Under the pieces are notes generated by a model, which had not been told where the DNA came from, made no database searches, and worked only from the letters and a program-made list of their open reading frames with translations. From Priestia megaterium NBRC 15308 = ATCC 14581 (lineage in GTDB: Bacteria > Bacillota > Bacilli > Bacillales > Bacillaceae_H): DNA of 64,000 nt. The translations under genes were made by a program, and so were the position numbers. Location of the stretch: assembly GCF_000832985.1 (NCBI RefSeq), contig NZ_CP009920.1, forward strand, positions 4,148,501 to 4,212,500, written 5' to 3'. Below, piece by piece: positions 1-64,000 of this stretch (the first letter of the stretch is position 1; every line of letters begins with the position of its first letter).

Positions 1-1
1 C

Positions 2-694
2 ATTTTATTTGTGGCTTCAGTGCTGATCAGCATCAACTGGTTCGTTTACATTTGGGCGGTTAACCATAATCATATTATTGAAACAAGTTTAGGTTACTAC
101 ATCAACCCGCTCGTTAGTATTTTACTTGGTATAGTCGTTTTAAAAGAGAAGCTTAATTTTTGGCAGGGTGCTTCTGTTGGATTAGCTGCTATAGGTGTTA
201 TCGTTATGACAGTTACATACGGGCATATCCCATGGGTATCATTAAGCTTAGCGTTTAGCTTTGGTTTGTACGGACTTGTAAAAAAGACTATTCAATTAGA
301 AGCAAAAGTAGGATTAACGATTGAAACGATGATGGTTGCACCTATTGCGGTTATTTATTTTATTTTTCTTTTAGTGAAAGGATCTTCAAGTTTTTCTCTT
401 CAGTCGCTTGATCTGAGTGCTCTTTTAATTGGAGGCGGTGTTGCTACAGCTATGCCACTACTATATTTCGCTAAGGGGGCCCCTCTTATTCCGCTATCGA
501 TGGTCGGTTTTTTACAGTACATTGCTCCTACCATGACGCTTTTATTAGGGGTATTCGTGTATCATGAACCGTTTTCTAGCGTAGAGATGATTGCCTTTTT
601 GTTCATTTGGAGCGGATCGGTTATGTTCATTTTATCTAAAACGAAGTTCATGAGTTCTCATCAGCCGAAATTCTTTAAAGGGCGCTCAGCTTAA
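2..694 (+). CDS. rarD: RarD-type EamA transporter (5'-truncated by window edge)
   Basis: Carboxy-terminal 230 or so residues of an EamA/DMT-superfamily membrane permease; the open frame runs off the left edge, so the true start lies outside. Full RarD proteins are near 300 aa, so about 70 residues are missing. The translation shows repeated hydrophobic helices and the region LPLLYFAKGAPLIPLSM followed by GFLQYIAPT, which is typical of RarD rather than other EamA proteins. RarD was named for chloramphenicol sensitivity; the natural substrate is unknown. Transcription probably ends at the hairpin directly downstream, shared with the convergent tnrA. Confidence 0.9.
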   Translation: MLFVASVLISINWFVYIWAVNHNHIIETSLGYYINPLVSILLGIVVLKEKLNFWQGASVGLAAIGVIVMTVTYGHIPWVSLSLAFSFGLYGLVKKTIQLEAKVGLTIETMMVAPIAVIYFIFLLVKGSSSFSLQSLDLSALLIGGGVATAMPLLYFAKGAPLIPLSMVGFLQYIAPTMTLLLGVFVYHEPFSSVEMIAFLFIWSGSVMFILSKTKFMSSHQPKFFKGRSA

Positions 695-699
695 CGGAC

Positions 700-735
700 A
701 AAAAAGCGGATATCTTTAGATATGCGCTTTTTTGT
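700..735. terminator. Bidirectional rho-independent terminator, rarD/tnrA
   Basis: Hairpin with arms AAAAAAGCG and CGCTTTTTT, extended inside by ATATC/GATAT, and T-runs on both strands. It lies 5 nt after the rarD stop and about 50 nt beyond the tnrA stop on the other strand. Confidence 0.8.
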
Positions 736-785
736 TTGCCGTAAAGAAATAAAAACGGAGACGGGAAAGTCACCGTATGTATACT

Positions 786-1112
786 TTATAGCTTCCGCTT
801 GAAATGAGCGTTCAACTGACCTTGAAGCATTTGGTTTTTTACTTCTTTCATTTTTCTCGCTTCATCTTTTTTGGCCAATTCTGTGCGTATTTCACTCGTT
901 TGAACTCCTTCTTCTATGCGATCGGCAATATCCATTAATCGTTCGACGTCTGAAAACGAATATTTCCGGATACCCGTATTGGTTCGGTCCGGAAAGAGCA
1001 GGCTTCTTTTCTCGTAGTAGCGAATTTGTCTTTCTGATAAACCGGTTAATTCTTTTACAATCCCAATAGACATGACTTTTTTATCTCGATATGACGCTTC
1101 ATTCGTAGACAA
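786..1112 (-). CDS. tnrA: MerR-family global nitrogen regulator TnrA
   Basis: 108 aa, close to the 110 aa of B. subtilis TnrA. The MerR helix-turn-helix occupies roughly residues 14-80 ([20 protein letters not shown], then [15 protein letters not shown]). The carboxy end, LEGQLNAHF-like ([12 protein letters not shown]), matches the tail through which TnrA is held by feedback-inhibited glutamine synthetase. TnrA activates and represses nitrogen-scavenging genes during nitrogen limitation. Two TnrA boxes lie in the divergent upstream region, one placed for autoactivation. GlnR is the nearest alternative but has a longer tail; the short QLNAHF ending favours TnrA. Confidence 0.95.
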
Positions 1113-1148
1113 TCTCCCTCACCCCTGAGTACGTAGTAGTATGTTATT

Positions 1149-1199
1149 ATTATAAAGGAAAAAAATACAAAAAATTATAACATGTAATATATTCTAACA
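1149..1199 (-). promoter_or_regulatory. tnrA promoter with TnrA box
   Basis: The box at 1183-1199 reads TGTAATATATTCTAACA, a perfect match to TGTNAN7TNACA. On the minus strand a TATAAT -10 sits at 1154-1149. The box centre is about 40 bp upstream of the -10, i.e. near -49 from the expected start, the spacing used by TnrA-activated promoters in B. subtilis. No good -35 is visible, as expected for an activator-dependent promoter. Confidence 0.8.
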
Positions 1200-1226
1200 T
1201 ATATATGTTATATTATTGAATTATTA

Positions 1227-1276
1227 TGTGAGAAAAAGTGACATAAATAATGAAATAGGGAAAAGAGTCCTATAAA
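1227..1276 (+). promoter_or_regulatory. Divergent TnrA-type promoter for the 52-aa gene
   Basis: A second perfect box, TGTGAGAAAAAGTGACA, lies at 1227-1243 with a -10-like TATAAA at 1271-1276. The centre-to-centre distance is about 38 bp, nearly the same as at tnrA, so TnrA activation of the rightward 52-aa gene is the simplest reading. Confidence 0.7.
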
Positions 1277-1296
1277 CTAATGATTAACTCGATCCC

Positions 1297-1339
1297 AAGT
1301 GGTTAACCATACAGGATAAAGCCTTGTGGTTAATCACTT
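1297..1339. repeat. 13-bp inverted repeat in the leader of the 52-aa gene
   Basis: AAGTGGTTAACCA at 1297-1309 pairs with TGGTTAATCACTT at 1327-1339 (one mismatch). The 17-nt loop carries CAGG/CCT, which could extend the stem. It lies just after the predicted transcription start and has no T-run, so it is either an operator or a leader RNA structure. Confidence 0.55.
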
Positions 1340-1409
1340 GCTTTCAAAATGATGAATAGAAAATAAATGTGAGAATATACATAAATTCTAAAAGGAAAGG
1401 GCGTTTTAA

Positions 1410-1568
1410 ATGGCTGTGCAACAATTGAAAAAAGAAGAGATTATTGAGCTGGCAAAAGAAATTATTGAACTTGATTTGAAAAGAGATGAAAAATTTGAAG
1501 AGTTGACAGAGTTAGCCGGAAATCGTGCATATGAAATTTTGCGCAGAGTACAAAATGCCTGTTTATAA
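1410..1568 (+). CDS. Small helical protein (52 aa), positional counterpart of YkzB
   Basis: ATG preceded by AAAGGAAAGGGCG. The 52-residue product begins MAVQQLKKEEIIELAKEIIE and is rich in Glu/Lys with heptad-like spacing, so probably one or two amphipathic helices; no signal peptide or membrane segment. No domain is recognised. In B. subtilis the small gene ykzB is likewise divergent from tnrA and TnrA-controlled, so position and regulation suggest equivalence; sequence homology is unproven here. It is followed by a strong terminator and is monocistronic. Confidence 0.75.
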   Translation: MAVQQLKKEEIIELAKEIIELDLKRDEKFEELTELAGNRAYEILRRVQNACL

Positions 1569-1572
1569 GTAA

Positions 1573-1604
1573 TAAAAAAATCCCGCTCTAGGCGGGATTT
1601 TTAA
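1573..1604. terminator. Bidirectional terminator
   Basis: Arms AAAAATCCCGC and GGCGGGATTTTT with a TCTA loop region. It serves the 52-aa gene on the plus strand and the COG0523 GTPase, whose stop lies inside it, on the minus strand. Confidence 0.85.
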
Positions 1605-2521
1605 TTGGACTGCTGTTCAAGATTAAATAATTCTTGTTTCATCTTAGTGTGGTCGAGGTTTTCCCCTATAAAGACAAGAGTGGTGGGCAGCTTCATCATT
1701 TCTTTCATATATAGAGGCATGCCGTATGAATATTGAAACGAATACGTATCATCCGAATGAGTAAAGCGCATATAGCCTTTAATACGATAGATGGTATCTG
1801 GCATTTGGCGCAGCCAATTTTCAAATAATTCAAGATCCACGTTTTTTGTAAACTCATATACAAATGTTTTCAAATGAAGATGATCTTCAACATGAGCCTT
1901 ATGGTGCGGCTGTTTTTGAGACAGCTGAGCTCTTTGAATCAGGTCAAGCTTCACGCGGGAAAATGTCGTTAATAATGTTATTGCACGAGCGTTAATTGAT
2001 TGAACCTCAAAAAGCAGGGAAGACTTTTCTGCCTCAGACAGCATGTCCGTTTTATTTAATAAAATTACATCCCCATGTTTTACTTGTTCTTGAAGAAGTT
2101 TTTGAAGTTGAATGCTTAAGGACCCACGTTCTTTCCACCTTGTTGCATCGAGTGTGGTGATAATACTTTTAATCGTGACTTGATGCGCAAAAAGTGGAGA
2201 CATACAGGCATCCAACACTTCAATGGGATGTGCAACTCCGGTTGTCTCTATATAGATAGCATCCAATGTGTTCTCCTGTAGAAGTGAATGAAGCTGAGTT
2301 TCAAATTGACCTTGAATAGTACAGCACACGCAGCCGTTTAGCAATTCTTTTAACGGCGTGTCTTTTTCTACTTCATTTGAGTCAATCGAAACTTGGCCAA
2401 GCTCATTCATCACAACAGCAATGGTGCGATTACGATCTTTTTCTTGCTGAAGCAGCTGTTTAAGCAACGTTGTTTTTCCGCTGCCTAAAAATCCAGATAA
2501 AATGTAGATTTCTGTTTTCAT
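1601..2521 (-). CDS. CobW/COG0523-family GTPase, putative metallochaperone
   Basis: 306 aa. The Walker A motif GFLGSGKTT spans residues 10-18, and the family metal-binding motif GCVCCT (CxCC) lies at about 63-68, followed by the G-domain NKTD motif and a short CobW C-terminal domain (about 215-300). COG0523 GTPases deliver metal ions such as zinc to client enzymes. B. subtilis YciC is a longer relative under Zur control; I found no convincing Zur box upstream, so its metal is unknown. It is transcribed alone and leftward. Its 250-bp upstream gap also holds the divergent promoter of the next gene. Confidence 0.9.
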   Translation of the reverse strand: MKTEIYILSGFLGSGKTTLLKQLLQQEKDRNRTIAVVMNELGQVSIDSNEVEKDTPLKELLNGCVCCTIQGQFETQLHSLLQENTLDAIYIETTGVAHPIEVLDACMSPLFAHQVTIKSIITTLDATRWKERGSLSIQLQKLLQEQVKHGDVILLNKTDMLSEAEKSSLLFEVQSINARAITLLTTFSRVKLDLIQRAQLSQKQPHHKAHVEDHLHLKTFVYEFTKNVDLELFENWLRQMPDTIYRIKGYMRFTHSDDTYSFQYSYGMPLYMKEMMKLPTTLVFIGENLDHTKMKQELFNLEQQSN

Positions 2522-2735
2522 TTCAGTCTCTCCTATGTAAATAACATTGTTTAAATCGAAACTTTTCCGATTGCGGATTGGTAAATAGTATATCCAAGAG
2601 GGGATAAATGTTTAAGCGTAAATTTTTATGCTTTTTTTGTATTCATTATAACAACTTTAAAAGCACTATGGCTATCTTTTGTAAAAAACTCAAAATACAA
2701 TGAAATAAGAATATTATAAAATTTCAAACTAGCTG

Positions 2736-2744
2736 TGCTACAAT
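2736..2744 (+). promoter_or_regulatory. Extended -10 promoter element
   Basis: TGCTACAAT (TG-N-TACAAT) lies 31 nt before the ATG of the reductase gene; the -35 region is poor, as is common with extended -10 promoters. Confidence 0.45.
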
Positions 2745-2774
2745 AAAAGAAAAAGAAAAAGGGGAGCAAAAGTT

Positions 2775-3704
2775 ATGCGAATATTAGTTTTAGGCGCAGG
2801 CGGCGTTGGAGGTTACTTTGGAGGCAGGCTCGTGGAAAAAGGAGAGGATGTGACTTTTCTTGTCAGAGATCGCAGAAAAAAAGAGCTGGAACAAAATGGA
2901 CTTGTTATCAAGAGCATACACGGTGACTTCACTTCACCTGTACAAGCTATTACAAAATCTGAGGTGAAAGAGCCTTATGATGTTATTTTGTTCACAACTA
3001 AGGCTTATCATCTTAAACAAGCAATTGAGGATGTGCGTCCTTTTGTAGGGAATCAGACAGTTGTCGTACCTTTGTTAAATGGTATGGCTCACGTGGGTCC
3101 TTTACAAGAAGCATTTGGGGAAGAAAAAGTCATTGGAGGACTGTGCTTTATTGAAACAACTTTAAACAAAGATGGAGAGGTCGTCCAGACGAGTCCTGCT
3201 CACAGACTTGTATTCGGTGAATTTAAGCAGAAGGAAACAGAAAGATTACAACTGATTGAGCAAGCGTTCAGTGGTACAAAAGCTTCGTTTGTAAAAAGTT
3301 CATATATTGAACAGGATATGTGGCATAAGTATTTATTTATTACGGTTATGTCAGGCATGACCACTCTTATGCGCGCACCTGTTGGCCCAGTGCTAGCGGC
3401 AAAAGGAGGGCGTCAATTCGTACAAGAGCTTTTTAAAGAAGTTGAAAATATTATGATGGCATACGATGCACCATTAGCTGAAGGGATTATTGAACAGCAT
3501 ATGAATACGATGGACAAAATGACGTATGACATGAAGTCATCGATGCAGCGTGATATGGAAAAAAGTTTTCAAATTGAAGGAGACCACCTTCAAGGATATT
3601 TGCTGACATTAGCTGAAAAATCGTCTATACACGTACCGCTTCTTCAAACTGTGTATACGCATCTAAAAGTGTATGAAGAAATGTTAAAAGGTTATCAAAA
3701 ATAA
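2775..3704 (+). CDS. 2-dehydropantoate 2-reductase family oxidoreductase (ApbA/PanE)
   Basis: 309 aa. The N-terminal Rossmann motif is GAGGVGGYFGGRL at about residues 7-19, with downstream VVPLLNGM and a helical C-terminal half (about 175-305) as in ketopantoate reductases. These reduce ketopantoate to pantoate with NADPH in pantothenate/CoA synthesis. The family is large and includes paralogues of unknown substrate, so I give no gene symbol. The RBS is AAAAAGGGGAG. The stop overlaps the start of the next gene by one base (TAATG), so the two are translationally coupled. Confidence 0.85.
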   Translation: MRILVLGAGGVGGYFGGRLVEKGEDVTFLVRDRRKKELEQNGLVIKSIHGDFTSPVQAITKSEVKEPYDVILFTTKAYHLKQAIEDVRPFVGNQTVVVPLLNGMAHVGPLQEAFGEEKVIGGLCFIETTLNKDGEVVQTSPAHRLVFGEFKQKETERLQLIEQAFSGTKASFVKSSYIEQDMWHKYLFITVMSGMTTLMRAPVGPVLAAKGGRQFVQELFKEVENIMMAYDAPLAEGIIEQHMNTMDKMTYDMKSSMQRDMEKSFQIEGDHLQGYLLTLAEKSSIHVPLLQTVYTHLKVYEEMLKGYQK

Positions 3705-4504
3705 TGACAGCGAAAATTGATTTAGCAGTCATGCAGGTACTGCAGAAGCTGCTAAGTACAGCAGAAATAGGACAAATTCCTTCCGCTCCCGGCATTTATT
3801 TTTTCTTTGATAAACCGGGCAGGCTTTTGTATATCGGAGCAACGACGGGCTCTCTATTAGAAAGAGTAAGAGCTCACGTTGCAGGAAAAGGCGTTAGCAA
3901 CACAAAAAAATTCCACAAAGAAATTTGTGCTGTTGGATATATTGAAGTGCATGGATTAAAAAAAGAATTAGATATGCTGAGAACGATGCTTGTAAATGGT
4001 TATTTTCCAAAATACAATAAACAAGATGTAAAAAGAGAAAATGAATACGACATTTACACCGTTCACGGCAGGGTCCTTGGAGATACAGGAGTTGATAAGA
4101 AAAAAGTCTCCAAGCGAAAAACGGTGCTAAAGCCAACGTTAAAAGAGATAGAGATTCGTCAAGAAAACAGTGATATTACATATGCACGAGTCGCAAATAT
4201 GAATGCTGAAGATCGAGTGAAAAAGTTGTGGTCTTGTCAAGAAGCAGGAGCGCAGCTACATCTTCCCGAGTCGAAAGTGTTAGCAATAAGTGACCGGCTC
4301 TTAAAAGAGCAGTATACATTTCAGCGGGATATGAAAAAGAATATGATGTTTACGATGCGGGATTTAGTTGTTATTCAAGTGTTGTTAAATTTAAATCCGA
4401 CCCATGATTTGAAAAAACGAGAAATAAAGGAAGCCATCAGTTTAGTACGTAAATTTGGCATAGAAGAAGCTCTTCGCATCTCTGAAAAATTACTCAAAAC
4501 GTAA
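3704..4504 (+). CDS. GIY-YIG domain protein
   Basis: 266 aa. The N-terminal GIY-YIG fold runs over about residues 27-110: GIYFFF near residue 30, YIGATTGSLLERVRAH about 15 residues later, and a catalytic-type Glu in the following helix region. Residues 140-266 form a lysine-rich helical region of no recognised family. GIY-YIG domains usually cleave DNA phosphodiester bonds, but many stand-alone bacterial copies are uncharacterised. It is coupled to the reductase gene by a TAATG overlap, although the two have no obvious joint function. A terminator follows within 2 nt. Confidence 0.75.
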   Translation: MTAKIDLAVMQVLQKLLSTAEIGQIPSAPGIYFFFDKPGRLLYIGATTGSLLERVRAHVAGKGVSNTKKFHKEICAVGYIEVHGLKKELDMLRTMLVNGYFPKYNKQDVKRENEYDIYTVHGRVLGDTGVDKKKVSKRKTVLKPTLKEIEIRQENSDITYARVANMNAEDRVKKLWSCQEAGAQLHLPESKVLAISDRLLKEQYTFQRDMKKNMMFTMRDLVVIQVLLNLNPTHDLKKREIKEAISLVRKFGIEEALRISEKLLKT

Positions 4505-4505
4505 T

Positions 4506-4540
4506 AAAATCCATGATCATTGTGATCATGGATTTTATCA
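4506..4540. terminator. Rho-independent terminator
   Basis: AAAATCCATGATCA/TGATCATGGATTTT around a TTG loop, directly after the GIY-YIG stop; it also lies just past the stop of the leftward membrane-protein gene. Confidence 0.8.
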
Positions 4541-4554
4541 TTTATCATTCACAC

Positions 4555-4866
4555 TTAAGCTAATTCGTCAATAACTTTTGGTAGAGCCATAATGGAAATA
4601 ACGCAAAGTGAACTGACAACTTGATGCATTTCAAAAATGGCAATGATGAATAACATCAGTGATATATATAATTGAAGGCCTTTTAATCCCCACGGCTTGC
4701 GATCGAAAAAAAAGTCGCTAAGTACAAATACAAAGAAAATGAGCGAACTGAACAAAATAATCATGGATGTAGACATGGAACGATCATAAGCAATGATAAA
4801 TAACAAAGCGAGAAGCGACACAACAGATATAACTTTTAATGTTTTAATCATCGTGTTTTTATTCAC
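4555..4866 (-). CDS. Small membrane protein, unknown function
   Basis: About 103 aa with three to four predicted membrane helices (hydrophobic runs near VISVVSLLALLFIIA, MIILFSSLIFFVFVLSDFFF, LQLYISLMLFIIAIF and a C-terminal segment). I place the start at the GTG at 4866 because AAGGTG lies 6 nt upstream. The ATG at 4881, five codons earlier, lacks a good ribosome site but cannot be excluded. No family recognised. Monocistronic, leftward. Confidence 0.6.
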   Translation of the reverse strand: MNKNTMIKTLKVISVVSLLALLFIIAYDRSMSTSMIILFSSLIFFVFVLSDFFFDRKPWGLKGLQLYISLMLFIIAIFEMHQVVSSLCVISIMALPKVIDELA

Positions 4867-5029
4867 TTTTTTCACCTTCATTTGTAGGATTGATCTTTCA
4901 TCCTCATTTTATAGGATAGTCAAAAGTTCTAAAAGCCAAACGAATAAATCATAACAACAATTTAACATCTTTATACTACATTTACATTGAGAGAAAAAAA
5001 TGGGCGTGTTTTGAGCTTTGTGCGCTTCA

Positions 5030-5059
5030 TTGACGCGTGCAAAGAACAAGTGCTATAGT
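5030..5059 (+). promoter_or_regulatory. Sigma-A promoter of the exonuclease gene
   Basis: TTGACG at 5030-5035, 18-bp spacer, TATAGT at 5054-5059 with an upstream TGC (extended -10). Confidence 0.7.
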
Positions 5060-5109
5060 ATGTTTGCTCTAAAAGCTAAAGGAGCAAAGTTTTCAAAGGA
5101 CGTGACTAT

Positions 5110-5997
5110 GTGAACGAAACACTATTAGTAATTGATGGATTTAATTTATTAAGCCGCTGTTATTTTGCTACTTCTTATGGCAGAGATGAAGCAGCGTTGA
5201 CAAGAAATAGTAAGGGCCAATTTACGAATGCCCTCAGAGTAACGATTCAAAAAATGCATGCATTGATTCACCAATATGAGCCAAGCCATATTTTCGTCGC
5301 TTGGGATGTTAAGCGTGAGGATACAAAACGTAAAGATACATACGCCCTATATAAGCAAACAAGAGCAGAGCTGCCTGAGCCGCTGATTCAGCAGTATGAA
5401 ACGTTAAAACAATTTTTTGACACAGTAGGCATTTATCAAATGTCATTGTCTTCTTATGAAGCAGATGATTTAATTGGAGCACTTGTAAGCAAGTGGAGTA
5501 AGGAAAAGCAAAGTCCAGGGTACATCTATAGCAATGACCGAGACTTGCTTCAGCTCCTAGATCAACATATTTCGCAAATTATTGCCAAAAAGCAGGTTGG
5601 CGATCTTGTTTATGGCTTCAAGCACTTTCAAGAAGAATATAATATTCATCCTCGTCAATGGGTGGACGTAAAAGCATTGCTTGGTGACAAATCGGACAAT
5701 ATTCCGGGTGTTCCTGGTGTAGGAGAAAAAGCCGCACTGCCTCTTATTCAACAATATGGCTCTATCCATGAAATTTATGCACAAATTGAACAATTAGATC
5801 CAGCTTTTAATCGTTACAAAAAAAAGCTGACCGAAGGAAAAGAACTAGGTATGCTTAGTCGTGAACTTGCTGAGATTATTATAGACATTCAAGAAATCAG
5901 TATGTTAAATTGGGAAGAATTAACATTTATGTATGATTATGAACGATGGAATAAAGAAATTCAAACTCTAGAACTAAACATTAGGATTCGCTCATGA
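5110..5997 (+). CDS. ypcP: 5'-3' exonuclease (FEN-like, YpcP family)
   Basis: 295 aa; GTG start with AAAGGA 9 nt upstream. It resembles the stand-alone form of the DNA polymerase I 5' nuclease domain. Acidic metal-binding residues fall in LLVIDGFNLL (N-terminus), WDVKRED, SSYEADDLIG (about 118-127) and NDRDLLQLL, followed by the helix-hairpin-helix stretch KALLGDKSDNIPGVPGVGEK at about 196-215. It should remove 5' flaps or RNA primers during replication and repair, backing up Pol I. Its own promoter precedes it. The yojF operon starts 46 nt downstream with its own ribosome site. Confidence 0.9.
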   Translation: MNETLLVIDGFNLLSRCYFATSYGRDEAALTRNSKGQFTNALRVTIQKMHALIHQYEPSHIFVAWDVKREDTKRKDTYALYKQTRAELPEPLIQQYETLKQFFDTVGIYQMSLSSYEADDLIGALVSKWSKEKQSPGYIYSNDRDLLQLLDQHISQIIAKKQVGDLVYGFKHFQEEYNIHPRQWVDVKALLGDKSDNIPGVPGVGEKAALPLIQQYGSIHEIYAQIEQLDPAFNRYKKKLTEGKELGMLSRELAEIIIDIQEISMLNWEELTFMYDYERWNKEIQTLELNIRIRS

Positions 5998-6043
5998 TTT
6001 TTAGTACAATACAATTTATGAACATGAGAAAGGAGTAACAAGC

Positions 6044-6391
6044 GTGCAACCAATTCATAAAGAAACAGTCCAAAAAAAAATACAAACATTTTTAAATAAA
6101 GACGTATATGTACACCTTGAAACGACAAACGGTGCATATGCTTCACACGTAAATGAAAAAGTAATGACAGTTGGGGCTTTTATTCGCAATGGTAAAGTCA
6201 CTATTTCAAACGGAAAGATAACTGGAGAAGGTCCTTATCGTGTAGGTCTTCAAATTGATTTAGGATGGATTTATGCAGAGGGATTAACAGATTGGGAAAT
6301 TGATGAAGAAGGCCGACTTCTTCTAGCTGGGCATGACTTTGAAGGTCGTTTAGCAGTTGCCCTTCAATTAAGTGAACATCCGTTTTCATAA
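6044..6391 (+). CDS. yojF: YojF family protein (DUF1806)
   Basis: 115 aa; GTG start after GAAAGGAGTAACAAGC. Small soluble protein with predicted beta strands (VYVHLETTNGAYASH, VGAFIRNGKVTISNG, LQIDLGWIYAEG), matching B. subtilis YojF in size and gene order. YojF precedes bshB2 (yojG) in B. subtilis as it does here, 23 nt upstream, which suggests a role linked to bacillithiol; its biochemical function is unknown to me. Confidence 0.85.
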   Translation: MQPIHKETVQKKIQTFLNKDVYVHLETTNGAYASHVNEKVMTVGAFIRNGKVTISNGKITGEGPYRVGLQIDLGWIYAEGLTDWEIDEEGRLLLAGHDFEGRLAVALQLSEHPFS

Positions 6392-6414
6392 GAGAAAAGA
6401 GAGGAGAATAGAAT

Positions 6415-7077
6415 ATGGAAGAAAGATTATTAATTGTATTTCCGCATCCTGACGATGAAGCATATGGAGCAGCAGGAATGATCACGCAAGCTAGACAAAA
6501 AGGAACGCCCGTTACATATGCCTGTGTTACGCTAGGTGAAATGGGACGAAATATGGGTAGACCGCTGTTTGCTAACCGTGAAACTTTACCTCAAATCCGA
6601 AAAAAAGAACTTTTAGATTTAGCGAACGTTTTAGATATTCAAGACTTGCGTATGCTAGGGCTTCGTGATAAAACGCTGGAATTTCTTGATATTGATGTTT
6701 TTGCAGATAAAATTGAAGAAATCATTAACGATGTAAAGCCGACTCACATTTTAACACATTACCCTGGCTTTGCGGTACACCCTGATCATAATGCTACGGG
6801 TGCAGCTACAATTCAAGCGGTAAAACGTATGCCAAAAGAAAAGCGTCCGGTTGTTTGGTGTCATGCGTTTTCGAAAGATCGTATTGAACATATTGGAGAA
6901 CCAGATGTTATTTTTGATGTAACAGCGATGAAAGATAAAAAAATTGAAGCGTTAAAAGCCCATCGTTCTCAAACAGAAGGAATGATGAACGCAATTGACT
7001 TCGATCGCTTATCTGACTATCCGCAAATGGAACGTTTATTAACTAGAGAAGAATTCTGGACATATAACTGGGAGTAA
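6415..7077 (+). CDS. bshB2: Bacillithiol biosynthesis deacetylase BshB2
   Basis: 220 aa, LmbE/PIG-L superfamily. The zinc/catalytic motif PHPDDE is at residues 10-15, and a second metal histidine motif is HPDHNAT near residue 120. BshB enzymes hydrolyse N-acetylglucosaminyl-malate to GlcN-malate, the middle step of bacillithiol synthesis. It is the second gene of yojF-bshB2, and a reductase gene follows after 3 nt. BshB1 would be a paralogue elsewhere; the YojF neighbour identifies this as BshB2. Confidence 0.92.
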   Translation: MEERLLIVFPHPDDEAYGAAGMITQARQKGTPVTYACVTLGEMGRNMGRPLFANRETLPQIRKKELLDLANVLDIQDLRMLGLRDKTLEFLDIDVFADKIEEIINDVKPTHILTHYPGFAVHPDHNATGAATIQAVKRMPKEKRPVVWCHAFSKDRIEHIGEPDVIFDVTAMKDKKIEALKAHRSQTEGMMNAIDFDRLSDYPQMERLLTREEFWTYNWE

Positions 7078-7080
7078 CAG

Positions 7081-7884
7081 ATGAAAAAACAGCGAATTTT
7101 ATTTATTGGAGCAGGACGAATGGCTGAAGCTGTAGCGGCTGGTTTGGTTACGAGCAGCGCTGACAGTATTGAGGCAGTGGTGATGTCAAACAACGGAGAT
7201 ATTGAGCGGTTACAGCGTGTTGAAACAACGTACGGCGTACACACGACGCAAAATTGGTGCCAAGAAGTTGACAATTCGGATGTTATTATTTTAGCGATGC
7301 CTCCCGAGGCCCATCCTTCCGTGCTCAAGGAACTTTCGACTCATTTAAATCAACAATTTGTCGTAACGTTAGCGGCAGGGATTGGTCCGAGTTACTTAGA
7401 AAGTCATCTTCCGCAGGATACGCCTGTCGCTTGGATTATGCCAAATACAGCTGCTATGATTAGACAATCGATGTCACTATATACACTTGGAACTTCTGCC
7501 ACAAAAGAGCATAAAGAAGTGCTTCAAATGATTTTAAAAGGAATTGGTAAAGCGCATGAGTGTTCAGAGAAAGAAGTACATGAGCTAACGGCTGTAACTG
7601 GCAGTGCACCGGCGTTTTTATATTATTTTGCAGAATCGTTAATTGATGCAACTACTGCTTACGGTGTGGACGAAAAAACAGCCAAAGATTTAGTTATTCA
7701 AATGATGTATGGCTCTGTACAAATGCTGCATGAAACCAAAGATCCTGCGTCTTTAAGAGAGCAAGTAACAACTCCAGGCGGCGCTACTGCCGAAGGGTTA
7801 AAAGTGATGAAAGAACAAGACTTTTCCCTAATAATAAAGCAGGCAATTGAAGCAACGAATAAAAAAGCAATGGGTGGAAGCTAA
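7081..7884 (+). CDS. Pyrroline-5-carboxylate reductase (ProC family)
   Basis: 267 aa. Rossmann motif GAGRMAEAVAAGL near residues 10-22 and the P5CR signature around TAVTGSAPAFLYYF with TTPGGATAEGL near the C-terminus. It reduces pyrroline-5-carboxylate to proline with NAD(P)H. B. subtilis has several paralogues (ProG, ProH, ProI and the related ComER), and I cannot tell which this corresponds to. It starts 3 nt after bshB2 with GGGAG overlapping the bshB2 end, so it shares that operon. Confidence 0.85.
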   Translation: MKKQRILFIGAGRMAEAVAAGLVTSSADSIEAVVMSNNGDIERLQRVETTYGVHTTQNWCQEVDNSDVIILAMPPEAHPSVLKELSTHLNQQFVVTLAAGIGPSYLESHLPQDTPVAWIMPNTAAMIRQSMSLYTLGTSATKEHKEVLQMILKGIGKAHECSEKEVHELTAVTGSAPAFLYYFAESLIDATTAYGVDEKTAKDLVIQMMYGSVQMLHETKDPASLREQVTTPGGATAEGLKVMKEQDFSLIIKQAIEATNKKAMGGS

Positions 7885-7973
7885 AAAAGCTCGTACAACC
7901 ATATGTTAGCTGAAAAATCCGAACTATAGTTCAGCATTCTTTCATTGGAATGTTGAATCAGTTCGGATTTTTT
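7884..7973 (+). terminator. Long terminator, possible degenerate copy of the dispersed repeat
   Basis: Outer arms AAAAATCCGAACT/AGTTCGGATTTTTT enclose TTCAGCATTC/GAATGTTGAA. The preceding stretch GTTAGCTGAA and the ATCCGAAC arm match the repeats at 45.4 and 52.7 kb, so this may be a decayed third copy. Confidence 0.75.
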
Positions 7974-8043
7974 AATGAATAGACTTCCTTAACACACATA
8001 TATTCCTCTTTGGAACTGTTTTTTCTCTATGCCCCAAACTTTT

Positions 8044-8442
8044 TTAGTCATCAACAAACCGCTTTTTCATATCAGAAGTTGGGAGCATGCAGTGCTGCTG
8101 TTTGCCAAACCACTTATATCGGTTGCGAGCGATCCAGTTGTATACTATATCTCGAATAGGTGCAGGAATGATAATGAAAGCATATAAAAATTTAACGGGT
8201 CCATCTAAGCGCTTGGCGATTTTTAAAGCAGCCGTTGACTTTACATATCTTTGGTTTCCATGAATATATACAATGCTGTCTAATTGCTCAGGAAGTAAGC
8301 CGTGAGAGGCTAGCTGCTGCTTTCCGAAATCTGATTGAAGAGAAGCGAAAGAAAACAAAGCTTGTTCATCATGTTTAATAATATATTGAACACTGCTATT
8401 ACATAAATTACATATACCATCAAAAAGAATTAAATGTTTCAT
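8044..8442 (-). CDS. yuxK: DCC-family thiol-disulfide oxidoreductase-like protein (YuxK, DUF393)
   Basis: 132 aa. The N-terminal FDGICNLCN (residues 8-16) contains the CxxC pair and the DGxCxLC hallmark of DUF393. The domain fills the protein, and the length matches B. subtilis YuxK (about 137 aa). The fold is thioredoxin-like and the physiological partner is unknown. AGGAGCG lies about 10 nt upstream of the ATG. Transcribed alone, leftward, facing the proC-like operon. Confidence 0.88.
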   Translation of the reverse strand: MKHLILFDGICNLCNSSVQYIIKHDEQALFSFASLQSDFGKQQLASHGLLPEQLDSIVYIHGNQRYVKSTAALKIAKRLDGPVKFLYAFIIIPAPIRDIVYNWIARNRYKWFGKQQHCMLPTSDMKKRFVDD

Positions 8443-8591
8443 CGGACGATTTCGCTCCTATTCCATACAAAAAGTATAATTACTTGTCATTTTTGAAAAA
8501 TAAAGGTACGTTTAAAAGATATGAAAGTGATCCAAATTCAAAGGTAATTCGATTATATAATAAGGACTCATAAGAGTTAAAGGAGAAGGGT

Positions 8592-9158
8592 ATGAAAGAG
8601 CAAAACGACGTTGTCTTATACAATAGAATAAAAGAACGAGACAAAAAAGCCCTTGAACTGCTGTATGACAAGTATGAGCGAATTCTTTATTCGTTTATAT
8701 ACCGGTTAACAAATAGCTCTGATATTGCTGAAGAAGCTGTTCAAGAAGTGTTTATTAAGCTGTGGAGAGGAAAGGGAGTTTACAGCGATGAAAAAGGGAA
8801 GTTTTCATCATGGCTGTTTACGATTACAAGAAACACCGCGATTGATATTGTAAGAAAAAGAAAAAACGATCCTATTTTCTCAGAAGAAATTTTTGATTTT
8901 ATTGAAGATGATTATCCTCAGATTGACGAGCAGCTTCAGTGGAAAGAAGAACAGCAGAGAGTACGGCACGCTGTATCAAAATTGTCTGAAGACCAAAAAA
9001 AGATTATTCAATCCGTTTATTTTAAGGGATTAACGCAGCAAAAAGTAGCAGAAGAGCAGCAAATCCCATTAGGAACAGTAAAGGGTAGGGTGCGATTAGC
9101 GTTGCGGAAATTAAAAACATATTTAGGTACTGATGCAGAAGGGAGAGCTGATTCATGA
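8592..9158 (+). CDS. ECF sigma factor
   Basis: 188 aa. The sigma-2 region spans about residues 15-85 (LYDKYERILYSFIYRLTNS, FSSWLFTITRNTAIDIVRK), followed by an acidic linker and sigma-4 at about 125-180 (LSEDQKKIIQSVYFKGLTQQ, GTVKGRVRLALRKL). RBS AAAGGAGAAGGG. Its stop overlaps the ATG of the next gene (ATGA), an RskA-type anti-sigma factor, so it is most like the SigK/RskA pairs. The signal and regulon are unknown. I saw no clear autoregulatory ECF promoter in the 149-bp upstream gap. Confidence 0.92.
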   Translation: MKEQNDVVLYNRIKERDKKALELLYDKYERILYSFIYRLTNSSDIAEEAVQEVFIKLWRGKGVYSDEKGKFSSWLFTITRNTAIDIVRKRKNDPIFSEEIFDFIEDDYPQIDEQLQWKEEQQRVRHAVSKLSEDQKKIIQSVYFKGLTQQKVAEEQQIPLGTVKGRVRLALRKLKTYLGTDAEGRADS

Positions 9159-9916
9159 GTATGTGCAATAAACTAATTGATTACTATAATGATCAGTTGA
9201 CTTCCCATGAGAAAAAAGAGTTTGAAATGCACTTAAAAAACTGTCAAAGCTGTCAAGAAGAACTAAGAGAGCTAGAGGAAGTTCTTGGAGATCTAACGTA
9301 TTTGACACCAGAACAATCTCCTCCGCCAGAAATGAAACAGCGAATACTTGCGAATGTATTCGAAGAAGAACAAGGCGAGACAAAGAGGGAACCAATCGCT
9401 TTAAAAAATGAAAAACAACATGCTGCGTCTAAGAAATCAAATAAAAAGTCCATCATTATTGGATTAGCTGCGGCACTTCTTTTATCTCTTGCAGGAAACA
9501 GCTACTTTCTGTTGAAAGATGGAGACAAAGGCAAACAAGAGCCAAATGTTTCGGTTGCTCCTCAAAACGAACCTCTTACATCTGAAAAAACAATAAAGCT
9601 GCAGGCAGAGCCGAACGTTTCTGGCGAAGCAACAGCATCTCTTACGAAAAAGGGTGGAAATCTAAATGTGGTTATTCAAGCGAATAACTTGAAAAACGTA
9701 AAGGGGAATGAAGTCTATCAGGTGTGGCTCATAAAAGGTGATAAGCCTCATCCGGCAGGTGCTTTTGTAACAGATAAAAATGGAAACGGGACAGTGGTCT
9801 ATACGATGAGCCAAAAAGAACAGACTGAAAAGTGGGATGTTATGGCAATTACTTTAGAACCGAACGCGAATAATAAGACGCCAAAAGGAAACATTGTGTT
9901 AAGTTCAGCGCTCTAA
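9155..9916 (+). CDS. Anti-sigma factor, RskA family
   Basis: 253 aa. The N-terminal zinc-binding anti-sigma domain has a H-x3-C-x2-C pattern (MHLKNCQSCQEEL, residues 28-40). One membrane segment follows at about 100-120 (SIIIGLAAALLLSLAGNSYF), then an extracytoplasmic RskA domain (about 148-253: GNEVYQVWLIKGDKPHPAGAF, VMAITLEP). It should hold the cognate ECF sigma at the membrane until a signal releases it. ATGA overlap with the sigma gene; a strong terminator follows, so this is a two-gene operon. Confidence 0.92.
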   Translation: MSMCNKLIDYYNDQLTSHEKKEFEMHLKNCQSCQEELRELEEVLGDLTYLTPEQSPPPEMKQRILANVFEEEQGETKREPIALKNEKQHAASKKSNKKSIIIGLAAALLLSLAGNSYFLLKDGDKGKQEPNVSVAPQNEPLTSEKTIKLQAEPNVSGEATASLTKKGGNLNVVIQANNLKNVKGNEVYQVWLIKGDKPHPAGAFVTDKNGNGTVVYTMSQKEQTEKWDVMAITLEPNANNKTPKGNIVLSSAL

Positions 9917-9949
9917 CAAAAACCCTTCTGCTAACAGAAGGGTTTTTGT
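9916..9949. terminator. Bidirectional terminator
   Basis: AAAAACCCTTCTG/CAGAAGGGTTTTT with CTAA loop, between the anti-sigma gene and the convergent Hsp20 gene. Confidence 0.88.
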
Positions 9950-9958
9950 TACGTGCAG

Positions 9959-10393
9959 TTAATCATCTTCAAATTGTATAGCAATGGTTTGATCATTTTC
10001 TATCTTATTCAGTCGAATTTCCAATAATCCATTTTTGTACTTAGCGCGAACTGGTTCGTCTGTGTAGTGAAAAGGAAGTTTGACCGTGCGAGAAAATACG
10101 CCTGTATGGCGCTCGTTGAGCTTTAACTTTTGTTTAGATGCTTCATAAGCATAAGGAACGTTTCCTTCAACTGTTAATATATTTGCGTCCAACTTGATTT
10201 GAATGTCGTTAGTTGAATGCAGTCCAGGAACCTCAACGACAATAATGCCTTCTTTATCAGTTTCATATAAGTCGACGTTTGGAAATCGTTTGGGCAAGAT
10301 GTGATTTAAATCGCTCCAAAAGTGATTTCCAAGCATATCTTCTACCTTATGCTGAATCGAACCCCAATCAATCTCTTCATATTTTTTACTCAA
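9959..10393 (-). CDS. Hsp20/alpha-crystallin family small heat-shock protein
   Basis: 144 aa, read from a TTG codon that has AAGGAGGG 6-8 nt upstream. The alpha-crystallin domain covers about residues 35-140 (VDLYETDKEGIIVVEVPGL, YKNGLLEIRLNK). The C-terminal IxI-type motif appears as IAI near the end. Small heat-shock proteins bind unfolding proteins; some Bacillus relatives (CotP) are spore-coat associated. No CIRCE element or clear sporulation promoter is seen upstream, so its regulation is open. Confidence 0.88.
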   Translation of the reverse strand: MSKKYEEIDWGSIQHKVEDMLGNHFWSDLNHILPKRFPNVDLYETDKEGIIVVEVPGLHSTNDIQIKLDANILTVEGNVPYAYEASKQKLKLNERHTGVFSRTVKLPFHYTDEPVRAKYKNGLLEIRLNKIENDQTIAIQFEDD

Positions 10394-10622
10394 AGGAAAC
10401 CCTCCTTATATTCACGTAAATTCCTTCTATATATATGAAAAAAAGAAAATTCAATGCCTGCTTACAAAAAATGAGAAAAACACGTAAATAAGTGAAAAAA
10501 TGTGAGAAAAAAAAGAGATTTTGAGTGAAAAAGAAGGATTATGTAGAATAAAAAAAGTATAATTACGTATAGAGCTTTCTATTATCCTGAATGAAAGCAA
10601 GTATGTGAAGGAGGAAGTTGAG

Positions 10623-11003
10623 ATGAGAGAAAAGCGTACATCCAGTGGTTTTCTATTAAAACAACGTGCTTTCTTAAAATTATATATGATTACAATGACG
10701 GAGCAAGAGCGTCTGTATGGCCTTCGGTTATTAGATGTGTTGAGAGATGAATTTCGCCCTTTTGGGTTCAAACCTAATCATTCTGAGGTATACAAAGCTC
10801 TTCATGACTTGATTGAAGACGGTGTCCTCAAACAGGTGAAGCGTAAAAAAGAAGGAATGAAGCTTCAAGAAGTGGTTTATTATACATTTACAAATGAGGG
10901 AGAAGAGAAAGCTAAATTATATAAAAAACAATTAAAAGTAGAGCTGGAGCGGTGTGAAGCTATGATTCAAAAAGCTATTCGTGACAACTTCGGGTCCAAA
11001 TGA
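10623..11003 (+). CDS. rtp: Replication termination protein Rtp
   Basis: 126 aa; the ATG at 10623 has AAGGAGG 8 nt upstream (an in-frame GTG at 10605 would overlap that ribosome site). The sequence follows B. subtilis RTP nearly throughout, e.g. KQRAFLKLYMITMTEQERLYG, GFKPNHSEVYKALHDL and AKLYKKQLKVELERC. The fold is a winged helix with a long C-terminal dimerisation helix. RTP dimers bind Ter sites and arrest replication forks from one direction. In B. subtilis rtp lies at the terminus next to Ter sites, so this window may lie near the terminus. Confidence 0.95.
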   Translation: MREKRTSSGFLLKQRAFLKLYMITMTEQERLYGLRLLDVLRDEFRPFGFKPNHSEVYKALHDLIEDGVLKQVKRKKEGMKLQEVVYYTFTNEGEEKAKLYKKQLKVELERCEAMIQKAIRDNFGSK

Positions 11004-11036
11004 ACGTGTCTTTAGTTAGAAAAGACACGTTTTTTC
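11003..11036 (+). terminator. rtp terminator
   Basis: AACGTGTCTTT/AAAGACACGTT stem followed by TTTTTT, overlapping the rtp stop. Confidence 0.85.
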
Positions 11037-11377
11037 TATAGCTGATTTTGTCGTCTTATGTCGGAATAAAAGTTATAAAATGGGTACAAAGTAGTGTAAA
11101 AGATGGATATATAGTTATATTATGGATAAAATACACACTTTTAACATATATGGATGAATTCGATTTTAAAGATTATGCACTATTCATAAATAGTGTACGA
11201 ATTGATATGATACAAAGTGTATATAAATCTATTTAATACGTTATTTGCCATATTTTAAGAACTTATAAACCGTTATCAGACCATCATTCAAGCATTTTGG
11301 TTTTAGCAACTCTGACGAATTTGACTAGATTTGTATCGAGAAGATATTATTTGTTTACTATGAAAGGAATGGATTTT
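11037..11377. other. AT-rich non-coding region between rtp and abh
   Basis: No credible gene. It contains a direct repeat of GRTACAAAGT (11082-11091 and 11209-11218) and a hairpin CACTATT-CATA-AATAGTG (11178-11195). On the minus strand the first repeat reads CTTTGTACCCATTTT, sharing CTNTGTACC with the B. subtilis Ter B-half-site. Ter function is only a possibility. The region must also hold the abh promoter. Confidence 0.4.
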
Positions 11378-11656
11378 ATGAAGTCTACAGGAATTGTAAG
11401 AAAAGTAGATGAATTGGGTCGCGTAGTAATTCCTATTGAATTGCGCCGCATTTTAAATATCAACACAGGTGATCCAGTAGAAATATATGTTGATGAAGAT
11501 ATTATTATTTTACAAAAGTATAGCCCGTATGGTGCTTGCTTAGTAACTGGGGAAATTACGCGTGAAAACTTAACCTTTGGGAATGGAAACGTTGTGTTAA
11601 GTAAAAAAGGTGCGGAACAGCTTTTACAAGAGTTAGAGCGTACCTTAAATAAATAA
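11378..11656 (+). CDS. abh: AbrB-family transition-state regulator Abh
   Basis: 92 aa, the length of B. subtilis Abh; ATG at 11378 after AAAGGAATGGA. The N-terminal swapped-hairpin DNA-binding domain is near-invariant (MKSTGIVRKVDELGRVVIP, then IELRRIL). The C-terminal half reads YSPYGACLVTGEITREN and GNGNVVLSKKGAEQLL, closer to Abh than to AbrB, whose tail differs. AbrB/Abh proteins bind AT-rich DNA to control post-exponential genes (antibiotics, biofilm, competence). A longer in-frame start at 11297 lacks a ribosome site. Monocistronic. Confidence 0.9.
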   Translation: MKSTGIVRKVDELGRVVIPIELRRILNINTGDPVEIYVDEDIIILQKYSPYGACLVTGEITRENLTFGNGNVVLSKKGAEQLLQELERTLNK

Positions 11657-11704
11657 GAAGTTTTAGGCCTTAGTATAAGGAAGAGTATCAATCCATTTTT
11701 AAAC

Positions 11705-11740
11705 TAAAAAAGAACGTTCTTTTGAGAACGTTCTTTTTTT
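11705..11740. terminator. Bidirectional terminator, abh/MATE pump
   Basis: AAAAAAGAACGTTCT/AGAACGTTCTTTTTTT with TTTG loop, 3 nt from the stop of the convergent MATE gene. Confidence 0.9.
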
Positions 11741-11742
11741 GA

Positions 11743-13116
11743 TTAAGCCGTTCGAGAAGATTTATTCTCCTCTAGCAGCTGCTTTTTTTGTATTTTTATC
11801 AAACGATACGCAAGTCCTGTTGCTCCTGCAGCAAGCCCCGCAATTAGTCCAATCCAATAGCCAAACGCCTGCAAATCGGTGTATTTTGCTAAAACAATGC
11901 CTAAAGGTAGACCAATTACCCAATAAGATACCAAGGACATTAAAAAGGTAACATTTACATCCTTATATCCTCGTAGAGCGCCTTGAATAGGAGCTTGAAG
12001 AGCATCAGAAAGCTGAAAGAAAATTGCATAAATCAAAAAATGAGAAGTTAATGCGAGTACCTCTGCATCTTTTGTATACAAAGAAGCTACTGATTCTCGC
12101 AGAGTAAATAAAAGACCTGCGCAAACAAAAGCCATGCCAACAGCGATAGTTACACCGATCCTGCTATAGCTTCGTGCATCTTGATGACGCTTAGCACCTG
12201 CTTCAAATCCCACAACAATCGTTAAAGCCATAGAAATACTCAGCGGAATCATATAGAGAAATGAGGCAAAATTAATAGCTGCTTGGTGAGAAGCGATCGT
12301 AATGGTATTATATGAGCTCATAAACAGCGTGACGGCTGAAAAAATACTTGTTTCGAAAAAGACCGAAAAACCGATAGGTAAACCAATTTTTAATATTTCT
12401 TTCCAAGTAGGAAAAGAGATACGATGAAATCTTTTAAATAAATCGAAGTTAGAAAAAGGTTCTTTTTTATGAATAATTACAATGGATACAATGAGTATGC
12501 ACCAATACGTAACGGCAGTTGCATAACCAGAGCCTACTCCACCCAAGTGGGGGAAGCCCAGCTTACCGAAGATTAATACATAGTTTAAAGCTACATTAAC
12601 CGGAAGCCCTAAAATGGTGATAAGCATAGACGTACGAGTTTGCCCTAAAGCATCAATAAAGTTTCGTAAAACCGTATAAATAAAAAGCGGAATAATACCA
12701 AAAGATAAAGCAATTAAATACTGTTTGGCAATGCGCATTACGTTTGCTTCTAAATTCATCCCTTTTAAAATAGGATCAACAACAAAAAAGCCGATTAAAA
12801 TAATAACAACGGCCATTAAAATGGAGACATAAAGCCCTTGAATGACGGAGAACGGAACTTTTTTCTTTTGATTAGCTCCGACAAGCTGTGCAACAATTGG
12901 CGTAATAGACATTAAAATTCCGCTTAGCCCTGTAAAAACAGGTACCCATAAGCTTGAACCAATTGCTACCCCTGCCAAGTCATCTGCACTTACCCTTCCT
13001 GACATCATCGTATCAAAAAAAGTCATTGAAAACATTCCAAACTGGGTGACCAATATCGGAAATAAAATAAAAACGAACTGCTTAACTTTTTGAGACGTTG
13101 AAAACGTTTGTTGCAT
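11743..13116 (-). CDS. MATE multidrug efflux transporter (NorM/YojI-like)
   Basis: 457 aa with twelve predicted helices in two homologous halves. The N-terminal half holds PILVTQFGMFSMTFFDTMMSG and GVGSGYATA; the C-terminal half holds LPIGFSVFFETSIFSAVTLF and ISMALTIVVGFEAGA. NorM-type MATE proteins export cationic drugs in exchange for Na+ or H+. B. subtilis YojI, also near the yojFG region, is the likely equivalent. A GGGGG ribosome site precedes the ATG, and a minus-strand TATAAT lies about 45 nt upstream. I found no riboswitch in the 220-bp gap shared with the divergent SDR gene. Confidence 0.9.
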   Translation of the reverse strand: MQQTFSTSQKVKQFVFILFPILVTQFGMFSMTFFDTMMSGRVSADDLAGVAIGSSLWVPVFTGLSGILMSITPIVAQLVGANQKKKVPFSVIQGLYVSILMAVVIILIGFFVVDPILKGMNLEANVMRIAKQYLIALSFGIIPLFIYTVLRNFIDALGQTRTSMLITILGLPVNVALNYVLIFGKLGFPHLGGVGSGYATAVTYWCILIVSIVIIHKKEPFSNFDLFKRFHRISFPTWKEILKIGLPIGFSVFFETSIFSAVTLFMSSYNTITIASHQAAINFASFLYMIPLSISMALTIVVGFEAGAKRHQDARSYSRIGVTIAVGMAFVCAGLLFTLRESVASLYTKDAEVLALTSHFLIYAIFFQLSDALQAPIQGALRGYKDVNVTFLMSLVSYWVIGLPLGIVLAKYTDLQAFGYWIGLIAGLAAGATGLAYRLIKIQKKQLLEENKSSRTA

Positions 13117-13336
13117 TAAAAAACCCCCAATTTGAAAACATTTACACCAAAAAGCATTATATCACGCCGTGGCTTGTTTTTGCTAAGGCTTCTGACAATA
13201 AATTCAAAGAATGTATCCATAAAACGCGGTGATTTAAAAGGAGTAAAAAGGTAAAACAGTATATGATTTTAATTTTGACATGCAGTGAGCTATGATAGAA
13301 AGTATAGTAATTATCATTTAACGTGGAGGGATACGT

Positions 13337-14089
13337 GTGGATTTACAGTTGCAAAGTAAAAATGTACTTATTACCGGCGGGTCAAAAGGAATTGGGAAGG
13401 CTATTGCTGCTTTGTTTATTCAAGAAGGAGCAAACGTTGGAATTGCGGCAAGAGGAGAGGAAGCGTTACAGGATGCACAGTCAGAATTAGAAAACGTGCG
13501 TACATATACAGCAGACCTAACAAACGAATCAGACAGAGTTGCATTAATTGAGAAGTTCATTAACGATTTCGGAAGCATTGATATTTTAATTAATAACGCT
13601 GGAGGAAGTAATGGAAGCACCGCCATGGAAACAGATTTATCCCTTTTCAAAGAAGCAATGGAGCTTAACTACTTTTCAGCTGTCCACTTGAGCAAGCTAG
13701 CAGCGGCGCGTATGACAAAAGATGCGGCAATCGTTAATGTTACGTCTATTTTCGGAAGAGAAAGTGGAGGGAAAGTCACGTACAATAACGCAAAATCAGC
13801 ACTTATCAGCTTTACAAAGTCGTTTGCAGATGAAATGATTTCTAAAGGAATTCGTGTAAATGGAGTAGCGCCGGGAAGCATTTTGCATGAAACGGGTAAT
13901 TGGAAAAAAAGAATGGATGAAAATCCGGAAAAGATTAAACAATTTGTTGAAAACGAAATACCAGCAGGGCGCTTTGGAGAGCCGGAAGAAGTGGCAAACG
14001 CCGTTGCCTTTTTAGCATCTTCTAAAGCTTCATGGATAGTTGGTGCGACGTTAAACGTGGACGGTGGACAGTCAAAAATGAACTTTTAA
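13337..14089 (+). CDS. SDR family oxidoreductase
   Basis: 250 aa; GTG start after GTGGAGGGATAC. Classical short-chain dehydrogenase: cofactor loop GGSKGIG at residues 14-20, NNAGG at 86-90, catalytic Ser in NVTSIFG (134-140), Tyr149 and Lys153 (YNNAK), and C-terminal NVDGG. The cofactor and substrate cannot be read from sequence. Single gene with a terminator directly after. The carotenoid cluster is on the other side of that terminator and transcribed towards it, so a pathway link is not implied. Confidence 0.9.
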   Translation: MDLQLQSKNVLITGGSKGIGKAIAALFIQEGANVGIAARGEEALQDAQSELENVRTYTADLTNESDRVALIEKFINDFGSIDILINNAGGSNGSTAMETDLSLFKEAMELNYFSAVHLSKLAAARMTKDAAIVNVTSIFGRESGGKVTYNNAKSALISFTKSFADEMISKGIRVNGVAPGSILHETGNWKKRMDENPEKIKQFVENEIPAGRFGEPEEVANAVAFLASSKASWIVGATLNVDGGQSKMNF

Positions 14090-14090
14090 C

Positions 14091-14119
14091 AAAAGTGCAG
14101 GAATTTCCTGCACTTTTTC
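14091..14119. terminator. Bidirectional terminator, SDR/carotenoid gene
   Basis: AAAGTGCAGG/CCTGCACTTT with a short AT loop and T-run, between convergent genes that end 31 nt apart. Confidence 0.85.
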
Positions 14120-14120
14120 A

Positions 14121-15632
14121 TTATCCAATATCTTTTTGCATACGAGGAATCTGAAAATCTTCATTAATTGCGTCCGCTGTAAGCTGACCAGATAATGTCA
14201 CCATTGGCACGCCGCCTCCAGGGTGTGTAGAGCCGCCTACAAAATAAAGGTTAGAAAGAAGCTGACTTCTTGCCGGAATTTTAAAACCTCCATTTTTCTT
14301 ACGGTCAGTTGCTACACCATAAATGGACCCGCCGTTAGAACCGTAAAGCTCCTGGATATCGTTAGGAGTAAACGTATATTCAAACTCAATGCTTGAACGT
14401 AAGTCTTCTAATCCCATTGCCTCAAGCTTTTTCAATACGACATCACGGTAGCGGTCTTTTAATGCAGCCCAGTCGTCTCCTTCTTTTAAAGGAGGTACAT
14501 GAGTAAGAACGAACAGGTTTTCTTTTCCTTCAGGAGCTTGCGTAGGGTCTGATTTAGACGATACGCCAATGTAAATTGTCGGATCCATGGCTACTTGACC
14601 TTTGTTAAAGATTGTATCAAACTCTTCTTTCTGATCCTTTGAGAAGAAGAAATTATGATGTTGAAGCTGCTTGTACTGTTTGTTAACCCCTAATAAAAGA
14701 ACAAGGCCAGAAACAGTAGGTTCAAATTTTGCAAGCTGCTGAGTTTGCTTAGCTGCTTGCGCATGATTTTTTAATAAATAGCGGTAAGTTGGAATTGCTT
14801 CTAGATTAGATAGCACAATATCTGCTGATAGATTCTCGCCATTTTCTAGTGCAATTCCAGTTGCCTTTGCTCCGCTTGTTGTGATTTCTTTTACCGGCGT
14901 ATTTAGATGTACAGTGACGCCGAGTTCTTGAAGGAGCTTATCCATCGCTTCAGCAATTTTGTACATTCCGCCTTTTACGTAATAAATACCTAATCCTAGC
15001 TGAACATGAGCAAGCTGTGTTAATACAGCTGGTGCATGATAAGGAGAAGAACCGATGTACATAATTAAAAAATTAAACAATTGACGCAAATGTTTGTTTG
15101 AAAAATATTTGCGTGTAGTAGCATCCATAGATCTCATTGGATCCATTTGAAGCAGTTCTTTTACCGTGTGCATCGTTCGTAAATCGTGAAGTCCAGATAA
15201 ACTTTTTTTATAAAAACTTTTTAAGTTCGATTCATACATTTTATTTGCATAAGATAAATAGTCAAAAAAACCTTCAATGTCTTCTGGAGCAAGTTCTTGA
15301 AGCTGCTGAAGCATGCGAGGAAGGTCACTGGTCAAATCAATTTGTGTTCCATCTTGGAAAAAAGTTCTCCACTGAGGCTCAATTCGTTCTATTGTTAAGT
15401 AGTCGTGGATATTGCGGCCTGCACTGTCAAACAGCTGCTCTAGCACCCACGGCATTGTTAAAATAGAAGGTCCCGTATCGAAAGAAAATCCTTTGCCGCT
15501 GCGAATATTTAACTTACCGCCAATTCGCTTGCTTTTTTCAACGACTGTTACATCATATCCATCAGCTGACAGACGAATAGCAGCTGACAGACCACCTAAA
15601 CCTGCGCCTACAACAATTACTTTCTTATTCAT
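14121..15632 (-). CDS. CrtN/CrtP-type carotenoid desaturase or oxygenase (phytoene desaturase family)
   Basis: 503 aa; start at 15632, with AAGGAGG 6 nt upstream. The N-terminal FAD dinucleotide motif is VVGAGLGGLSAAIRL (about 6-20) followed by EKSKRIGGKL. The C-terminal family signature is GGSTHPGGGVPM with LSGQLTADAI (about 465-490). It belongs with C30 enzymes that desaturate diapophytoene (CrtN) or oxidise the chain end (CrtP/CrtNb). The divergent CrtQ- and CrtO-like genes favour a tailoring oxidase, but sequence alone does not decide. Membrane-associated. CrtM and a second CrtN-type enzyme are not in this window. Confidence 0.85.
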   Translation of the reverse strand: MNKKVIVVGAGLGGLSAAIRLSADGYDVTVVEKSKRIGGKLNIRSGKGFSFDTGPSILTMPWVLEQLFDSAGRNIHDYLTIERIEPQWRTFFQDGTQIDLTSDLPRMLQQLQELAPEDIEGFFDYLSYANKMYESNLKSFYKKSLSGLHDLRTMHTVKELLQMDPMRSMDATTRKYFSNKHLRQLFNFLIMYIGSSPYHAPAVLTQLAHVQLGLGIYYVKGGMYKIAEAMDKLLQELGVTVHLNTPVKEITTSGAKATGIALENGENLSADIVLSNLEAIPTYRYLLKNHAQAAKQTQQLAKFEPTVSGLVLLLGVNKQYKQLQHHNFFFSKDQKEEFDTIFNKGQVAMDPTIYIGVSSKSDPTQAPEGKENLFVLTHVPPLKEGDDWAALKDRYRDVVLKKLEAMGLEDLRSSIEFEYTFTPNDIQELYGSNGGSIYGVATDRKKNGGFKIPARSQLLSNLYFVGGSTHPGGGVPMVTLSGQLTADAINEDFQIPRMQKDIG

Positions 15633-15768
15633 CTTTTTCCTCCTTATAAAACAAAAGCGAGTTGTCAACAATGTGTATAAAATGACTTCACGCAAAATAA
15701 AAATAGGTCTACAACTTTTTATTTTGTCCAGTTCGCTAATTTTCATACGTGAAGGAAAGGAGAAAAGG

Positions 15769-16872
15769 ATGTCTTTTTTACTGGTTGCTCTTGTCTTGAC
15801 AGCTACGCTTGTCATCACTATCCCTACATTTAAACGTGTAAAAATAGGAAGAAACGATATGTCATGTTTGTCCATTATTATTCCAGCTAGAAATGAAGAA
15901 AGAAACCTTACCTTTTTATTGCAGTCACTCCAGTTACGGAACGCTGACTTTGAAGTGATTGTTGTAGATGACAACTCAACAGATAATACTGAGAGGGTAG
16001 CCAAAGCATTTGGCGTAAAAGTAGTGCAACCGGGCGCACTTCCAGCTGGGTGGCTAGGAAAGTCATGGGCATGCTGGAATGGAGCACGAGAAGCAAAAGG
16101 CTCGGTGCTTTTGTTTTTAGATGCTGATATTACAGTAGAGAACGACGGAATTGAAAAAGTGTTTTTCTATTATCAACAGCAAGGGGGTGTGCTATCGGTT
16201 CATCCTTATCACCTTGTTAAGAGGCCTTATGAAATGTTTTCTGCTTTATTTCACTATGTTACGTTTGCATCGATTGGCGCGTTTCATCCCTTTAAAAATT
16301 GGAAAAGTCCTTCTGTCGGTTTCGGGCAGTGCTTGCTTTGCAGCGCAGCCTCCTACTTTCAAAGCGGAGGCCACGAAGGGATAAAAAAAGAAGTGGTTGA
16401 AAATATGGCGCTAGTTGAGAAAATGAACAAACAAGGTGAATTTATTACGTGTATGAGCGGACAGGGAGCTCTTTCCATGCGCATGTATCCAAATGGTATG
16501 AAAGGCCTTATAAGAGGGTGGAGTAAAAGTTTTGCTTCAGGTGCGGGGAAAACGGAAGCCATTTATTTATTTCTAGTAAGCTTGTGGCTTACTAGCATGA
16601 TTAATTATATCCTTTTTTTACCTACTCTATGGAATCAACATGCAGGCTTGGCAATTAGCAGCTATGTTTGCTATGTAAGCCTCTTATTTAATAGCTTAAG
16701 AAAAATAGGTTCGTTTACTTTTTTTTCTTTGTGCTTATTTCCTATTCATGTACTGTTTTTTCTGGGTCTATTCGTATGGTCTTTCGTCCAAACGGCGGTG
16801 AGAAAGCAAGTTAAATGGAAAGAACGCAGCATATCTATAGAAGAAGAAAAAAAGAAGAAAGTGATAAAATGA
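15769..16872 (+). CDS. CrtQ-like carotenoid glycosyltransferase (GT2)
   Basis: 367 aa; ATG at 15769 after GGAAAGGAGAAAAGG. Family-2 glycosyltransferase: membrane segment at 1-20, then LSIIIPARNEERNL (about 33-46), VVDDNSTDNT and the DxD motif FLDADIT (about 108-114), and two or three C-terminal membrane helices (about 255-345). S. aureus CrtQ glucosylates diaponeurosporenoate in staphyloxanthin synthesis and has the same size and layout. It is divergent from the desaturase/oxygenase gene. Its final ATGA overlaps the CrtO-like start. The open frame extends upstream, but only this ATG has a ribosome site. Confidence 0.82.
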   Translation: MSFLLVALVLTATLVITIPTFKRVKIGRNDMSCLSIIIPARNEERNLTFLLQSLQLRNADFEVIVVDDNSTDNTERVAKAFGVKVVQPGALPAGWLGKSWACWNGAREAKGSVLLFLDADITVENDGIEKVFFYYQQQGGVLSVHPYHLVKRPYEMFSALFHYVTFASIGAFHPFKNWKSPSVGFGQCLLCSAASYFQSGGHEGIKKEVVENMALVEKMNKQGEFITCMSGQGALSMRMYPNGMKGLIRGWSKSFASGAGKTEAIYLFLVSLWLTSMINYILFLPTLWNQHAGLAISSYVCYVSLLFNSLRKIGSFTFFSLCLFPIHVLFFLGLFVWSFVQTAVRKQVKWKERSISIEEEKKKKVIK

Positions 16873-17327
16873 CAGGTGCTCAGCTCTTAATTAATATCAT
16901 GGCATGGTTTGTGATTCACATGTTGATCGCCTACAGATGCACAAAAATTTCTGCCTTTTATTTAAAGAAGGACCTTGCGCTGTTTAAGGTTCAAAGCTGG
17001 GAAACAGTTGGGATATATAAAAAATTCGGGGTGCACCGATGGAAAACGTGGCTTCCTGATGCAGGAAAGCTATTTAAACGAGGATTTTATAAAAAGAAAT
17101 GGGAGAGTAGAACGAAGGAATATGCACAGCTTTTTTTAATTGAAACAAATCGAGCAGAGTTAACTCACTGGATCAGCATACTTCCTTCTATTCTTTTTTT
17201 TATATGGAACTCTCCTTCTATAGGTGTTTGGATGGTTATTTATGCGATTGTCGCAAACGTACCGTTTATTTTGGTTCAACGATATAATCGAATACGAATT
17301 CATCAAGTCGTTTTGAAACTCAAATGA
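16869..17327 (+). CDS. CrtO-like glycosyl-carotenoid acyltransferase
   Basis: 152 aa; its ATG overlaps the CrtQ-like stop by four bases. An N-terminal hydrophobic helix is followed by VGIYKKFGVHRWKTWLPDAG (about 52-71), which matches the conserved KWK-x-LP block of S. aureus CrtO, and two C-terminal membrane helices (about 107-145). CrtO esterifies a fatty acid to the glucose of the carotenoid glycoside, the last staphyloxanthin step. Together with the CrtQ-like gene this implies an acylated C30 carotenoid glucoside. The sequence is short and divergent, so the family call rests partly on context. Confidence 0.78.
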   Translation: MTGAQLLINIMAWFVIHMLIAYRCTKISAFYLKKDLALFKVQSWETVGIYKKFGVHRWKTWLPDAGKLFKRGFYKKKWESRTKEYAQLFLIETNRAELTHWISILPSILFFIWNSPSIGVWMVIYAIVANVPFILVQRYNRIRIHQVVLKLK

Positions 17328-17329
17328 AA

Positions 17330-17782
17330 TTAATTCACGTGCCTTTGGCTACGAGTAGGGGCCTCGGTTTTTATTTTTTTCTCCTTATTCGAAGACAACA
17401 ACCTCTTGGATAAAAGAAAAAAAGAAGCAAAGGCGATATAAATACTAAAAAAGACTAAAAATCCCCATAAACCTGCTATGGCATCATCAAATTCCATATT
17501 GCCCCGGGTGGTAATTCCTTGCTGAATTTCAATGGCAAAAACTAAGACAAGCATAACGGTAAGGGTATAGATAAAAGAAATAGCTGTAATACTAAATTTC
17601 CACTTTGACAATAATTTAAAGATCATATAAACGCTTAAAAACGTGAGCAGTCCAATAATACCAATAATCCAGAAGTGAAGTTCTTTATCTGAAAGAGAAA
17701 ATCCTAGTAAATAAAAAATATAAATTAATCCGTCGTGCAATACATTAATAATATTTGTAATGAAAACAATACACTCTTTCAT
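17330..17782 (-). CDS. Four-helix membrane protein, unknown function
   Basis: 150 aa from the ATG at 17782 (AAAGGAG 6 nt upstream; a longer frame to 17839 lacks a ribosome site). Four hydrophobic segments: about 5-28, 38-60, 70-92 and 105-128, with a basic cytoplasmic-type tail (KRLLSSNKEKKIK). No family recognised. It converges on the CrtO-like gene with a gap of only 2 nt and no terminator between them, so the transcripts must overlap at their 3' ends. Confidence 0.7.
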   Translation of the reverse strand: MKECIVFITNIINVLHDGLIYIFYLLGFSLSDKELHFWIIGIIGLLTFLSVYMIFKLLSKWKFSITAISFIYTLTVMLVLVFAIEIQQGITTRGNMEFDDAIAGLWGFLVFFSIYIAFASFFLLSKRLLSSNKEKKIKTEAPTRSQRHVN

Positions 17783-18315
17783 TTTTTCTCCTTTATAAAA
17801 ATGTAAGACGTTTAAACTTCTAGGTATACAAGCATGCATAGCCCATACTCATTCCAATTTTATATAAAAAATGCACTTTCTAGATCAGACGTTAAAGAGA
17901 TCTGAAATTTCAAATAATATTTATAATTTATATTATAAACAAAAAGGTAAAAAAATAAAAATTTTCGATGCAAACTGACACATTTTTTTCAAATTTAAAG
18001 AAAGAAATAACTCAAAATATGTGGTTTACTGTAGAAAGAAAAGAAAATAAGAGGTATTGGTATAACAAATATTCACAAGTGCTTTTATGCATTGTCTTGT
18101 AAAGGAGAAGGAAAACTAAGGCAAGTGTTAAATTTATATGTATAGTGGACAAAATAAAAAATAAATATAAAATAGTGAAACTTAAAGAGAAGCTGTCCGT
18201 ATTAAATAGTGAGAAGAAAAAAAGCATAGGAAACATTTGTGTTTGAAAGCCTATATAGCTGGGAATAAGAAAGTAGTTATTTTCTCACGTTTGGTGAAAA
18301 TTATACGTAGCGGTG
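17783..18315. other. Non-coding AT-rich region upstream of ltaS
   Basis: About 530 bp with no credible gene on either strand; short open frames here lack ribosome sites and have very skewed composition. It holds the promoter of the leftward membrane protein at its left end. Nothing else is recognised. Confidence 0.5.
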
Positions 18316-18343
18316 TTGACAATTTTTTTTAAAGAGTTAAAAT
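18316..18343 (+). promoter_or_regulatory. Sigma-A promoter of ltaS
   Basis: TTGACA at 18316-18321, 16-bp spacer, TAAAAT at 18338-18343. A hairpin CTCTCTTA/TAAGGGAG followed by TTTCTTTTT lies in the leader at about 18360-18396 and could attenuate read-through. Confidence 0.7.
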
Positions 18344-18452
18344 GTGAAAGAACAGATTAGCTCTCTTATATTTTTTGTAAGGGAGATTTCTTTTTACATT
18401 TACTATAAAAATAAAAGTGAGCTTAAATTTCAATAGAGACAGAGGTGGGAAT

Positions 18453-20390
18453 ATGAAACAGCTCATGACAAACGGTAAAAATATTTTTTCGAAACAGCTG
18501 CCGTTATTTCTAATTGCAGTTTTGTTGTTTTGGATTAAAACGTATACCGTTTATCGTATCGAATTTAACTTAGGGCTAGATAATTTTATGCAAAAGTTTT
18601 TACTTTTCATAAACCCAATTGGTTCGGCAATTTTCTTTTTTGCCATTGCACTACTATTTAAAGGGCGCGGAAAAGTACGAGCACTGCTTGGAATGAATTT
18701 TTTACTTTCATTCATCCTGTACGCAAATGTAGTATACTATCGCTTCTTTAATGATTTTATTACTGTTCCTGTATTGACTCAGTCAAACAACTTTGGTCAA
18801 TTAGGTGGCAGTGCCATGGCTTTAATTAGCCCAACTGATATTTTATACTTCACAGATTTCTTTATTCTTTTAGTTTTAGTACTATGGAAAAAAGTTGACT
18901 TACCAGCAACAATTAGTCGACGTACTGTGACAGGTGTATTTTTATCAGGGATTTTATTCTTAAGTGCCAACATCGCACTAGCGGAAATGGATCGTCCTCA
19001 ACTATTAACAAGAACATTTGACCGCAACTATTTAGTGAAATATTTAGGAACGTATAACTATACGATCTATGACATCATCCAGAGCTCGAAATCTTCAGCA
19101 CAGCGCGCGCTAGCAGATAGCAGTGATGTGGCTGAGGTAGAGAACTATGCAAAAGCAACATATGCTGAGCCGAACAAAGAATATTTCGGTCAAGCAAAAG
19201 GCAAAAACGTCATCTATATTTCATTAGAGTCACTTCAGTCATTTATGATTGGTTATAAGTTAAATGGTGAAGAAGTAACACCATTCTTAAATTCACTATT
19301 AAAAGATCAGAACACAATGTATTTCGATAACTTCTTCCATCAAACAGGGCAAGGTAAAACGTCAGATGCTGAATTCATGATGGAGAACTCATTATTCGGC
19401 TTACCTCAAGGTTCTGTATTTACAACAAAAGCAAATAACACCTATCAGTCGCTATCTGGTATTCTAGATCAGCAAGGCTATACAACATCTGTGTTCCACG
19501 GAAATGGAAAATCGTTCTGGAACCGTGATGAAATGTATAAATCAATGGGTGTAGAAAAATTCTTTGATTCAGCTTATTACAATATGTCAGACGAAGATAC
19601 GCTGAACTATGGTTTAAAAGATAAACCATTCTTTAAAGAATCAATGCCGTACCTAAAAGGCTTAAAGCAGCCATTTAGCGCGAAGTTCATTACGTTATCA
19701 AACCACTTCCCTTATCCGCTAGATAAGGAAGACCAAACGATTGGACCTCACAATACGGGAGATAAGTCAGTTGACCAATACTTCCAAACGGCTCGTTATT
19801 TAGATGAATCAATTAAGCAATTCTTTGAGGATTTACAGGCCTCTGGTTTAGCAGACAATACGATGGTTGTGATGTACGGTGACCATTACGGTATTTCTGA
19901 AAACCATAAGCGTGCAATGGGCAAAGTAATGGGTAAAAACATCAATGATTTTGAACAAGCTCAGCTGCAGCGCGTACCATTATTTATTACTTCACCAGGC
20001 CTTAAAGGCGGCGTAAATCATACGTATGGCGGAGACGTAGATGTTCGTCCAACAGTGATGCATTTATTAGGTCTTGATACAAAAGACTATATTGACTTTG
20101 GTACAGACTTATTATCAAAAGAACATCAGCAAGTTGTACCTTTCCGTAACGGTGACTTTGTTACACCTAAGGTAACAAAAGTTGATCAGAAAGTGTATGA
20201 CAACGCAACGGGCAAGCAGCTTTCAGATAAGGAAGCGAAACAGTATGATAAGTATGATGAACTAGTTAAGAAAAAGCTAGAACTATCAGATAAACTTGTT
20301 TACGGAGATTTACTCCGCTTTCATACACCAGAAGGGTTCAAACCAATTGAACGCTCGAAGTATGATTACAACAAGCGCGAAGATCAATAA
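18453..20390 (+). CDS. ltaS: Lipoteichoic acid synthase LtaS family
   Basis: 645 aa (B. subtilis LtaS 649 aa); ATG at 18453 after AGAGGTGGGAA. Five N-terminal membrane helices (about 15-190) precede an extracellular sulfatase-like domain (about 245-640). The nucleophile Thr303 lies in GQGKTSDAEF, and metal ligands fall in YISLESLQSF, MYGDHYGIS and related positions. LtaS transfers glycerol-phosphate from phosphatidylglycerol to build the lipoteichoic acid chain. Bacillus has paralogues (YfnI, YqgS, YvgJ), so the exact orthologue is likely but not certain. Single gene with its own promoter and terminator. Confidence 0.9.
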   Translation: MKQLMTNGKNIFSKQLPLFLIAVLLFWIKTYTVYRIEFNLGLDNFMQKFLLFINPIGSAIFFFAIALLFKGRGKVRALLGMNFLLSFILYANVVYYRFFNDFITVPVLTQSNNFGQLGGSAMALISPTDILYFTDFFILLVLVLWKKVDLPATISRRTVTGVFLSGILFLSANIALAEMDRPQLLTRTFDRNYLVKYLGTYNYTIYDIIQSSKSSAQRALADSSDVAEVENYAKATYAEPNKEYFGQAKGKNVIYISLESLQSFMIGYKLNGEEVTPFLNSLLKDQNTMYFDNFFHQTGQGKTSDAEFMMENSLFGLPQGSVFTTKANNTYQSLSGILDQQGYTTSVFHGNGKSFWNRDEMYKSMGVEKFFDSAYYNMSDEDTLNYGLKDKPFFKESMPYLKGLKQPFSAKFITLSNHFPYPLDKEDQTIGPHNTGDKSVDQYFQTARYLDESIKQFFEDLQASGLADNTMVVMYGDHYGISENHKRAMGKVMGKNINDFEQAQLQRVPLFITSPGLKGGVNHTYGGDVDVRPTVMHLLGLDTKDYIDFGTDLLSKEHQQVVPFRNGDFVTPKVTKVDQKVYDNATGKQLSDKEAKQYDKYDELVKKKLELSDKLVYGDLLRFHTPEGFKPIERSKYDYNKREDQ

Positions 20391-20427
20391 AAAACAGGCA
20401 GCTTTTAATAGCTGCCTGTTTTTTTGG
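20391..20427 (+). terminator. ltaS terminator
   Basis: AAAACAGGCAGCT/AGCTGCCTGTTTTTTT immediately after the stop. Confidence 0.88.
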
Positions 20428-20499
20428 TTTATGAAACCTTTAAAGGTTTTATCCGTATATAAATTATAATAGTAATCGTTTTAAGACACGGGAAGACAA

Positions 20500-20508
20500 T
20501 GGTATAAT
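20500..20508 (+). promoter_or_regulatory. Extended -10 promoter of xpaC-telA
   Basis: TGGTATAAT (TG-N-TATAAT), 48 nt before the xpaC ATG; the -35 is weak. Confidence 0.55.
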
Positions 20509-20556
20509 ATGTATACGTTTAAAAGTTCGGTCACATTTGAGATAGGAGTGAAAGCG

Positions 20557-21201
20557 ATGAAAGTCGTTCGAATCATAAAAAAGATTCTTGCCATTTGGGC
20601 AACAGGAGCAGTAGCCGTTCCGGTCAGCTATTTTGGATTTAGTACCACGATGATTCAATCCCTTGGCATTAGTATAGGAGTAATGGTCGTGATGAGCCTG
20701 TTTTTTATTATGAGCAGTGCTCGACGTCATTATCAAAATCCGTATAGAGAAGAAATTGCATACGTTCGCCATCAAGTAAAAGAGGCAAAAAAGCAATTAA
20801 GAACCATTGGAAGCTATCGTTTTAAAATTCGGTCTGTTCATATGTGGACAGAACTTTCTAAACTATACAAAGTAGGTAAAAGCATCATTGAAATGGTAGA
20901 AAAAGAGCCCGCACGATATAAAGATGTTCAGCCCTTTTTTACGAACTACTTACAATCAACGGTTACCGTCATTGAAAGGTATATGTTTTTATTATCAAAA
21001 CCAACGAAAAGCATAGAAGTAAAAGAAAGTCTTCATGAAGCGGAAGACATGCTGCGCGGGTTATCAGGGAAGTATGAGCATTTATTAACAAATGCCCTTT
21101 CACAAGATAAGCTGACATTAGATGTAGAGCTTAAAGTGCTAAAACAAGCATTTGAAGAAGAGCAGCCGTATATACCGACAGCTACTAATCGCACAAAGTA
21201 A
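20557..21201 (+). CDS. xpaC: XpaC family protein
   Basis: 214 aa; ATG at 20557 with AGGAGTG upstream. Two N-terminal membrane helices (about 8-50) are followed by a cytoplasmic helical domain starting NPYREEIAYVRHQVKEAKKQ. B. subtilis XpaC is about 204 aa and forms an operon with yaaN, a TelA relative, exactly as here. The name comes from hydrolysis of an indolyl-phosphate dye; the true function is not established and the protein lacks obvious phosphatase motifs. The telA-like gene follows after 25 nt. Confidence 0.85.
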   Translation: MKVVRIIKKILAIWATGAVAVPVSYFGFSTTMIQSLGISIGVMVVMSLFFIMSSARRHYQNPYREEIAYVRHQVKEAKKQLRTIGSYRFKIRSVHMWTELSKLYKVGKSIIEMVEKEPARYKDVQPFFTNYLQSTVTVIERYMFLLSKPTKSIEVKESLHEAEDMLRGLSGKYEHLLTNALSQDKLTLDVELKVLKQAFEEEQPYIPTATNRTK

Positions 21202-21226
21202 CGTAAATGCAAAGGATGGGGATTTT

Positions 21227-22372
21227 ATGATGAAAGAATATAATCAAAATCAATCGTTAGATGCGCTGCTTGATGATCCTTTTGCGTCGCCTACCCCGCA
21301 GATACAATCGGACTCTCGCGCTGCAAAAAGAAACACATACGATGATTTGACGCCGGAATATCAGGAAAAAGCACAGAAAATCGCAAATCAAATTGATTAT
21401 AAAAATCAGCAGGCTATCTTACAGTACGGGGTAGCAGCTCAGTCAGAACTATCTCAGTTTTCTCAATCTGTACTACAGCATGTACAAACGAAAGATACGG
21501 GACCAGTAGGAGACGTTATAGGAGATTTAATGAGTAAGATTCGCCAAGTGAATCCCGATGATTTTTCTGCAAAGAAAAAAGGAGTCATCGGTCGATTATT
21601 TTCAGGAGTCTCTAGGCCTATTCAAAATTTATTAACAAAATATCAAAGCATTAATGTTGAAATTGATAAAATTGCAGATAAGTTAGAGCGCTCAAAACAA
21701 ATGCTGTATCGAGACATTACGATGCTAGATAGCTTATATGATAAAAATAAACAGTTTTACGAGGCGCTTAACGTCTACATTGCAGCGGCCGAATACAAGT
21801 TAGTGGCGCTGCAGAATGAAACGCTGCCCCAGCTTCAGCAAACAGCATCTCAAAAAAATGACTACTTGATGGCTCAGGAGGTCAATGATTTAAATCAATT
21901 TATCAATAGGCTAGAAAAACGAGTGCATGATTTAAAACTGAGCCGTCAAATTGCCATTCAAAGTGCACCGCAGATTCGATTAATTCAAGAAGTCAATCAG
22001 ACTCTTGTGGAAAAAATTCAAAGCTCTATTTTAACAGCTATTCCACTTTGGAAAAATCAAGTAGTAATCGCAACCACTTTATTACGCCAAAAGAAAGCAA
22101 TGGAAGCCCAAAAGCAAGTATCTAAGACAACAAACGACTTGCTTACTAAAAATTCAGAGCTGCTCAAGCAGAACATGATTGAAGTAGCTCGTGAAAACGA
22201 GGCGGGGATTGTCGATATCGAAACATTGAAAAAAACGCAGTCCGATTTGATTACCACGTTAGAAGAAGTGCTAAAGATACAAGAAGAAGGACGTACGAAG
22301 CGTACCGAGGCAGAATCAGAGCTGTATCAAATGGAAAAAGATTTAAAAACTAAACTATTAGATATGAAATAA
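21227..22372 (+). CDS. TelA-family toxic anion resistance protein (YaaN-like)
   Basis: 381 aa; paired ATGs at 21227/21230 after AAAGGATGGGG, the first taken. Largely alpha-helical with long coiled-coil-like stretches, and the family core around GVIGRLFSGVSRPIQNLLTKY (about 117-137), then ERSKQMLYRDITMLDSLYDKN (about 158-178). TelA was named for tellurite resistance; chromosomal copies with XpaC are thought to act in stress or envelope tolerance, with no enzyme activity known. Second gene of the xpaC operon; a strong terminator follows. Confidence 0.88.
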   Translation: MMKEYNQNQSLDALLDDPFASPTPQIQSDSRAAKRNTYDDLTPEYQEKAQKIANQIDYKNQQAILQYGVAAQSELSQFSQSVLQHVQTKDTGPVGDVIGDLMSKIRQVNPDDFSAKKKGVIGRLFSGVSRPIQNLLTKYQSINVEIDKIADKLERSKQMLYRDITMLDSLYDKNKQFYEALNVYIAAAEYKLVALQNETLPQLQQTASQKNDYLMAQEVNDLNQFINRLEKRVHDLKLSRQIAIQSAPQIRLIQEVNQTLVEKIQSSILTAIPLWKNQVVIATTLLRQKKAMEAQKQVSKTTNDLLTKNSELLKQNMIEVARENEAGIVDIETLKKTQSDLITTLEEVLKIQEEGRTKRTEAESELYQMEKDLKTKLLDMK

Positions 22373-22374
22373 AG

Positions 22375-22412
22375 AAAAAGTCGGTTTACACACTTTGTAA
22401 ACCGACTTTTTC
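22375..22412. terminator. Bidirectional terminator
   Basis: AAAAAGTCGGTTTACA/TGTAAACCGACTTTTT, between telA and the convergent lipoprotein gene. Confidence 0.9.
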
Positions 22413-22418
22413 TCTGTT

Positions 22419-22994
22419 TTATGCATTTTGAAGCGTTCTCGCCATTTCTAAAAATGGAGTTAAATCTCTTTCAGATTTAGGAGCAAAGATCGTTAACCGG
22501 AAAGTAGGGTGTTGATTTTGCTTTCGAACGAGAAAACCGTATGCGTTACTTTTATCATCTGATGCTTTATACGCAGCTGCTATCTCTAAGTTATGATGAA
22601 TGAGGTGTGTATCAAGGGAAGCCACTTCTGAAAAGCCAGCTCTTAAAATTTCTTTTGTTTCTTTATTGATCTCCTTTACACTTTTATTTGGTGGAAACAC
22701 TTCAATCCGCATCCACAAAGCATCATTTTTTTTGTTGTAAATGACATCTCTTCGTGGCTCTTCTTCTGTAAACTCGTATCCTTCTAGTACGTAAAGCGTA
22801 TAGTTTTGATTGGTGCTTCTTTTAAGATAACCCGCATCTGTTCTGCTGCTTCCTTTGTAAGGATAGGTGAACTTTTGCTGTGGCAGGCGTTCTTTTGGAA
22901 TTTCTTCTTGTGTGTTAATAAGCTCTTCACGAAAAGCAGTTGAGCAGCCACTCATCAAACATATAAAGCAAACAAGAAATATCTTTTTTTTCAT
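22419..22994 (-). CDS. Lipoprotein, paralogue of its upstream neighbour
   Basis: 191 aa. A type II signal peptide ends in LMSGC (Cys16), so it should be a lipid-anchored surface protein. The mature part resembles the product of the adjacent gene (23016-23525): both have a YTL segment, the block WMRIEV and a final hydrophobic helix of the same spacing. No domain name recognised. It is the distal gene of a two-gene leftward operon (21-nt gap), with AAGGAAG before the ATG. Confidence 0.72.
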   Translation of the reverse strand: MKKKIFLVCFICLMSGCSTAFREELINTQEEIPKERLPQQKFTYPYKGSSRTDAGYLKRSTNQNYTLYVLEGYEFTEEEPRRDVIYNKKNDALWMRIEVFPPNKSVKEINKETKEILRAGFSEVASLDTHLIHHNLEIAAAYKASDDKSNAYGFLVRKQNQHPTFRLTIFAPKSERDLTPFLEMARTLQNA

Positions 22995-23015
22995 AGCTGG
23001 CTTCCTTATCTATTT

Positions 23016-23525
23016 TCATTCATGCATTTTTACTGAGTTAACAATTGAAATTAACTTTTTTTCATCATCAGAATTTTTAGCTGTAACCATCGTGATTTTT
23101 AAAGCAGGGTGCCCCTTTGTTTCTCTCAGTACATACAGCTTTGCCGTTTCTTTTTTACTCCCTGATGTAGATGCAAACACAACAGGTTGAATAAATAGGG
23201 ATGTAGAAGAAATTTTTAACGATTTTCCAAACTGGTCATCAAACAATTCTTTTGAACGATCAAGATATGATTTACTTGTACTTTCTTTCCCGGAAAGGAC
23301 TTCAATTCGCATCCACGTATAGGGAGTCTTGGTTGAAAAAAGAATATCTTTTCCATCCTCTTCTTTTTGAAGCGTATATTCACCGGGCAATGAAAGAGAA
23401 TATCCTTGTTCGCTTACGGTGAGTTGCTGATGTTTCTCGTTGCTTTCACTGACTGCTTTAACAGAAGGCAGTATAACCATGGTTGTGCTTATCATTAACA
23501 GAAAAGCTAAATAAAATTTTCGCAT
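23016..23525 (-). CDS. Secreted protein, paralogue of the downstream lipoprotein
   Basis: 169 aa with a Sec signal peptide (about residues 1-25, LAFLLMISTTMVILPSVKA) and no lipobox cysteine. The mature domain has GYSLSLPGEYTLQKEEDGKD, YTWMRIEV and a C-terminal ITMVTAKNS stretch, alignable by eye with the lipoprotein next door. Function unknown; the fold reads as mixed alpha/beta. AGGAGATATATAC precedes the ATG. One member is free and one lipid-anchored. Confidence 0.7.
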   Translation of the reverse strand: MRKFYLAFLLMISTTMVILPSVKAVSESNEKHQQLTVSEQGYSLSLPGEYTLQKEEDGKDILFSTKTPYTWMRIEVLSGKESTSKSYLDRSKELFDDQFGKSLKISSTSLFIQPVVFASTSGSKKETAKLYVLRETKGHPALKITMVTAKNSDDEKKLISIVNSVKMHE

Positions 23526-23664
23526 GTATATATCTCCTATTCAAAACGCTAGACAGCGTGTAGTTACTATAAAAAAATGTTTTCGCCATGTTAGAACCCG
23601 TAGGTTTATTTTTGACTTTTTGGTAAAGCTAAAAACACAATCAATTAGTAATGGAGAGAAGACT

Positions 23665-23808
23665 ATGAAAAACCGTAAATCAACTTCTGCAGCTAATCGC
23701 CGTCAACAGCGCGTGTGTTTGGGTGATGAACGATTATTTGCAGTTGGTATCAAAGCGTTTATTGACAATACGCATGAATCACACCTAGACAAAAAAGGAG
23801 GTCATTGA
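23665..23808 (+). CDS. Small basic protein (47 aa) preceding the deacetylase
   Basis: ATG with GGAGAG upstream. The product starts MKNRKSTSAANRRQQRVC and is Arg/Lys-rich at the N-terminus; no hydrophobic segment. Its last codons encode the AAAGGAGG ribosome site of the next gene and its TGA touches that gene's GTG, so the two are likely translationally coupled. It could act mainly as a leader peptide. No homologue recognised. Confidence 0.55.
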   Translation: MKNRKSTSAANRRQQRVCLGDERLFAVGIKAFIDNTHESHLDKKGGH

Positions 23809-24576
23809 GTGAAATGGTGCTTGTCAATTATTATTATTGTTTCCATTAATTTCTATGGTATTCAGGCGGATGCTGCAAAGAAGAGCAGATTTTATTATGA
23901 AAAAAAAGGAGATATCGTGTGGGAAGTTCCCATGAAAGACGAAAAGTTGATTGCGCTTACATTTGATGATGGACCAGATCCTAAATATACGCCGACCATT
24001 TTGAATTTATTGCAAAAGTACGGTGCCAAAGCAACTTTTTTTGTAGTGGGCGATCGAATAACGTCTTTTCCCAAGCTTGCTCAAAGAGAAGTTCGTGAAG
24101 GTCATGAACTTGCTAATCATACATATAGCCATTTGAAAGTAAGGGGCCAGGAAGTAGAGAGAATTGAACAAGAAATTGAAAAAGCGGATGAACGTATACA
24201 AGCTATTACAGGAATAAAACCTTACCTGTTTCGCCCACCTACTGGCTATTATGACGATCGGGTAGTAAAAGCTGCTAAAAATCAGCAGTATACCATTATT
24301 CTTTGGTCTTGGCATCAAGATACATTTGATTGGAGAAATCCAGGCGTAGGTAAAATTGTAAGTCAAGTGCTTAACCATGCCAGGTCAGGAGATATTGTAT
24401 TGTTTCATGATACGGGAGGAGATCGAACCCAAACCATTGAAGCATTAAAACAAATTTTACCGAAGTTAAAGGAAGAGGGGTATAAATTTGTAACGGTCTC
24501 AGAACTTTTAAAACATCACCCTAATTATAAATCTCTTTATTTGATGCAGCAGCAAAAACAGCACTCCGTTCAATAA
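23809..24576 (+). CDS. Polysaccharide deacetylase (peptidoglycan/chitin type, NodB domain)
   Basis: 255 aa; GTG start after AAAGGAGG. A signal sequence covers about residues 1-22. All five NodB motifs are present: TFDDGPDP (51-58), HTYSH (104-108, zinc histidines), RPPTGYYD, DTFDWRNPG and LFHDTGGDRTQT. It should remove acetyl groups from N-acetylglucosamine or muramic residues in the cell wall, on the outer side of the membrane. Bacillus species carry many such paralogues, so the exact substrate is not assigned. Confidence 0.9.
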   Translation: MKWCLSIIIIVSINFYGIQADAAKKSRFYYEKKGDIVWEVPMKDEKLIALTFDDGPDPKYTPTILNLLQKYGAKATFFVVGDRITSFPKLAQREVREGHELANHTYSHLKVRGQEVERIEQEIEKADERIQAITGIKPYLFRPPTGYYDDRVVKAAKNQQYTIILWSWHQDTFDWRNPGVGKIVSQVLNHARSGDIVLFHDTGGDRTQTIEALKQILPKLKEEGYKFVTVSELLKHHPNYKSLYLMQQQKQHSVQ

Positions 24577-24592
24577 TCGGGTGCTGTTTTTC
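24556..24592 (+). terminator. Terminator of the deacetylase gene
   Basis: ACAGCACTCCG/CGGGTGCTGT then TTTT; the left arm overlaps the end of the coding sequence. Confidence 0.7.
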
Positions 24593-24615
24593 TCGTAAAG
24601 ACTTTAACCAATTTT

Positions 24616-26094
24616 TTAACTGGTTTTTCCTTCTCTTTCGTCCCCATCAGACGTATTTTTTTGGAAAAATGCTTTTACTTCATCTCGTTTTTTCTTCGAA
24701 ATAAGAATATATAATGTATCACCTGCAAAAATTTGTGTACTTCCTCTAGGTGTAAGTAATTTATCATCTCGAATAACAGCAGTCACTAAAATGTCTTCAG
24801 GGAGGTGAAGTTCTTCAAGCGATTTTCCTGATATATCTGCATGTTCCACGAGCTTCAACTCAATCATTTCATTTTTGGTTTTGCCCATCGAAACAAGCTC
24901 GAGACTGTGAGGAACCGTCTCTTTTTCACCTTGAGAAAGGTTTAGAAATTTGGCTAAAGGAGCGATTGTTGCTCCTTGAAGAAGAGCGGAAGTTAAGACA
25001 ACAAAGAAAACGACGTTAAAAATCAGCGTGCTGTTCTCCAAACCTGCCATCATAGGATAAGTAGCCAATACAATTGGAACAGCTCCTTTTAAACCGGCCC
25101 AAGAAATAAACAGTTTTTCTTTGGATGAGTATTTAGCAAACATCATCGAAAGAAATACGCCGAGTGGACGAGCGACAAACATAAGTAAAAGAGATAACAG
25201 TATACCCTGCCAAATGATATCTAACAGTTGATTAGGAAAGACAAGAAGGCCGAGTAAAATAAACATTAAAATTTGCATCATCCATGCAAAACCTTCGTTA
25301 AAGCGGACAATTGTGTGACGATAAGTTAGATCTGCATTTCCTACTACCACTGCCATTACGTATACAGCAAGTAGACCGCTTGCTTCTACAAATGTGGAAA
25401 TTCCATAGGTTAAGGCGGCCAATGACAATGTAAGCACAGGGTAAAGACCTGAAGAATCTAAATTAATTCGATTAATAATCCAAACGGATGCTTTTCCGAG
25501 TACTAAACCAAGTACCAGCCCGATTCCCATTTGCCAAAAGAAATTAAGGATTAATGAGAGGATAGGAGAGTCCGGATGTTGAATTAATTCAATAATAGAA
25601 ACGGTTAAGAAGATGGCCATCGGATCATTGGAACCAGATTCTGCTTCTAGCGTGGAGTTTAGTTTTTGGCGGATATTCTGTGTCCCTAGTACAGAGAACA
25701 CGGCTGCAGCATCTGTAGAGCCAACGATTGCCCCAAATAAAAAGCCTTCAAGCCAAGTAACGCCCAAAATATATTTGGCAAGTACACCCGTTAAAACTGT
25801 CGTAATGAGGACTCCGAAAGTAGCTAATGAAACGGAAGGGCGAACAACGCGTTTGACATCTTTCCATTTGGTCTGCACGCCTCCATCAAAAAGAATAATG
25901 ATAAGCGCTAATATTCCGAATCCTTGTGTTAAAAGAGCATTGTCAAAGTAGATGTAGTGGCTAACAACCATTCCTACAATAATAAAGAGTACAAGCGAAG
26001 GGACGCCAAGGCGAGTAGAGAACTTGGCAGTGAGTACCCCTATGACAAGGAGAATAGATAATAAAAAAATTGAATGGTCTACCGTAAAATCCAA
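24616..26094 (-). CDS. K+/H+ antiporter, CPA1 family with TrkA-C domain (NhaP2/CvrA-like)
   Basis: About 492 aa. The CPA1 membrane domain has 12-13 helices over residues 1-385, including AIVGSTDAAAVFSVL and ESGSNDPMAIFLTV with the conserved acidic pair. A TrkA-C regulatory domain follows (about 400-480, SGKSLEELHLPEDILVTAVI). Such proteins exchange K+ or Na+ for H+ in pH and volume control; some are gated by c-di-AMP through TrkA-C. I prefer the TTG start at 26094, because GAGGTG lies 6 nt upstream, over the GTG at 26103, which overlaps that site. No ydaO riboswitch is visible upstream. Confidence 0.88.
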   Translation of the reverse strand: MDFTVDHSIFLLSILLVIGVLTAKFSTRLGVPSLVLFIIVGMVVSHYIYFDNALLTQGFGILALIIILFDGGVQTKWKDVKRVVRPSVSLATFGVLITTVLTGVLAKYILGVTWLEGFLFGAIVGSTDAAAVFSVLGTQNIRQKLNSTLEAESGSNDPMAIFLTVSIIELIQHPDSPILSLILNFFWQMGIGLVLGLVLGKASVWIINRINLDSSGLYPVLTLSLAALTYGISTFVEASGLLAVYVMAVVVGNADLTYRHTIVRFNEGFAWMMQILMFILLGLLVFPNQLLDIIWQGILLSLLLMFVARPLGVFLSMMFAKYSSKEKLFISWAGLKGAVPIVLATYPMMAGLENSTLIFNVVFFVVLTSALLQGATIAPLAKFLNLSQGEKETVPHSLELVSMGKTKNEMIELKLVEHADISGKSLEELHLPEDILVTAVIRDDKLLTPRGSTQIFAGDTLYILISKKKRDEVKAFFQKNTSDGDEREGKTS

Positions 26095-26198
26095 AAAATA
26101 CACCTCATTTGGTCAAAATTTTTATGTAAGCAATAAGTGAGGTTCCTTTATAATAATTGTAGCATAATGAATTTAAAACCTTGAGAAATCTGCTTATC

Positions 26199-26231
26199 AA
26201 AAAAAGAGATGCATAAACATCTCTTTTTTGG
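26199..26231 (-). terminator. Terminator of the aminopeptidase gene
   Basis: AAAAAAGAGATG/CATCTCTTTTTT with CATAAA loop, 28 nt past the aminopeptidase stop. Confidence 0.85.
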
Positions 26232-26258
26232 TCATGTATGAATAACAGGGATAGATTC

Positions 26259-27635
26259 TTATTTGACATCTTGCTCGTGATAAAGATGAGGAGCTTTAAA
26301 TGTTGCTTTCTTTTTAACGGAAGAACCTTGTTGATCGGGACGGGAACGATCGTAAATAGCTGTTCCAACAATCTCAGCCACATCTTGAAGTTTTTCTTTG
26401 CTGATTTTATCAAGGGTATCTTCAGGCGTATGATACCAAGGTTCAGACGGACTGTGAATAAATAGAGCAGCCGGTATTCCTGCCTCTGCAAAAGGAACGT
26501 GATCACTGCGGCCGCCAGCTTGGAATGGCGTAGGTGCTCCATTTAATCTTGTACTTGAAGCTTGAGCTAATTCTGTGACAAGATTTGGTGTTCCATCAGC
26601 TGTATTCATTACCAAATCTCCCGCATCTCGACTTCCCACCATGTCTAAATTAAACATTCCAACAATACGATTTTTCTCATCTTCAGATAGCTCACTAACA
26701 TAATGCTCGGATCCTAGTAAGCCTACTTCTTCGGCTCCGAATGTAACAAATCGCAGTTCTGTATCAGTAGGAAGAGTTTTAAATACGCGAGCTAATTCAA
26801 GCACCATTGCTGTTCCAGAAGCATCGTCATTTGCCCCAGGCGCTCCGGCCACAGAATCATGATGAGCGCCTACTACAATAATATCATTTGTTCCTTTTTT
26901 CTTAAAAGTAGAAGGTTTAATAGCGGTTACATTATAAGATGTTCGCTCACTTACGACAGCTCCTTCAATTTTTACTGTACCTGAAGGCTTTTCGCCTTTT
27001 TGAATAGAAGTAAGAATCTTTTCACCTTCTTCTTTGGTAACAGCAAGAGACGGAATGTAGTTATCATTAGCGCCGCCAAGCGTTCCGTTTAGCTCACCGT
27101 CTGTATTATTAAAAATAATGACGGCTGCAGCCCCTTTTTCAGCAGCATTTAATACTTTTTCACCAAAAGTAATAGTGCCTCGCTGAACTAATACAATTTT
27201 ACCTGTCACATCTTTGTTTGCTAAATTATCTTTTGTACCCAGCCCTCCATCTACAATTTCAGCTGTGACATTTCCATTGGTGCTATAAGTAAAAGTTGTG
27301 GGAGAGTAGCTGGTACCGTTTACGCTTAGTGAAAAACTAGCTGCTGGTGTGTAACCGGTAAAGGTAAAAGGCTCTACTGCGCTCTCATAGCCTAGTTTAG
27401 ACAAACGCTTTTGAACAAATGTAGCAGCTTCGCGTTCAGCTTCAGTTCCTGCCACACGAGGTTTTTTTGAGAGATACGCAATGTCTTGATAAATTTTCTC
27501 AGTATTGACTTTTTTTAATACTTTTTGATCAGAACTTTGATGGTGAGAAGCATTTGCAGAAGTAGAAGCTTGTACACTTGTAAAAGATAAAGTCAAACTT
27601 GTTGCTATAGCCAAAGAAATCACGGTTTTTTTCAT
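26259..27635 (-). CDS. ywaD: Secreted M28 aminopeptidase with PA domain (YwaD-like)
   Basis: 458 aa; start at 27635 after AGGGGGATTTTA. A signal peptide covers about residues 1-24. A protease-associated (PA) insert lies at about 115-215 (LVQRGTITFGEK, GAAAVIIFNN). The M28 zinc peptidase domain (about 235-440) shows the metal ligands in GAHHDSV, GANDDASGT, FGAEEVGLLGS, NLDMVGS and RSDHVPF. It has the same architecture and length as B. subtilis YwaD (455 aa). It releases N-terminal residues from peptides outside the cell. Confidence 0.92.
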   Translation of the reverse strand: MKKTVISLAIATSLTLSFTSVQASTSANASHHQSSDQKVLKKVNTEKIYQDIAYLSKKPRVAGTEAEREAATFVQKRLSKLGYESAVEPFTFTGYTPAASFSLSVNGTSYSPTTFTYSTNGNVTAEIVDGGLGTKDNLANKDVTGKIVLVQRGTITFGEKVLNAAEKGAAAVIIFNNTDGELNGTLGGANDNYIPSLAVTKEEGEKILTSIQKGEKPSGTVKIEGAVVSERTSYNVTAIKPSTFKKKGTNDIIVVGAHHDSVAGAPGANDDASGTAMVLELARVFKTLPTDTELRFVTFGAEEVGLLGSEHYVSELSEDEKNRIVGMFNLDMVGSRDAGDLVMNTADGTPNLVTELAQASSTRLNGAPTPFQAGGRSDHVPFAEAGIPAALFIHSPSEPWYHTPEDTLDKISKEKLQDVAEIVGTAIYDRSRPDQQGSSVKKKATFKAPHLYHEQDVK

Positions 27636-27960
27636 TAAAATCCCCCTAAATTTATCGATGTAGTTGGTACTATTCGAATTTACAATATTAAGAAAATACA
27701 AAAAAGAGCATTACTACCTAAATGTTCCAGAGTATTCCGTATCTAAATTCCTATTTTGATAGAGAAAATAATTCAAATAAATGAAAATGCGGAAAAAAAT
27801 AAAGGAGGATAAAAGAAACTGTGTCAAAAGTAATGAAAAAAGGTATTAGATAAGAATAAAAAAATAAGGTAAACTAGTTTAAAAGTAAGAAGAATGTTCA
27901 GAACTTAATTGATGAGACATAGAGAGTGTTAACGTAAAAAACAAAGGCTGGTGGGAAATA
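27636..27960. other. Intergenic region between ywaD and the PAS kinase
   Basis: 325 bp containing divergent start regions for ywaD (leftward) and the kinase (rightward). AT-rich. No promoter with both consensus boxes and no repeat stood out. Confidence 0.4.
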
Positions 27961-29244
27961 TTGATAAAAAATAGGGAGGGTATACGAAAAGCAGCGGCGG
28001 TAGCGGGTCTTCTGCTTGTAGGGGTGTACATCGTCTTTCAAACAATGGCATTTTTTAAAGGAGCATATGCTCTTAGCAGTTTGATAAAAGATAGTTTACT
28101 AGTGGGCGTAACGGCTGGCACGTTTTATTTACTTTATAAGCGTTCGGTTCATACCCAGGTGTCTGATGAACAATATCAGCTTGCTACATTAATAAATTCA
28201 ATGCCAGATTTTATTTGTTTTAAAGATGGGGCTGGCAAATGGGTGGCGGTGAATGATTTTGGAAGAGAACTTTATCATTTAAAGGGTATTGATTACAGGG
28301 GTAAAACCGATGCAGAACTTGGGGAACTTGTGCCTTTCTTTCAAGCCGCTTTCTTACACTGTATTTCATCGGATGAAGAAGCTTGGAGAAAAAAGGAAAA
28401 GGTACGCACGGAAGAAGCATTTGAAATACCAAACGGCGAGGTCAAAACATTTGATGTTATTAAAGTACCTGTGTTTTTTGATGATGGCTCAAGAAAAGCT
28501 CTTATCACGATTGGACGAGATATCACTCAGCAAAAGCTTGCAGAAGCGCTTCTCATAAAAAAGGAAAAGCTTTCTGTAGTAGGCGAATTAGCTGCCGGAA
28601 TTGCCCATGAAATTAGAAATCCGCTTACGAGTATTAAAGGGTTTGTTCAGCTCATGAAAGAAACAGACCGATCCGCAATAGGGTATGCTAACATCATGCT
28701 TGATGAGCTGGAACGAATTAATGGTATTGTCAGTGAAATGCTTCTTTTGTCAAAACCTGAAAGTGAACATTTTCGCGTGTTTTCTCTTACCGAAGCGGTT
28801 AAGTATGTAATGAGTTTAACTTCCCATGAAGCTTTATTGAAAAACATTGACTTCTTATACGATGAACAAACAAATAACGCTAGTGTGTATGGAAATAAAA
28901 ATCACCTTATTCAAGTATTACTTAATGTTTTTAAAAACGCAATTGAAGCCATGGATAGGCCTGGAAATATTTACATTACAATCAAAACAGCGCAGGATAA
29001 CCATATTTTTATAGAAGTTAGAGATGAAGGAGTAGGAATTTCTAAAGACCGTCTAGAACATATAGGAGAACCGTTTTTTACTTTAAAAGAAAAAGGAATG
29101 GGGCTTGGATTAACAATCAGCTCCAAAATTATTCATGATCATCACGGTACCATGCAGATTGAGAGTGAGCAGAACAAAGGGACGATTGTTAAAATCCGAC
29201 TGCCTCTGTATGTCAAAGATACGGCGGTTTTTGCAAGCAAATGA
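27961..29244 (+). CDS. PAS-domain sensor histidine kinase (sporulation-kinase type)
   Basis: 427 aa; TTG start after GGTGGGAAATA. Two N-terminal membrane helices (about 10-30 and 38-60), a PAS domain (about 75-190: NSMPDFICFKDGAG, TIGRDITQQK), HisKA with phospho-acceptor His216 in GIAHEIRNPLTSIKGF, and HATPase motifs NVFKNAIEAM (N), DEGVGIS (G1) and GMGLGL (G2). There is no response-regulator gene nearby. The layout fits orphan KinA-E kinases feeding the Spo0F phosphorelay, most like KinC/KinE, though the target is an inference. Confidence 0.88.
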   Translation: MIKNREGIRKAAAVAGLLLVGVYIVFQTMAFFKGAYALSSLIKDSLLVGVTAGTFYLLYKRSVHTQVSDEQYQLATLINSMPDFICFKDGAGKWVAVNDFGRELYHLKGIDYRGKTDAELGELVPFFQAAFLHCISSDEEAWRKKEKVRTEEAFEIPNGEVKTFDVIKVPVFFDDGSRKALITIGRDITQQKLAEALLIKKEKLSVVGELAAGIAHEIRNPLTSIKGFVQLMKETDRSAIGYANIMLDELERINGIVSEMLLLSKPESEHFRVFSLTEAVKYVMSLTSHEALLKNIDFLYDEQTNNASVYGNKNHLIQVLLNVFKNAIEAMDRPGNIYITIKTAQDNHIFIEVRDEGVGISKDRLEHIGEPFFTLKEKGMGLGLTISSKIIHDHHGTMQIESEQNKGTIVKIRLPLYVKDTAVFASK

Positions 29245-29348
29245 AATGTTGTAAACGAAAAGTAATGAAAACGTCATCCATTTCTTATTGCTAAACGCAG
29301 CCGTACATGATGTAATAAAAGAAACGAACATGTCAGGAAGGTAGCAAA

Positions 29349-29717
29349 ATGAGACGTGCAGATCAAAAAATTATATTACCGTATACACCGGAAAATTTAA
29401 GAATGCTATTGCTTCAAGTATGTGACGGAGAAAATCCGTTTTCCCATCAGGATCTTACGTATTGGTGTGATAAATATACTCTCCATTATTATGAGTATGA
29501 AGCGGATGAAACGCAGTGGATGAATGATATGCAGCAGACAGATAATAGACAAGATCTAGCTAAATCCTATGCCATTGCTAAAGATATTGGCTGGCAGTGG
29601 TACTTTTATATGGCTAGAGGGACGACGCTGTCTGATATTCAATATGTCGAGCTTCACGAACTAGAATTACCCAGACATTTGTTTGTAAAATGGCTAAATG
29701 AATTATATGAAATGTAA
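29349..29717 (+). CDS. Conserved hypothetical protein (122 aa)
   Basis: ATG after CAGGAAGGTAGCAAA. Soluble, acidic and tryptophan/tyrosine-rich (YTLHYYEYEADETQWMNDM, DIGWQWYFYMARG), ending in LPRHLFVKWLNELYEM. No cysteine pair or nucleotide motif; I do not recognise the family. It lies 104 nt after the kinase gene and could be co-transcribed with it, since no terminator intervenes; a strong terminator follows at 29.82 kb. Confidence 0.7.
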   Translation: MRRADQKIILPYTPENLRMLLLQVCDGENPFSHQDLTYWCDKYTLHYYEYEADETQWMNDMQQTDNRQDLAKSYAIAKDIGWQWYFYMARGTTLSDIQYVELHELELPRHLFVKWLNELYEM

Positions 29718-29815
29718 TCTTATATATGAATTGTAGTACATCCGGTGTGATGAAAGAAAGACTATCTCTGGTAACGGAGCAAAAGACCACTGAAGTACAT
29801 ACAAGCGTAAAATAG

Positions 29816-29844
29816 AAAGCTAAGGAAAATCCTTAGCTTTTTTG
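29816..29844 (+). terminator. Rho-independent terminator
   Basis: AAGCTAAGGA/TCCTTAGCTT with AAA loop followed by TTTT, about 100 nt after the 122-aa gene. Confidence 0.85.
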
Positions 29845-29898
29845 TTTTGTCAAAATTATTCAAAAAAACTGTCTTCAGGAAAAAACATAAAACCTAGT

Positions 29899-29927
29899 TG
29901 ACTTATTGGTATTGTTATATTATAAGT
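29899..29927 (+). promoter_or_regulatory. Promoter of tcyP
   Basis: TTGACT, 17-bp spacer, TATAAG, about 45 nt before the tcyP ATG. The AT-rich spacer is where CymR control would be expected by analogy with B. subtilis, but I cannot identify a CymR box with confidence. Confidence 0.5.
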
Positions 29928-29970
29928 AATAGAGACATAATTTATGGGAAAAATTACAGGGGGAACATCT

Positions 29971-31365
29971 ATGAATAACTTATTAGTCATCATAAACATC
30001 CTCATTATGCTCGCATTGCTTGCGGGGCTGTTTATGATGCAGAAAAAACATGTATCATTTTCAAAGCGTGTGTTTACAGCGCTTGGACTGGGGATTATTT
30101 TTGGCTTTGCTCTTCAGTGGGTGTATGGTCCGACTCATGAAGTAACGATGATGACCGCCGATTGGTTTAGCATTGTAGGAAGCGGATATGTTAAGTTTCT
30201 TCAAATGATTGTTATGCCGCTTGTATTTGTATCGATTGTAGCGGCATTCACTCGCTTAAAATTGACGAGCAATATTGGAAAGATTAGTAGTTTAATTATC
30301 GGGATTTTGCTTGTCACAACAGCGGTAGCAGCTGCAATTGGTATTTTCACAACAACGAGCTTTAATTTAGAATCTGTCCAAATCACAAAAGGGGAAGCGG
30401 AACTTCAGCGCGGAGAGGACTTAGAAAACAATTTATCTAGTTTAGAAGCAAAAACAATCCCGCAGCAAGTAGTAGAATTATTACCTGCTAACCCGTTTCT
30501 TGATTTAACAGGCGCACGTTCAACTTCCACGATTGGCGTTGTCATCTTTGCGGCATTTGTTGGAATTGCGTATTTAGGTGTGAAGCGTAAAAAGGCTGAG
30601 GAAGCGGCGTTATTTTCAAAAATTATTGATACGCTTTATGCAATTGTAATGCGTGTAGTGACGCTAATTCTTCGTTTAACTCCTTATGGGGTACTTGCAA
30701 TTATGACCAAAACAGTAGCAACGAGTGATATTGATGCAATTGTTAAACTGGCAAAGTTTGTTGTAGCATCATATGTCGCATTGGCAGCTATGTTTATTGT
30801 TCACTTAGTTATTCTAACAATTATCGGTGTAAATCCGATCACATATGTTAAGAAAGTATTTCCTGTATTGGCTTTTGCCTTTACTTCCCGTACAAGTGCT
30901 GGAGCATTACCTTTGAATGTTAATACACAAACAAGACAGTTAGGGGTTCCAGAAGGAATTGCGAATTTCGCAGGTTCATTTGGTCTTACAATTGGTCAAA
31001 ACGGATGCGCTGGAATATATCCAGCTATGTTAGCCGTTATGATTGCACCAACGGTAGGTATTGATCCTTTAACGCCTTCATTTATTTTCACGTTGATTGC
31101 CATTGTAGCAATTAGTTCGTTTGGCGTAGCAGGCGTTGGCGGAGGAGCGACATTTGCGGCTTTACTTGTATTATCTTCTATGAATTTGCCCGTAGCGCTA
31201 GCAGGCTTATTAATTTCAGTAGAGCCATTGATTGATATGGGGCGTACGGCGCTTAATGTAAGTGGAAGCATGACAGCCGGAGTCGTCACTAGTAAATTAA
31301 CAAAAGAGCTAGATACAAACGTATACAACGATCAAACCATCTCACCTGAAACAGCAGAAGTGTAA
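29971..31365 (+). CDS. tcyP: L-cystine symporter TcyP (DAACS family)
   Basis: 464 aa (B. subtilis TcyP 463 aa); ATG at 29971 after AGGGGGAACATCT. Sodium:dicarboxylate symporter fold with eight membrane helices and two re-entrant loops. The family signatures FAFTSRTSAGALPLNV (about 310-325) and QNGCAGIYPAMLAV are as in TcyP rather than glutamate carriers, and VGGGATFAALLVLS follows. It imports cystine as sulfur source. Single gene bounded by terminators. The right-end organosulfur genes are 30 kb away. Confidence 0.92.
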   Translation: MNNLLVIINILIMLALLAGLFMMQKKHVSFSKRVFTALGLGIIFGFALQWVYGPTHEVTMMTADWFSIVGSGYVKFLQMIVMPLVFVSIVAAFTRLKLTSNIGKISSLIIGILLVTTAVAAAIGIFTTTSFNLESVQITKGEAELQRGEDLENNLSSLEAKTIPQQVVELLPANPFLDLTGARSTSTIGVVIFAAFVGIAYLGVKRKKAEEAALFSKIIDTLYAIVMRVVTLILRLTPYGVLAIMTKTVATSDIDAIVKLAKFVVASYVALAAMFIVHLVILTIIGVNPITYVKKVFPVLAFAFTSRTSAGALPLNVNTQTRQLGVPEGIANFAGSFGLTIGQNGCAGIYPAMLAVMIAPTVGIDPLTPSFIFTLIAIVAISSFGVAGVGGGATFAALLVLSSMNLPVALAGLLISVEPLIDMGRTALNVSGSMTAGVVTSKLTKELDTNVYNDQTISPETAEV

Positions 31366-31377
31366 AAGAGATACTTC

Positions 31378-31413
31378 ATCCATAGTTAACATTGTTAACT
31401 ATGGATTTTTTTT
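31378..31413 (+). terminator. tcyP terminator
   Basis: ATCCATAGTTAAC/GTTAACTATGGAT with ATT loop followed by T8. Confidence 0.9.
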
Positions 31414-31445
31414 CTTTATCCACATAAAATAGGAAAAAATACTTA

Positions 31446-31459
31446 TGATAACGCTTTCA
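31446..31459. promoter_or_regulatory. cre site (CcpA operator) before the pullulanase gene
   Basis: TGATAACGCTTTCA matches the cre consensus TGWNANCGNTNWCA at every fixed position. It lies 8 nt upstream of a -10-like TATAGT (31468-31473), overlapping the -35 region, so CcpA binding should repress. Confidence 0.8.
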
Positions 31460-31513
31460 AAAAAGGTTATAGTGAAAAATGTGTACGTATTTTATTTTAT
31501 GGGAGGGTTTTCA

Positions 31514-34429
31514 TTGAAATGTAGTTGGACTAAATATGCAATGGTACTGACGGCTTTACTCTTACTAGTAAGCTCTTTTTTTAGCCCATTTATGCAATCG
31601 TTTGCATCTGCAGCAGACTCAACAAAAATCACGATTCACTATCAGCCTGCTCCAAATGATACAAAGGAATGGGGGTTATGGATTTTTCCTGAAGGAGGAG
31701 AAGGGAAGCCTTACACATTTACAGGGGAAGATCAATTTGGAAAAGTAGCGGAAGTTGAATTACCCGATACTTATGACAAAGTAGGTTTTATTGTTCGAAC
31801 AGAGTCGTGGGAAAAAGATGGAGGAGACCGCTTCGTTTCAGTGGAGAACGGTGAAGGAGAAGTATGGGTGAAAAGTGGAGATGAACATACATATATGTCT
31901 CCTCCTGACGGTGAATACCGAGATTTACCAAAGTTTGATAAAGTAAACGTTACCTTAAATTATCATCGGTACGACGGAGATTACAGCGGGTGGAACATTT
32001 GGACATGGCCAGGTGATGAAAAAGAAGGCAAGCAAATCGAATTTACAGAAGACACGAATTTTGGGAAGAGAGCGACTTACACGATTAACAGTGGAAGTGG
32101 TAATTTATTTGACAAAATTGGTTTTATTATTGTACGCCATTCTACTAGTGACAGCGATTGGGAAAATAAAGACGGAGGAGACCGCTTTATTACCAAGGTT
32201 GGTAAAGATGGGAATGTAGAAGTATGGATTGTTCAAGGACAAAATCGGATTTACTATGATAGAGCTGGAGTAGATATCACTCGGAAAATCACGAAAGCGA
32301 CGATGGATACATTTAATCAAATCACCTTAGAAACAAACGTGCCGTTTGACTCTTCTAAGAGCTTAGGAGACATTGAAATTGACGGAGCTCAAATTGAGAA
32401 AGTGATACCTTATAAAGAGGGAGAAGACGCTGCTACTACTAAAGTTAAAATCATAACAAAACAGCCTTTGGACGTTACAAAAACGTATAAAGTTAAGCAA
32501 AAAGGCTACGGCTCAGCTGATGTAGTTAATGGAAATGTCGTTCGCACGAAAGAATTTGACGAAAAGTATGCATATAGCGGAAACGATTTAGGAAACACGT
32601 ATTCTAAGAAACAAACAAATTTTCGCGTATGGGCTCCAACCGCAAGCGAAGCAAAGCTAGTGACTTATTCGTCATGGAACTCCAAAGCTGTAAAAGAAAT
32701 TTCTATGACTAAAAGTGAAAAAGGAACCTGGAAAGCGGAGTTAAAAGGAAATCAAGATGAACTAATTTATACGTACAAAGTAAAAATTGGGAACAGCTGG
32801 AGCGAAGCGGTTGATCCATATGTACGAGCAACAACGGTGAATGGAGATCGCGGAGTTGTCGTAGATTTGGCTAAGACAAATCCGAGAAAGTGGAGTGCAA
32901 ATAAGCCGAAATTTAAAAATCCAGAAGATGCGATTATCTATGAACTTCACGTACGAGATTTATCGTCTCAAAAAGAGAGCGGTATCAAAAATAAAGGAAA
33001 ATATTTAGGCGTAGCGGAGTGGAATACGAAAGGGCCAAATGGAGTAAAAACAGGACTCAGTCATATTAAAGATTTAGGTGTGACGCACGTTCAGTTCCTG
33101 CCTATTTACGATTATCGTACGGTGGATGAAACAAAATTAAACGAGCCGCAGTTTAACTGGGGATATGATCCAAAAAATTACAACGTCCCAGAAGGTTCCT
33201 ATTCAACAAACCCATATAATCCTAAGACGAGAATTATTGAGCTTAAACAAATGATTCAAACGCTTCATGACAAGCAGCTTCGTATAGTAATGGACGTTGT
33301 CTATAATCATGTGTATGCAGTGAGTGAGCATAGCTTTGATAAACTAGTTCCAGGCTACTACTTCCGTTATAAAGAAGATGGAACTTTATCAAACGGAACA
33401 GGTGTTGGAAACGACACGGCGTCTGAACGGGAGATGGTTCGGAAGTTTATTGTAGATTCTGTTGCTTATTGGGCAAAAGAGTACCACATTGATGGGTTTC
33501 GATTTGATTTAATGGGGATTCACGATACAAAGACAATGAATGAAGTGAGAAAGAAGTTAGATGAAATTGACCCTTCCATTATCGTCTTAGGAGAGGGCTG
33601 GGATCTAGGAACCGAACTTGATGCTAAGCTAAAAGCTAATCAGAAAAACGCTCAGGATATGAAGCGCATCGCTCACTTCAACGATGGTATGCGAGATGGT
33701 CTTAAAGGCAGCGTGTTTTTTGATCGTGAAAACGGATTTGTTAATGGAAAACAGGGTCAAGAAAAGCTCATACAGCAAAGTATAGCAGCGGGAATTGATT
33801 ATGATCGTTCAACTGCCACGTATGAAGACCCGGATCAAGTTGTGACGTATGTAGAAGCACACGATAACCATACGTTATGGGATAAGCTTCAGCTGACGAA
33901 CCCTGCTGACACCGAGCAAACGAGAAAGCAGATGCATAAGCTTGCTTCTTCTATTATTTTAACATCTCAAGGAATGAACTTTATACATGCAGGTCAAGAG
34001 TTTATGAGAACAAAAGGCGGAGATCATAATAGCTATCAGTCACCCGATTCTGTCAATCAGTTAGATTGGAAGCGTCGAGCAGCTTTCAGCCAAGAAGTAG
34101 ATTACATGAAGGGACTTATTGCGCTTCGAAAGCAATATTCCTCATTTAGAATGACGAGTGCACAGGCTATTCATCAAAATTTACGCTTTGTTGATGCACC
34201 AGCAAACGTAGTAGGCTATACGTTAAATGCTAAAGCCAATAAAGATAAAGCAAACGAAATAATGGTGATTCATAATGCAAATAAACAAGCTCAAACGGTT
34301 CATCTACCTTCTAACAGAACGTGGAGATTACTTGTTGACGGCGAACAGGCAGGAACAAAAACGCTCCGTACGGTGAAAGGAAATACAGTAAACGTTTCGC
34401 CTCTTTCCACATTTGTGCTAGTAAGATAA
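31514..34429 (+). CDS. pulA: Secreted type I pullulanase
   Basis: 971 aa; TTG start after GGGAGGG. A signal peptide of about 36 residues ends near QSFASAADS. Two tandem CBM41 (PUD) starch-binding modules follow (about 38-130 and 143-255), each with a GLWIF/NIWTW segment and GGDRF, then a CBM48-like module (about 365-440) and a GH13 barrel. Catalytic regions: NWGYDPKNY (type I pullulanase mark), DVVYNH (594-599), GFRFD with nucleophile Asp665, GEGWD with acid Glu694, and EAHDNHT. It cleaves alpha-1,6 branch links in pullulan and limit dextrins outside the cell. Confidence 0.93.
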   Translation: MKCSWTKYAMVLTALLLLVSSFFSPFMQSFASAADSTKITIHYQPAPNDTKEWGLWIFPEGGEGKPYTFTGEDQFGKVAEVELPDTYDKVGFIVRTESWEKDGGDRFVSVENGEGEVWVKSGDEHTYMSPPDGEYRDLPKFDKVNVTLNYHRYDGDYSGWNIWTWPGDEKEGKQIEFTEDTNFGKRATYTINSGSGNLFDKIGFIIVRHSTSDSDWENKDGGDRFITKVGKDGNVEVWIVQGQNRIYYDRAGVDITRKITKATMDTFNQITLETNVPFDSSKSLGDIEIDGAQIEKVIPYKEGEDAATTKVKIITKQPLDVTKTYKVKQKGYGSADVVNGNVVRTKEFDEKYAYSGNDLGNTYSKKQTNFRVWAPTASEAKLVTYSSWNSKAVKEISMTKSEKGTWKAELKGNQDELIYTYKVKIGNSWSEAVDPYVRATTVNGDRGVVVDLAKTNPRKWSANKPKFKNPEDAIIYELHVRDLSSQKESGIKNKGKYLGVAEWNTKGPNGVKTGLSHIKDLGVTHVQFLPIYDYRTVDETKLNEPQFNWGYDPKNYNVPEGSYSTNPYNPKTRIIELKQMIQTLHDKQLRIVMDVVYNHVYAVSEHSFDKLVPGYYFRYKEDGTLSNGTGVGNDTASEREMVRKFIVDSVAYWAKEYHIDGFRFDLMGIHDTKTMNEVRKKLDEIDPSIIVLGEGWDLGTELDAKLKANQKNAQDMKRIAHFNDGMRDGLKGSVFFDRENGFVNGKQGQEKLIQQSIAAGIDYDRSTATYEDPDQVVTYVEAHDNHTLWDKLQLTNPADTEQTRKQMHKLASSIILTSQGMNFIHAGQEFMRTKGGDHNSYQSPDSVNQLDWKRRAAFSQEVDYMKGLIALRKQYSSFRMTSAQAIHQNLRFVDAPANVVGYTLNAKANKDKANEIMVIHNANKQAQTVHLPSNRTWRLLVDGEQAGTKTLRTVKGNTVNVSPLSTFVLVR

Positions 34430-34484
34430 ATTTTAGATAACTAGAATACGTGTAGAAAAATTCAGAATATTGTGTGCGAAATTG

Positions 34485-34532
34485 TTGATTTTACTGAATA
34501 ACATGGTAAAATATTCATTGTTAGCGTTTTCA
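34485..34532 (+). promoter_or_regulatory. Promoter and cre site of the aldehyde dehydrogenase gene
   Basis: TTGATT (34485-34490), 16-bp spacer and TAAAAT (34507-34512) with an upstream TGG. TGTTAGCGTTTTCA at 34519-34532 is a perfect cre lying at the expected start point, where CcpA would block transcription. Confidence 0.78.
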
Positions 34533-34557
34533 AAATTCGTGGGGAGGTATGTATTTG

Positions 34558-36051
34558 ATGCAAAATCTTGGAGCGAAAAAAGTTGAAATGAGTCCGAAAG
34601 TAGTGGAGTTTTTAAAAGGAGTTAAACAGCTATACATTAACGGCGAATGGGTAGACTCTGTTTCAGGAAAAACGTTTGAAACAGTAAATCCAGCAACGGG
34701 TGAAAAGTTGGCAGATGTAGCTGAAGCAAATCCAGAGGATATTGATCGTGCCGTCAGAGCGGCTAGAGAAGCCTTTGATCATGGACCTTGGACAAAGATG
34801 TCAGCAGCTGAAAGAAGTCGACTTATTTATAAATTAGCTGATTTAATGGAAACACATCAATTGGAACTTGCGCAGCTTGAAACGCTTGATAACGGAAAAC
34901 CAATTCGTGAAACATCAAATGCAGACATTCCATTAGCAATTGAACATTTCCGCTACTTTGCTGGGTGGTCAACTAAAATGGTTGGACAAACTATTCCTGT
35001 GCAAGGAGCGTATTTTAACTATACAAGATATGAACCAGTAGGAGTTGTTGGCCAAATTATTCCGTGGAACTTCCCGCTTTTAATGGCCGCTTGGAAGCTC
35101 GGAGCTGCTTTGGCAACTGGATGTACAATTGTGCTTAAACCAGCAGAGCAAACGCCGCTTTCTGCACTTTACTTGGCTCGACTAGCCGATGAAGCAGGGT
35201 TCCCAAAAGGCGTGCTAAACATTGTGCCAGGCTACGGGAAAACAGCAGGTGAACCGCTCGTTCATCATGATCTTGTCGATAAAATTGCTTTTACAGGGTC
35301 TACTGCTGTCGGAAAAGCAATTATGAAGCAAGCTAGCGACTCCTTAAAACGTGTGACGTTAGAGCTTGGAGGTAAATCACCAAACATTATCCTCCCGGAT
35401 GCAGACTTAACAAAAGCAGTTCCTGGTGCGCTTTCAGGTATTATGTTTAATCAAGGACAAGTATGTTGTGCTGGGAGTCGTCTGTATGTCCAAAAAAGCT
35501 TATATGATAATGTCGTAGCTGATTTAGTTTCTCAAACGAAATCTATTAAACAAGGAAATGGATTAGCAGATGAGACGACAATGGGTCCGCTTGTATCTGC
35601 GCAGCAGCAAAAACGAGTGAAAACCTATATTGATAAAGGAATTGAAGAAGGAGCGGAAGTACTCGCAGGAGGAAACATTCCATTTGATCAAGGCTATTTC
35701 GTAGAACCGACTATCTTTGCAGATGTCGATCATTCAATGACGATTGCTCGTGAAGAAATCTTCGGTCCGGTTGTAGCTGCTATGCCGTTTGACGATCTCG
35801 ATGATTTAATTGCCAAAGCAAATGATACAGCATATGGTCTAGCAGCGGGCGTCTGGACACAGGATTTAAAGAAAGCACACTATATTGCTCATGGTATTAA
35901 AGCAGGTACAGTTTGGGTGAACTGCTACAACGTATTTGATGCAGCAAGCCCGTTTGGAGGCTATAAACAGTCGGGAATTGGTCGTGAAATGGGAAGTTAT
36001 GCGCTTGATAACTACACTGAAGTGAAAAGCGTATGGATTAATATGGAATAA
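34558..36051 (+). CDS. NAD-dependent aldehyde dehydrogenase (DhaS-like)
   Basis: 497 aa. I take the ATG at 34558, 10 nt after GGGGAGG; the ATG at 34549 abuts the ribosome site. ALDH superfamily marks: [13 protein letters not shown] (about 163-175), FTGSTAVGK cofactor loop, general-base Glu in [10 protein letters not shown], and catalytic Cys303 in [12 protein letters not shown]. It oxidises aldehydes to acids; the closest B. subtilis relative by overall sequence is DhaS, with the physiological substrate undefined. Catabolite control by the upstream cre is likely. Single gene. Confidence 0.9.
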
Positions 36052-36095
36052 TAAGTAAGAATTTTTGTGAAAATCAATAGCATATCTTTGTGTGA

Positions 36096-36128
36096 AAAAG
36101 AGTAGTCTTTAGTGGACTACTCTTTTAT
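36096..36128 (+). terminator. Terminator of the aldehyde dehydrogenase gene
   Basis: AAAAGAGTAGTC/GACTACTCTTTT with a 7-nt loop and trailing T-rich sequence. Confidence 0.82.
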
Positions 36129-36167
36129 TTGTTTAAGTCCCGCATTTTTAGAAAAGGAGTGATAACA

Positions 36168-37445
36168 TTGCCGGTTATACAGGGCCCCTCGTCGTATAAG
36201 CTTACCGGTCACCTGCAAAAGTTTAGAGAGAACCCCCTGGGTTTTTTGGAAAACTTGACTCAGTATGGAGAAATTGCAACATTTAGAGTTGCGCACAAAC
36301 GCTTTTATGTAACGAGAGACCCTCAACTTATTAAAGATGTAGTCATTACAAACAGCAAGGCGTTTCAAAAAATTAAACTAACGCATATGTTTAAAACGCT
36401 GCTAGGCGAAGAAATGTTATGGACAGATGAAGCATTATATATGAGCCCCATTCAACCCTCACAACTAAAACAACATCTAACTTTTAATAAGGAAGCAATC
36501 GCAAAAATAATTGAAAAGCATACGGAAACGTGGGAAGAAGGGCAGCTTCGAACAATAGTAAAAGACATAAGACAGATAGTCATAGCTGTACTCCTTCAAC
36601 TTGTATTTGGCATTTCGATTGAGGAGAAAGATAAAATTCACTATGTTCAAGCGCTTATGAGAAAAAAAGAAAAGTTAGGCAAAATTTATATTCGTCTACC
36701 TTTGCACCAGCCTGACTCAGATGAGCAGCTAGAACAACTCCTTTTTGAACGCGTTCAAATGCGTGTTCAAAACAAAACCGCAGGAAATGATTTACTGCAG
36801 TATATATTGAATTCTTACGGAGAAGACAGCGATGAAAGAGAAATATACGAACAGCTAAATTCTATATTCCTTTCGATGTATGAAATGATTACGCACGTAT
36901 GCAGCTGGTCTATTCATTTACTATCTCAAAATACTAGGGAGCACCTTCAGCTGCATAAAGAAATTCAAGCCTATGCTAGCGGCGAATCACTTTCAACCAA
37001 AAATCTAACCTATATGCGCAAAATAATTGCTGAAAGCATGAGGTTGTATCCGCCTCTTTGGCTATTTGGGCGTCAAGCACGTGAAGATATACAAATAGAT
37101 GGCTACAGTATTAAAAAAGGGGAGATTATGTTAATTAGCCCTTATATGATGCATCGCCATGAAGATTATTTTTTAGAGCCAAGTGAATTTTTACCTGACC
37201 GTTTTGAAAAAGGAGGGTCCATTGATGTCCCAAGCTATATGTATATGCCACTTGGGATTGAGCATCAAGCGGAAAGGGGCATGGACTATATCACTGAAAT
37301 AGTCACCATTTTTCTGTCAGAAATGACAAAGCGCTTTTTATTTCAGCTGACTAAGCCCGAATCTATTGCTCCGATGGCGGGCGTAATGCTGAATATGAAA
37401 GAAGAACTGAAGGTGAATGTTCACAAAGTTCACGCGCAGTCTTGA
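36168..37445 (+). CDS. Cytochrome P450-fold protein lacking the heme-ligand cysteine
   Basis: 425 aa; TTG start, with AAAAGGAGTGAT upstream. The frame is intact over the usual P450 length. The N-terminal GPSSYKLTGHLQKFRENPLG, the K-helix ExxR (Glu289-Arg292 in AESMRLYPP) and the meander EFLPDRFE are all clear. The Cys loop, normally FxxGxRxCxG, reads MPLGIEHQAERG, placing Glu369 where the thiolate cysteine belongs. The I-helix reads MYEMITHVCSW instead of the usual oxygen-activating AGxET(T). Such a protein should not be a normal monooxygenase. A binding or scaffold role, or a non-heme activity, is conceivable. No redox-partner gene is adjacent. Confidence 0.85.
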   Translation: MPVIQGPSSYKLTGHLQKFRENPLGFLENLTQYGEIATFRVAHKRFYVTRDPQLIKDVVITNSKAFQKIKLTHMFKTLLGEEMLWTDEALYMSPIQPSQLKQHLTFNKEAIAKIIEKHTETWEEGQLRTIVKDIRQIVIAVLLQLVFGISIEEKDKIHYVQALMRKKEKLGKIYIRLPLHQPDSDEQLEQLLFERVQMRVQNKTAGNDLLQYILNSYGEDSDEREIYEQLNSIFLSMYEMITHVCSWSIHLLSQNTREHLQLHKEIQAYASGESLSTKNLTYMRKIIAESMRLYPPLWLFGRQAREDIQIDGYSIKKGEIMLISPYMMHRHEDYFLEPSEFLPDRFEKGGSIDVPSYMYMPLGIEHQAERGMDYITEIVTIFLSEMTKRFLFQLTKPESIAPMAGVMLNMKEELKVNVHKVHAQS

Positions 37446-37489
37446 ATGAACGGGAATACTTTTCCTCTTTATATCAGGCTGTCAATTTA

Positions 37490-37518
37490 TTGACACATCC
37501 TGCATTGAGATTTATCAT
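37490..37518 (+). promoter_or_regulatory. Sigma-A promoter of the kinase-like gene
   Basis: TTGACA at 37490-37495, 17-bp spacer, TATCAT at 37513-37518. Confidence 0.7.
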
Positions 37519-37564
37519 AGGGTAATATTTGATAGAGATTACTGAAGGATTTTTAGAGGGGACT

Positions 37565-38224
37565 ATGGATAAAACAATTAAACAGTTGGTGTCGCTAGTT
37601 GAAACATCATTACTAACGCAAGTTACGATTCAAAGTGAAAGTGACTATGATCCAGTTGAAGTTACGAACAAAACAAAAGAGTGGGTACTTATTGGTAAAG
37701 GAAACTATGCCGGTGTGTTTATGCACGAAAATTATCCTGAATTTGTCGTGAAAGTATACGGAAGAGAAATTTATGGTGTAAAGAAAGAAGCGCAAGTGTA
37801 TAGAAAGCTGGGCGTTCACCCAGCTTATTCTCAACTTTTTCATGAGGGAAAGACGTACTTGATTTTAAAAAGACTTACAGGCGTTACCTTGTATGATGCC
37901 GTCCAGCGGGGAATAAAGATTCCAGAACAAGTCATAAAAGATGTGAACGCAGCTTTGGACTATGCAACAAGCCAGGGTTTAAACCCGTATGATGTGCATG
38001 GTAAAAATGTCATGATGAAAGACGGAAGAGGGTATGTGGTGGATATCTCTGACTTTTATAAAGAAGGTTTTGATAAAAAATGGACAGACCTTGTAAAAGC
38101 TTATTACACCTTTTATCCGTTTATTGATAAGTACCATATCCGCTTGCCGTACCCGCTGTTAAACGTTATTAGAAAAGCATATCGTCTATATCGTAGAATC
38201 AAATCAAAAAGGAGTTTCCGCTAA
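37565..38224 (+). CDS. Protein-kinase-like protein (YrzF/YbdM type)
   Basis: 219 aa; ATG at 37565 after AGAGGGGAC. A small kinase fold: glycine loop GKGNYAGVF (about 49-57), ATP lysine in FVVKVYG, an alpha-C-like KKEAQVYRKL, and a catalytic-loop equivalent YDVHGKNVMM in which Asp and Asn fit a HxDxxxxN-type pattern but the usual His-Arg-Asp order is altered. VVDISDF stands where DFG is expected. The basic C-terminus (YRLYRRIKSKRSFR) may contact membrane or nucleic acid. Bacillus has similar short Ser/Thr kinase-like proteins (YbdM, YrzF). Activity is uncertain. Confidence 0.75.
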   Translation: MDKTIKQLVSLVETSLLTQVTIQSESDYDPVEVTNKTKEWVLIGKGNYAGVFMHENYPEFVVKVYGREIYGVKKEAQVYRKLGVHPAYSQLFHEGKTYLILKRLTGVTLYDAVQRGIKIPEQVIKDVNAALDYATSQGLNPYDVHGKNVMMKDGRGYVVDISDFYKEGFDKKWTDLVKAYYTFYPFIDKYHIRLPYPLLNVIRKAYRLYRRIKSKRSFR

Positions 38225-38242
38225 AGGGAACTCCTTTTTAAG
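38206..38242. terminator. Bidirectional terminator
   Basis: AAAAAGGAGTTCC-type stem (left arm AAAAAGGAGTTTCC, right arm GGAACTCCTTTTT), overlapping the end of the kinase-like gene and the stop of the convergent 92-aa gene. Confidence 0.85.
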
Positions 38243-38516
38243 ATGAAATACAGCGCAATACATGCTGCTGCTCAAAAGTTGGTTTTAATTTGAATAGAAT
38301 GGTTTGTAGTATTTCAGATTGATAGACAAATTTTAGCGTATGTTTAAGGGAAAGAGGATGTAAGAAAGAACGTATTCTTTTTTCAGCATAACGTATCACC
38401 TGTTCTTCATAAAATAAAGTACGTGCGGAGATTTTAGCGTGAATGTCTTTTGTTAGTTCGATTGTAAACTGGATAATCAATAAATCAGTGTCTTTACAGT
38501 ATTTTTCTAGTAGCAT
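38238..38516 (-). CDS. Hypothetical protein (92 aa)
   Basis: The ATG has a near-ideal ribosome site, TGGAGGTGATATC, which is the main evidence for a real gene. The product begins MLLEKYCKDTDLLIIQFTIE, is predicted soluble and mixed alpha/beta, and ends LKPTFEQQHVLRCISS. No family recognised. Monocistronic, leftward. Confidence 0.68.
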   Translation of the reverse strand: MLLEKYCKDTDLLIIQFTIELTKDIHAKISARTLFYEEQVIRYAEKRIRSFLHPLSLKHTLKFVYQSEILQTILFKLKPTFEQQHVLRCISS

Positions 38517-38656
38517 GATATCACCTCCATTTTGTCAACTCGTTTACACAATCTTAATATAAAATTTACAAATGTCAATAAGACACGGAAAAATAAATGG
38601 TAAGACTGTTCTTTTTATATGTTGAATAAACAAGAACGTGACAGAGGTGAATAAAG

Positions 38657-38800
38657 TTGAACATTAACGTCGGATTTGCCATTTTAGCTGATATTGATAA
38701 TAAGATGACGGCTGCTATTTATGTGGAAAATCAAATTGTAGCGATTATAGCTGGACCTTCAGATATTCTGTATGAAAAGTTGAAAAAAGTGTTTTTATAA
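38657..38800 (+). CDS. Small protein (47 aa), unknown
   Basis: TTG start with AGAGGTGA 7 nt upstream. The product begins MNINVGFAILADIDNKM and continues with alternating hydrophobic residues (AIYVENQIVAIIAG) suggesting a beta hairpin, then a short helix. It lies between the divergent 92-aa gene and motA. No homologue recognised, so it could be a chance frame, though the ribosome site is good. Confidence 0.5.
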   Translation: MNINVGFAILADIDNKMTAAIYVENQIVAIIAGPSDILYEKLKKVFL

Positions 38801-38841
38801 TAGAGAAAAGCTGTAATTGTAAATATGATTCATAAAAGGCT

Positions 38842-38867
38842 TAAAAATTCTATGAAATAGTCGAAAT
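38842..38867 (+). promoter_or_regulatory. Candidate sigma-D (flagellar) promoter of motAB
   Basis: TAAA at 38842-38845, 14-bp spacer, GTCGAAAT at 38860-38867, against the SigD consensus TAAA-N14/15-GCCGATAT (two mismatches in the -10). motAB of B. subtilis is SigD-dependent. Confidence 0.6.
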
Positions 38868-38929
38868 AAAAGATGAGGATAAAATACACAAAAAGAAAGA
38901 ACAGGAAGTTAAGGATAGGAGAATTACAT

Positions 38930-39724
38930 ATGGATAAAACATCTTTTATTGGACTGATTTTAGGAATAGCCTCTCTTATTGTAGGTATGTTTTTCAAAGG
39001 GGTTAATCCATCTGTGTTAGGAAATCCGGCTGCTATTTTAATTATTATTGTCGGAACCGTCGGAGCAGTAGTGATTGCATTTCCTTCAAATGAAATCAAA
39101 AGAGTCCCAAAATTGTTTGGTGTCCTGTTTAAAGAACAAAAAATGCTGCAGCCCGTTGATTTAGTATCCATGTTTTCTGAATGGGGACAAGTTGTTCGAA
39201 AAGAAGGGTTACTATCACTTGAAGCCCAAATTATTGATGTAGATGACCCTTTCTTAAAAAATGGTTTGAATTTAGCTATTGATGGTCAAAGTGCGGATTA
39301 TATACGAGACGTGTTGTCTGAAGAAATTGATGCTATGGAAGAAAGACATCAAACGGGTGCAAGTATTTTCGCTTTAGCAGGTACATATGCTCCAACTCTG
39401 GGTGTACTTGGAGCTGTTATAGGGTTAATTGCTGCGCTTGGGAACATGGAAGATACAGATACGCTAGGACATGCGATCAGCGCGGCGTTTGTTGCTACGC
39501 TTCTTGGTATTTTTACTGGGTATGTACTATGGCATCCGTTTGCAAATAAACTAAAGCGTAAATCGAAACATGAAGTAAAGGTAAAGTATATGATGATCGA
39601 AGGAGTGCTTTCACTCCTAGAAGGAGAAACACCAAAAGTAATTGAGCAAAAGCTGGCTTCTTATTTGCCAACAGCGGAACGTAAAAAGCTTCTTCAAGAA
39701 AGTGAAGTGGGCATAAATGAGTAG
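38930..39724 (+). CDS. motA: Flagellar motor stator protein MotA
   Basis: 264 aa; ATG at 38930 after ATAGGAGAATTACAT. Four membrane helices (about 5-22, 33-52, 145-170, 180-205) with a large cytoplasmic loop holding the charged residues that touch FliG, and LAGTYAPTLGVLGAVIGLI and GHAISAAFVATLLGIFTGYV as in B. subtilis MotA. It forms the proton channel with MotB, whose start lies 8 nt inside the end of this gene. MotP, the Na+ homologue, is less similar by sequence recall. Confidence 0.92.
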   Translation: MDKTSFIGLILGIASLIVGMFFKGVNPSVLGNPAAILIIIVGTVGAVVIAFPSNEIKRVPKLFGVLFKEQKMLQPVDLVSMFSEWGQVVRKEGLLSLEAQIIDVDDPFLKNGLNLAIDGQSADYIRDVLSEEIDAMEERHQTGASIFALAGTYAPTLGVLGAVIGLIAALGNMEDTDTLGHAISAAFVATLLGIFTGYVLWHPFANKLKRKSKHEVKVKYMMIEGVLSLLEGETPKVIEQKLASYLPTAERKKLLQESEVGINE

Positions 39725-40550
39725 ACGCAGAAAACGAAAGCATGAAGAGGACCATGTTGACGAAAGCTGGCTGCTTCCTTACTCAGATTTGCTTACACTT
39801 TTACTTGCTTTATTCATTGTATTGTTTGCAATGAGCTCAGTGGATGCGCAGAAATTTAAGAACCTTTCTCGCGCATTTAATGAAGCGTTCGTTGGAGGAA
39901 CGGGCGTGATGGAATTTCAATCTCTGCAGGAATCTGAAGAAGCGGTTCAGCCTTCAAATACCCCTGCAGCTAAAAGTACGGAAAAAACAAATGAAGTGGA
40001 GACAGCCCCTAATCAGTCTCCTGCTTCTTCACAATCGTTAACGAGCGAACAAAAGGAGCAAACCATTCGAGAAGCTGATCAAGAAGAGCTTCAGCAAATT
40101 CAATCTAAAATTAATGCGTATATTCAAAAGAAAAACTTAACAAATCAATTACAGACTTCGTTAACCGAGGAAGGTCTCTTAATTTCCATTCGAGACAATG
40201 TATTGTTTGATTCAGGAAGAGCACAAGTTAGGAGTGAAGATACAAAAATCGCAAATGATATTTCAGAGCTTTTGGTGATTGATCCTCCTCGTAATATTAT
40301 TATTAGCGGTCACACGGATAACGTACCTATTCGCAACGCTGGTTTTGAATCCAACTGGGAGTTAAGCGTGATGAGAGCAGTTAACTTTATGAAAGTTATC
40401 TTAAAAAACGATAAGCTTAATCCAAGCATGTTCAGTGCAAAAGGATTTGGAGAGTTCAAACCGGTAACATCTAACAATACAGCAGAGGGACAAGCGAAAA
40501 ATAGGAGGGTTGAAATATTGATTACTCCTCGTACAATTAAACAGCCGTAA
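39717..40550 (+). CDS. motB: Flagellar motor stator protein MotB
   Basis: 277 aa, overlapping motA by 8 nt. The N-terminal HVDESWLLPYSDLLTLLLAL gives the single membrane helix with the proton-carrying Asp (about residue 24). Then come a plug region (RAFNEAFVGGTGVMEF), a low-complexity Ser/Thr/Glu linker (about 70-115), and an OmpA-type peptidoglycan-binding domain (about 145-270: ISGHTDNVPI, NWELSVMRAVNFM, AKNRRVEILI). It anchors the stator to the wall. The DLLTLLLALFIVLFA stretch matches proton-type MotB, not MotS. Confidence 0.92.
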   Translation: MSRRRKRKHEEDHVDESWLLPYSDLLTLLLALFIVLFAMSSVDAQKFKNLSRAFNEAFVGGTGVMEFQSLQESEEAVQPSNTPAAKSTEKTNEVETAPNQSPASSQSLTSEQKEQTIREADQEELQQIQSKINAYIQKKNLTNQLQTSLTEEGLLISIRDNVLFDSGRAQVRSEDTKIANDISELLVIDPPRNIIISGHTDNVPIRNAGFESNWELSVMRAVNFMKVILKNDKLNPSMFSAKGFGEFKPVTSNNTAEGQAKNRRVEILITPRTIKQP

Positions 40551-40578
40551 AAGCAGGACTGCTTTTACGGCTGTTTTT
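40540..40578. terminator. Bidirectional terminator after motB
   Basis: AACAGCCGTAAAAGCA/TGCTTTTACGGCTGTT with GGAC loop and T-run; the convergent hypothetical gene ends 8 nt beyond. Confidence 0.9.
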
Positions 40579-40585
40579 CTATGTG

Positions 40586-40918
40586 TTATAAAGCTAAGAG
40601 TCTTCTCTTTTCAAAGTTTCCTCGTACTAACTTGAGATCCATTCCATCTAAAATCAAGTCAATGAGAGCGCCTTTAAAGACATCCGCTGTTTTTTTCTTA
40701 TCATTGGACTGCAAATATTGCACGCGATACCACTTGTCTTCAACTTGAAAGTACATAAAACGTCCGTGCGTAAAATCAATCCAAAACTTTGTAGGTTGTC
40801 CATTGAGATTTTTATAAACATATCCCCAGCTTCGTCCTTGGTGAGCGTCCTTCATTTTAGGGCGAGCTGTATTAAATACTTCGTAATATACTTTGTGCTT
40901 AATATCATAGAGCATCAT
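40586..40918 (-). CDS. Hypothetical protein (110 aa)
   Basis: Starts MMLYDIKHKVYYEV; AGGAGGACTGTCAC precedes the first ATG. Basic, aromatic-rich soluble protein (FWIDFTHGRFMYFQVEDKWY) with no signal peptide. I do not recognise the family. Monocistronic, leftward towards the motB terminator. Confidence 0.7.
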   Translation of the reverse strand: MMLYDIKHKVYYEVFNTARPKMKDAHQGRSWGYVYKNLNGQPTKFWIDFTHGRFMYFQVEDKWYRVQYLQSNDKKKTADVFKGALIDLILDGMDLKLVRGNFEKRRLLAL

Positions 40919-41118
40919 GTGACAGTCCTCCTATCTGTAGACGTGCTAGCAGGTAAAGATATATTTGTATACAACAAGTATACTCAGCTGAATGGAATCG
41001 TAGACTATTTTTTTGAGACAAGCAGAAAAGCAGTTAAATGAAAAAGACAGTTTAAATTAGCTCAATCATTCCGCTTTTTTTTATACTGTAAGTAAATGCG
41101 TTAAATAAGGAGGAAAAA

Positions 41119-42072
41119 ATGAGACGAGTAGGAATAGTAGGTGCTGGAATGACGGGCCTTACAGCAGCGGCTGAATTACAAAAAGAAGGAATAGAGGTCT
41201 TTCTTCTTGATAAGGGTAAAAGTGTAGGGGGACGAATGGCTACCCGAAGAGTAGGAGAGGGAAAAGCAGATCACGGAGCTCAATTTTTTACAGTGAGATC
41301 CGATGAATTTCAACAAGACGTAAATAAATGGATAGCTGATAGAAAGGTTAAGAAGTGGTTTGGTGACCATCACCCTCGGTATCAAAGTATGAATGGGATG
41401 AATGCGCTAGCTAAATATTTAGCTGAAGATCTACGCGTATACGTGAATCGAAAAGTTCAAGCCATTGATTTTCAAAACGGAAGGTATCAGCTGTATACAG
41501 AAGAAAATGAGATTTTTGAAGCGACTGATATCATTCTTACAGCTCCGTCTCCCCAGGTTGTTGAGGTACTTAATAATAGTAAGTTGCAAGCGGACCAATC
41601 AATTCTTAATACACTGAAATTTAGTCCTTGCTTGGTTGCTATCGTGGAGCTTCACACAGAGATGATGTATGGTGATCATGGTCAAATCACGAATCCTTCT
41701 AGCACAATCCAAAGAATCGTTAATCATGAGCAAAAAGGAATATCAAAGACGCCCGTTCTTAGCATATATATGAATAAAGACTGGTCAGAAAAACATTTTG
41801 ATGAACATGAACATGAGCTGCTGCGGGCGATAAAAAATGAAATAAAAGAATGGATAGGTGCAAATCATATTAAAAGCATTCAGTTAAAGAAATGGCGCTA
41901 TGCAGAGGTTAAACAAGTTCTTCATCAGCCCTTTGCTAAAATTATGCCGTCGCTACTGGTGGCAGGAGATGCTTTTTTAAGAAGGGAAGACGAAACAAAT
42001 CACTCACGGTTAGAGAGCGCATATTTGTCAGGGAAATCGGCAGCCGCTGAATTAATGGGAAAGAACATCTAG
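41119..42072 (+). CDS. FAD-dependent amine-oxidase-like protein (renalase type)
   Basis: 317 aa; ATG after AAGGAGGAAAAA. The N-terminal FAD motif is VGIVGAGMTGLTAAAEL (about 4-20) followed by DKGKSVGGRMATRR and HGAQFFTVR, all as in renalase-like NAD(P)/FAD oxidoreductases. The C-terminal LLVAGDAFLRREDET followed by ESAYLSGKSAA is the usual second FAD contact. Bacterial renalases oxidise isomeric dihydro-NAD(P). The DUF2071 gene begins 19 nt downstream, probably in the same operon. Confidence 0.82.
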   Translation: MRRVGIVGAGMTGLTAAAELQKEGIEVFLLDKGKSVGGRMATRRVGEGKADHGAQFFTVRSDEFQQDVNKWIADRKVKKWFGDHHPRYQSMNGMNALAKYLAEDLRVYVNRKVQAIDFQNGRYQLYTEENEIFEATDIILTAPSPQVVEVLNNSKLQADQSILNTLKFSPCLVAIVELHTEMMYGDHGQITNPSSTIQRIVNHEQKGISKTPVLSIYMNKDWSEKHFDEHEHELLRAIKNEIKEWIGANHIKSIQLKKWRYAEVKQVLHQPFAKIMPSLLVAGDAFLRREDETNHSRLESAYLSGKSAAAELMGKNI

Positions 42073-42091
42073 AAAAAGGAGGGACCAAGAA

Positions 42092-42787
42092 GTGAAAAAT
42101 AATTGGATAATGAAACAAACGTGGAAAGATTTACTGTTTATTCATTGGCCTGTAGATCCGGCATTTTTGGCTTCTTTATTGCCTAGTCAGTTAGAGCCTG
42201 ACACCTATGATGGTCAAGGATGGATTGCACTTGTGCCTTTTACGATGACAGACATTCGATTTAAAGGAACGCCCGCAGTTCCTATCTTTTCACAGCTATA
42301 TGAGCTGAATGTGCGTACATATGTTACATATAAAGGGGAAAAAGGCGTTTATTTTTTTAGTTTAGACGCAAGCAATCCACTAGGGGTATGGATTGCTCGT
42401 CAGTTTTTTCATTTGCCTTATTACCACGCTGCTATGACATTCAACAAAACTCAGAGCCATATTTCTTTTCAGTCAGTTCGAACGCACAGAGACTCACAAA
42501 AAGAGCGAGTAAAGCTTACATATAGAGGTATTTCTCCGTCCTATCGCAGTAGAGAAGGAGAATTAGCTCATTGGCTTACAGAGCGCTACTGCTTATTTAC
42601 CACTCATCAAGGAAATGTCTACCGAGGAGACCTTTATCATGATCCTTGGGAGCTGCAAAAAGGGGAGTGTGAAATAAGAGATGATTCTATTACTCAGCCT
42701 TTTTTGCGTCCCGCGGACAATCGCGATTTAATTGTGCACTATGCCAATCAAGTCACGGCTTATTTTTATCCTTTTAAAAAAGTATAA
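42092..42787 (+). CDS. yqjF: YqjF family protein (DUF2071)
   Basis: 231 aa; GTG start after AAAGGAGGGACCAAGAA. The domain covers the whole protein: MKQTWKDLLFIHWPVDPAFL, then GWIALVPFTMTDIRF, YELNVRTYVTY, and GVYFFSLDASNPLGV. B. subtilis YqjF is about the same length. The fold is acetoacetate-decarboxylase-like in related families, but function is unknown. It follows the renalase-like gene closely; the fusion gene beyond it converges with a 3-nt gap. Confidence 0.85.
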   Translation: MKNNWIMKQTWKDLLFIHWPVDPAFLASLLPSQLEPDTYDGQGWIALVPFTMTDIRFKGTPAVPIFSQLYELNVRTYVTYKGEKGVYFFSLDASNPLGVWIARQFFHLPYYHAAMTFNKTQSHISFQSVRTHRDSQKERVKLTYRGISPSYRSREGELAHWLTERYCLFTTHQGNVYRGDLYHDPWELQKGECEIRDDSITQPFLRPADNRDLIVHYANQVTAYFYPFKKV

Positions 42788-42790
42788 GTA

Positions 42791-43708
42791 TCAAAACAAA
42801 ATTAAAAAGTCTTCATACCCTTCTTCTTTAAGCTTCTCTTTTGGAATGAAGCGCAAAGCCGCGGAATTTACTTGATAGTATTCGCTGTTTTCTTCTGTTA
42901 AAAGTAGACCCAGATAGTTATTTCCTTCTTTGCTTTTTAGCGCTGTTGAATGCTGCGCCGGCACTCTTTTTATGTTTCCGTATAAGATAGGGCGCTTAAA
43001 AATGGGCCAGCCTGTATGAGAAGGAAGCTGATCTGATGTTTTGAACAGTGCTTCTCCCGTTAGAAGGTCAACGTAAATTCCTTGTTTTTTGTTATTCCAA
43101 TATAAATTCGTAAAAGGAGGTTCGGTTCCGTTTTCCTGCGTAACAAAATATTGCATGGGCGTTAGGACCTTTTTTAGATAGGAGCGGTCCTTTGGCCAAT
43201 GCTGTGTCAAAAAATCAGTTCGACCCGAGCCTTCTTTGTATAATTTATAGTGAAATGCGTTTTTTCGATAATAATCCTGCTGCTGCTCTTCTGCTTCGTA
43301 AAAAGAAGAAAAAGGTAAAATAGATGTGACGATAGGGTTCTTAAAACGTCCGCTTTGGACGAGCTTTCTTTTAGAATCGAGAGCCGCTTCTTTTTGCTTT
43401 TCGTTATGATAAAAAATAATGGCTCGATACGACGGTCCGCGGTCTGAAAACTGTCCGGCGGAATCCGTAGGGTCAATTTGCTGCCAATACAGGTTAAGCA
43501 GCTCTTCAAACGTAATGTGAGAAGAATCCCATACAATTTGCACGGCCTCTACGTACTCGTTTTCCTTTTTTACAAGAGCAGAAGCTTCAGAACTGATTTG
43601 TTCATCTCTAGCGTAGCCTGAGCGGATACTGAGGATTCCTGTAAGATGATCAAAAGGAGCGACCATGCACCAAAAGCACCCTCCCGCAAACGTTGCATAT
43701 TCTTTCAT
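42791..43708 (-). CDS. msrA: MsrA-MsrB fusion with an inactive MsrB domain
   Basis: 305 aa; start at 43708 after AGAGGAAAGTAAC. Residues 1-155 are a complete MsrA: catalytic Cys11 in GGCFWCMV and the family block SDRGPSYRAIIF. Residues about 178-305 align with MsrB (MQYFVTQENGTEPPFTNLYW at the start, NSAALRFIPKEKLKEEGY at the end), but the active-site RYCINS motif reads YYQVNS, so Gln279 replaces the nucleophile cysteine. CGWPSF reads HTGWPIF, and the metal/catalytic SHLGHVFND block is lost. MsrA repairs Met-S-sulfoxide; the MsrB half should not act on the R form. Confidence 0.88.
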   Translation of the reverse strand: MKEYATFAGGCFWCMVAPFDHLTGILSIRSGYARDEQISSEASALVKKENEYVEAVQIVWDSSHITFEELLNLYWQQIDPTDSAGQFSDRGPSYRAIIFYHNEKQKEAALDSKRKLVQSGRFKNPIVTSILPFSSFYEAEEQQQDYYRKNAFHYKLYKEGSGRTDFLTQHWPKDRSYLKKVLTPMQYFVTQENGTEPPFTNLYWNNKKQGIYVDLLTGEALFKTSDQLPSHTGWPIFKRPILYGNIKRVPAQHSTALKSKEGNNYLGLLLTEENSEYYQVNSAALRFIPKEKLKEEGYEDFLILF

Positions 43709-43799
43709 GTTACTTTCCTCTTTTCGTTGAATAAAATAAATGAAAATATATTTATATATTAAAATGTATAAACAAACAGAAAGCGCTTTATAATGAGTC

Positions 43800-43829
43800 T
43801 TGTAAGAAAGCATACTCTTATGGTATTAT
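43800..43829 (+). promoter_or_regulatory. Promoter of nhaC, followed by a 200-nt leader
   Basis: TTGTAA (43800-43805), 18-bp spacer, TATTAT (43824-43829) with upstream TGG. The leader from about 43836 to 44031 has a direct repeat TTATTGTTTAWGC at 43855-43867 and 43904-43916. It matches no riboswitch I know, and no terminator hairpin is visible in it. Confidence 0.55.
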
Positions 43830-44031
43830 GACCACTGGATAAAAGAAAAATGGCTTATTGTTTATGCGAGTATCCTTATTTTATGTTCTTAAAAAGATGC
43901 AGTTTATTGTTTAAGCACTCATAGAAATACATACGTTGGAGCAGTAAGAGGAACAATTAAAAAATAAGGACGTTTTGCTCTTAAACGATACCACATTCCA
44001 GAATCTACATACCAGTTTAGGAGGAGCTAGT

Positions 44032-45438
44032 TTGAACACAACCCGTTTACCATCTATGTGGGAAATAATGATTGTGCTTGCTTTATTTTTAGCTGTTGTT
44101 ATTTCATTTGCAACTGTTTTTGATTTACCTATTCAGCTCGCTTTATTTATTTCATGGTTTATTGTTATGGCGCTAGGAGTACGACTTGGGTATACGTATA
44201 ATCACCTGCAAGGGGCCATTACAAGAGGAATATCAAACGGCTTAGAAGCTATTTTAATTTTATTAGCCGTCGGTACGTTAATTGGAACATGGATTGCCGG
44301 AGGAGTTGTTCCTTCTCTTATTTATTTTGGATTAGAGTTTATTAATCCAACATTCTTTTTACTTGCTACACTTATCATTTGCTCTATTACCTCGATTTCA
44401 ACAGGAACATCTTGGGGGACGGTTGGTACAGCCGGAATCGCGATGATGGGAATCGGACAAGGGCTAGGTATGCCGCTTCCTTTAGTAGCTGGAGCCGTGA
44501 TCTCAGGAGCTTATTTTGGAGACAAGCTTTCTCCTCTTTCTGACAGTACCATTTTATCTGCGTCAATGGCTCGAGTGAATGTTATTGATCACGTAAAAGC
44601 AATGTTAGTGTTGGATATTCCTGCTTACCTCATTACGGCAGTATTATTTACGGTAACAGGATTTATGTATGGGGGAAAAGATTTTGATGCTGGACGGGTA
44701 GAAGAATTAAAATCTTCGCTGTTGGATACATTCCATATCAGCGGGTGGATGCTGATTCCGGCTTTGGCTGTCATTGTCCTTTTAGCATTAAAGAAACCTT
44801 CTCTTCCAGCAATTGCGATTGGTTCATTATTAGGAATTATATGGGCAGTTGTCTTTCAACATATGGATGTGGCTAGCGCATTTAATACGGCTTATGAAGG
44901 GTTTAAAATTAATACCGACAACACATTTTTAAGTGAGCTTTTAAATCGTGGCGGAATTTTAAGCATGGTCGGTTCTATTATTGTCATTATTTTTGGACTA
45001 GGATTTGGCGGGTTATTAGATGAGCTCGGCGTCTTAGAAGTCCTGCTATCTAAATTTGAAAAAATTCTTGTCAATTCAGGAAACGTTACGGCTTCTACTA
45101 TTTTCGTTGGGTTATTAGGGAATATATTTGGTTGTGCGATGTATGTTTCATTAATTTTAACACCGAAAATTATGGAGAAAAGTTATGATAAGTTAAGAAT
45201 ACAGCGTCTGGTGCTTGCCCGTAACTCAGAAGTAGGAGGAACCTTAACTTCTGGAATGGTTCCATGGACGGATAACGGTGTATTTCTAGCTACAACGCTT
45301 GGAATTTCTACATTCGCTTATCTGCCGTTTATGTGGCTCAGTTTTGTCTCTATTATTTTGGCGATTATTTACGGATATACAGGGAAATTCATTTGGTACG
45401 TAAAAGAAGAAAAACAGCGTTCTGCTATAGCAAAATAA
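44032..45438 (+). CDS. nhaC: NhaC-family Na+/H+ antiporter
   Basis: 468 aa; TTG at 44032 with TTAGGAGGAGCTAG upstream. About eleven membrane helices. NhaC-family marks include STGTSWGTVGTAGIAMMGIGQ (about 140), GAYFGDKLSPLSDSTILSA and LIGTWIAGG. NhaC proteins expel Na+ in exchange for H+; a close subfamily (MleN) swaps malate-H+ for Na+-lactate and has the same length, so substrate assignment is open. The gene has its own promoter and is followed directly by a dispersed repeat carrying the terminator. Confidence 0.88.
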   Translation: MNTTRLPSMWEIMIVLALFLAVVISFATVFDLPIQLALFISWFIVMALGVRLGYTYNHLQGAITRGISNGLEAILILLAVGTLIGTWIAGGVVPSLIYFGLEFINPTFFLLATLIICSITSISTGTSWGTVGTAGIAMMGIGQGLGMPLPLVAGAVISGAYFGDKLSPLSDSTILSASMARVNVIDHVKAMLVLDIPAYLITAVLFTVTGFMYGGKDFDAGRVEELKSSLLDTFHISGWMLIPALAVIVLLALKKPSLPAIAIGSLLGIIWAVVFQHMDVASAFNTAYEGFKINTDNTFLSELLNRGGILSMVGSIIVIIFGLGFGGLLDELGVLEVLLSKFEKILVNSGNVTASTIFVGLLGNIFGCAMYVSLILTPKIMEKSYDKLRIQRLVLARNSEVGGTLTSGMVPWTDNGVFLATTLGISTFAYLPFMWLSFVSIILAIIYGYTGKFIWYVKEEKQRSAIAK

Positions 45439-45606
45439 AAGAGGCTGGGACAAAAGTATTTTAGTTAAAGAAAAATCCGAACAATGAATTGAGATTCTTA
45501 ATGAAGAATCAACTTCGTTCGGATTTTTTTTATTGGTATGATAAACGTAGGTTTCATATATTTCGTTGCTTCTAGCTGTTGATTGAATTGATTTAGTTAT
45601 GTCTCG
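45436..45606 (+). repeat. Dispersed intergenic repeat, copy A (includes terminator)
   Basis: Begins AAAAGAGGCTGGGACAAAA right after the nhaC stop. It contains a terminator (45470-45533: outer arms AAAAATCCGAAC/GTTCGGATTTTT, inner GATTCTT/AAGAATC) and continues past it with AACGTAGGTTTCATATAT, GTTGCTTCTAGCTG, then TTAGTTATGTCTC. Copy B at 52.7 kb keeps the same blocks in the same order. Confidence 0.85.
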
Positions 45607-45616
45607 AGCTCTTTGA

Positions 45617-46270
45617 TCAAATCATTTCTGGATATTCGATGTTCCAGTGGACATTTTGAAGGTAAAGCTGAACATCCGCCTTTTTTTTCTGCTTCAGAAG
45701 TTTCAGAATATGGCGGTGATGTTCATTCATCACATGTAAAATGGCGTATAGCTCTTTATTGTCATTGCTAAAGTACGTTTGTCTGATGAATCCGTCTTGT
45801 AAAGATATAAGCTGTTTTTTTAAGGTCACATTACCGCATCGGTTCAAATAGACTCGATGAAAATACGTTTGATATTTTTGATAATCCTGATAATTTTCTA
45901 ATTCAATCGAAACATCGATTTTTTTAATAAGCTCATCCATCTTCGTAAAATCTTCTTCCGTTAAGTGATCAATCGACAGCGCAGCTGCAAGACCATCTAA
46001 AGCACCGACGATTTCAAATACTTCTAGTTTTTTTGGTGTGTCAATTTCCTTTACAGTAAACCCTCTGCGCGGTCTGTATTCTAATAGATTGTCTGAAGCC
46101 AGTTTAATAAGCGCTTCTCTCACAGGCGTTCGGCTGACATTCAGCTGAGAACAAATACTGGCTTCATTTATTTTGTCGTTAGGCAGCAGTGTACCGTCTT
46201 GAATTTGACTTGCTATGTAGTTATATACATGATCTTTTAATGAATGATAAATCATAGGCCCCTTGTTCAT
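45617..46270 (-). CDS. GntR-family regulator (FadR/FCD subfamily)
   Basis: 217 aa; ATG after TAGGGGGGAAACA. N-terminal winged helix (about 8-75: PNDKINEASICSQLNVSRTP, then VREALIKLASDNLLE) and C-terminal FCD ligand-binding domain (about 80-210) with metal-type His/Asp positions (FHRVYL, MNEHHRHIL). FCD regulators usually respond to organic acids or amino-acid catabolites. It is divergent from an arginine-type permease whose promoter region holds a 22-bp perfect palindrome, the probable operator. Confidence 0.88.
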   Translation of the reverse strand: MNKGPMIYHSLKDHVYNYIASQIQDGTLLPNDKINEASICSQLNVSRTPVREALIKLASDNLLEYRPRRGFTVKEIDTPKKLEVFEIVGALDGLAAALSIDHLTEEDFTKMDELIKKIDVSIELENYQDYQKYQTYFHRVYLNRCGNVTLKKQLISLQDGFIRQTYFSNDNKELYAILHVMNEHHRHILKLLKQKKKADVQLYLQNVHWNIEYPEMI

Positions 46271-46302
46271 TGTTTCCCCCCTAAAATAAATATCGCATCA
46301 GC

Positions 46303-46359
46303 CGTTCTTTCTCTTCATGTCATGGTGATGAAAAAGTATAAAAATAGCGTGAAAGAACG
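46303..46359. repeat. 9-bp inverted repeat upstream of the GntR gene
   Basis: CGTTCTTTC at 46303-46311 and GAAAGAACG at 46351-46359, 39 bp apart, in the GntR promoter region; possible paired operator half-sites or chance. Confidence 0.4.
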
Positions 46360-46453
46360 TACAGGTGTAAAAATAATCATATCATATCACTTCAATTAAT
46401 CTTAGTTAGGATATAAAAAATAGAATTATTGAAATATTTTTTACTATTCATTG

Positions 46454-46522
46454 TTGTAAAAAATCTGAAAAATGATATAATCGTAAAAAGATTTAAGAAG
46501 TGTATATTGTATACAATATACA
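46454..46522 (+). promoter_or_regulatory. Permease promoter with 22-bp palindromic operator
   Basis: TTGTAA (46454-46459), 16-bp spacer, TATAAT (46476-46481). A perfect palindrome occupies 46501-46522 with core ATTGTATACAAT, just downstream of the expected start. TTGTATACAA-type cores are common for FCD GntR proteins, so repression by road-block is likely. Confidence 0.75.
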
Positions 46523-46633
46523 AAATTCGTACATATCGAATAAATAGAGCCTACTCCTGCAGAGAAGAGACTGTAGAGAATATGTAAATAAACCAAGTTT
46601 TTTGATGGGTTTACTATAAAAAGGAGGTACATA

Positions 46634-48046
46634 ATGGGAGAGAATACAACATCTATGAATCAGTTACAAAGAAAAATGAAAAGCCGTCATTTATTTATGA
46701 TTTCCCTTGGTGGTGTGATCGGTACGGGGTTGTTTCTTAATTCAGGCTACACAATTAGTGCAGCAGGTCCTGGGGGAACACTCCTTGCTTATTTAATCGG
46801 TGGATTAATTATGTATTTAGTCATGATATGTCTAGGGGAACTAAGCGTAGCAATGCCTGTGTCAGGATCATTTCAAGTATACGCTACAAAGTTTATCGGG
46901 CCGGGAACTGGTTTTGCGGTTGGCTGGCTCTACTGGCTGACTTGGGTGGTATCTGTCGGTTCGGAGTTTACAGCGTCTGGATTGCTTATGCAAAGATGGT
47001 TTCCTGACGTTTCGGTTTGGATATGGAGCGCGCTGTTTGCCCTTTTATTATTTGGTTTAAATGCAACATCTGTACGTTTTTTCGGCGAAACAGAATTTTG
47101 GTTTTCAAGTATTAAAGTATTAACGATTATTGTATTTATTATTTTGGGCGCAGCAGCGATGTTTGGATTCATTCCTCTTAGCGGTCATGAAAAAGCGCCG
47201 ATGCTTTCTCATTTTACAGGGGAGGGCGGTTTATTTCCAAATGGACTTATGCCTGTATTAATTACGATGGTTTCCGTTAGCTTTGCTTTTTCGGGAACAG
47301 AATTAATTGGTATTACAGCAGGAGAAACAGAGGATCCGGAAAAGAATATACCTCGCGCAATTAAAAATATCATTTGGCGTACGTTCTTCTTTTTTATTGG
47401 CGCCATGTTTGTACTATCTGGATTGATTTCATGGAAACAAGCAGGAGTGTTAGAAAGTCCTTTTGTAACGGTATTCGATCAAATAGGTATTCCTTACGCA
47501 GCAGATATCATGAACTTGGTTATTTTAACAGCTTTATTATCAAACGCTAATGCAGGATTATACGCATGTTCGAGAATGCTATGGTCATTATCTGATCAAA
47601 AAATGGTCAGCACTTGGTTAGGGAAAGTAACGTCTAAAGGAGTTCCATTTAATTCGTTACTTATCAGCATGGGAGTGGCATGTCTGTCCTTGCTGTCAAG
47701 CGTAGTTGCACCAACAACTGTTTACTTAGTATTAGTTTCTATTTCTGGATTTGCGGTTGTAGCTGTATGGATGGCTATTGCGGCTTCTCACTTTATGTTC
47801 AGAAGACGCTATATTAAAGAAGGAAATGATGTATCGAAGCTTGTTTACAAAGCTCCTTTATATCCTATTGTACCTATTTTAGCGTTTGTTTTATGCTTTG
47901 CTGCTTGTGTAGGACTGGCTTTTGATAAGAGTCAGCGTATCGCATTATACTGCGGTATCCCATTTGTCCTTTTTTGTTACTTGTTTTATTATTTGAAAAA
48001 TAAAAAAGGAAACAGAAAAAACGAAAGTCAGCCTATAGCAAAATAA
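46634..48046 (+). CDS. Amino acid permease (RocE/RocC-like, APC superfamily)
   Basis: 470 aa; ATG after AAGGAGGTACATA. Twelve-helix AAT-family permease. The opening [20 protein letters not shown] and the blocks [34 protein letters not shown] and [13 protein letters not shown] follow B. subtilis RocE closely, pointing to arginine/ornithine or a related cationic amino acid. Its control region holds the putative GntR operator rather than obvious RocR sites. Single gene, strong terminator. Confidence 0.87.
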
Positions 48047-48080
48047 AAAGCAGAAGACCTAGGTCTTCTGCTTTTTTTGC
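48045..48080 (+). terminator. Permease terminator
   Basis: AAAAAGCAGAAGACC/GGTCTTCTGCTTTTTTT directly after the stop. Confidence 0.9.
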
Positions 48081-48089
48081 ATACAAAAA

Positions 48090-48151
48090 CACCCTATCCA
48101 TCCGTACTGGTTAAGTGTCCCGCAACAAGCGAAATTGAATTGGATAGGGTG
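48090..48151. other. Inverted-repeat element, possible structured RNA
   Basis: CACCCTATCCA (48090-48100) and TGGATAGGGTG (48141-48151) form a perfect 11-bp stem enclosing 40 nt that include a small CGC-AACAA-GCG hairpin. No T-run follows, so it is not a terminator. It lies about 190 bp before the acyltransferase gene. Confidence 0.5.
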
Positions 48152-48342
48152 CGTATCTATATAGTAGAGAAAGAGGCGCCATTTGTCAAACTTATTTAGC
48201 GGAGCCTTATTTAAAAATAGAAATAAGCAAGGTTTTCACTGTTTTTTCATTTTCACTATGTATAGTAAGGAATGTAAAGAAAAGATATTCGCAGCAGCAC
48301 GTCGTACAGATCCGTAGAACGCGAAAGAAAGGAGGAGGTCAA

Positions 48343-49344
48343 ATGGCTAAGCGGGATGCGTATTTTGATAATGTAAAATTTATCTTAATTGTATTAGTAG
48401 TGTTTGGCCATTTGTTAACTCCCTTCATTGATAATGAACAGTGGCTACGAACGCTCTACATATTTATTTACACCTTTCATATGCCAGCGTTTATTTTAAT
48501 AAGCGGCTATTTTGCAAAGGGATACCGAAAAAAAGGATATATGTGGAAGATGGCGAAGAAAGTATTACTTCCTTATATTATTTTTCAACTTATCTATGCG
48601 GTATACGACTATAAACTGTATGATGAATCCACATTTGAAGTTTCAGTGTTTCAGCCAGCTTGGTCGCTATGGTTTTTATTGAGTTTATTTTGTTGGAACG
48701 CCATGTTGTTCATTTTTACAAAAATCAAATATCCTTTAGCCGTTGCGGCAGTTTTAGGAATTATGATTGGCTTATGTGAACCGCTGGAAACAACGTTAAG
48801 CCTTTCTAGAACCTTTGTGTTCTTTCCCTTCTTCTTAGCAGGATTTTATATGAAAAAAGAACATTTTAAAAAGTTGACGTCTGTTTCTTGCAAAAAAGTA
48901 GCTGGAGGCACTTTGCTGATTATTGCTCTATGGATCCAGTATATAGCACCGGATTTTGAGAAAGAGTGGTTATTTGGTTCAAAATCTTATGCCTCTTTAG
49001 GTGTAAATCAATTAGAGGGAATGACCATTCGTATGCTATTTTATAGCATCAGCTTAGCAATGACGATTTCCTTTCTAGCTTTGATCCCTACACAAACGAT
49101 GTCCTTTACATCTCGAGGTGCTCAAACCTTTTATGTATATGTGCTACATGGGTTTCTGATTAAATATATCCGCCTATCTTCTTTTGGAGACTGGATAGAA
49201 AGTATACAAGGATACAGTATTCTTCTAATTGGAGCTTGTGGAGTGGCGTGGTTGTTGTCGAGTAAATACGTATCTACTATTGCAAGACCTTTAATTGAGC
49301 TTAAACCGTTACCAAGGCGCAAAAGTTTAAGTTTAGGTAAGTAA
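48343..49344 (+). CDS. Acyltransferase family 3 membrane protein
   Basis: 333 aa; ATG after AAAGGAGGAGGTCAA. About ten membrane helices. The family opening FDNVKFILIVLVVFGHLLTP carries the conserved His (residue 23), and FILISGYFAKGY and FLAGFYMKK follow. OafA/YrhL-type proteins O-acetylate or succinylate cell-surface sugars or secondary metabolites. The PrsA-like gene follows after 25 nt, so the two may share an operon. Confidence 0.85.
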   Translation: MAKRDAYFDNVKFILIVLVVFGHLLTPFIDNEQWLRTLYIFIYTFHMPAFILISGYFAKGYRKKGYMWKMAKKVLLPYIIFQLIYAVYDYKLYDESTFEVSVFQPAWSLWFLLSLFCWNAMLFIFTKIKYPLAVAAVLGIMIGLCEPLETTLSLSRTFVFFPFFLAGFYMKKEHFKKLTSVSCKKVAGGTLLIIALWIQYIAPDFEKEWLFGSKSYASLGVNQLEGMTIRMLFYSISLAMTISFLALIPTQTMSFTSRGAQTFYVYVLHGFLIKYIRLSSFGDWIESIQGYSILLIGACGVAWLLSSKYVSTIARPLIELKPLPRRKSLSLGK

Positions 49345-49369
49345 TGAGAAATGGAAAAGGAGTTTAACG

Positions 49370-50245
49370 ATGTCTAAAAACAAAATAATTATGATTATTG
49401 CAGCCGTTGTGATTATTGCTGCAGTAGCTATTGGTGCCGTAGCAATGAATAAATCAAAGGTGGTTGCTACCGTTGGTGATGAAAAAATCACAAAAGATCA
49501 GCTGTACGATGCTCTTCTTGCTCAAGGAGGATCAAGTGTCCTTGATTCACTGATTGAACAAAAAGTTATTTCAAAAGAAGCAGCTAAACAAAATATTAAA
49601 GTAACCGATAAAGAAATTAATGCTGAATTAGAAAACCTTAAAAGTCAGTACGGGGGAGAAGATGCATTAAATCAAGCATTAGCATCTAGCGGTGTAAAAT
49701 TGTCAGAGCTGAAAAAAGATTTAAAGACGAATATTGAGGCAAAAAAAATGGTCGAGTCGACTATTAATATTAAAGATAGTGAAATGAAATCGTATTTTGA
49801 TCAAAATAAAGATTCACTAGCTACAGAAGCACAGGTGAAAGCTAGTCATATCTTAGTAGCAGATGAAAAAACAGCGAAAGAAGTAAAGGCAAAGCTTGAT
49901 AAAGGAGAAGATTTTGCGAAGTTAGCAAAAGAATACTCAACAGATACAGCTTCTAAATCAAATGGCGGAGACCTTGGATATTTCAAAAAAGGTGATATGG
50001 TCGAAGCTTTTGCCAACAAAGCATTTTCAATGAAGGTAAATGAAGTAAGTGATCCAGTTAAAACAGAATACGGTTATCACATTATTAAAGTAACAGGCAA
50101 AAAAGAAGCGCCAAAAGCAACATATGAAAATAGTAAAGCAAAAATCAAGCAAACGCTGCTTGATCAAAAATACCAAACAGAGTATCCAACATGGTTACAA
50201 AAGCTAAAGAAAAAATATGATATTACAAACAAACTTGATTCATAA
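49370..50245 (+). CDS. PrsA-like foldase (parvulin PPIase) with a membrane anchor
   Basis: 291 aa; ATG after AAAAGGAG. An N-terminal hydrophobic helix (about 5-26, IIMIIAAVVIIAAVAIGAVA) has no lipobox cysteine. A SurA-N-like chaperone region follows (about 30-135), then a parvulin domain (about 138-235: VKASHILVADEKTAKE, GGDLGYFKKGDMVEAF, TEYGYHIIKVTG) and a charged tail. PrsA helps exported proteins fold at the membrane-wall interface. Classical PrsA is a lipoprotein, so this is a transmembrane-anchored variant. Confidence 0.85.
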   Translation: MSKNKIIMIIAAVVIIAAVAIGAVAMNKSKVVATVGDEKITKDQLYDALLAQGGSSVLDSLIEQKVISKEAAKQNIKVTDKEINAELENLKSQYGGEDALNQALASSGVKLSELKKDLKTNIEAKKMVESTINIKDSEMKSYFDQNKDSLATEAQVKASHILVADEKTAKEVKAKLDKGEDFAKLAKEYSTDTASKSNGGDLGYFKKGDMVEAFANKAFSMKVNEVSDPVKTEYGYHIIKVTGKKEAPKATYENSKAKIKQTLLDQKYQTEYPTWLQKLKKKYDITNKLDS

Positions 50246-50275
50246 ATAATACCTTAACGAAATGAGGGGATGGAT

Positions 50276-50434
50276 ATGAAACAAACAGCGTCTTATAGTA
50301 AGTTAGAAAAAATCGTCGAACAATTGAAGCACAGAGGTGTACGAGCTGAGATATGTCGGCGTGTTGTAAAGGTCACAGAAACTGTTAATGGATCAAATCC
50401 TTCATATTCAAATCAAATCGTTAGGCATTCATAA
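50276..50434 (+). CDS. Small protein (52 aa), unknown
   Basis: ATG after GAGGGGATGGAT, 30 nt downstream of the PrsA-like gene and probably co-transcribed. The product begins MKQTASYSKLEKIVEQLKHR and has a basic helical first half with one Cys (C27) and a polar tail. No family recognised. Confidence 0.55.
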   Translation: MKQTASYSKLEKIVEQLKHRGVRAEICRRVVKVTETVNGSNPSYSNQIVRHS

Positions 50435-50445
50435 AGAGTACAAAA

Positions 50446-50476
50446 GGCGCGAACTGCTGGACAGCGGTTTGCGCCC
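50446..50476 (+). other. Strong hairpin without T-run
   Basis: Left arm GGCGCGAACTGCTG pairs with CAGCGGTTTGCGCC (14 bp with two G-U pairs, GA loop). It follows the 52-aa gene by 11 nt. Being GC-rich but lacking a U-tract, it may be a 3' stabiliser or weak terminator. Confidence 0.5.
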
Positions 50477-50609
50477 GTGCTGAGTATAGCTAAGGGAATT
50501 TAAAGTGAAAAGAGATCAGTAGAGGCAGCTTGTTTCTGCTGATTCTTTTTGTATAATAAAGTAAACAAAAGGATGCAGCGAAATGTATCGAAGGAAGGAG
50601 TTACGCGGA

Positions 50610-51284
50610 ATGAATGTACTGCTAGCAGAAGATGATTTGCAGCTAGGTGAATTAGTTAGTTATATGCTAAAGAAAAAAGGAGGCTATAACGTCGAATGGG
50701 TGACGGAAGGGAATGATGCATATGATTATGCATCTGAAGCGCATTATGATGTGTTAATTCTTGACTGGATGATGCCCAATGGCGACGGAATTGATGTATG
50801 TAAACGTCTAAGAAAAGAAGGATACGCCGGAGCTATTCTTATGTTAACAGCAAAAGATGCGGTTCAAGATCGTATACAAGGCTTAGATGCAGGAGCGGAT
50901 GATTACGTTATTAAGCCATTTGAAATTGACGAGCTGCTTGCAAGGCTTCGTGCTTTGTCTCGTCGTAATTATGCACCGATTTTAGAAGAAGAAGTAGAGA
51001 TTGCCAGCATGATATTAAAAAGAGCAAGTCAAACCGTACAGTTTGACGAGGAGTTTATTCAATTAAGTCCTCGTGAATTTCAACTCCTAGATTTTTTAGT
51101 GAAAAACAAAGGACAGGTTCTTTCTCGAGATATTATTTTAGACCGGGTATGGGGATATGAATCAGATGTTTCCATTAAAACGATTGATGCGACGGTTAAA
51201 CTTTTGCGAAAAAAACTAGAGAAATTTAACAAACAGGATCTTATTCAAAGCATTCGCGGAGTAGGCTACAAAATTGAAAGCTAA
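50610..51284 (+). CDS. OmpR-family response regulator
   Basis: 224 aa; ATG at 50610 with AAGGAAGGAG 9 nt upstream (an in-frame ATG at 50583 lies before that site). Receiver domain at 1-115 with phospho-acceptor Asp52 in LILDWMMP and Lys in IKPFE; winged-helix domain at about 125-222 (LSPREFQLLDFLVKNKGQVL, SIKTIDATVKLLRKKL, IRGVGYKIE). It is partnered with the overlapping kinase gene. The signal is unknown; adjacency to a foldase gene suggests an envelope role but proves nothing. Confidence 0.92.
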   Translation: MNVLLAEDDLQLGELVSYMLKKKGGYNVEWVTEGNDAYDYASEAHYDVLILDWMMPNGDGIDVCKRLRKEGYAGAILMLTAKDAVQDRIQGLDAGADDYVIKPFEIDELLARLRALSRRNYAPILEEEVEIASMILKRASQTVQFDEEFIQLSPREFQLLDFLVKNKGQVLSRDIILDRVWGYESDVSIKTIDATVKLLRKKLEKFNKQDLIQSIRGVGYKIES

Positions 51285-52701
51285 ACTCCTTACAAGAGCT
51301 AAACAGAAAGTAAAACAAAAAGTAAAGCAAGATTTATTCAGCCAGACGCAAAATCGTTTAACATTCCGATATAGCGCATTACTAATGCTGTTTTTGCTAT
51401 TATTCGTGTTTATTGTTTATGCATTGGTATATGTGGTTGTATCCAACAGTCAGCAGCAAAACTTAAATAGCATGCTAAAGCAAGAGTCCCGAATTGTCCA
51501 AAGCATCTTAATTAAACAAGCGATAAACAGCTCGAATCAACAGTCAAAAGAAGAGTACAAAAACATTGTCGTAGCCGGTGAAGATCAGTTTTTTTATTAT
51601 GTAATCAGTCCTGAAGGGGACCTTATTATGGGAAACGAAGCGAGCGAGCGGCTTCGCTCTAACTTATTAAATTTAATTGATGGCTGGATCCCTATTGAGA
51701 ATGAAGTGCGGAAAGAACGAATAAAAGCCCCACGCCCTAGTTTCGAACATATTGAAGGAGTAAAAGGGCAAAACGGGGAAGGCAAAATAGATATTGATTT
51801 GATGATGGCGGGTGAACCTATTTTTTATAAAGGTCAATTTTTAGGGATGCTTTATATTGGAAAAGACGTTTCATTTCTTTATCAGCTGTTAAAGTGGCTC
51901 CTTATTATTATGTTAAGCCTTACCGTACTGTTTGTAGGAGTAGCCATTTATATCAGCCGCTTAATGTCAAAACGGGCTATGGTTCCAATTGAAACAGCTT
52001 TTCAAAAGCAAAAAGAGTTTGTGGCGGATGCATCCCATGAGTTAAGAACGCCGCTTAGCGTTATGCTTTCTTCTATCAACGCTTTAGAAATGCAGGAGGA
52101 AGTAACAGAAGATCCTTTTTCTAAAAAATTAATCAATAATATGAAAGCTGAAGTAAAGCGGATGACGAGTCTCGTCAGTGATTTGCTTACGCTTGCACGC
52201 TCAGACTCTAATAAAGTAGAAAAAGCAATGATGCCCTTTGATATTACAGATGCGGTGCAAAAGGTAATGGAATCCGTTGAAACCCTAGCGATTTCTAAAC
52301 ATATTGATTTGCAGCTGGATACACCGGAAAAATTAGTGGTAACTGGAGATCAAGAGCGTCTAACTCAGCTGATTTACATTTTGTTAGATAATGCGATTAA
52401 ATATACGACTCCTCATGGAAATGTCAACATTCAAGTAGTTCAGCATGGAAGTGAATGTATATTAAAAGTACGTGATACGGGCGTTGGGATCCATCCAGAT
52501 GAAAAGGATCGAATCTTTGACCGCTTTTATCGTGCTGACAAATCGCGATCTCGTCAAATGGGAGGTCATGGGCTAGGCTTAGCAATCGCTAAATGGATCG
52601 TAGAAACACATAAAGGGAAAATTGACGTAGAAAGTGAACAAGAAAAAGGAAGTACATTTACAGTAAGGTTGCCAATGTCACAAAAAGTGAAAAAGAGTTA
52701 A
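51274..52701 (+). CDS. Sensor histidine kinase
   Basis: 475 aa; TTG start 11 nt inside the regulator gene. A short basic N-terminus has a KQKVKQ tandem, two membrane helices (about 35-57 and 205-228) flank an extracytoplasmic domain of about 145 residues, then comes a HAMP-less linker, HisKA with His255 in ADASHELRTPLS, and HATPase motifs LLDNAIKY, DTGVGI and HGLGLAIAKW. Forms a classical two-component pair with the upstream regulator. Copy B of the dispersed repeat begins right at its stop and supplies the terminator. Confidence 0.92.
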   Translation: MKAKLLTRAKQKVKQKVKQDLFSQTQNRLTFRYSALLMLFLLLFVFIVYALVYVVVSNSQQQNLNSMLKQESRIVQSILIKQAINSSNQQSKEEYKNIVVAGEDQFFYYVISPEGDLIMGNEASERLRSNLLNLIDGWIPIENEVRKERIKAPRPSFEHIEGVKGQNGEGKIDIDLMMAGEPIFYKGQFLGMLYIGKDVSFLYQLLKWLLIIMLSLTVLFVGVAIYISRLMSKRAMVPIETAFQKQKEFVADASHELRTPLSVMLSSINALEMQEEVTEDPFSKKLINNMKAEVKRMTSLVSDLLTLARSDSNKVEKAMMPFDITDAVQKVMESVETLAISKHIDLQLDTPEKLVVTGDQERLTQLIYILLDNAIKYTTPHGNVNIQVVQHGSECILKVRDTGVGIHPDEKDRIFDRFYRADKSRSRQMGGHGLGLAIAKWIVETHKGKIDVESEQEKGSTFTVRLPMSQKVKKS

Positions 52702-52853
52702 AAGAGGCTGTGACAAAATTAGCTGAAGGAAGATCCGAACGAGTTTGATTCCTGATGAGGAATCAAACTTGTTTGGTTTTTTTATGTTTAGGGTGAACGT
52801 AGATTTCATGTATATAGTTGCTTCTAGCTGGTGATTTGGTTATGTCTCAATCT
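52698..52853 (+). repeat. Dispersed intergenic repeat, copy B (includes terminator)
   Basis: AAAAGAGGCTGTGACAAAA at the kinase stop, terminator at 52732-52787 (CCGAACGAGTTTGATTCC with GGAATCAAACTTGTTTGG, then T7), then AACGTAGATTTCATGTAT, GTTGCTTCTAGCTG and TTGGTTATGTCTC. Same block order as copy A, with compensated changes in the stem. Confidence 0.85.
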
Positions 52854-52962
52854 CTTTTTAGTTAGTGAAAGTGACCAAATGAAAAAGAAAAGTTTAGACA
52901 AAATGGCGAATGTAAAAATCAGATAATTCAGTTATATTTACTAGCGTAGTATCTAGTCTATA

Positions 52963-53016
52963 TGTCAGGTTTCTTTACAAGGAGAAAGACTTTTTGAAGG
53001 AAACAGTGCATGATAG
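52963..53016 (+). promoter_or_regulatory. TnrA box and promoter of the allantoinase gene
   Basis: TGTCAGGTTTCTTTACA at 52963-52979 is a perfect TGTNAN7TNACA site. A -10-like CATGAT/TGATAG lies at 53009-53016, about 41 bp from the box centre, the same geometry as at tnrA. Confidence 0.68.
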
Positions 53017-53081
53017 AACAATAGCAGACTGCTTCGTTTAATAAGAAGATGGAGTAGTTAAATAAAGGGGAGTTTGATAAC

Positions 53082-54446
53082 ATGTACGATTTAATTATTC
53101 GGGATGGTTCGGTCGTATTAGAAGACGACATAGTAAAGGCGGATATAGGGATTAAAAAAGGAAAGATTGTAGAAATAGCGCAAGGTGTTAGCATACCAGC
53201 AAAAAAATACGTAAATGCTAAAGGCAAATATGTTCTGCCTGGAATGATTGATATTCACGTGCATTTTGATGAACCGAGCCGAGACCATTGGGAAGGGTTT
53301 GATTACGGTTCAGCATCTATGGCCGCAGGAGGCTGCACTACATATTTTGATATGCCTTTAAACGGCGTTCCTCCTACCGTAACAGAAGCAGCGCTGTGTG
53401 AAAAGAAAAAGCTGGCTGATCAAAAGTCAGTAGTAGATTATGGTCTATGGGGAGGGTTGGTTCCTGGTAATAAAGAAGAATTAGCCAAAATGGCTCATTC
53501 GGGTGTAATAGGTTTTAAAGCATTTATGTCAGAAGCCGGTTCTGAATTTGATTTCTCAGATGACCTCACATTATACGAAGGAATGAAAAAGATTGCAAAA
53601 CTAAATAAAGTGCTTGCCCTGCATGCTGAAAGAAATGACTTAATACAAAAGCTTGAACAGGCTAAACAGAAGCAAAAGCAAACTGCTATTAAAGATTATT
53701 TAGAAACGCGACCGGTTGTAGCAGAAGTAAACGCAGTAAAGCAAGCGCTTGAGTACGGTGAAGAAACGGGATGTCCGCTTCATTTCGTACACATTAGCAG
53801 CTATGAAGCAGTGCAGCTTATTACGGAAGCAAAGAAGAATGGAAGGAACGTTACGCTGGAAACTTGTCCGCATTATTTACTTTTTACAGAGGAAGACTTT
53901 GAAGAAATTGGGGTAACGGCTAAGTGTGCACCTCCTCTTCGCAGCAGGAGTCAAAAAGAAAAATTATGGGCTTGTATTCAATCAGAGGAAATAGATATGA
54001 TTTCTTCGGATCATTCTCCTTGTCCAATTGAGTTGAAAACAGCTCATCAGAATGATTTATTTAAAGTTTGGGGTGGAATATCAGGCGGTCAGTACTCTTT
54101 GCAAGCAATGATTAGTGAGGGAGCCATCACTAGAGGGATTTCTCTTTCTCACATTTCAAAGCTTGTATCAACGAATCCAGCTAAACGATTCGGTTTATAC
54201 CCTAAAAAAGGAAGCATCCTGCTGGGATCCGATGCGGATTTGGTTATCGTTGATCTGGATCAAACTGAAAAAGTGACAAAAGAAGGAATGGTTTTCAAAC
54301 ATAAGCACAGTATATATGAAGGAACGGTATTTAATAGCGTTATTTTAACTACCATTAATAGAGGAACGATTGTATACAATAAAGAAGAAGGTGTGTTTCC
54401 TCTTCACAAAGGACAAATGGTAAACGGTGAATACGTAAAATTGTAG
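53082..54446 (+). CDS. allB: Allantoinase
   Basis: 454 aa; ATG after AAAGGGGAG. Amidohydrolase superfamily (cyclic amidohydrolase branch): metal histidines His59/His61 in DIHVHFDEP, carboxylated Lys146 in GFKAFMSE, HFVHISS and DMISSDHSPCP. Allantoinase opens allantoin to allantoate in purine nitrogen salvage; the B. subtilis equivalent is pucH. No other purine-degradation genes are adjacent. A TnrA box upstream fits nitrogen-limited expression. Dihydropyrimidinase is the main alternative, but the GCTTYFDMPLN segment is typical of allantoinase. Confidence 0.9.
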   Translation: MYDLIIRDGSVVLEDDIVKADIGIKKGKIVEIAQGVSIPAKKYVNAKGKYVLPGMIDIHVHFDEPSRDHWEGFDYGSASMAAGGCTTYFDMPLNGVPPTVTEAALCEKKKLADQKSVVDYGLWGGLVPGNKEELAKMAHSGVIGFKAFMSEAGSEFDFSDDLTLYEGMKKIAKLNKVLALHAERNDLIQKLEQAKQKQKQTAIKDYLETRPVVAEVNAVKQALEYGEETGCPLHFVHISSYEAVQLITEAKKNGRNVTLETCPHYLLFTEEDFEEIGVTAKCAPPLRSRSQKEKLWACIQSEEIDMISSDHSPCPIELKTAHQNDLFKVWGGISGGQYSLQAMISEGAITRGISLSHISKLVSTNPAKRFGLYPKKGSILLGSDADLVIVDLDQTEKVTKEGMVFKHKHSIYEGTVFNSVILTTINRGTIVYNKEEGVFPLHKGQMVNGEYVKL

Positions 54447-54454
54447 GTACGGTG

Positions 54455-54494
54455 AAAAAAGAGATAAAAAATAAACCTTTTATCTCTTTTTTTA
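54455..54494 (+). terminator. Allantoinase terminator
   Basis: AAAAAAGAGATAAAA/TTTTATCTCTTTTTTT hairpin. Confidence 0.85.
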
Positions 54495-54892
54495 CATAAA
54501 AAAATGAGGATGACTTATATTAAAGGTAATACATAGGGGGAAAATAAGTATCTACTATAACAAAACAGATATTTTTAAAGAGGATTTTATTATTCTAAAA
54601 AAGTATATTTTCGATTGAGGGAAGCATAATGAAAAAATAATAAAGTTTCTTTTTTAATATAGAGAAAAAATTTCCAAAAAGAAAAATATTATCTGGTTGT
54701 ATGAAAAGTAGATAATCAGATGCTTTGTAATCAAGGGTTTTGTATAAAAAAAATTTCAAAAAGATATTTCAAGAAAAGAAATCTTGATTTAAAGCTTTTT
54801 ATAGGTACAATTTTATAATGAAAAACCGTATTTTATGCACTCATTGTAAAATTCTGATATTGACAGAATCATTTTATAAGAATAAAATTTTC
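54495..54892. other. AT-rich non-coding region upstream of dtpT
   Basis: About 400 bp with no credible gene. Very AT-rich with many A- and T-tracts; several patches (ATTTCAAGAAAAG, AATTTCC) look faintly like CodY sites but none is close to consensus. Confidence 0.4.
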
Positions 54893-54921
54893 TTGTTTCT
54901 ATTTTTTTATATCATCATAAT
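54893..54921 (+). promoter_or_regulatory. Promoter of dtpT
   Basis: TTGTTT (54893-54898), 17-bp spacer, CATAAT (54916-54921). Confidence 0.45.
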
Positions 54922-54974
54922 TTTTTGACAGTTTTGTCTATGGTGGTTTACGGTTGAAAGAGAGGTTAAGGAAT

Positions 54975-56465
54975 ATGTCGGTAGAGAGAGAAAAAGTGTA
55001 TGAAACAGTTCCTCAAAAAGGATTCTTCGGACATCCTAAAGGGTTATTTACCTTGTTCTTTACAGAATTCTGGGAGCGTTTTTCATACTATGGAATGCGT
55101 GCGCTACTTGTATTGTACATGTACGATACAATTGCAAACGGTGGATTAGGAATGGAACAAGGAACCGCTTTAGCGATCTTTTCTATTTATGGTTCCCTTG
55201 TTTATATGTCTGGAATTATTGGTGGTTGGATTGCAGACCGCATTTTAGGTACGTCTAATACGGTGTTTTACGGTGGTATATTTATTATGTTGGGACATTT
55301 AGTCCTTGCGTTGCCAGCAGGTGTAACCGCGCTGTTTATTTCAATGTTCTTAATTATCATCGGAACAGGTTTATTAAAACCAAACGTTTCAAGCGTTGTG
55401 GGCGATATGTATAGCCCTACTGATAACCGTCGAGATGCTGGATTTAGTATCTTCTATATGGGTGTAAATGCTGGAGCATTTATCGCGCCGCTAGTTGTTT
55501 CAACAGTAGGTGAAAAGTATAACTACCACTTAGGTTTTGGAATCGCGGCAGTAGGAATGCTTTTAGGTCTAATCGTATTTATGGCTACACGAGGCAAAAA
55601 CCTAGGTCGTGCAGGCAGACAAGTTCCAAACCCTTTAAAACCAGAAGAACGCAAAAAAGTTTTTGGTACCATTGCACTTGCTGTAGTTGTACTGGCAATC
55701 TTTATTGTACTGACTTCTTTAGCGGGCATTTTAACTGTTGAAGGCGTTATTTTATTTGTAAGTATTTTAGCGATTGTTATTCCTATTATTTACTTTGTTG
55801 TTATGTATAAGAGCCCCAAAACAACAGCTGATGAGCGTTCACGCGTATTAGCGTACATTCCTCTTTTTATCTCTGGAGTAATGTTCTGGGCGATTCAAGA
55901 GCAGGGATCAACAATTTTAGCAACATATGCAAAAGATCATACGCAGCTAACGTATGGTGGTTTTAAAATTCCAGTTGGCTGGTTCCAATCGTTAAATCCG
56001 CTATTCATTATTATATTTGCGCCAGTTTTTGCAGCGGTTTGGGTAAAATTAGGAAATAGACAGCCTTCTACACCAAAGAAGTTTTCGTTAGGACTTTTAT
56101 TTGCAGGGCTTTCTTTCCTTGTCATGGTTATCCCAGCTAGCATTCATGGAAATGAAACGTTAGCGAGCCCCCTATGGCTAGTGCTAAGCTTCTTCTTAGT
56201 TGTAGTTGGAGAGCTTTGTTTATCACCAGTAGGGCTATCAACTACAACAAAACTAGCACCTGCAGCGTTTTCTGCTCAGACGATGAGTTTATGGTTCCTA
56301 ACAAGCGCAGCGGCGCAGGCAATCAATGCTCAGCTTGTTCAATACTATGAAAACATTTCGCAAGTTGTTTATTTTGCTGCATTGGGCGGAGTGTCGGTCA
56401 TTTTAGGTGTAATTGTGCTAATGATTTCGCCAAAAATTCAGCGTTTAATGAAAGGTGTTCAATAA
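54975..56465 (+). CDS. dtpT: POT-family di-/tripeptide:H+ symporter (DtpT-like)
   Basis: 496 aa; ATG at 54975 after GAGAGGTTAAGGA (an upstream TTG at 54954 has no ribosome site). Twelve to fourteen membrane helices. POT signatures: FFTEFWERFSYYGMRALLVL (the ExxER motif) at about 24-43, GGWIADRILG, and FSIFYMGVNAGAFIAPL (PTR2 motif, about 158). Imports short peptides with protons. Single gene. Confidence 0.92.
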   Translation: MSVEREKVYETVPQKGFFGHPKGLFTLFFTEFWERFSYYGMRALLVLYMYDTIANGGLGMEQGTALAIFSIYGSLVYMSGIIGGWIADRILGTSNTVFYGGIFIMLGHLVLALPAGVTALFISMFLIIIGTGLLKPNVSSVVGDMYSPTDNRRDAGFSIFYMGVNAGAFIAPLVVSTVGEKYNYHLGFGIAAVGMLLGLIVFMATRGKNLGRAGRQVPNPLKPEERKKVFGTIALAVVVLAIFIVLTSLAGILTVEGVILFVSILAIVIPIIYFVVMYKSPKTTADERSRVLAYIPLFISGVMFWAIQEQGSTILATYAKDHTQLTYGGFKIPVGWFQSLNPLFIIIFAPVFAAVWVKLGNRQPSTPKKFSLGLLFAGLSFLVMVIPASIHGNETLASPLWLVLSFFLVVVGELCLSPVGLSTTTKLAPAAFSAQTMSLWFLTSAAAQAINAQLVQYYENISQVVYFAALGGVSVILGVIVLMISPKIQRLMKGVQ

Positions 56466-56466
56466 G

Positions 56467-56494
56467 AAAAACCGTCCTTAAGGACGGTTTTTTT
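56467..56494. terminator. Bidirectional terminator
   Basis: AAAAACCGTCC/GGACGGTTTTTTT with TTAA loop, between dtpT and the convergent DUF gene. Confidence 0.9.
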
Positions 56495-56897
56495 ATGATT
56501 TATTTGAAAAAATATTCATGAAGGAGGCGTAGGTCTGATCGTCCTCACCCTCATAGAACGCAAGATTTAAAAGTCTGTTAAGTTCGTTTGTTGATTTTTC
56601 AGTTTCTGCAATAATTTGATGCATATGAGCAATTTTAGACATAGATCCGTTGCCATGAGCATTTTTGATTTGATTTAATGTTAAATGAAGCGATAAGACC
56701 TCTCGGCGAAGAGCTTGTCTTAATTCAGACGAAGCAGGGATAAAAAAGCGTTTATAAAAATAACTCGCTTCTTCAAACACCAATTCTCCATTTTCTAGCT
56801 CTTTAGCCGCAATTTCTTTAATCTCTTGATCGTCTAATCGACTGGCCGCTTCTTCGATAAGAAATCCAAAAATAATAGCCGTATCTGGTTTTAACAT
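56493..56897 (-). CDS. Helical hypothetical protein (134 aa)
   Basis: Start at 56897 after TGGAGGTTACTGT; a longer frame to 56969 lacks a ribosome site. All-helical and acidic, with histidines and glutamates spaced as in four-helix bundles (FLIEEAASRLDDQEIKEIAA, EVLSLHLTLNQIKNAHGNG, KIAHMHQIIAETEKST). A DUF3231/ferritin-like fold is possible but not established. Monocistronic, leftward. Confidence 0.68.
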   Translation of the reverse strand: MLKPDTAIIFGFLIEEAASRLDDQEIKEIAAKELENGELVFEEASYFYKRFFIPASSELRQALRREVLSLHLTLNQIKNAHGNGSMSKIAHMHQIIAETEKSTNELNRLLNLAFYEGEDDQTYASFMNIFSNKS

Positions 56898-57216
56898 ACA
56901 GTAACCTCCATTATTATAAAAAAGAACTATGTAGTTAATATGTATAGATAGAAAGGAAAAAATATTCATAGTAATTCACTAATCAGCATAGACAAAAAAA
57001 TAAAAAATATTCTTTATAGGTAAACTAAAATTATTTCAAAATAAATTTTTTATAATTAAACATTTTTTCCATATTAAAGGATTATTTTGACTTTTAAAAA
57101 GAGATGAATAGAATAAAGAGGGTTCTTAGTACCTATATAAAAAGAAAATTTATAAAAGATATTAAATTCAGAAATTTCTACCTCTTTTTAGGTAAAAAAT
57201 TGCTCTACTAAAATAG

Positions 57217-57245
57217 TTGACAGCAGAAATAGATAGGCATAAAAT
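57217..57245 (+). promoter_or_regulatory. Sigma-A promoter of maeA
   Basis: TTGACA (57217-57222), 17-bp spacer, TAAAAT (57240-57245). It gives a leader of about 140 nt. The rest of the 56.9-57.4 kb gap is AT-rich and has no gene. Confidence 0.7.
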
Positions 57246-57349
57246 ATACTATTGTCAAATGAATTAGCAAGCTATTCATAAAAAGTTAACGGACATTTGA
57301 AGAATATGAGTAATATTCATATAAGGTATTAATTACTTAAATCTAACCA

Positions 57350-57372
57350 ACTTGTATGCTTGTCATACAAGT
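57350..57372. promoter_or_regulatory. 9-bp perfect inverted repeat in the maeA leader
   Basis: ACTTGTATG and CATACAAGT separated by CTTGT, ending 4 nt before the maeA ribosome site. It could be a repressor operator or an RNA hairpin limiting translation. Confidence 0.6.
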
Positions 57373-57394
57373 CTACAGAAAGGAAGATAGTCGT

Positions 57395-59104
57395 ATGCGC
57401 AACGTATTTTTTGCAGATAATGAAACAATTGAAACGACTTTACGTGGGAAAGAAATTTTAGGAGCTCCAATGTTAAACAAAGGAGTAGCTTTTACAAAAG
57501 AAGAGCGTAAAACGTTAGGATTAGAAGGTTTACTTCCTCCAATGACTTTAACTTTAGATGAGCAGGCAAAACGTGCATATGAGCAATTTTTAGCTCAGGC
57601 AGATAATCTTGGTAAGAATGTGTATTTAAACGATTTACAGAACCGTAATGCTGTATTATTCTATCGTTTATTGCAAGATCACTTAAAAGAAATGCTTCCA
57701 GTTGTTTATACACCAACAGTTGGACAAGCAATCCAAGAATACAGCCACGAATATCGCCGTCCGGGTGGCGTATACTTGTCAATCGATAATGTAGAAGGCA
57801 TTGAAGAAGCTCTTAAAAATATCGATGCAAATAGTGAAGACATTGATTTAATGGTTATTACAGATTCAGAAAGTATTTTAGGAATTGGTGACTGGGGCGT
57901 TGGCGGTATTAATATTGCTATCGGTAAATTAGCCGTATACACAGCTGCAGCAGGAATCGATCCAAGCAGAGTACTTCCAGTTGTTCTTGATGTAGGAACA
58001 AACAACGAAAAATTATTAAATGATCCTTTATATATCGGAAACCGTCATGAACGTATCCGCGGTGAGCGCTATGATCATTTCGTAGATCAATTCATTTCAA
58101 AATCTCTTGAAATATTCCCTAATGCACTGTTACACTGGGAAGATTTCGGTAATGTAAATGCTCGTAACATTATTAACAAGTACGGAAAAGAAGTTCTAAC
58201 GTTTAACGATGATATCCAAGGAACAGGTGCTGTAACGCTTGCCGCTATTTTCTCAGCAGTTCAAGTGTCTAAAATGCCACTTCGTGACCACCGCGTTTTA
58301 ATCTTTGGACCGGGTACAGCAGGTATCGGTATTGCAGATCAAGTTCGTGACGCAATGGTATTAGACGGTATTACAGAAGAAGAAGCATACAAAAACTTCT
58401 GGGCAGTTGATTTCCGAGGCCTTTTAACAGATGACATGGACGACTTATTAGGTTTCCAAACGCCTTATGCACGAAAAGCAGAAGAAGTGAAGGGCTGGAA
58501 CCGTGAAGAAGACAAAATTTCTCTTTTAGAAGTTGTCAGACAAGTTAAACCAACAATCTTAATTGGTACGTCTGGTGTAGCAGGCGCATTCTCAGAAGAA
58601 ATCGTAAAAGAAATGGCGAAGCATATAGAACGCCCAGCTATTTTACCAATGTCAAATCCAACTCCGCTTGCGGAAGCTACTCCTGAAAACCTATTAAATT
58701 GGACAGAAGGAAAAGCGCTTGTAGCGACTGGAAGTCCGTTTGAACCAGTTAACTATGATGGTGTGGAATATGAAATTGGTCAATCTAATAATGCTTTTGT
58801 TTTCCCTGGTCTTGGTCTTGGATCAATCGTGGTAAAAGCAGAAGTTATTACAGACAGCATGTTTGCAGCATGTGCACACGCTGTAGCTCAAATGGTAGAC
58901 AGCAGCAAGCCGGGTGCTTCATTACTACCACGCGTAGAAGAATTACGTGAAGTATCCTATAACGTTGCTTTAGCGGTTGCTAACGCAGCAATTAAAGATG
59001 GCGTTGCAAAAGAAGTTCCAACAGATGTTAAAGCGGCAGTAAAAGCAGCAATGTGGGAACCAACATACAAAGAAATTAAAGCTTTAGAAACAGTAAATGC
59101 TTAA
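57395..59104 (+). CDS. maeA: NAD-dependent malic enzyme
   Basis: 569 aa; ATG at 57395 after AAAGGAAGATAG. Large-subunit malic enzyme: substrate region [16 protein letters not shown] (about 103-118), metal-binding block [12 protein letters not shown] and [16 protein letters not shown], and Rossmann motif [14 protein letters not shown] (about 303-316). It decarboxylates malate to pyruvate. The size and order (malic enzyme, then a 2-hydroxycarboxylate carrier) indicate a malate-utilisation unit. B. subtilis MaeA is controlled by a malate two-component system, which is not present here. Confidence 0.92.
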
Positions 59105-59115
59105 TTTTTAGATAG

Positions 59116-59155
59116 AAAAAGCACAGCTTCTGAAAAAAGAAGCTGTGCTTTTTTT
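59116..59155 (+). terminator. maeA terminator
   Basis: AAAAAGCACAGCTTC/GAAGCTGTGCTTTTTTT with an A-rich loop. Confidence 0.9.
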
Positions 59156-59247
59156 AGTTACAAAAAGAATTCTTAAGTTACATAACGTATATAGTTTTTT
59201 GGAATTTGTGTATGATTCTCTATATTAGAACCACAGGGGGTTATGAG

Positions 59248-60591
59248 ATGAATACAGCACGTAAATTGGAAACGTTTACTCAAGATTCACAGCCTGAAAA
59301 TAAGGGTTTTTGGAACCGAATCAACAATATTAAAGTAGGAGTTATTCCTCTGCCGCTATACGTTTTACTTGCATTAATTGTATATGGCGCGGCCGTTTAC
59401 AACGAGCTTCCTCCAGATATGATTGGCGGATTTGCGATTATTATGGTAATGGGAATGCTGCTTGGTGATTTAGGATTAAAAATTCCGATTTTAAAAGATA
59501 TTGGCGGACCAGCTATTTTATCACTGCTTGTACCTTCCGTATTAGTTTTTTATAATGTTTTAAATCCCGCATCTATGGAAGCGGTAACAACTTTGATGAA
59601 AACATCAAACTTTTTATATCTTTATATTTCTTGTTTAGTAGCCGGAAGTATTCTTGGTATGAACCGTAAAGTTTTAATTCAAGGCTTTACACGTATGTTC
59701 GTACCGCTTGTATTAGGTACGTTAGCCGCTGTATCTGCAGGCGTAGCTGTTGGGATGTTATTTGGCTACGGAGCAAAACATACATTTTTCTATATTGTTG
59801 TACCAATTATTGGAGGAGGGATTGGTGAAGGTATTTTACCGCTTTCACTTGCTTATTCTCAAATTTTAGGTAGTTCAGCAGAATCTTTTGTGTCGCAAAT
59901 GATTCCAGCTGCTGTTATCGGAAACATCGTTGCTATCGTATGTGCTGGCTTAATGAAACGTCTAGGAGAGAAAAAGCCAGAATTAACAGGTAATGGAGTT
60001 CTTGTGAAGACAAAAGGCGGAGATGGCATCTCAGAAGATACAAATATCAAGAAACCAGTAGATTTTTCGTTAATGGGCGCAGGTCTTTTAATTGCATGTA
60101 GTTTCTTTATTTTCGGAGGCTTAGCACATAAGTTTTTAGGAATTCCAGGTCCAGTTTTAATGATCGTAGCGGCAACGCTAGTCAAATGTTTACAAGTAAT
60201 GCCTGCTAAGATGGAGCAAGGTGCTTACCATATGTACAAATTCATTTCTACGAGCTTAACATGGCCGTTAATGGTGGGGCTAGGGATTTTGTATATTCCT
60301 CTTGAAGATGTAGTGAAAATTGTTACACCAGGTTATGTGGTCGTATGTGCAGCAGTTGTTATTGCTATGGTAGCAACGGGTTATTTTGTAGGTAAAATGA
60401 TGAAAATGCATCCAGTGGATGCTGCAATTGTAACAGGTTGTCACAGTGGTTTAGGAGGTACGGGAGACGTAGCGATTTTATCAGCTTCCAACCGTATGTC
60501 ACTTATGCCATTTGCTCAAGTAGCAACAAGACTCGGAGGCGCTTCCACTGTTATTTTAGCTACGCTTCTTATGAAACTTTTAGGAGTATAA
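59248..60591 (+). CDS. cimH: Malate/citrate symporter CimH (2-hydroxycarboxylate transporter family)
   Basis: 447 aa (B. subtilis CimH 450 aa); ATG at 59248 after AGGGGGTTATGAG. Eleven membrane helices with the two 2HCT re-entrant GGxG loops, GGGIGEGILPLSLAY (about 200) and GLGGTGDVAILSASNRM (about 408, with the substrate Arg nearby). It imports malate and citrate with protons. It is separated from maeA by a terminator but likely serves the same pathway. Confidence 0.92.
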   Translation: MNTARKLETFTQDSQPENKGFWNRINNIKVGVIPLPLYVLLALIVYGAAVYNELPPDMIGGFAIIMVMGMLLGDLGLKIPILKDIGGPAILSLLVPSVLVFYNVLNPASMEAVTTLMKTSNFLYLYISCLVAGSILGMNRKVLIQGFTRMFVPLVLGTLAAVSAGVAVGMLFGYGAKHTFFYIVVPIIGGGIGEGILPLSLAYSQILGSSAESFVSQMIPAAVIGNIVAIVCAGLMKRLGEKKPELTGNGVLVKTKGGDGISEDTNIKKPVDFSLMGAGLLIACSFFIFGGLAHKFLGIPGPVLMIVAATLVKCLQVMPAKMEQGAYHMYKFISTSLTWPLMVGLGILYIPLEDVVKIVTPGYVVVCAAVVIAMVATGYFVGKMMKMHPVDAAIVTGCHSGLGGTGDVAILSASNRMSLMPFAQVATRLGGASTVILATLLMKLLGV

Positions 60592-60599
60592 AATCAAAA

Positions 60600-60637
60600 C
60601 AAAAAAGCAGCTCGGTTCGTACGAGCTGCTTTTTTTG
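60600..60637. terminator. Bidirectional terminator
   Basis: AAAAAAGCAGCTCG/CGAGCTGCTTTTTTT; the convergent HAD gene ends 3 nt beyond. Confidence 0.9.
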
Positions 60638-60639
60638 TC

Positions 60640-61461
60640 TTATGAAACGCTAACAGGTCTTAAGATAAATTCTTCCACAACTTTTGCCACACCGTCGTTC
60701 ATGTTTGTATCTGTTACATGGTTGGCTTTTTCTTTAATATCTTCAGGAGCATTTCCCATTGCTACGCCAAGTCCTGCAAATTCAATCATGGCAAGATCAT
60801 TATAACTGTCGCCAATGGCAATCACTTCATCGCGTGTAATGCCAAGCTGTTGAATTAATAAGTGGAGACTTGTCCCTTTTGTGACGCCTTCTTCTGTAAA
60901 TTCAAGGAAGTATGGTTTAGAGCGCATTACACTTAGCTCTCCTTGAAGCTGCTTTTGAAGTTTCTTTTCAACGTGAACCAGCATTTCCGGTTCTGCAAGC
61001 ATAAGTACTTTTACAACAGGTTCTGTAACGGCATCAGTAAAAGATGTAACAACACGGATCGGCAGACCTGTAATGTCACTTTCAATATCCGTAAATTTAT
61101 TTTCTACTTCGGTTATAATTTCATCTCCCACGTACGTATGAATTAAAACGCCTTCTTCGCGGCTAATATCGTCGAGACGTGCAACAGTTCTCGGAGACAA
61201 TGTACTGCTAAATAGCTCTTCATTTGTTAGGCAATTAATGATTTTTGCCCCATTAAACGATAAAATAAAGCTTCCGTACTTTTCTAATTCGAGCTCTTTC
61301 GCAATGTGAACCATTCCGTAAGTTGGTCGTCCAGAAGCAAGTACAACTTTCACTCCCGATTCTTGCGCCTTCATTAATGCTTCTTTTGTGCGCGGAGAAA
61401 TAGTGTGATCATCGCATAATAGTGTATCATCCAAATCTAAAACAATCATTTTGTAAGCCAT
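60640..61461 (-). CDS. Cof-type HAD phosphatase
   Basis: 273 aa. HAD motif I LDLDDTLL (about 8-15, nucleophile and acid Asp), motif II VLASGRP, a type IIB cap (about 85-190), motif III Lys in TKGTSLHLL, and motif IV IGDSYNDLAMIEFAG. Cof proteins dephosphorylate sugar phosphates, FMN/PLP or nucleotide-like molecules with loose specificity. Several B. subtilis paralogues (YxeH, YkrA, YcsE) exist and I cannot choose between them. Single gene. Confidence 0.88.
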   Translation of the reverse strand: MAYKMIVLDLDDTLLCDDHTISPRTKEALMKAQESGVKVVLASGRPTYGMVHIAKELELEKYGSFILSFNGAKIINCLTNEELFSSTLSPRTVARLDDISREEGVLIHTYVGDEIITEVENKFTDIESDITGLPIRVVTSFTDAVTEPVVKVLMLAEPEMLVHVEKKLQKQLQGELSVMRSKPYFLEFTEEGVTKGTSLHLLIQQLGITRDEVIAIGDSYNDLAMIEFAGLGVAMGNAPEDIKEKANHVTDTNMNDGVAKVVEEFILRPVSVS

Positions 61462-61603
61462 ATTTTTAAATTCCCTTCTTCTACTAGACTCATATCTTCA
61501 TATGGTACTATAAAAAAACGTTTGATTCAATTTAATGATTTTTTGAAAAAATGAGAGGTATGCGTATACTTTGTTTGAACTCCTCGGAAGTAGATAAAAC
61601 AAT

Positions 61604-61652
61604 GAAAAAACGAACTAATAATCGATAATTTTGATTGTTAGTTCGTTTTTTA
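61604..61652 (-). terminator. Terminator of the LLM oxidoreductase gene
   Basis: AAAAAACGAACTAA/TTAGTTCGTTTTTT with imperfect inner pairing, 15 nt past the stop. Confidence 0.85.
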
Positions 61653-61666
61653 TCTCAGCTTCTGGA

Positions 61667-62692
61667 TTAGTAAGCAGCTAGAGTTTGATTAATTTTCTGC
61701 GCATCTCCTTCATTGAATGCTTCTTTTAAGAGCGTATAAGATTGCTTTTTTTGTTCGAAATTTTGAATAGCGGTAAGTATGATAAATTCATCAATAGAAA
61801 ATTCCTGTTTCAAAGCTTGAAGCTTTTGACGAATGGTTTCTTTTGTACCGTATATAACGTTTGCTTCTTTTTCTTCAATTCGATAGCTTTCTTTGGACTG
61901 CTGACCAAATTCTTCAGCTTTTTCTTTGGAGCCTAATGTAGCGGACTTCCCATTTTGTAAGTATACTTTAAATATTTTTGTGCTGGATGCTAATGCTTTT
62001 GCTTCTTCTACGGTATCCGCTACGATGACGGAAAGGGCAACGACAAGCGAGCGTGCGCGAGATGAAACGTGCTGATTATAGACAGAAATCGCTTCTTTCA
62101 GCACTTTTTGATCGCCATTAATAAATTGAGCAAATACATAAGGAAGGTTTAATGAACCCGCAAGCTCTGCGCTTGAAGCACTTGCTCCCAGTAAAAATAT
62201 ATCTGCCGATTTTTTGGGCCTTGGATAGGCTTTTAAACCGTAAAGAGGGTGATCTTCCGGCAGCGTATCGTTTAGGTATTGTTTAAGTTCTATCAGTTTG
62301 TCTGTTAAGGACTTAGTGGGCTGAGAGTTTTGTTGCAAGGCTTGAGTAGAATGAGGTAGTCCTCCTGGTGCTCTACCGATTCCAAGATCGATGCGATTTG
62401 GAGATAATGAGGCTAAAACATTAAAATTTTCTGCTACTTTATAAGGGCTGTAGTGCTGAAGCATAACACCACCTGAGCCGATACGGATATGATGCGTTTT
62501 AGCGAGCAGGTGAGAAATTAACACTTCAGGTGATGATCCTACAACATGTTCAGAGTCGTGATGCTCGGCTACCCAAAAGCGATGGTAACCGAGTTCTTCT
62601 GCTAGCTGAGCTAATTGTATAGTATGCTGAAATGCATCTTCAGCACGCTCACCCTCATAACGTGGGCTTTGATCTAAAATACTTAATTTCAC
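61667..62692 (-). CDS. LLM-class flavin-dependent oxidoreductase (luciferase-like, YtmO/YceB type)
   Basis: 341 aa. I take the GTG at 62692, with AAGGAG 8 nt upstream; the GTG at 62701 overlaps that site. A TIM-barrel luciferase-like monooxygenase: ELGYHRFWVAEHHDSEH (about 36-52), GSSPEVLISHLLAKT, GSGGVMLQHYSPYKVAENF and LGIGRAPGG. These use reduced FMN and oxygen, so need a flavin reductase; the divergent operon supplies a candidate. YtmO in B. subtilis lies in an organosulfur-salvage operon. Confidence 0.87.
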   Translation of the reverse strand: MKLSILDQSPRYEGERAEDAFQHTIQLAQLAEELGYHRFWVAEHHDSEHVVGSSPEVLISHLLAKTHHIRIGSGGVMLQHYSPYKVAENFNVLASLSPNRIDLGIGRAPGGLPHSTQALQQNSQPTKSLTDKLIELKQYLNDTLPEDHPLYGLKAYPRPKKSADIFLLGASASSAELAGSLNLPYVFAQFINGDQKVLKEAISVYNQHVSSRARSLVVALSVIVADTVEEAKALASSTKIFKVYLQNGKSATLGSKEKAEEFGQQSKESYRIEEKEANVIYGTKETIRQKLQALKQEFSIDEFIILTAIQNFEQKKQSYTLLKEAFNEGDAQKINQTLAAY

Positions 62693-62807
62693 TGAAAACA
62701 CTCCTTAAAGTTGATAAAAAAGGTAAGAATAATTGGGATTTATTTTAGCAAAGGATTTCCCGAATGAAAAGAGTTTTTTAAAAGAAAAATATTTTTTGAA
62801 AAATAAG

Positions 62808-62836
62808 TTGACTTTGCCATTTTGAGGCTATATAGT
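62808..62836 (+). promoter_or_regulatory. Strong sigma-A promoter
   Basis: TTGACT (62808-62813), 17-bp spacer, TATAGT (62831-62836), reading into the structured leader. Confidence 0.75.
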
Positions 62837-62842
62837 TGAATC

Positions 62843-62996
62843 ATCAAATAGAAAAGCCGATAAAACAACTTGGATAAATAAGAATTAAGTGAGTATGTTT
62901 CAAAGACACTTCACTTCATTCTCCAGTTTTATCAAACAAACAGTTAAAGCTGATTGGTCTACCAAAGGCTCCTGAGTAAACTCCAGGAGCCTTTTT
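62843..62996 (+). ncRNA. Structured leader with intrinsic terminator (riboswitch-like or small RNA)
   Basis: Between the promoter and the flavoreductase GTG lies about 175 nt. It contains a closing stem GATAAAAC/GTTTTATC, an inner hairpin GAATTAAGTGA/TCACTTCATTC (one mismatch), then a full terminator AAAGGCTCCTG/CAGGAGCCTTTTT (62964-62996). The arrangement is that of a terminator-controlled riboswitch or attenuator. It does not show the conserved cores of the SAM (S-box), T-box, FMN, TPP or lysine classes. Confidence 0.55.
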
Positions 62997-63019
62997 GCTA
63001 TAAAAAGGAGGGGGAGAAA

Positions 63020-63550
63020 GTGAGCGATGTATGTATTTTATATAACGGAAGCTCTCATAATTATCAACAAATAGCCTTAGTAAAAGATGAGCTAGAAGCT
63101 TGCTTAACCTCAAAAGGAGTGCACGCAGAAACTATTTTGTATCATGATGTACACGCTTTGAAGCAGGAAGCTCAGAAAGAAGTAAAGGTATTCATTTCAA
63201 AAGTGAACCAAGCTAAAAGTATTGTCGTTCTGTTATCTGGAGTAAATAAAACATACGTACAGTCTTTTGAACGGCTAACAAAAATATTGCCAGAAGATTT
63301 ATTGCATGAAAAAATACTTCTGCCAATTCTTGTTGGGGAAAATGTGAATTCTTTACTAAAAGCTAAATATGATTTAAAACTTTTAGCGTCTTTTTTAGGT
63401 AGACCTTATTGGCTCAGCAGTCTTTTTCTGCTGCATGAATACGTGTCTTTTGCAGGCATCAACAATATGAATGCTAAAAGTCGTTTAAAGGAAGCGGTGG
63501 ATGAGCTGATTTATAAAGCAGGTCTATCTCTTCAATCATTTATAAAATGA
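63020..63550 (+). CDS. NAD(P)H-dependent FMN reductase-like flavoprotein
   Basis: 176 aa; GTG start after AAGGAGGGGGAG. The flavodoxin-like layout starts with VCILYNGSSHNYQQ (FMN-loop position, about residues 4-17); the middle hydrophobic strand IVVLLSGVNKTYVQSFERLT corresponds to the SsuE substrate/flavin face. It ends in a long helix. The match to SsuE-type reductases is distant. It lies behind a leader terminator and 10 nt before a GNAT gene, divergent from an LLM monooxygenase that would need such a reductase. Confidence 0.68.
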   Translation: MSDVCILYNGSSHNYQQIALVKDELEACLTSKGVHAETILYHDVHALKQEAQKEVKVFISKVNQAKSIVVLLSGVNKTYVQSFERLTKILPEDLLHEKILLPILVGENVNSLLKAKYDLKLLASFLGRPYWLSSLFLLHEYVSFAGINNMNAKSRLKEAVDELIYKAGLSLQSFIK

Positions 63551-63560
63551 GGTGGAGAAA

Positions 63561-64000
63561 ATGAGTGAATTATTTCGATTAGCAACCGTAGAAGATGCTG
63601 AAGAACTGTTGAATTTAACACTTCGGGCATACGAGCCGATTCGAGAGCTAGGAATTAAGTTTCCAGCCGCAACGGCAACGATTGAACTTGTAAAAGAAAA
63701 CATTCAAAACAGCCGTTGCTACGTGCTGGAAAGTGATAAAAAAATCGTAGCTACGATTACAGCAAGAACGTATAAAGAAATAACGAACTGGCCTTTCTTA
63801 TGGTGGTTTGCGGTAGATCCTTTGGTTAAAAAGAAAGGAGTAGGTTCTAAACTCTTAACATGGGTTGAAGAAACAATTATTCGGGATCAATTGGGGGAAC
63901 CTGCCGTTACATTGGCTACTTCTGATCGACATCCGTGGTTGATTCCTATGTATGAAAGGAAAGGGTATGAACGTTTTTTTGAAGTCGATCAAGGAGAAGA
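63561..64000 (+). CDS. GNAT family N-acetyltransferase (3'-truncated by window edge)
   Basis: ATG after GAGGTGGAGAAA; about 146 residues visible and no stop before the edge. The N-terminal FRLATVEDAEELLNLTLRAY (about 5-24) is followed by WWFAVDPLVKKKGVGSKLL, the acetyl-CoA P-loop region with a Q/RxxGxG/A-like KKKGVGS. The carboxy strand PWLIPMYERKGYERF is a common GNAT end. It resembles YtmI (SnaA), which N-acetylates S-alkyl-cysteines at the head of the ytmI operon; this and the sulfur context make that role plausible. Confidence 0.82.
   Translation, partial: MSELFRLATVEDAEELLNLTLRAYEPIRELGIKFPAATATIELVKENIQNSRCYVLESDKKIVATITARTYKEITNWPFLWWFAVDPLVKKKGVGSKLLTWVEETIIRDQLGEPAVTLATSDRHPWLIPMYERKGYERFFEVDQGE

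Follow-up and report, generated by a model that had tools for sequence, protein, structure and literature searches.

The window, by which we mean the whole 64,000-nucleotide stretch of Priestia megaterium DNA that was analysed, encodes a P450-fold protein in which a glutamate, Glu369, stands on the column of the heme-thiolate cysteine. The best reading of this gene is a non-monooxygenase use of the P450 fold, as far as comparative sequence analysis can tell, and we put at roughly 60% the probability that its product would be a conserved heme-free pseudoenzyme, kept on after the loss of heme as a scaffold to which a partner protein or a ligand binds. Selection for a use other than monooxygenation, as opposed to a dying gene, had been proposed beforehand in a sequence-only reading of the window, and the fixation of the glutamate together with the dN/dS values given below supports that proposal, at the level of sequence.

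Priestia is a genus known for model P450s and, to our knowledge, heme-less P450 folds that are kept as working proteins are known mainly from antibiotic clusters, where they serve as glycosyltransferase activators. The Priestia protein is encoded between genes of ordinary kinds in a bacterium that is common in soil and serves as a laboratory host, and it is conserved, with the same odd residue throughout, across lineages whose identity has fallen to a third. This suggests that a fold in wide use for oxidation can lose its cofactor yet persist outside the antibiotic-cluster setting. No report of the protein was found in our literature search, whose scope lay mostly outside subscription journals. 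The accessible part of a description of P. megaterium P450s covers seven of them, none of which could be matched by name to the window locus (PMC8390425).

Table 1. Coordinates of the features discussed, in window positions
Feature	Position	Strand	Details
Aldehyde dehydrogenase (ALDH), upstream neighbour	34549..36051	+	Pfam Aldedh, E 3.8e-193
Terminator-like hairpin between ALDH and P450-like gene	36096..36126	+	AAAAGAGTAGTC-TTTAGTG-GACTACTCTTTT
P450-fold protein without heme-thiolate Cys	36168..37445	+	425 aa, TTG start
C-helix stretch, residues 91-94	36438..36449	+	Next to a deletion of 3 residues, among them the Arg on the BM3 H100 column
I-helix core, residues 236-247	36873..36908	+	SMYEMITHVCSW; canonical relatives mostly AGHETTANALSW
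ExxR motif E289-S-M-R292, retained	37032..37043	+	E289 and R292 invariant in the 8 orthologues
Former Cys-ligand loop PLGIEHQAERG, residues 361-371	37248..37280	+	Glu369 codon GAA at 37272-37274
Sigma-A-like promoter ahead of kinase-like gene	37490..37518	+	TTGACA-17-TATCAT, 11/12 matches
Small protein-kinase-like protein, downstream neighbour	37565..38224	+	Pkinase 17.4 bits, below cut-off 31.7

A P450 frame with glutamate on the ligand column

The frame is open throughout and an AGGAG-like site precedes its start codon. Its product belongs to the Pfam p450 family (PF00067, E 7.8e-33, 114.4 bits against a cut-off of 22.8), and E289 and R292 of the ExxR motif and the meander Arg, R345, are invariant in all eight orthologues described below, which bears out the earlier description of a full-length frame that keeps both ExxR and the meander. 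Structure prediction gave a mean pLDDT of 82.9 and a pTM of 0.87 from an alignment that included 26 canonical P450s, on which the model leaned; in this model the former ligand loop (residues 361-370) had a pLDDT of 61, and prediction from the eight orthologues alone reached 55.7. When the model was compared with the PDB using Foldseek, P450s accounted for 50 of the 50 matches listed; sequence comparison with the PDB likewise matched P450s. CYP102A1 (P450 BM3), which is also found in the same genome, shares the fold with a query TM-score of 0.76-0.81 among the chains listed but, unlike the window protein, has the motifs FGNGQRACIG and AGHETT and works as a heme-thiolate monooxygenase.

The loop PLGIEHQAERG aligns without gaps to PFGGGPRVCIG, and Glu369 falls on the Cys column, so the protein lacks the axial Cys of the FxxGxRxCxG motif that marks P450 enzymes. 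A protein search of ten genomes of the genus, its own included, recovered full-length orthologues in eight, among them Priestia aryabhattai B8W22; five are 96-100% identical to the window protein (itself counted), one is 47% identical and two about 33-35%. The replacement of Cys by Glu369 in a gap-free alignment, which had been claimed from the single sequence, was confirmed in these genomes: Glu occupies the column in every genus genome in which the gene was detected (8/8), and none of the eight orthologues carries Cys there. Seven of them use GAA and one GAG, and the loop around the invariant residue varies within the genus (PLGIEHQAERG, PFGINPRVEVG, PFGMIAETEAQ). Cys codons (TGT/TGC) and Glu codons (GAA/GAG) have no position in common, so the replacement took several changes, and a sequencing error is ruled out because eight assemblies agree on the same residue.

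Outside the genus, Cys occupies this column in 108 of the 109 relatives examined and Tyr in the remaining one, a contrast with the genus that chance does not explain. The order-level search (397 sampled genomes, E-value limit 1e-35) contributed 76 listed matches from outside the genus (L035, L041-L062 and L075-L127), 75 with Cys and one with Tyr, and in the class-level search (398 sampled genomes, limit 1e-60) all 33 matches listed outside the own genome have Cys. Within the searches made, the Priestia P450-like protein was found only in the genus Priestia; with these E-value limits, the sampling of genomes and the scoring of at most four candidates per genome, relatives that are rarer or have diverged further may have escaped detection.

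The own genome holds six Pfam p450 matches, with Glu on the column in the window protein and Cys in the other five (L001-L004, L006). One of the five, L006, is a shorter frame of 308 aa on a second contig (G000:C7:18580-21939) with the Cys loop PQGGGDYFMGHRCAG; the same loop occurs in 436-aa frames of two further Priestia genomes (L023 in G008 and L026 in G004), and we take it to be of the CYP152 peroxygenase type. A search of plasmids returned 388 records with distant P450s, every one below 60% identity.

The rest of the heme site and selection on the gene

We compared the rest of the heme site between the eight orthologues and 74 canonical relatives, numbering the columns by BM3. In P450s, an Arg of the C helix and an Arg of the Cys loop hold the heme propionates. 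The first of these, on the H100 column, is present in 99% of the canonical relatives and replaced by a gap in all eight orthologues; the second, on the R398 column, is lost in seven and kept in G006, whose loop is PFGINPRVEVG. On the A264 and G265 columns, which face the heme in P450s, the orthologues carry S, T or I and M or T, respectively, the T269 column is Ile in all of them, and the Phe of the F393 column is kept in three. The sequence-only reading had described the I helix as lacking the acid-alcohol pair of P450 enzymes, which holds for the alcohol but not for the acid: the window protein has Met240 on the T268 column, where Thr is kept in one orthologue only, that of G006, but retains Glu239 on the E267 column, where the acid is conserved throughout (Glu in six, Asp in two). 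Since G006 retains both the loop Arg and this Thr, the heme contacts have not all been lost in all lineages.

Y238, I241, C245 and W247 of the I helix are invariant in the eight orthologues. C245 is the single Cys of the window protein, in line with the earlier remark that the only other Cys near a core helix lies in the I helix (VCSW). It is unlikely to be a replacement ligand, as it is invariant but aligns with BM3 L273, a position that we take to lie well beyond the I-helix residue above the heme. In total, 19 positions are invariant in the orthologues yet rare (at most 10%) outside, including Y238, I241, C245, E369 and Y374, and the positions kept comprise E289, R292, R345, W247, P361, G363 and eight more. 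Such a pattern of losses and retentions is what one expects if the fold is retained and the cofactor is not.

The gene has evolved under constraint. NG86 dN/dS was 0.112-0.157 in the ten pairwise comparisons among the five close species and 0.158 between the diverged G002 and G004 (Fisher p 3.7e-33), and is therefore not relaxed to neutrality, a check that the earlier reading had named. Among the five close species 68 codons vary, 42 of them by synonymous changes only and 26 with a change of amino acid, and no amino-acid change falls in codons 351-380. The kinase-like neighbour has similar values (0.072-0.174); those of ALDH are 0-0.023, and four in-frame pairs of a CYP102 fragment from the same genomes gave 0.009-0.053, six out-of-frame pairs (606- against 609-base pieces, dN/dS above 1) being left out as artefacts. 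The P450-like gene is thus constrained, but less so than ALDH or the CYP102 fragment. Synonymous sites have reached or nearly reached saturation between the deep lineages and the frame is still intact, which makes a lack of function unlikely; a gene kept by selection despite the loss of heme and oxygen contacts probably serves a purpose other than P450 chemistry.

Origin of the protein and competing explanations

The eight Priestia orthologues form one branch (support 100/100) of a 92-protein tree, set among Cys-bearing P450s of the order, a placement by which the Priestia protein is a descendant of an ordinary Cys-bearing P450. Its exact sister is unsure because long inner branches (1.04-1.75) meet in the tree. 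The closest outside homologues among the matches listed are canonical P450s of the order (L041-L062, loop PFGGGPRVCIG), at 28-31% identity; they resemble the Priestia protein in length and core, and its branch nests among such proteins but, unlike it, they keep the Cys (22/22), the C-helix Arg and AGHETT.

The one relative with Tyr on the column, L107, is an intact P450-like frame from another genus of the order, known from a single genome (G087; G087:C13:13130-14650; L128:4233-5561). It groups in the tree with the Cys-bearing L101 of its own genus (L129:4407-5735) and, by eye, the same two genes follow both. L107 is like the Priestia proteins in its P450 fold, its retained ExxR and its loss of both the Cys and the I-helix acid-alcohol pair, and unlike them in its Tyr, its independent origin and its position as sister to L101. 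A single loss of Cys shared by L107 and the Priestia proteins was rejected when they were forced into one clade (AU p 0.0039), so that, under this model, Cys has been lost in an intact frame at least two times; within one P450 group, the loss is thus seen twice, independently.

The sequences show that this branch, nested among Cys-bearing P450s, has lost the Cys, the C-helix Arg, mostly also the loop Arg, and the small residues of the I helix above the heme, and that its structural core (ExxR, meander Arg, P361, G363) is retained under purifying selection. To account for these observations, we propose that the protein would no longer bind heme, that its old heme pocket could be filled or adapted, and that Glu369 may have a structural or recognition role in the rebuilt proximal loop. 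By analogy with EryCII and its glycosyltransferase, it might act as a non-redox scaffold for a partner protein or a ligand. We regard as tentative, and on balance doubtful, the more pointed proposal that a selected Glu has taken the place of the axial thiolate and has a specific role, either as a carboxylate ligand of heme or in a new active or recognition site within a heme-free pocket.

It is unlikely that heme is still bound, with the Glu369 carboxylate as axial ligand or with an open proximal side, in a peroxidase-like enzyme, a heme sensor or a heme store. The position of an invariant Glu exactly on the ligand column would fit such a protein, as would the retained ExxR, meander Arg and I-helix acid and the loop Arg of G006, but the C-helix Arg is deleted in every orthologue, the loop Arg is lost in seven and bulkier residues have replaced the small ones over the heme, which makes heme loss likelier than a Glu-ligated heme. 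We consider it highly improbable that the gene is silenced or slowly decaying and its Glu a neutral accident. Its absence from two of the ten genomes, the long inner branches and a dN/dS above those of the CYP102 fragment and ALDH would agree with decay, but the frame is open in all eight genomes despite the synonymous saturation between deep lineages, Glu is constant, dN/dS stays at 0.11-0.21 and codons 351-380 are unchanged in amino acid among the five species; a pseudogene was judged unlikely from the dN/dS values and the retained Glu. That a moonlighting site of the terpene-synthase type, like that of CYP170A1, now works without heme is scarcely conceivable: the top NCBIfam match is indeed an albaflavenone monooxygenase/terpene synthase model (NF051859) and the top PDB chain in phmmer is 3dbg, which we take to be CYP170A1, but the 115 bits scored lie far under the model cut-off of 700 and the Asp-rich DDxxD/E motif is present in none of the eight orthologues, so that a bifunctional enzyme of this type was rejected.

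Membership in the EryCII/DesVIII family of dedicated glycosyltransferase activators is very unlikely. The window protein shares with this family the absent heme-ligand Cys, and a glycosyltransferase-like gene, which we take from its sequence to be UgtP-like, lies near the locus in G006. The glycosyltransferase-like gene is, however, also found beside the locus in G005 and G008, both of which are without the P450-like gene, and in the window no glycosyltransferase family was detected in the 14 neighbours scanned (28 to 45.4 kb) out of the 15 listed for 28-46 kb, 45617-45940 being left out; these 14 look ordinary and no partner gene is evident among them. Moreover, the protein scores 21.3 bits against a cut-off of 343 for the activator profile (NCBIfam TIGR04515), by which membership was rejected, and it nests among Bacillales P450s. 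As described in the accessible part of the structural report, EryCII is a heme-less P450 homologue of known structure that is without the C helix and keeps helices I, J, K and L (PMC3391682). The same kind of loss is seen here, with a P450 fold without the heme-thiolate Cys, a reduced C helix, I, J, K and L kept, and functional retention, but the partner of EryCII is contacted by an added N-terminal helix (PMC3391682, same part), and the Priestia protein starts directly at the usual P450 N-terminus. Judged by profile score and tree position, the Priestia protein is analogous to these activators and not a member of their family.

The locus and its intergenic signals

In the eight genomes that carry it, the P450-like gene stands between the same two genes, and the order ALDH, P450-like gene, kinase-like gene is found also in the three diverged genomes G002, G004 and G006. 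The hairpin between ALDH and the P450-like gene was the one terminator-like site found, against an average of 1.3 in shuffles, and as this count is not above shuffles, the case for it rests on conservation. Its 23-base core (36100-36122) is exact and single-copy in all eight genomes with the P450-like gene and, allowing up to 2 mismatches, absent from both genus genomes without it. The intergenic alignment contains an invariant run of 29 bases. In 915 bases of ALDH, by comparison, no such run exceeds 14 bases, and roughly half of the third positions of ALDH are identical between deep lineages. The intergenic region folds modestly better than its shuffles (z -1.98, with 8 of 200 as good). No Rfam match at the gathering score was obtained in 34-40 kb, and inspection by eye of the upstream region for a sporulation-type promoter gave no pattern common to all lineages. 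The hairpin may simply end the ALDH transcript; the conservation of its sequence, loop included, seems to exceed what a terminator needs, and shared ancestry is a confounder of its association with the P450-like gene.

Promoter-like sites were no more frequent than in shuffles (5 found, 5.3 expected), and only the one ahead of the kinase-like gene reaches 11 of 12 matches. With this site, the kinase-like gene does not require a shared transcript with the P450-like gene, and the argument for an operon is weakened.

The kinase-like gene is present in all ten genomes of the genus, and the absence of the P450-like gene from two of them, G005 and G008, implies that it is dispensable in some lineages. 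No orthologue was found genome-wide in G008, where the kinase-like gene lies about 730 bases from the start of its contig and the frames listed in that interval include none of P450 type. In G005, about 480 bases and a small ORF separate ALDH from the kinase-like gene; this ORF, in the place of the P450-like gene (at about L071:1168-1359), encodes a membrane-type protein that we take to be DUF378-like.
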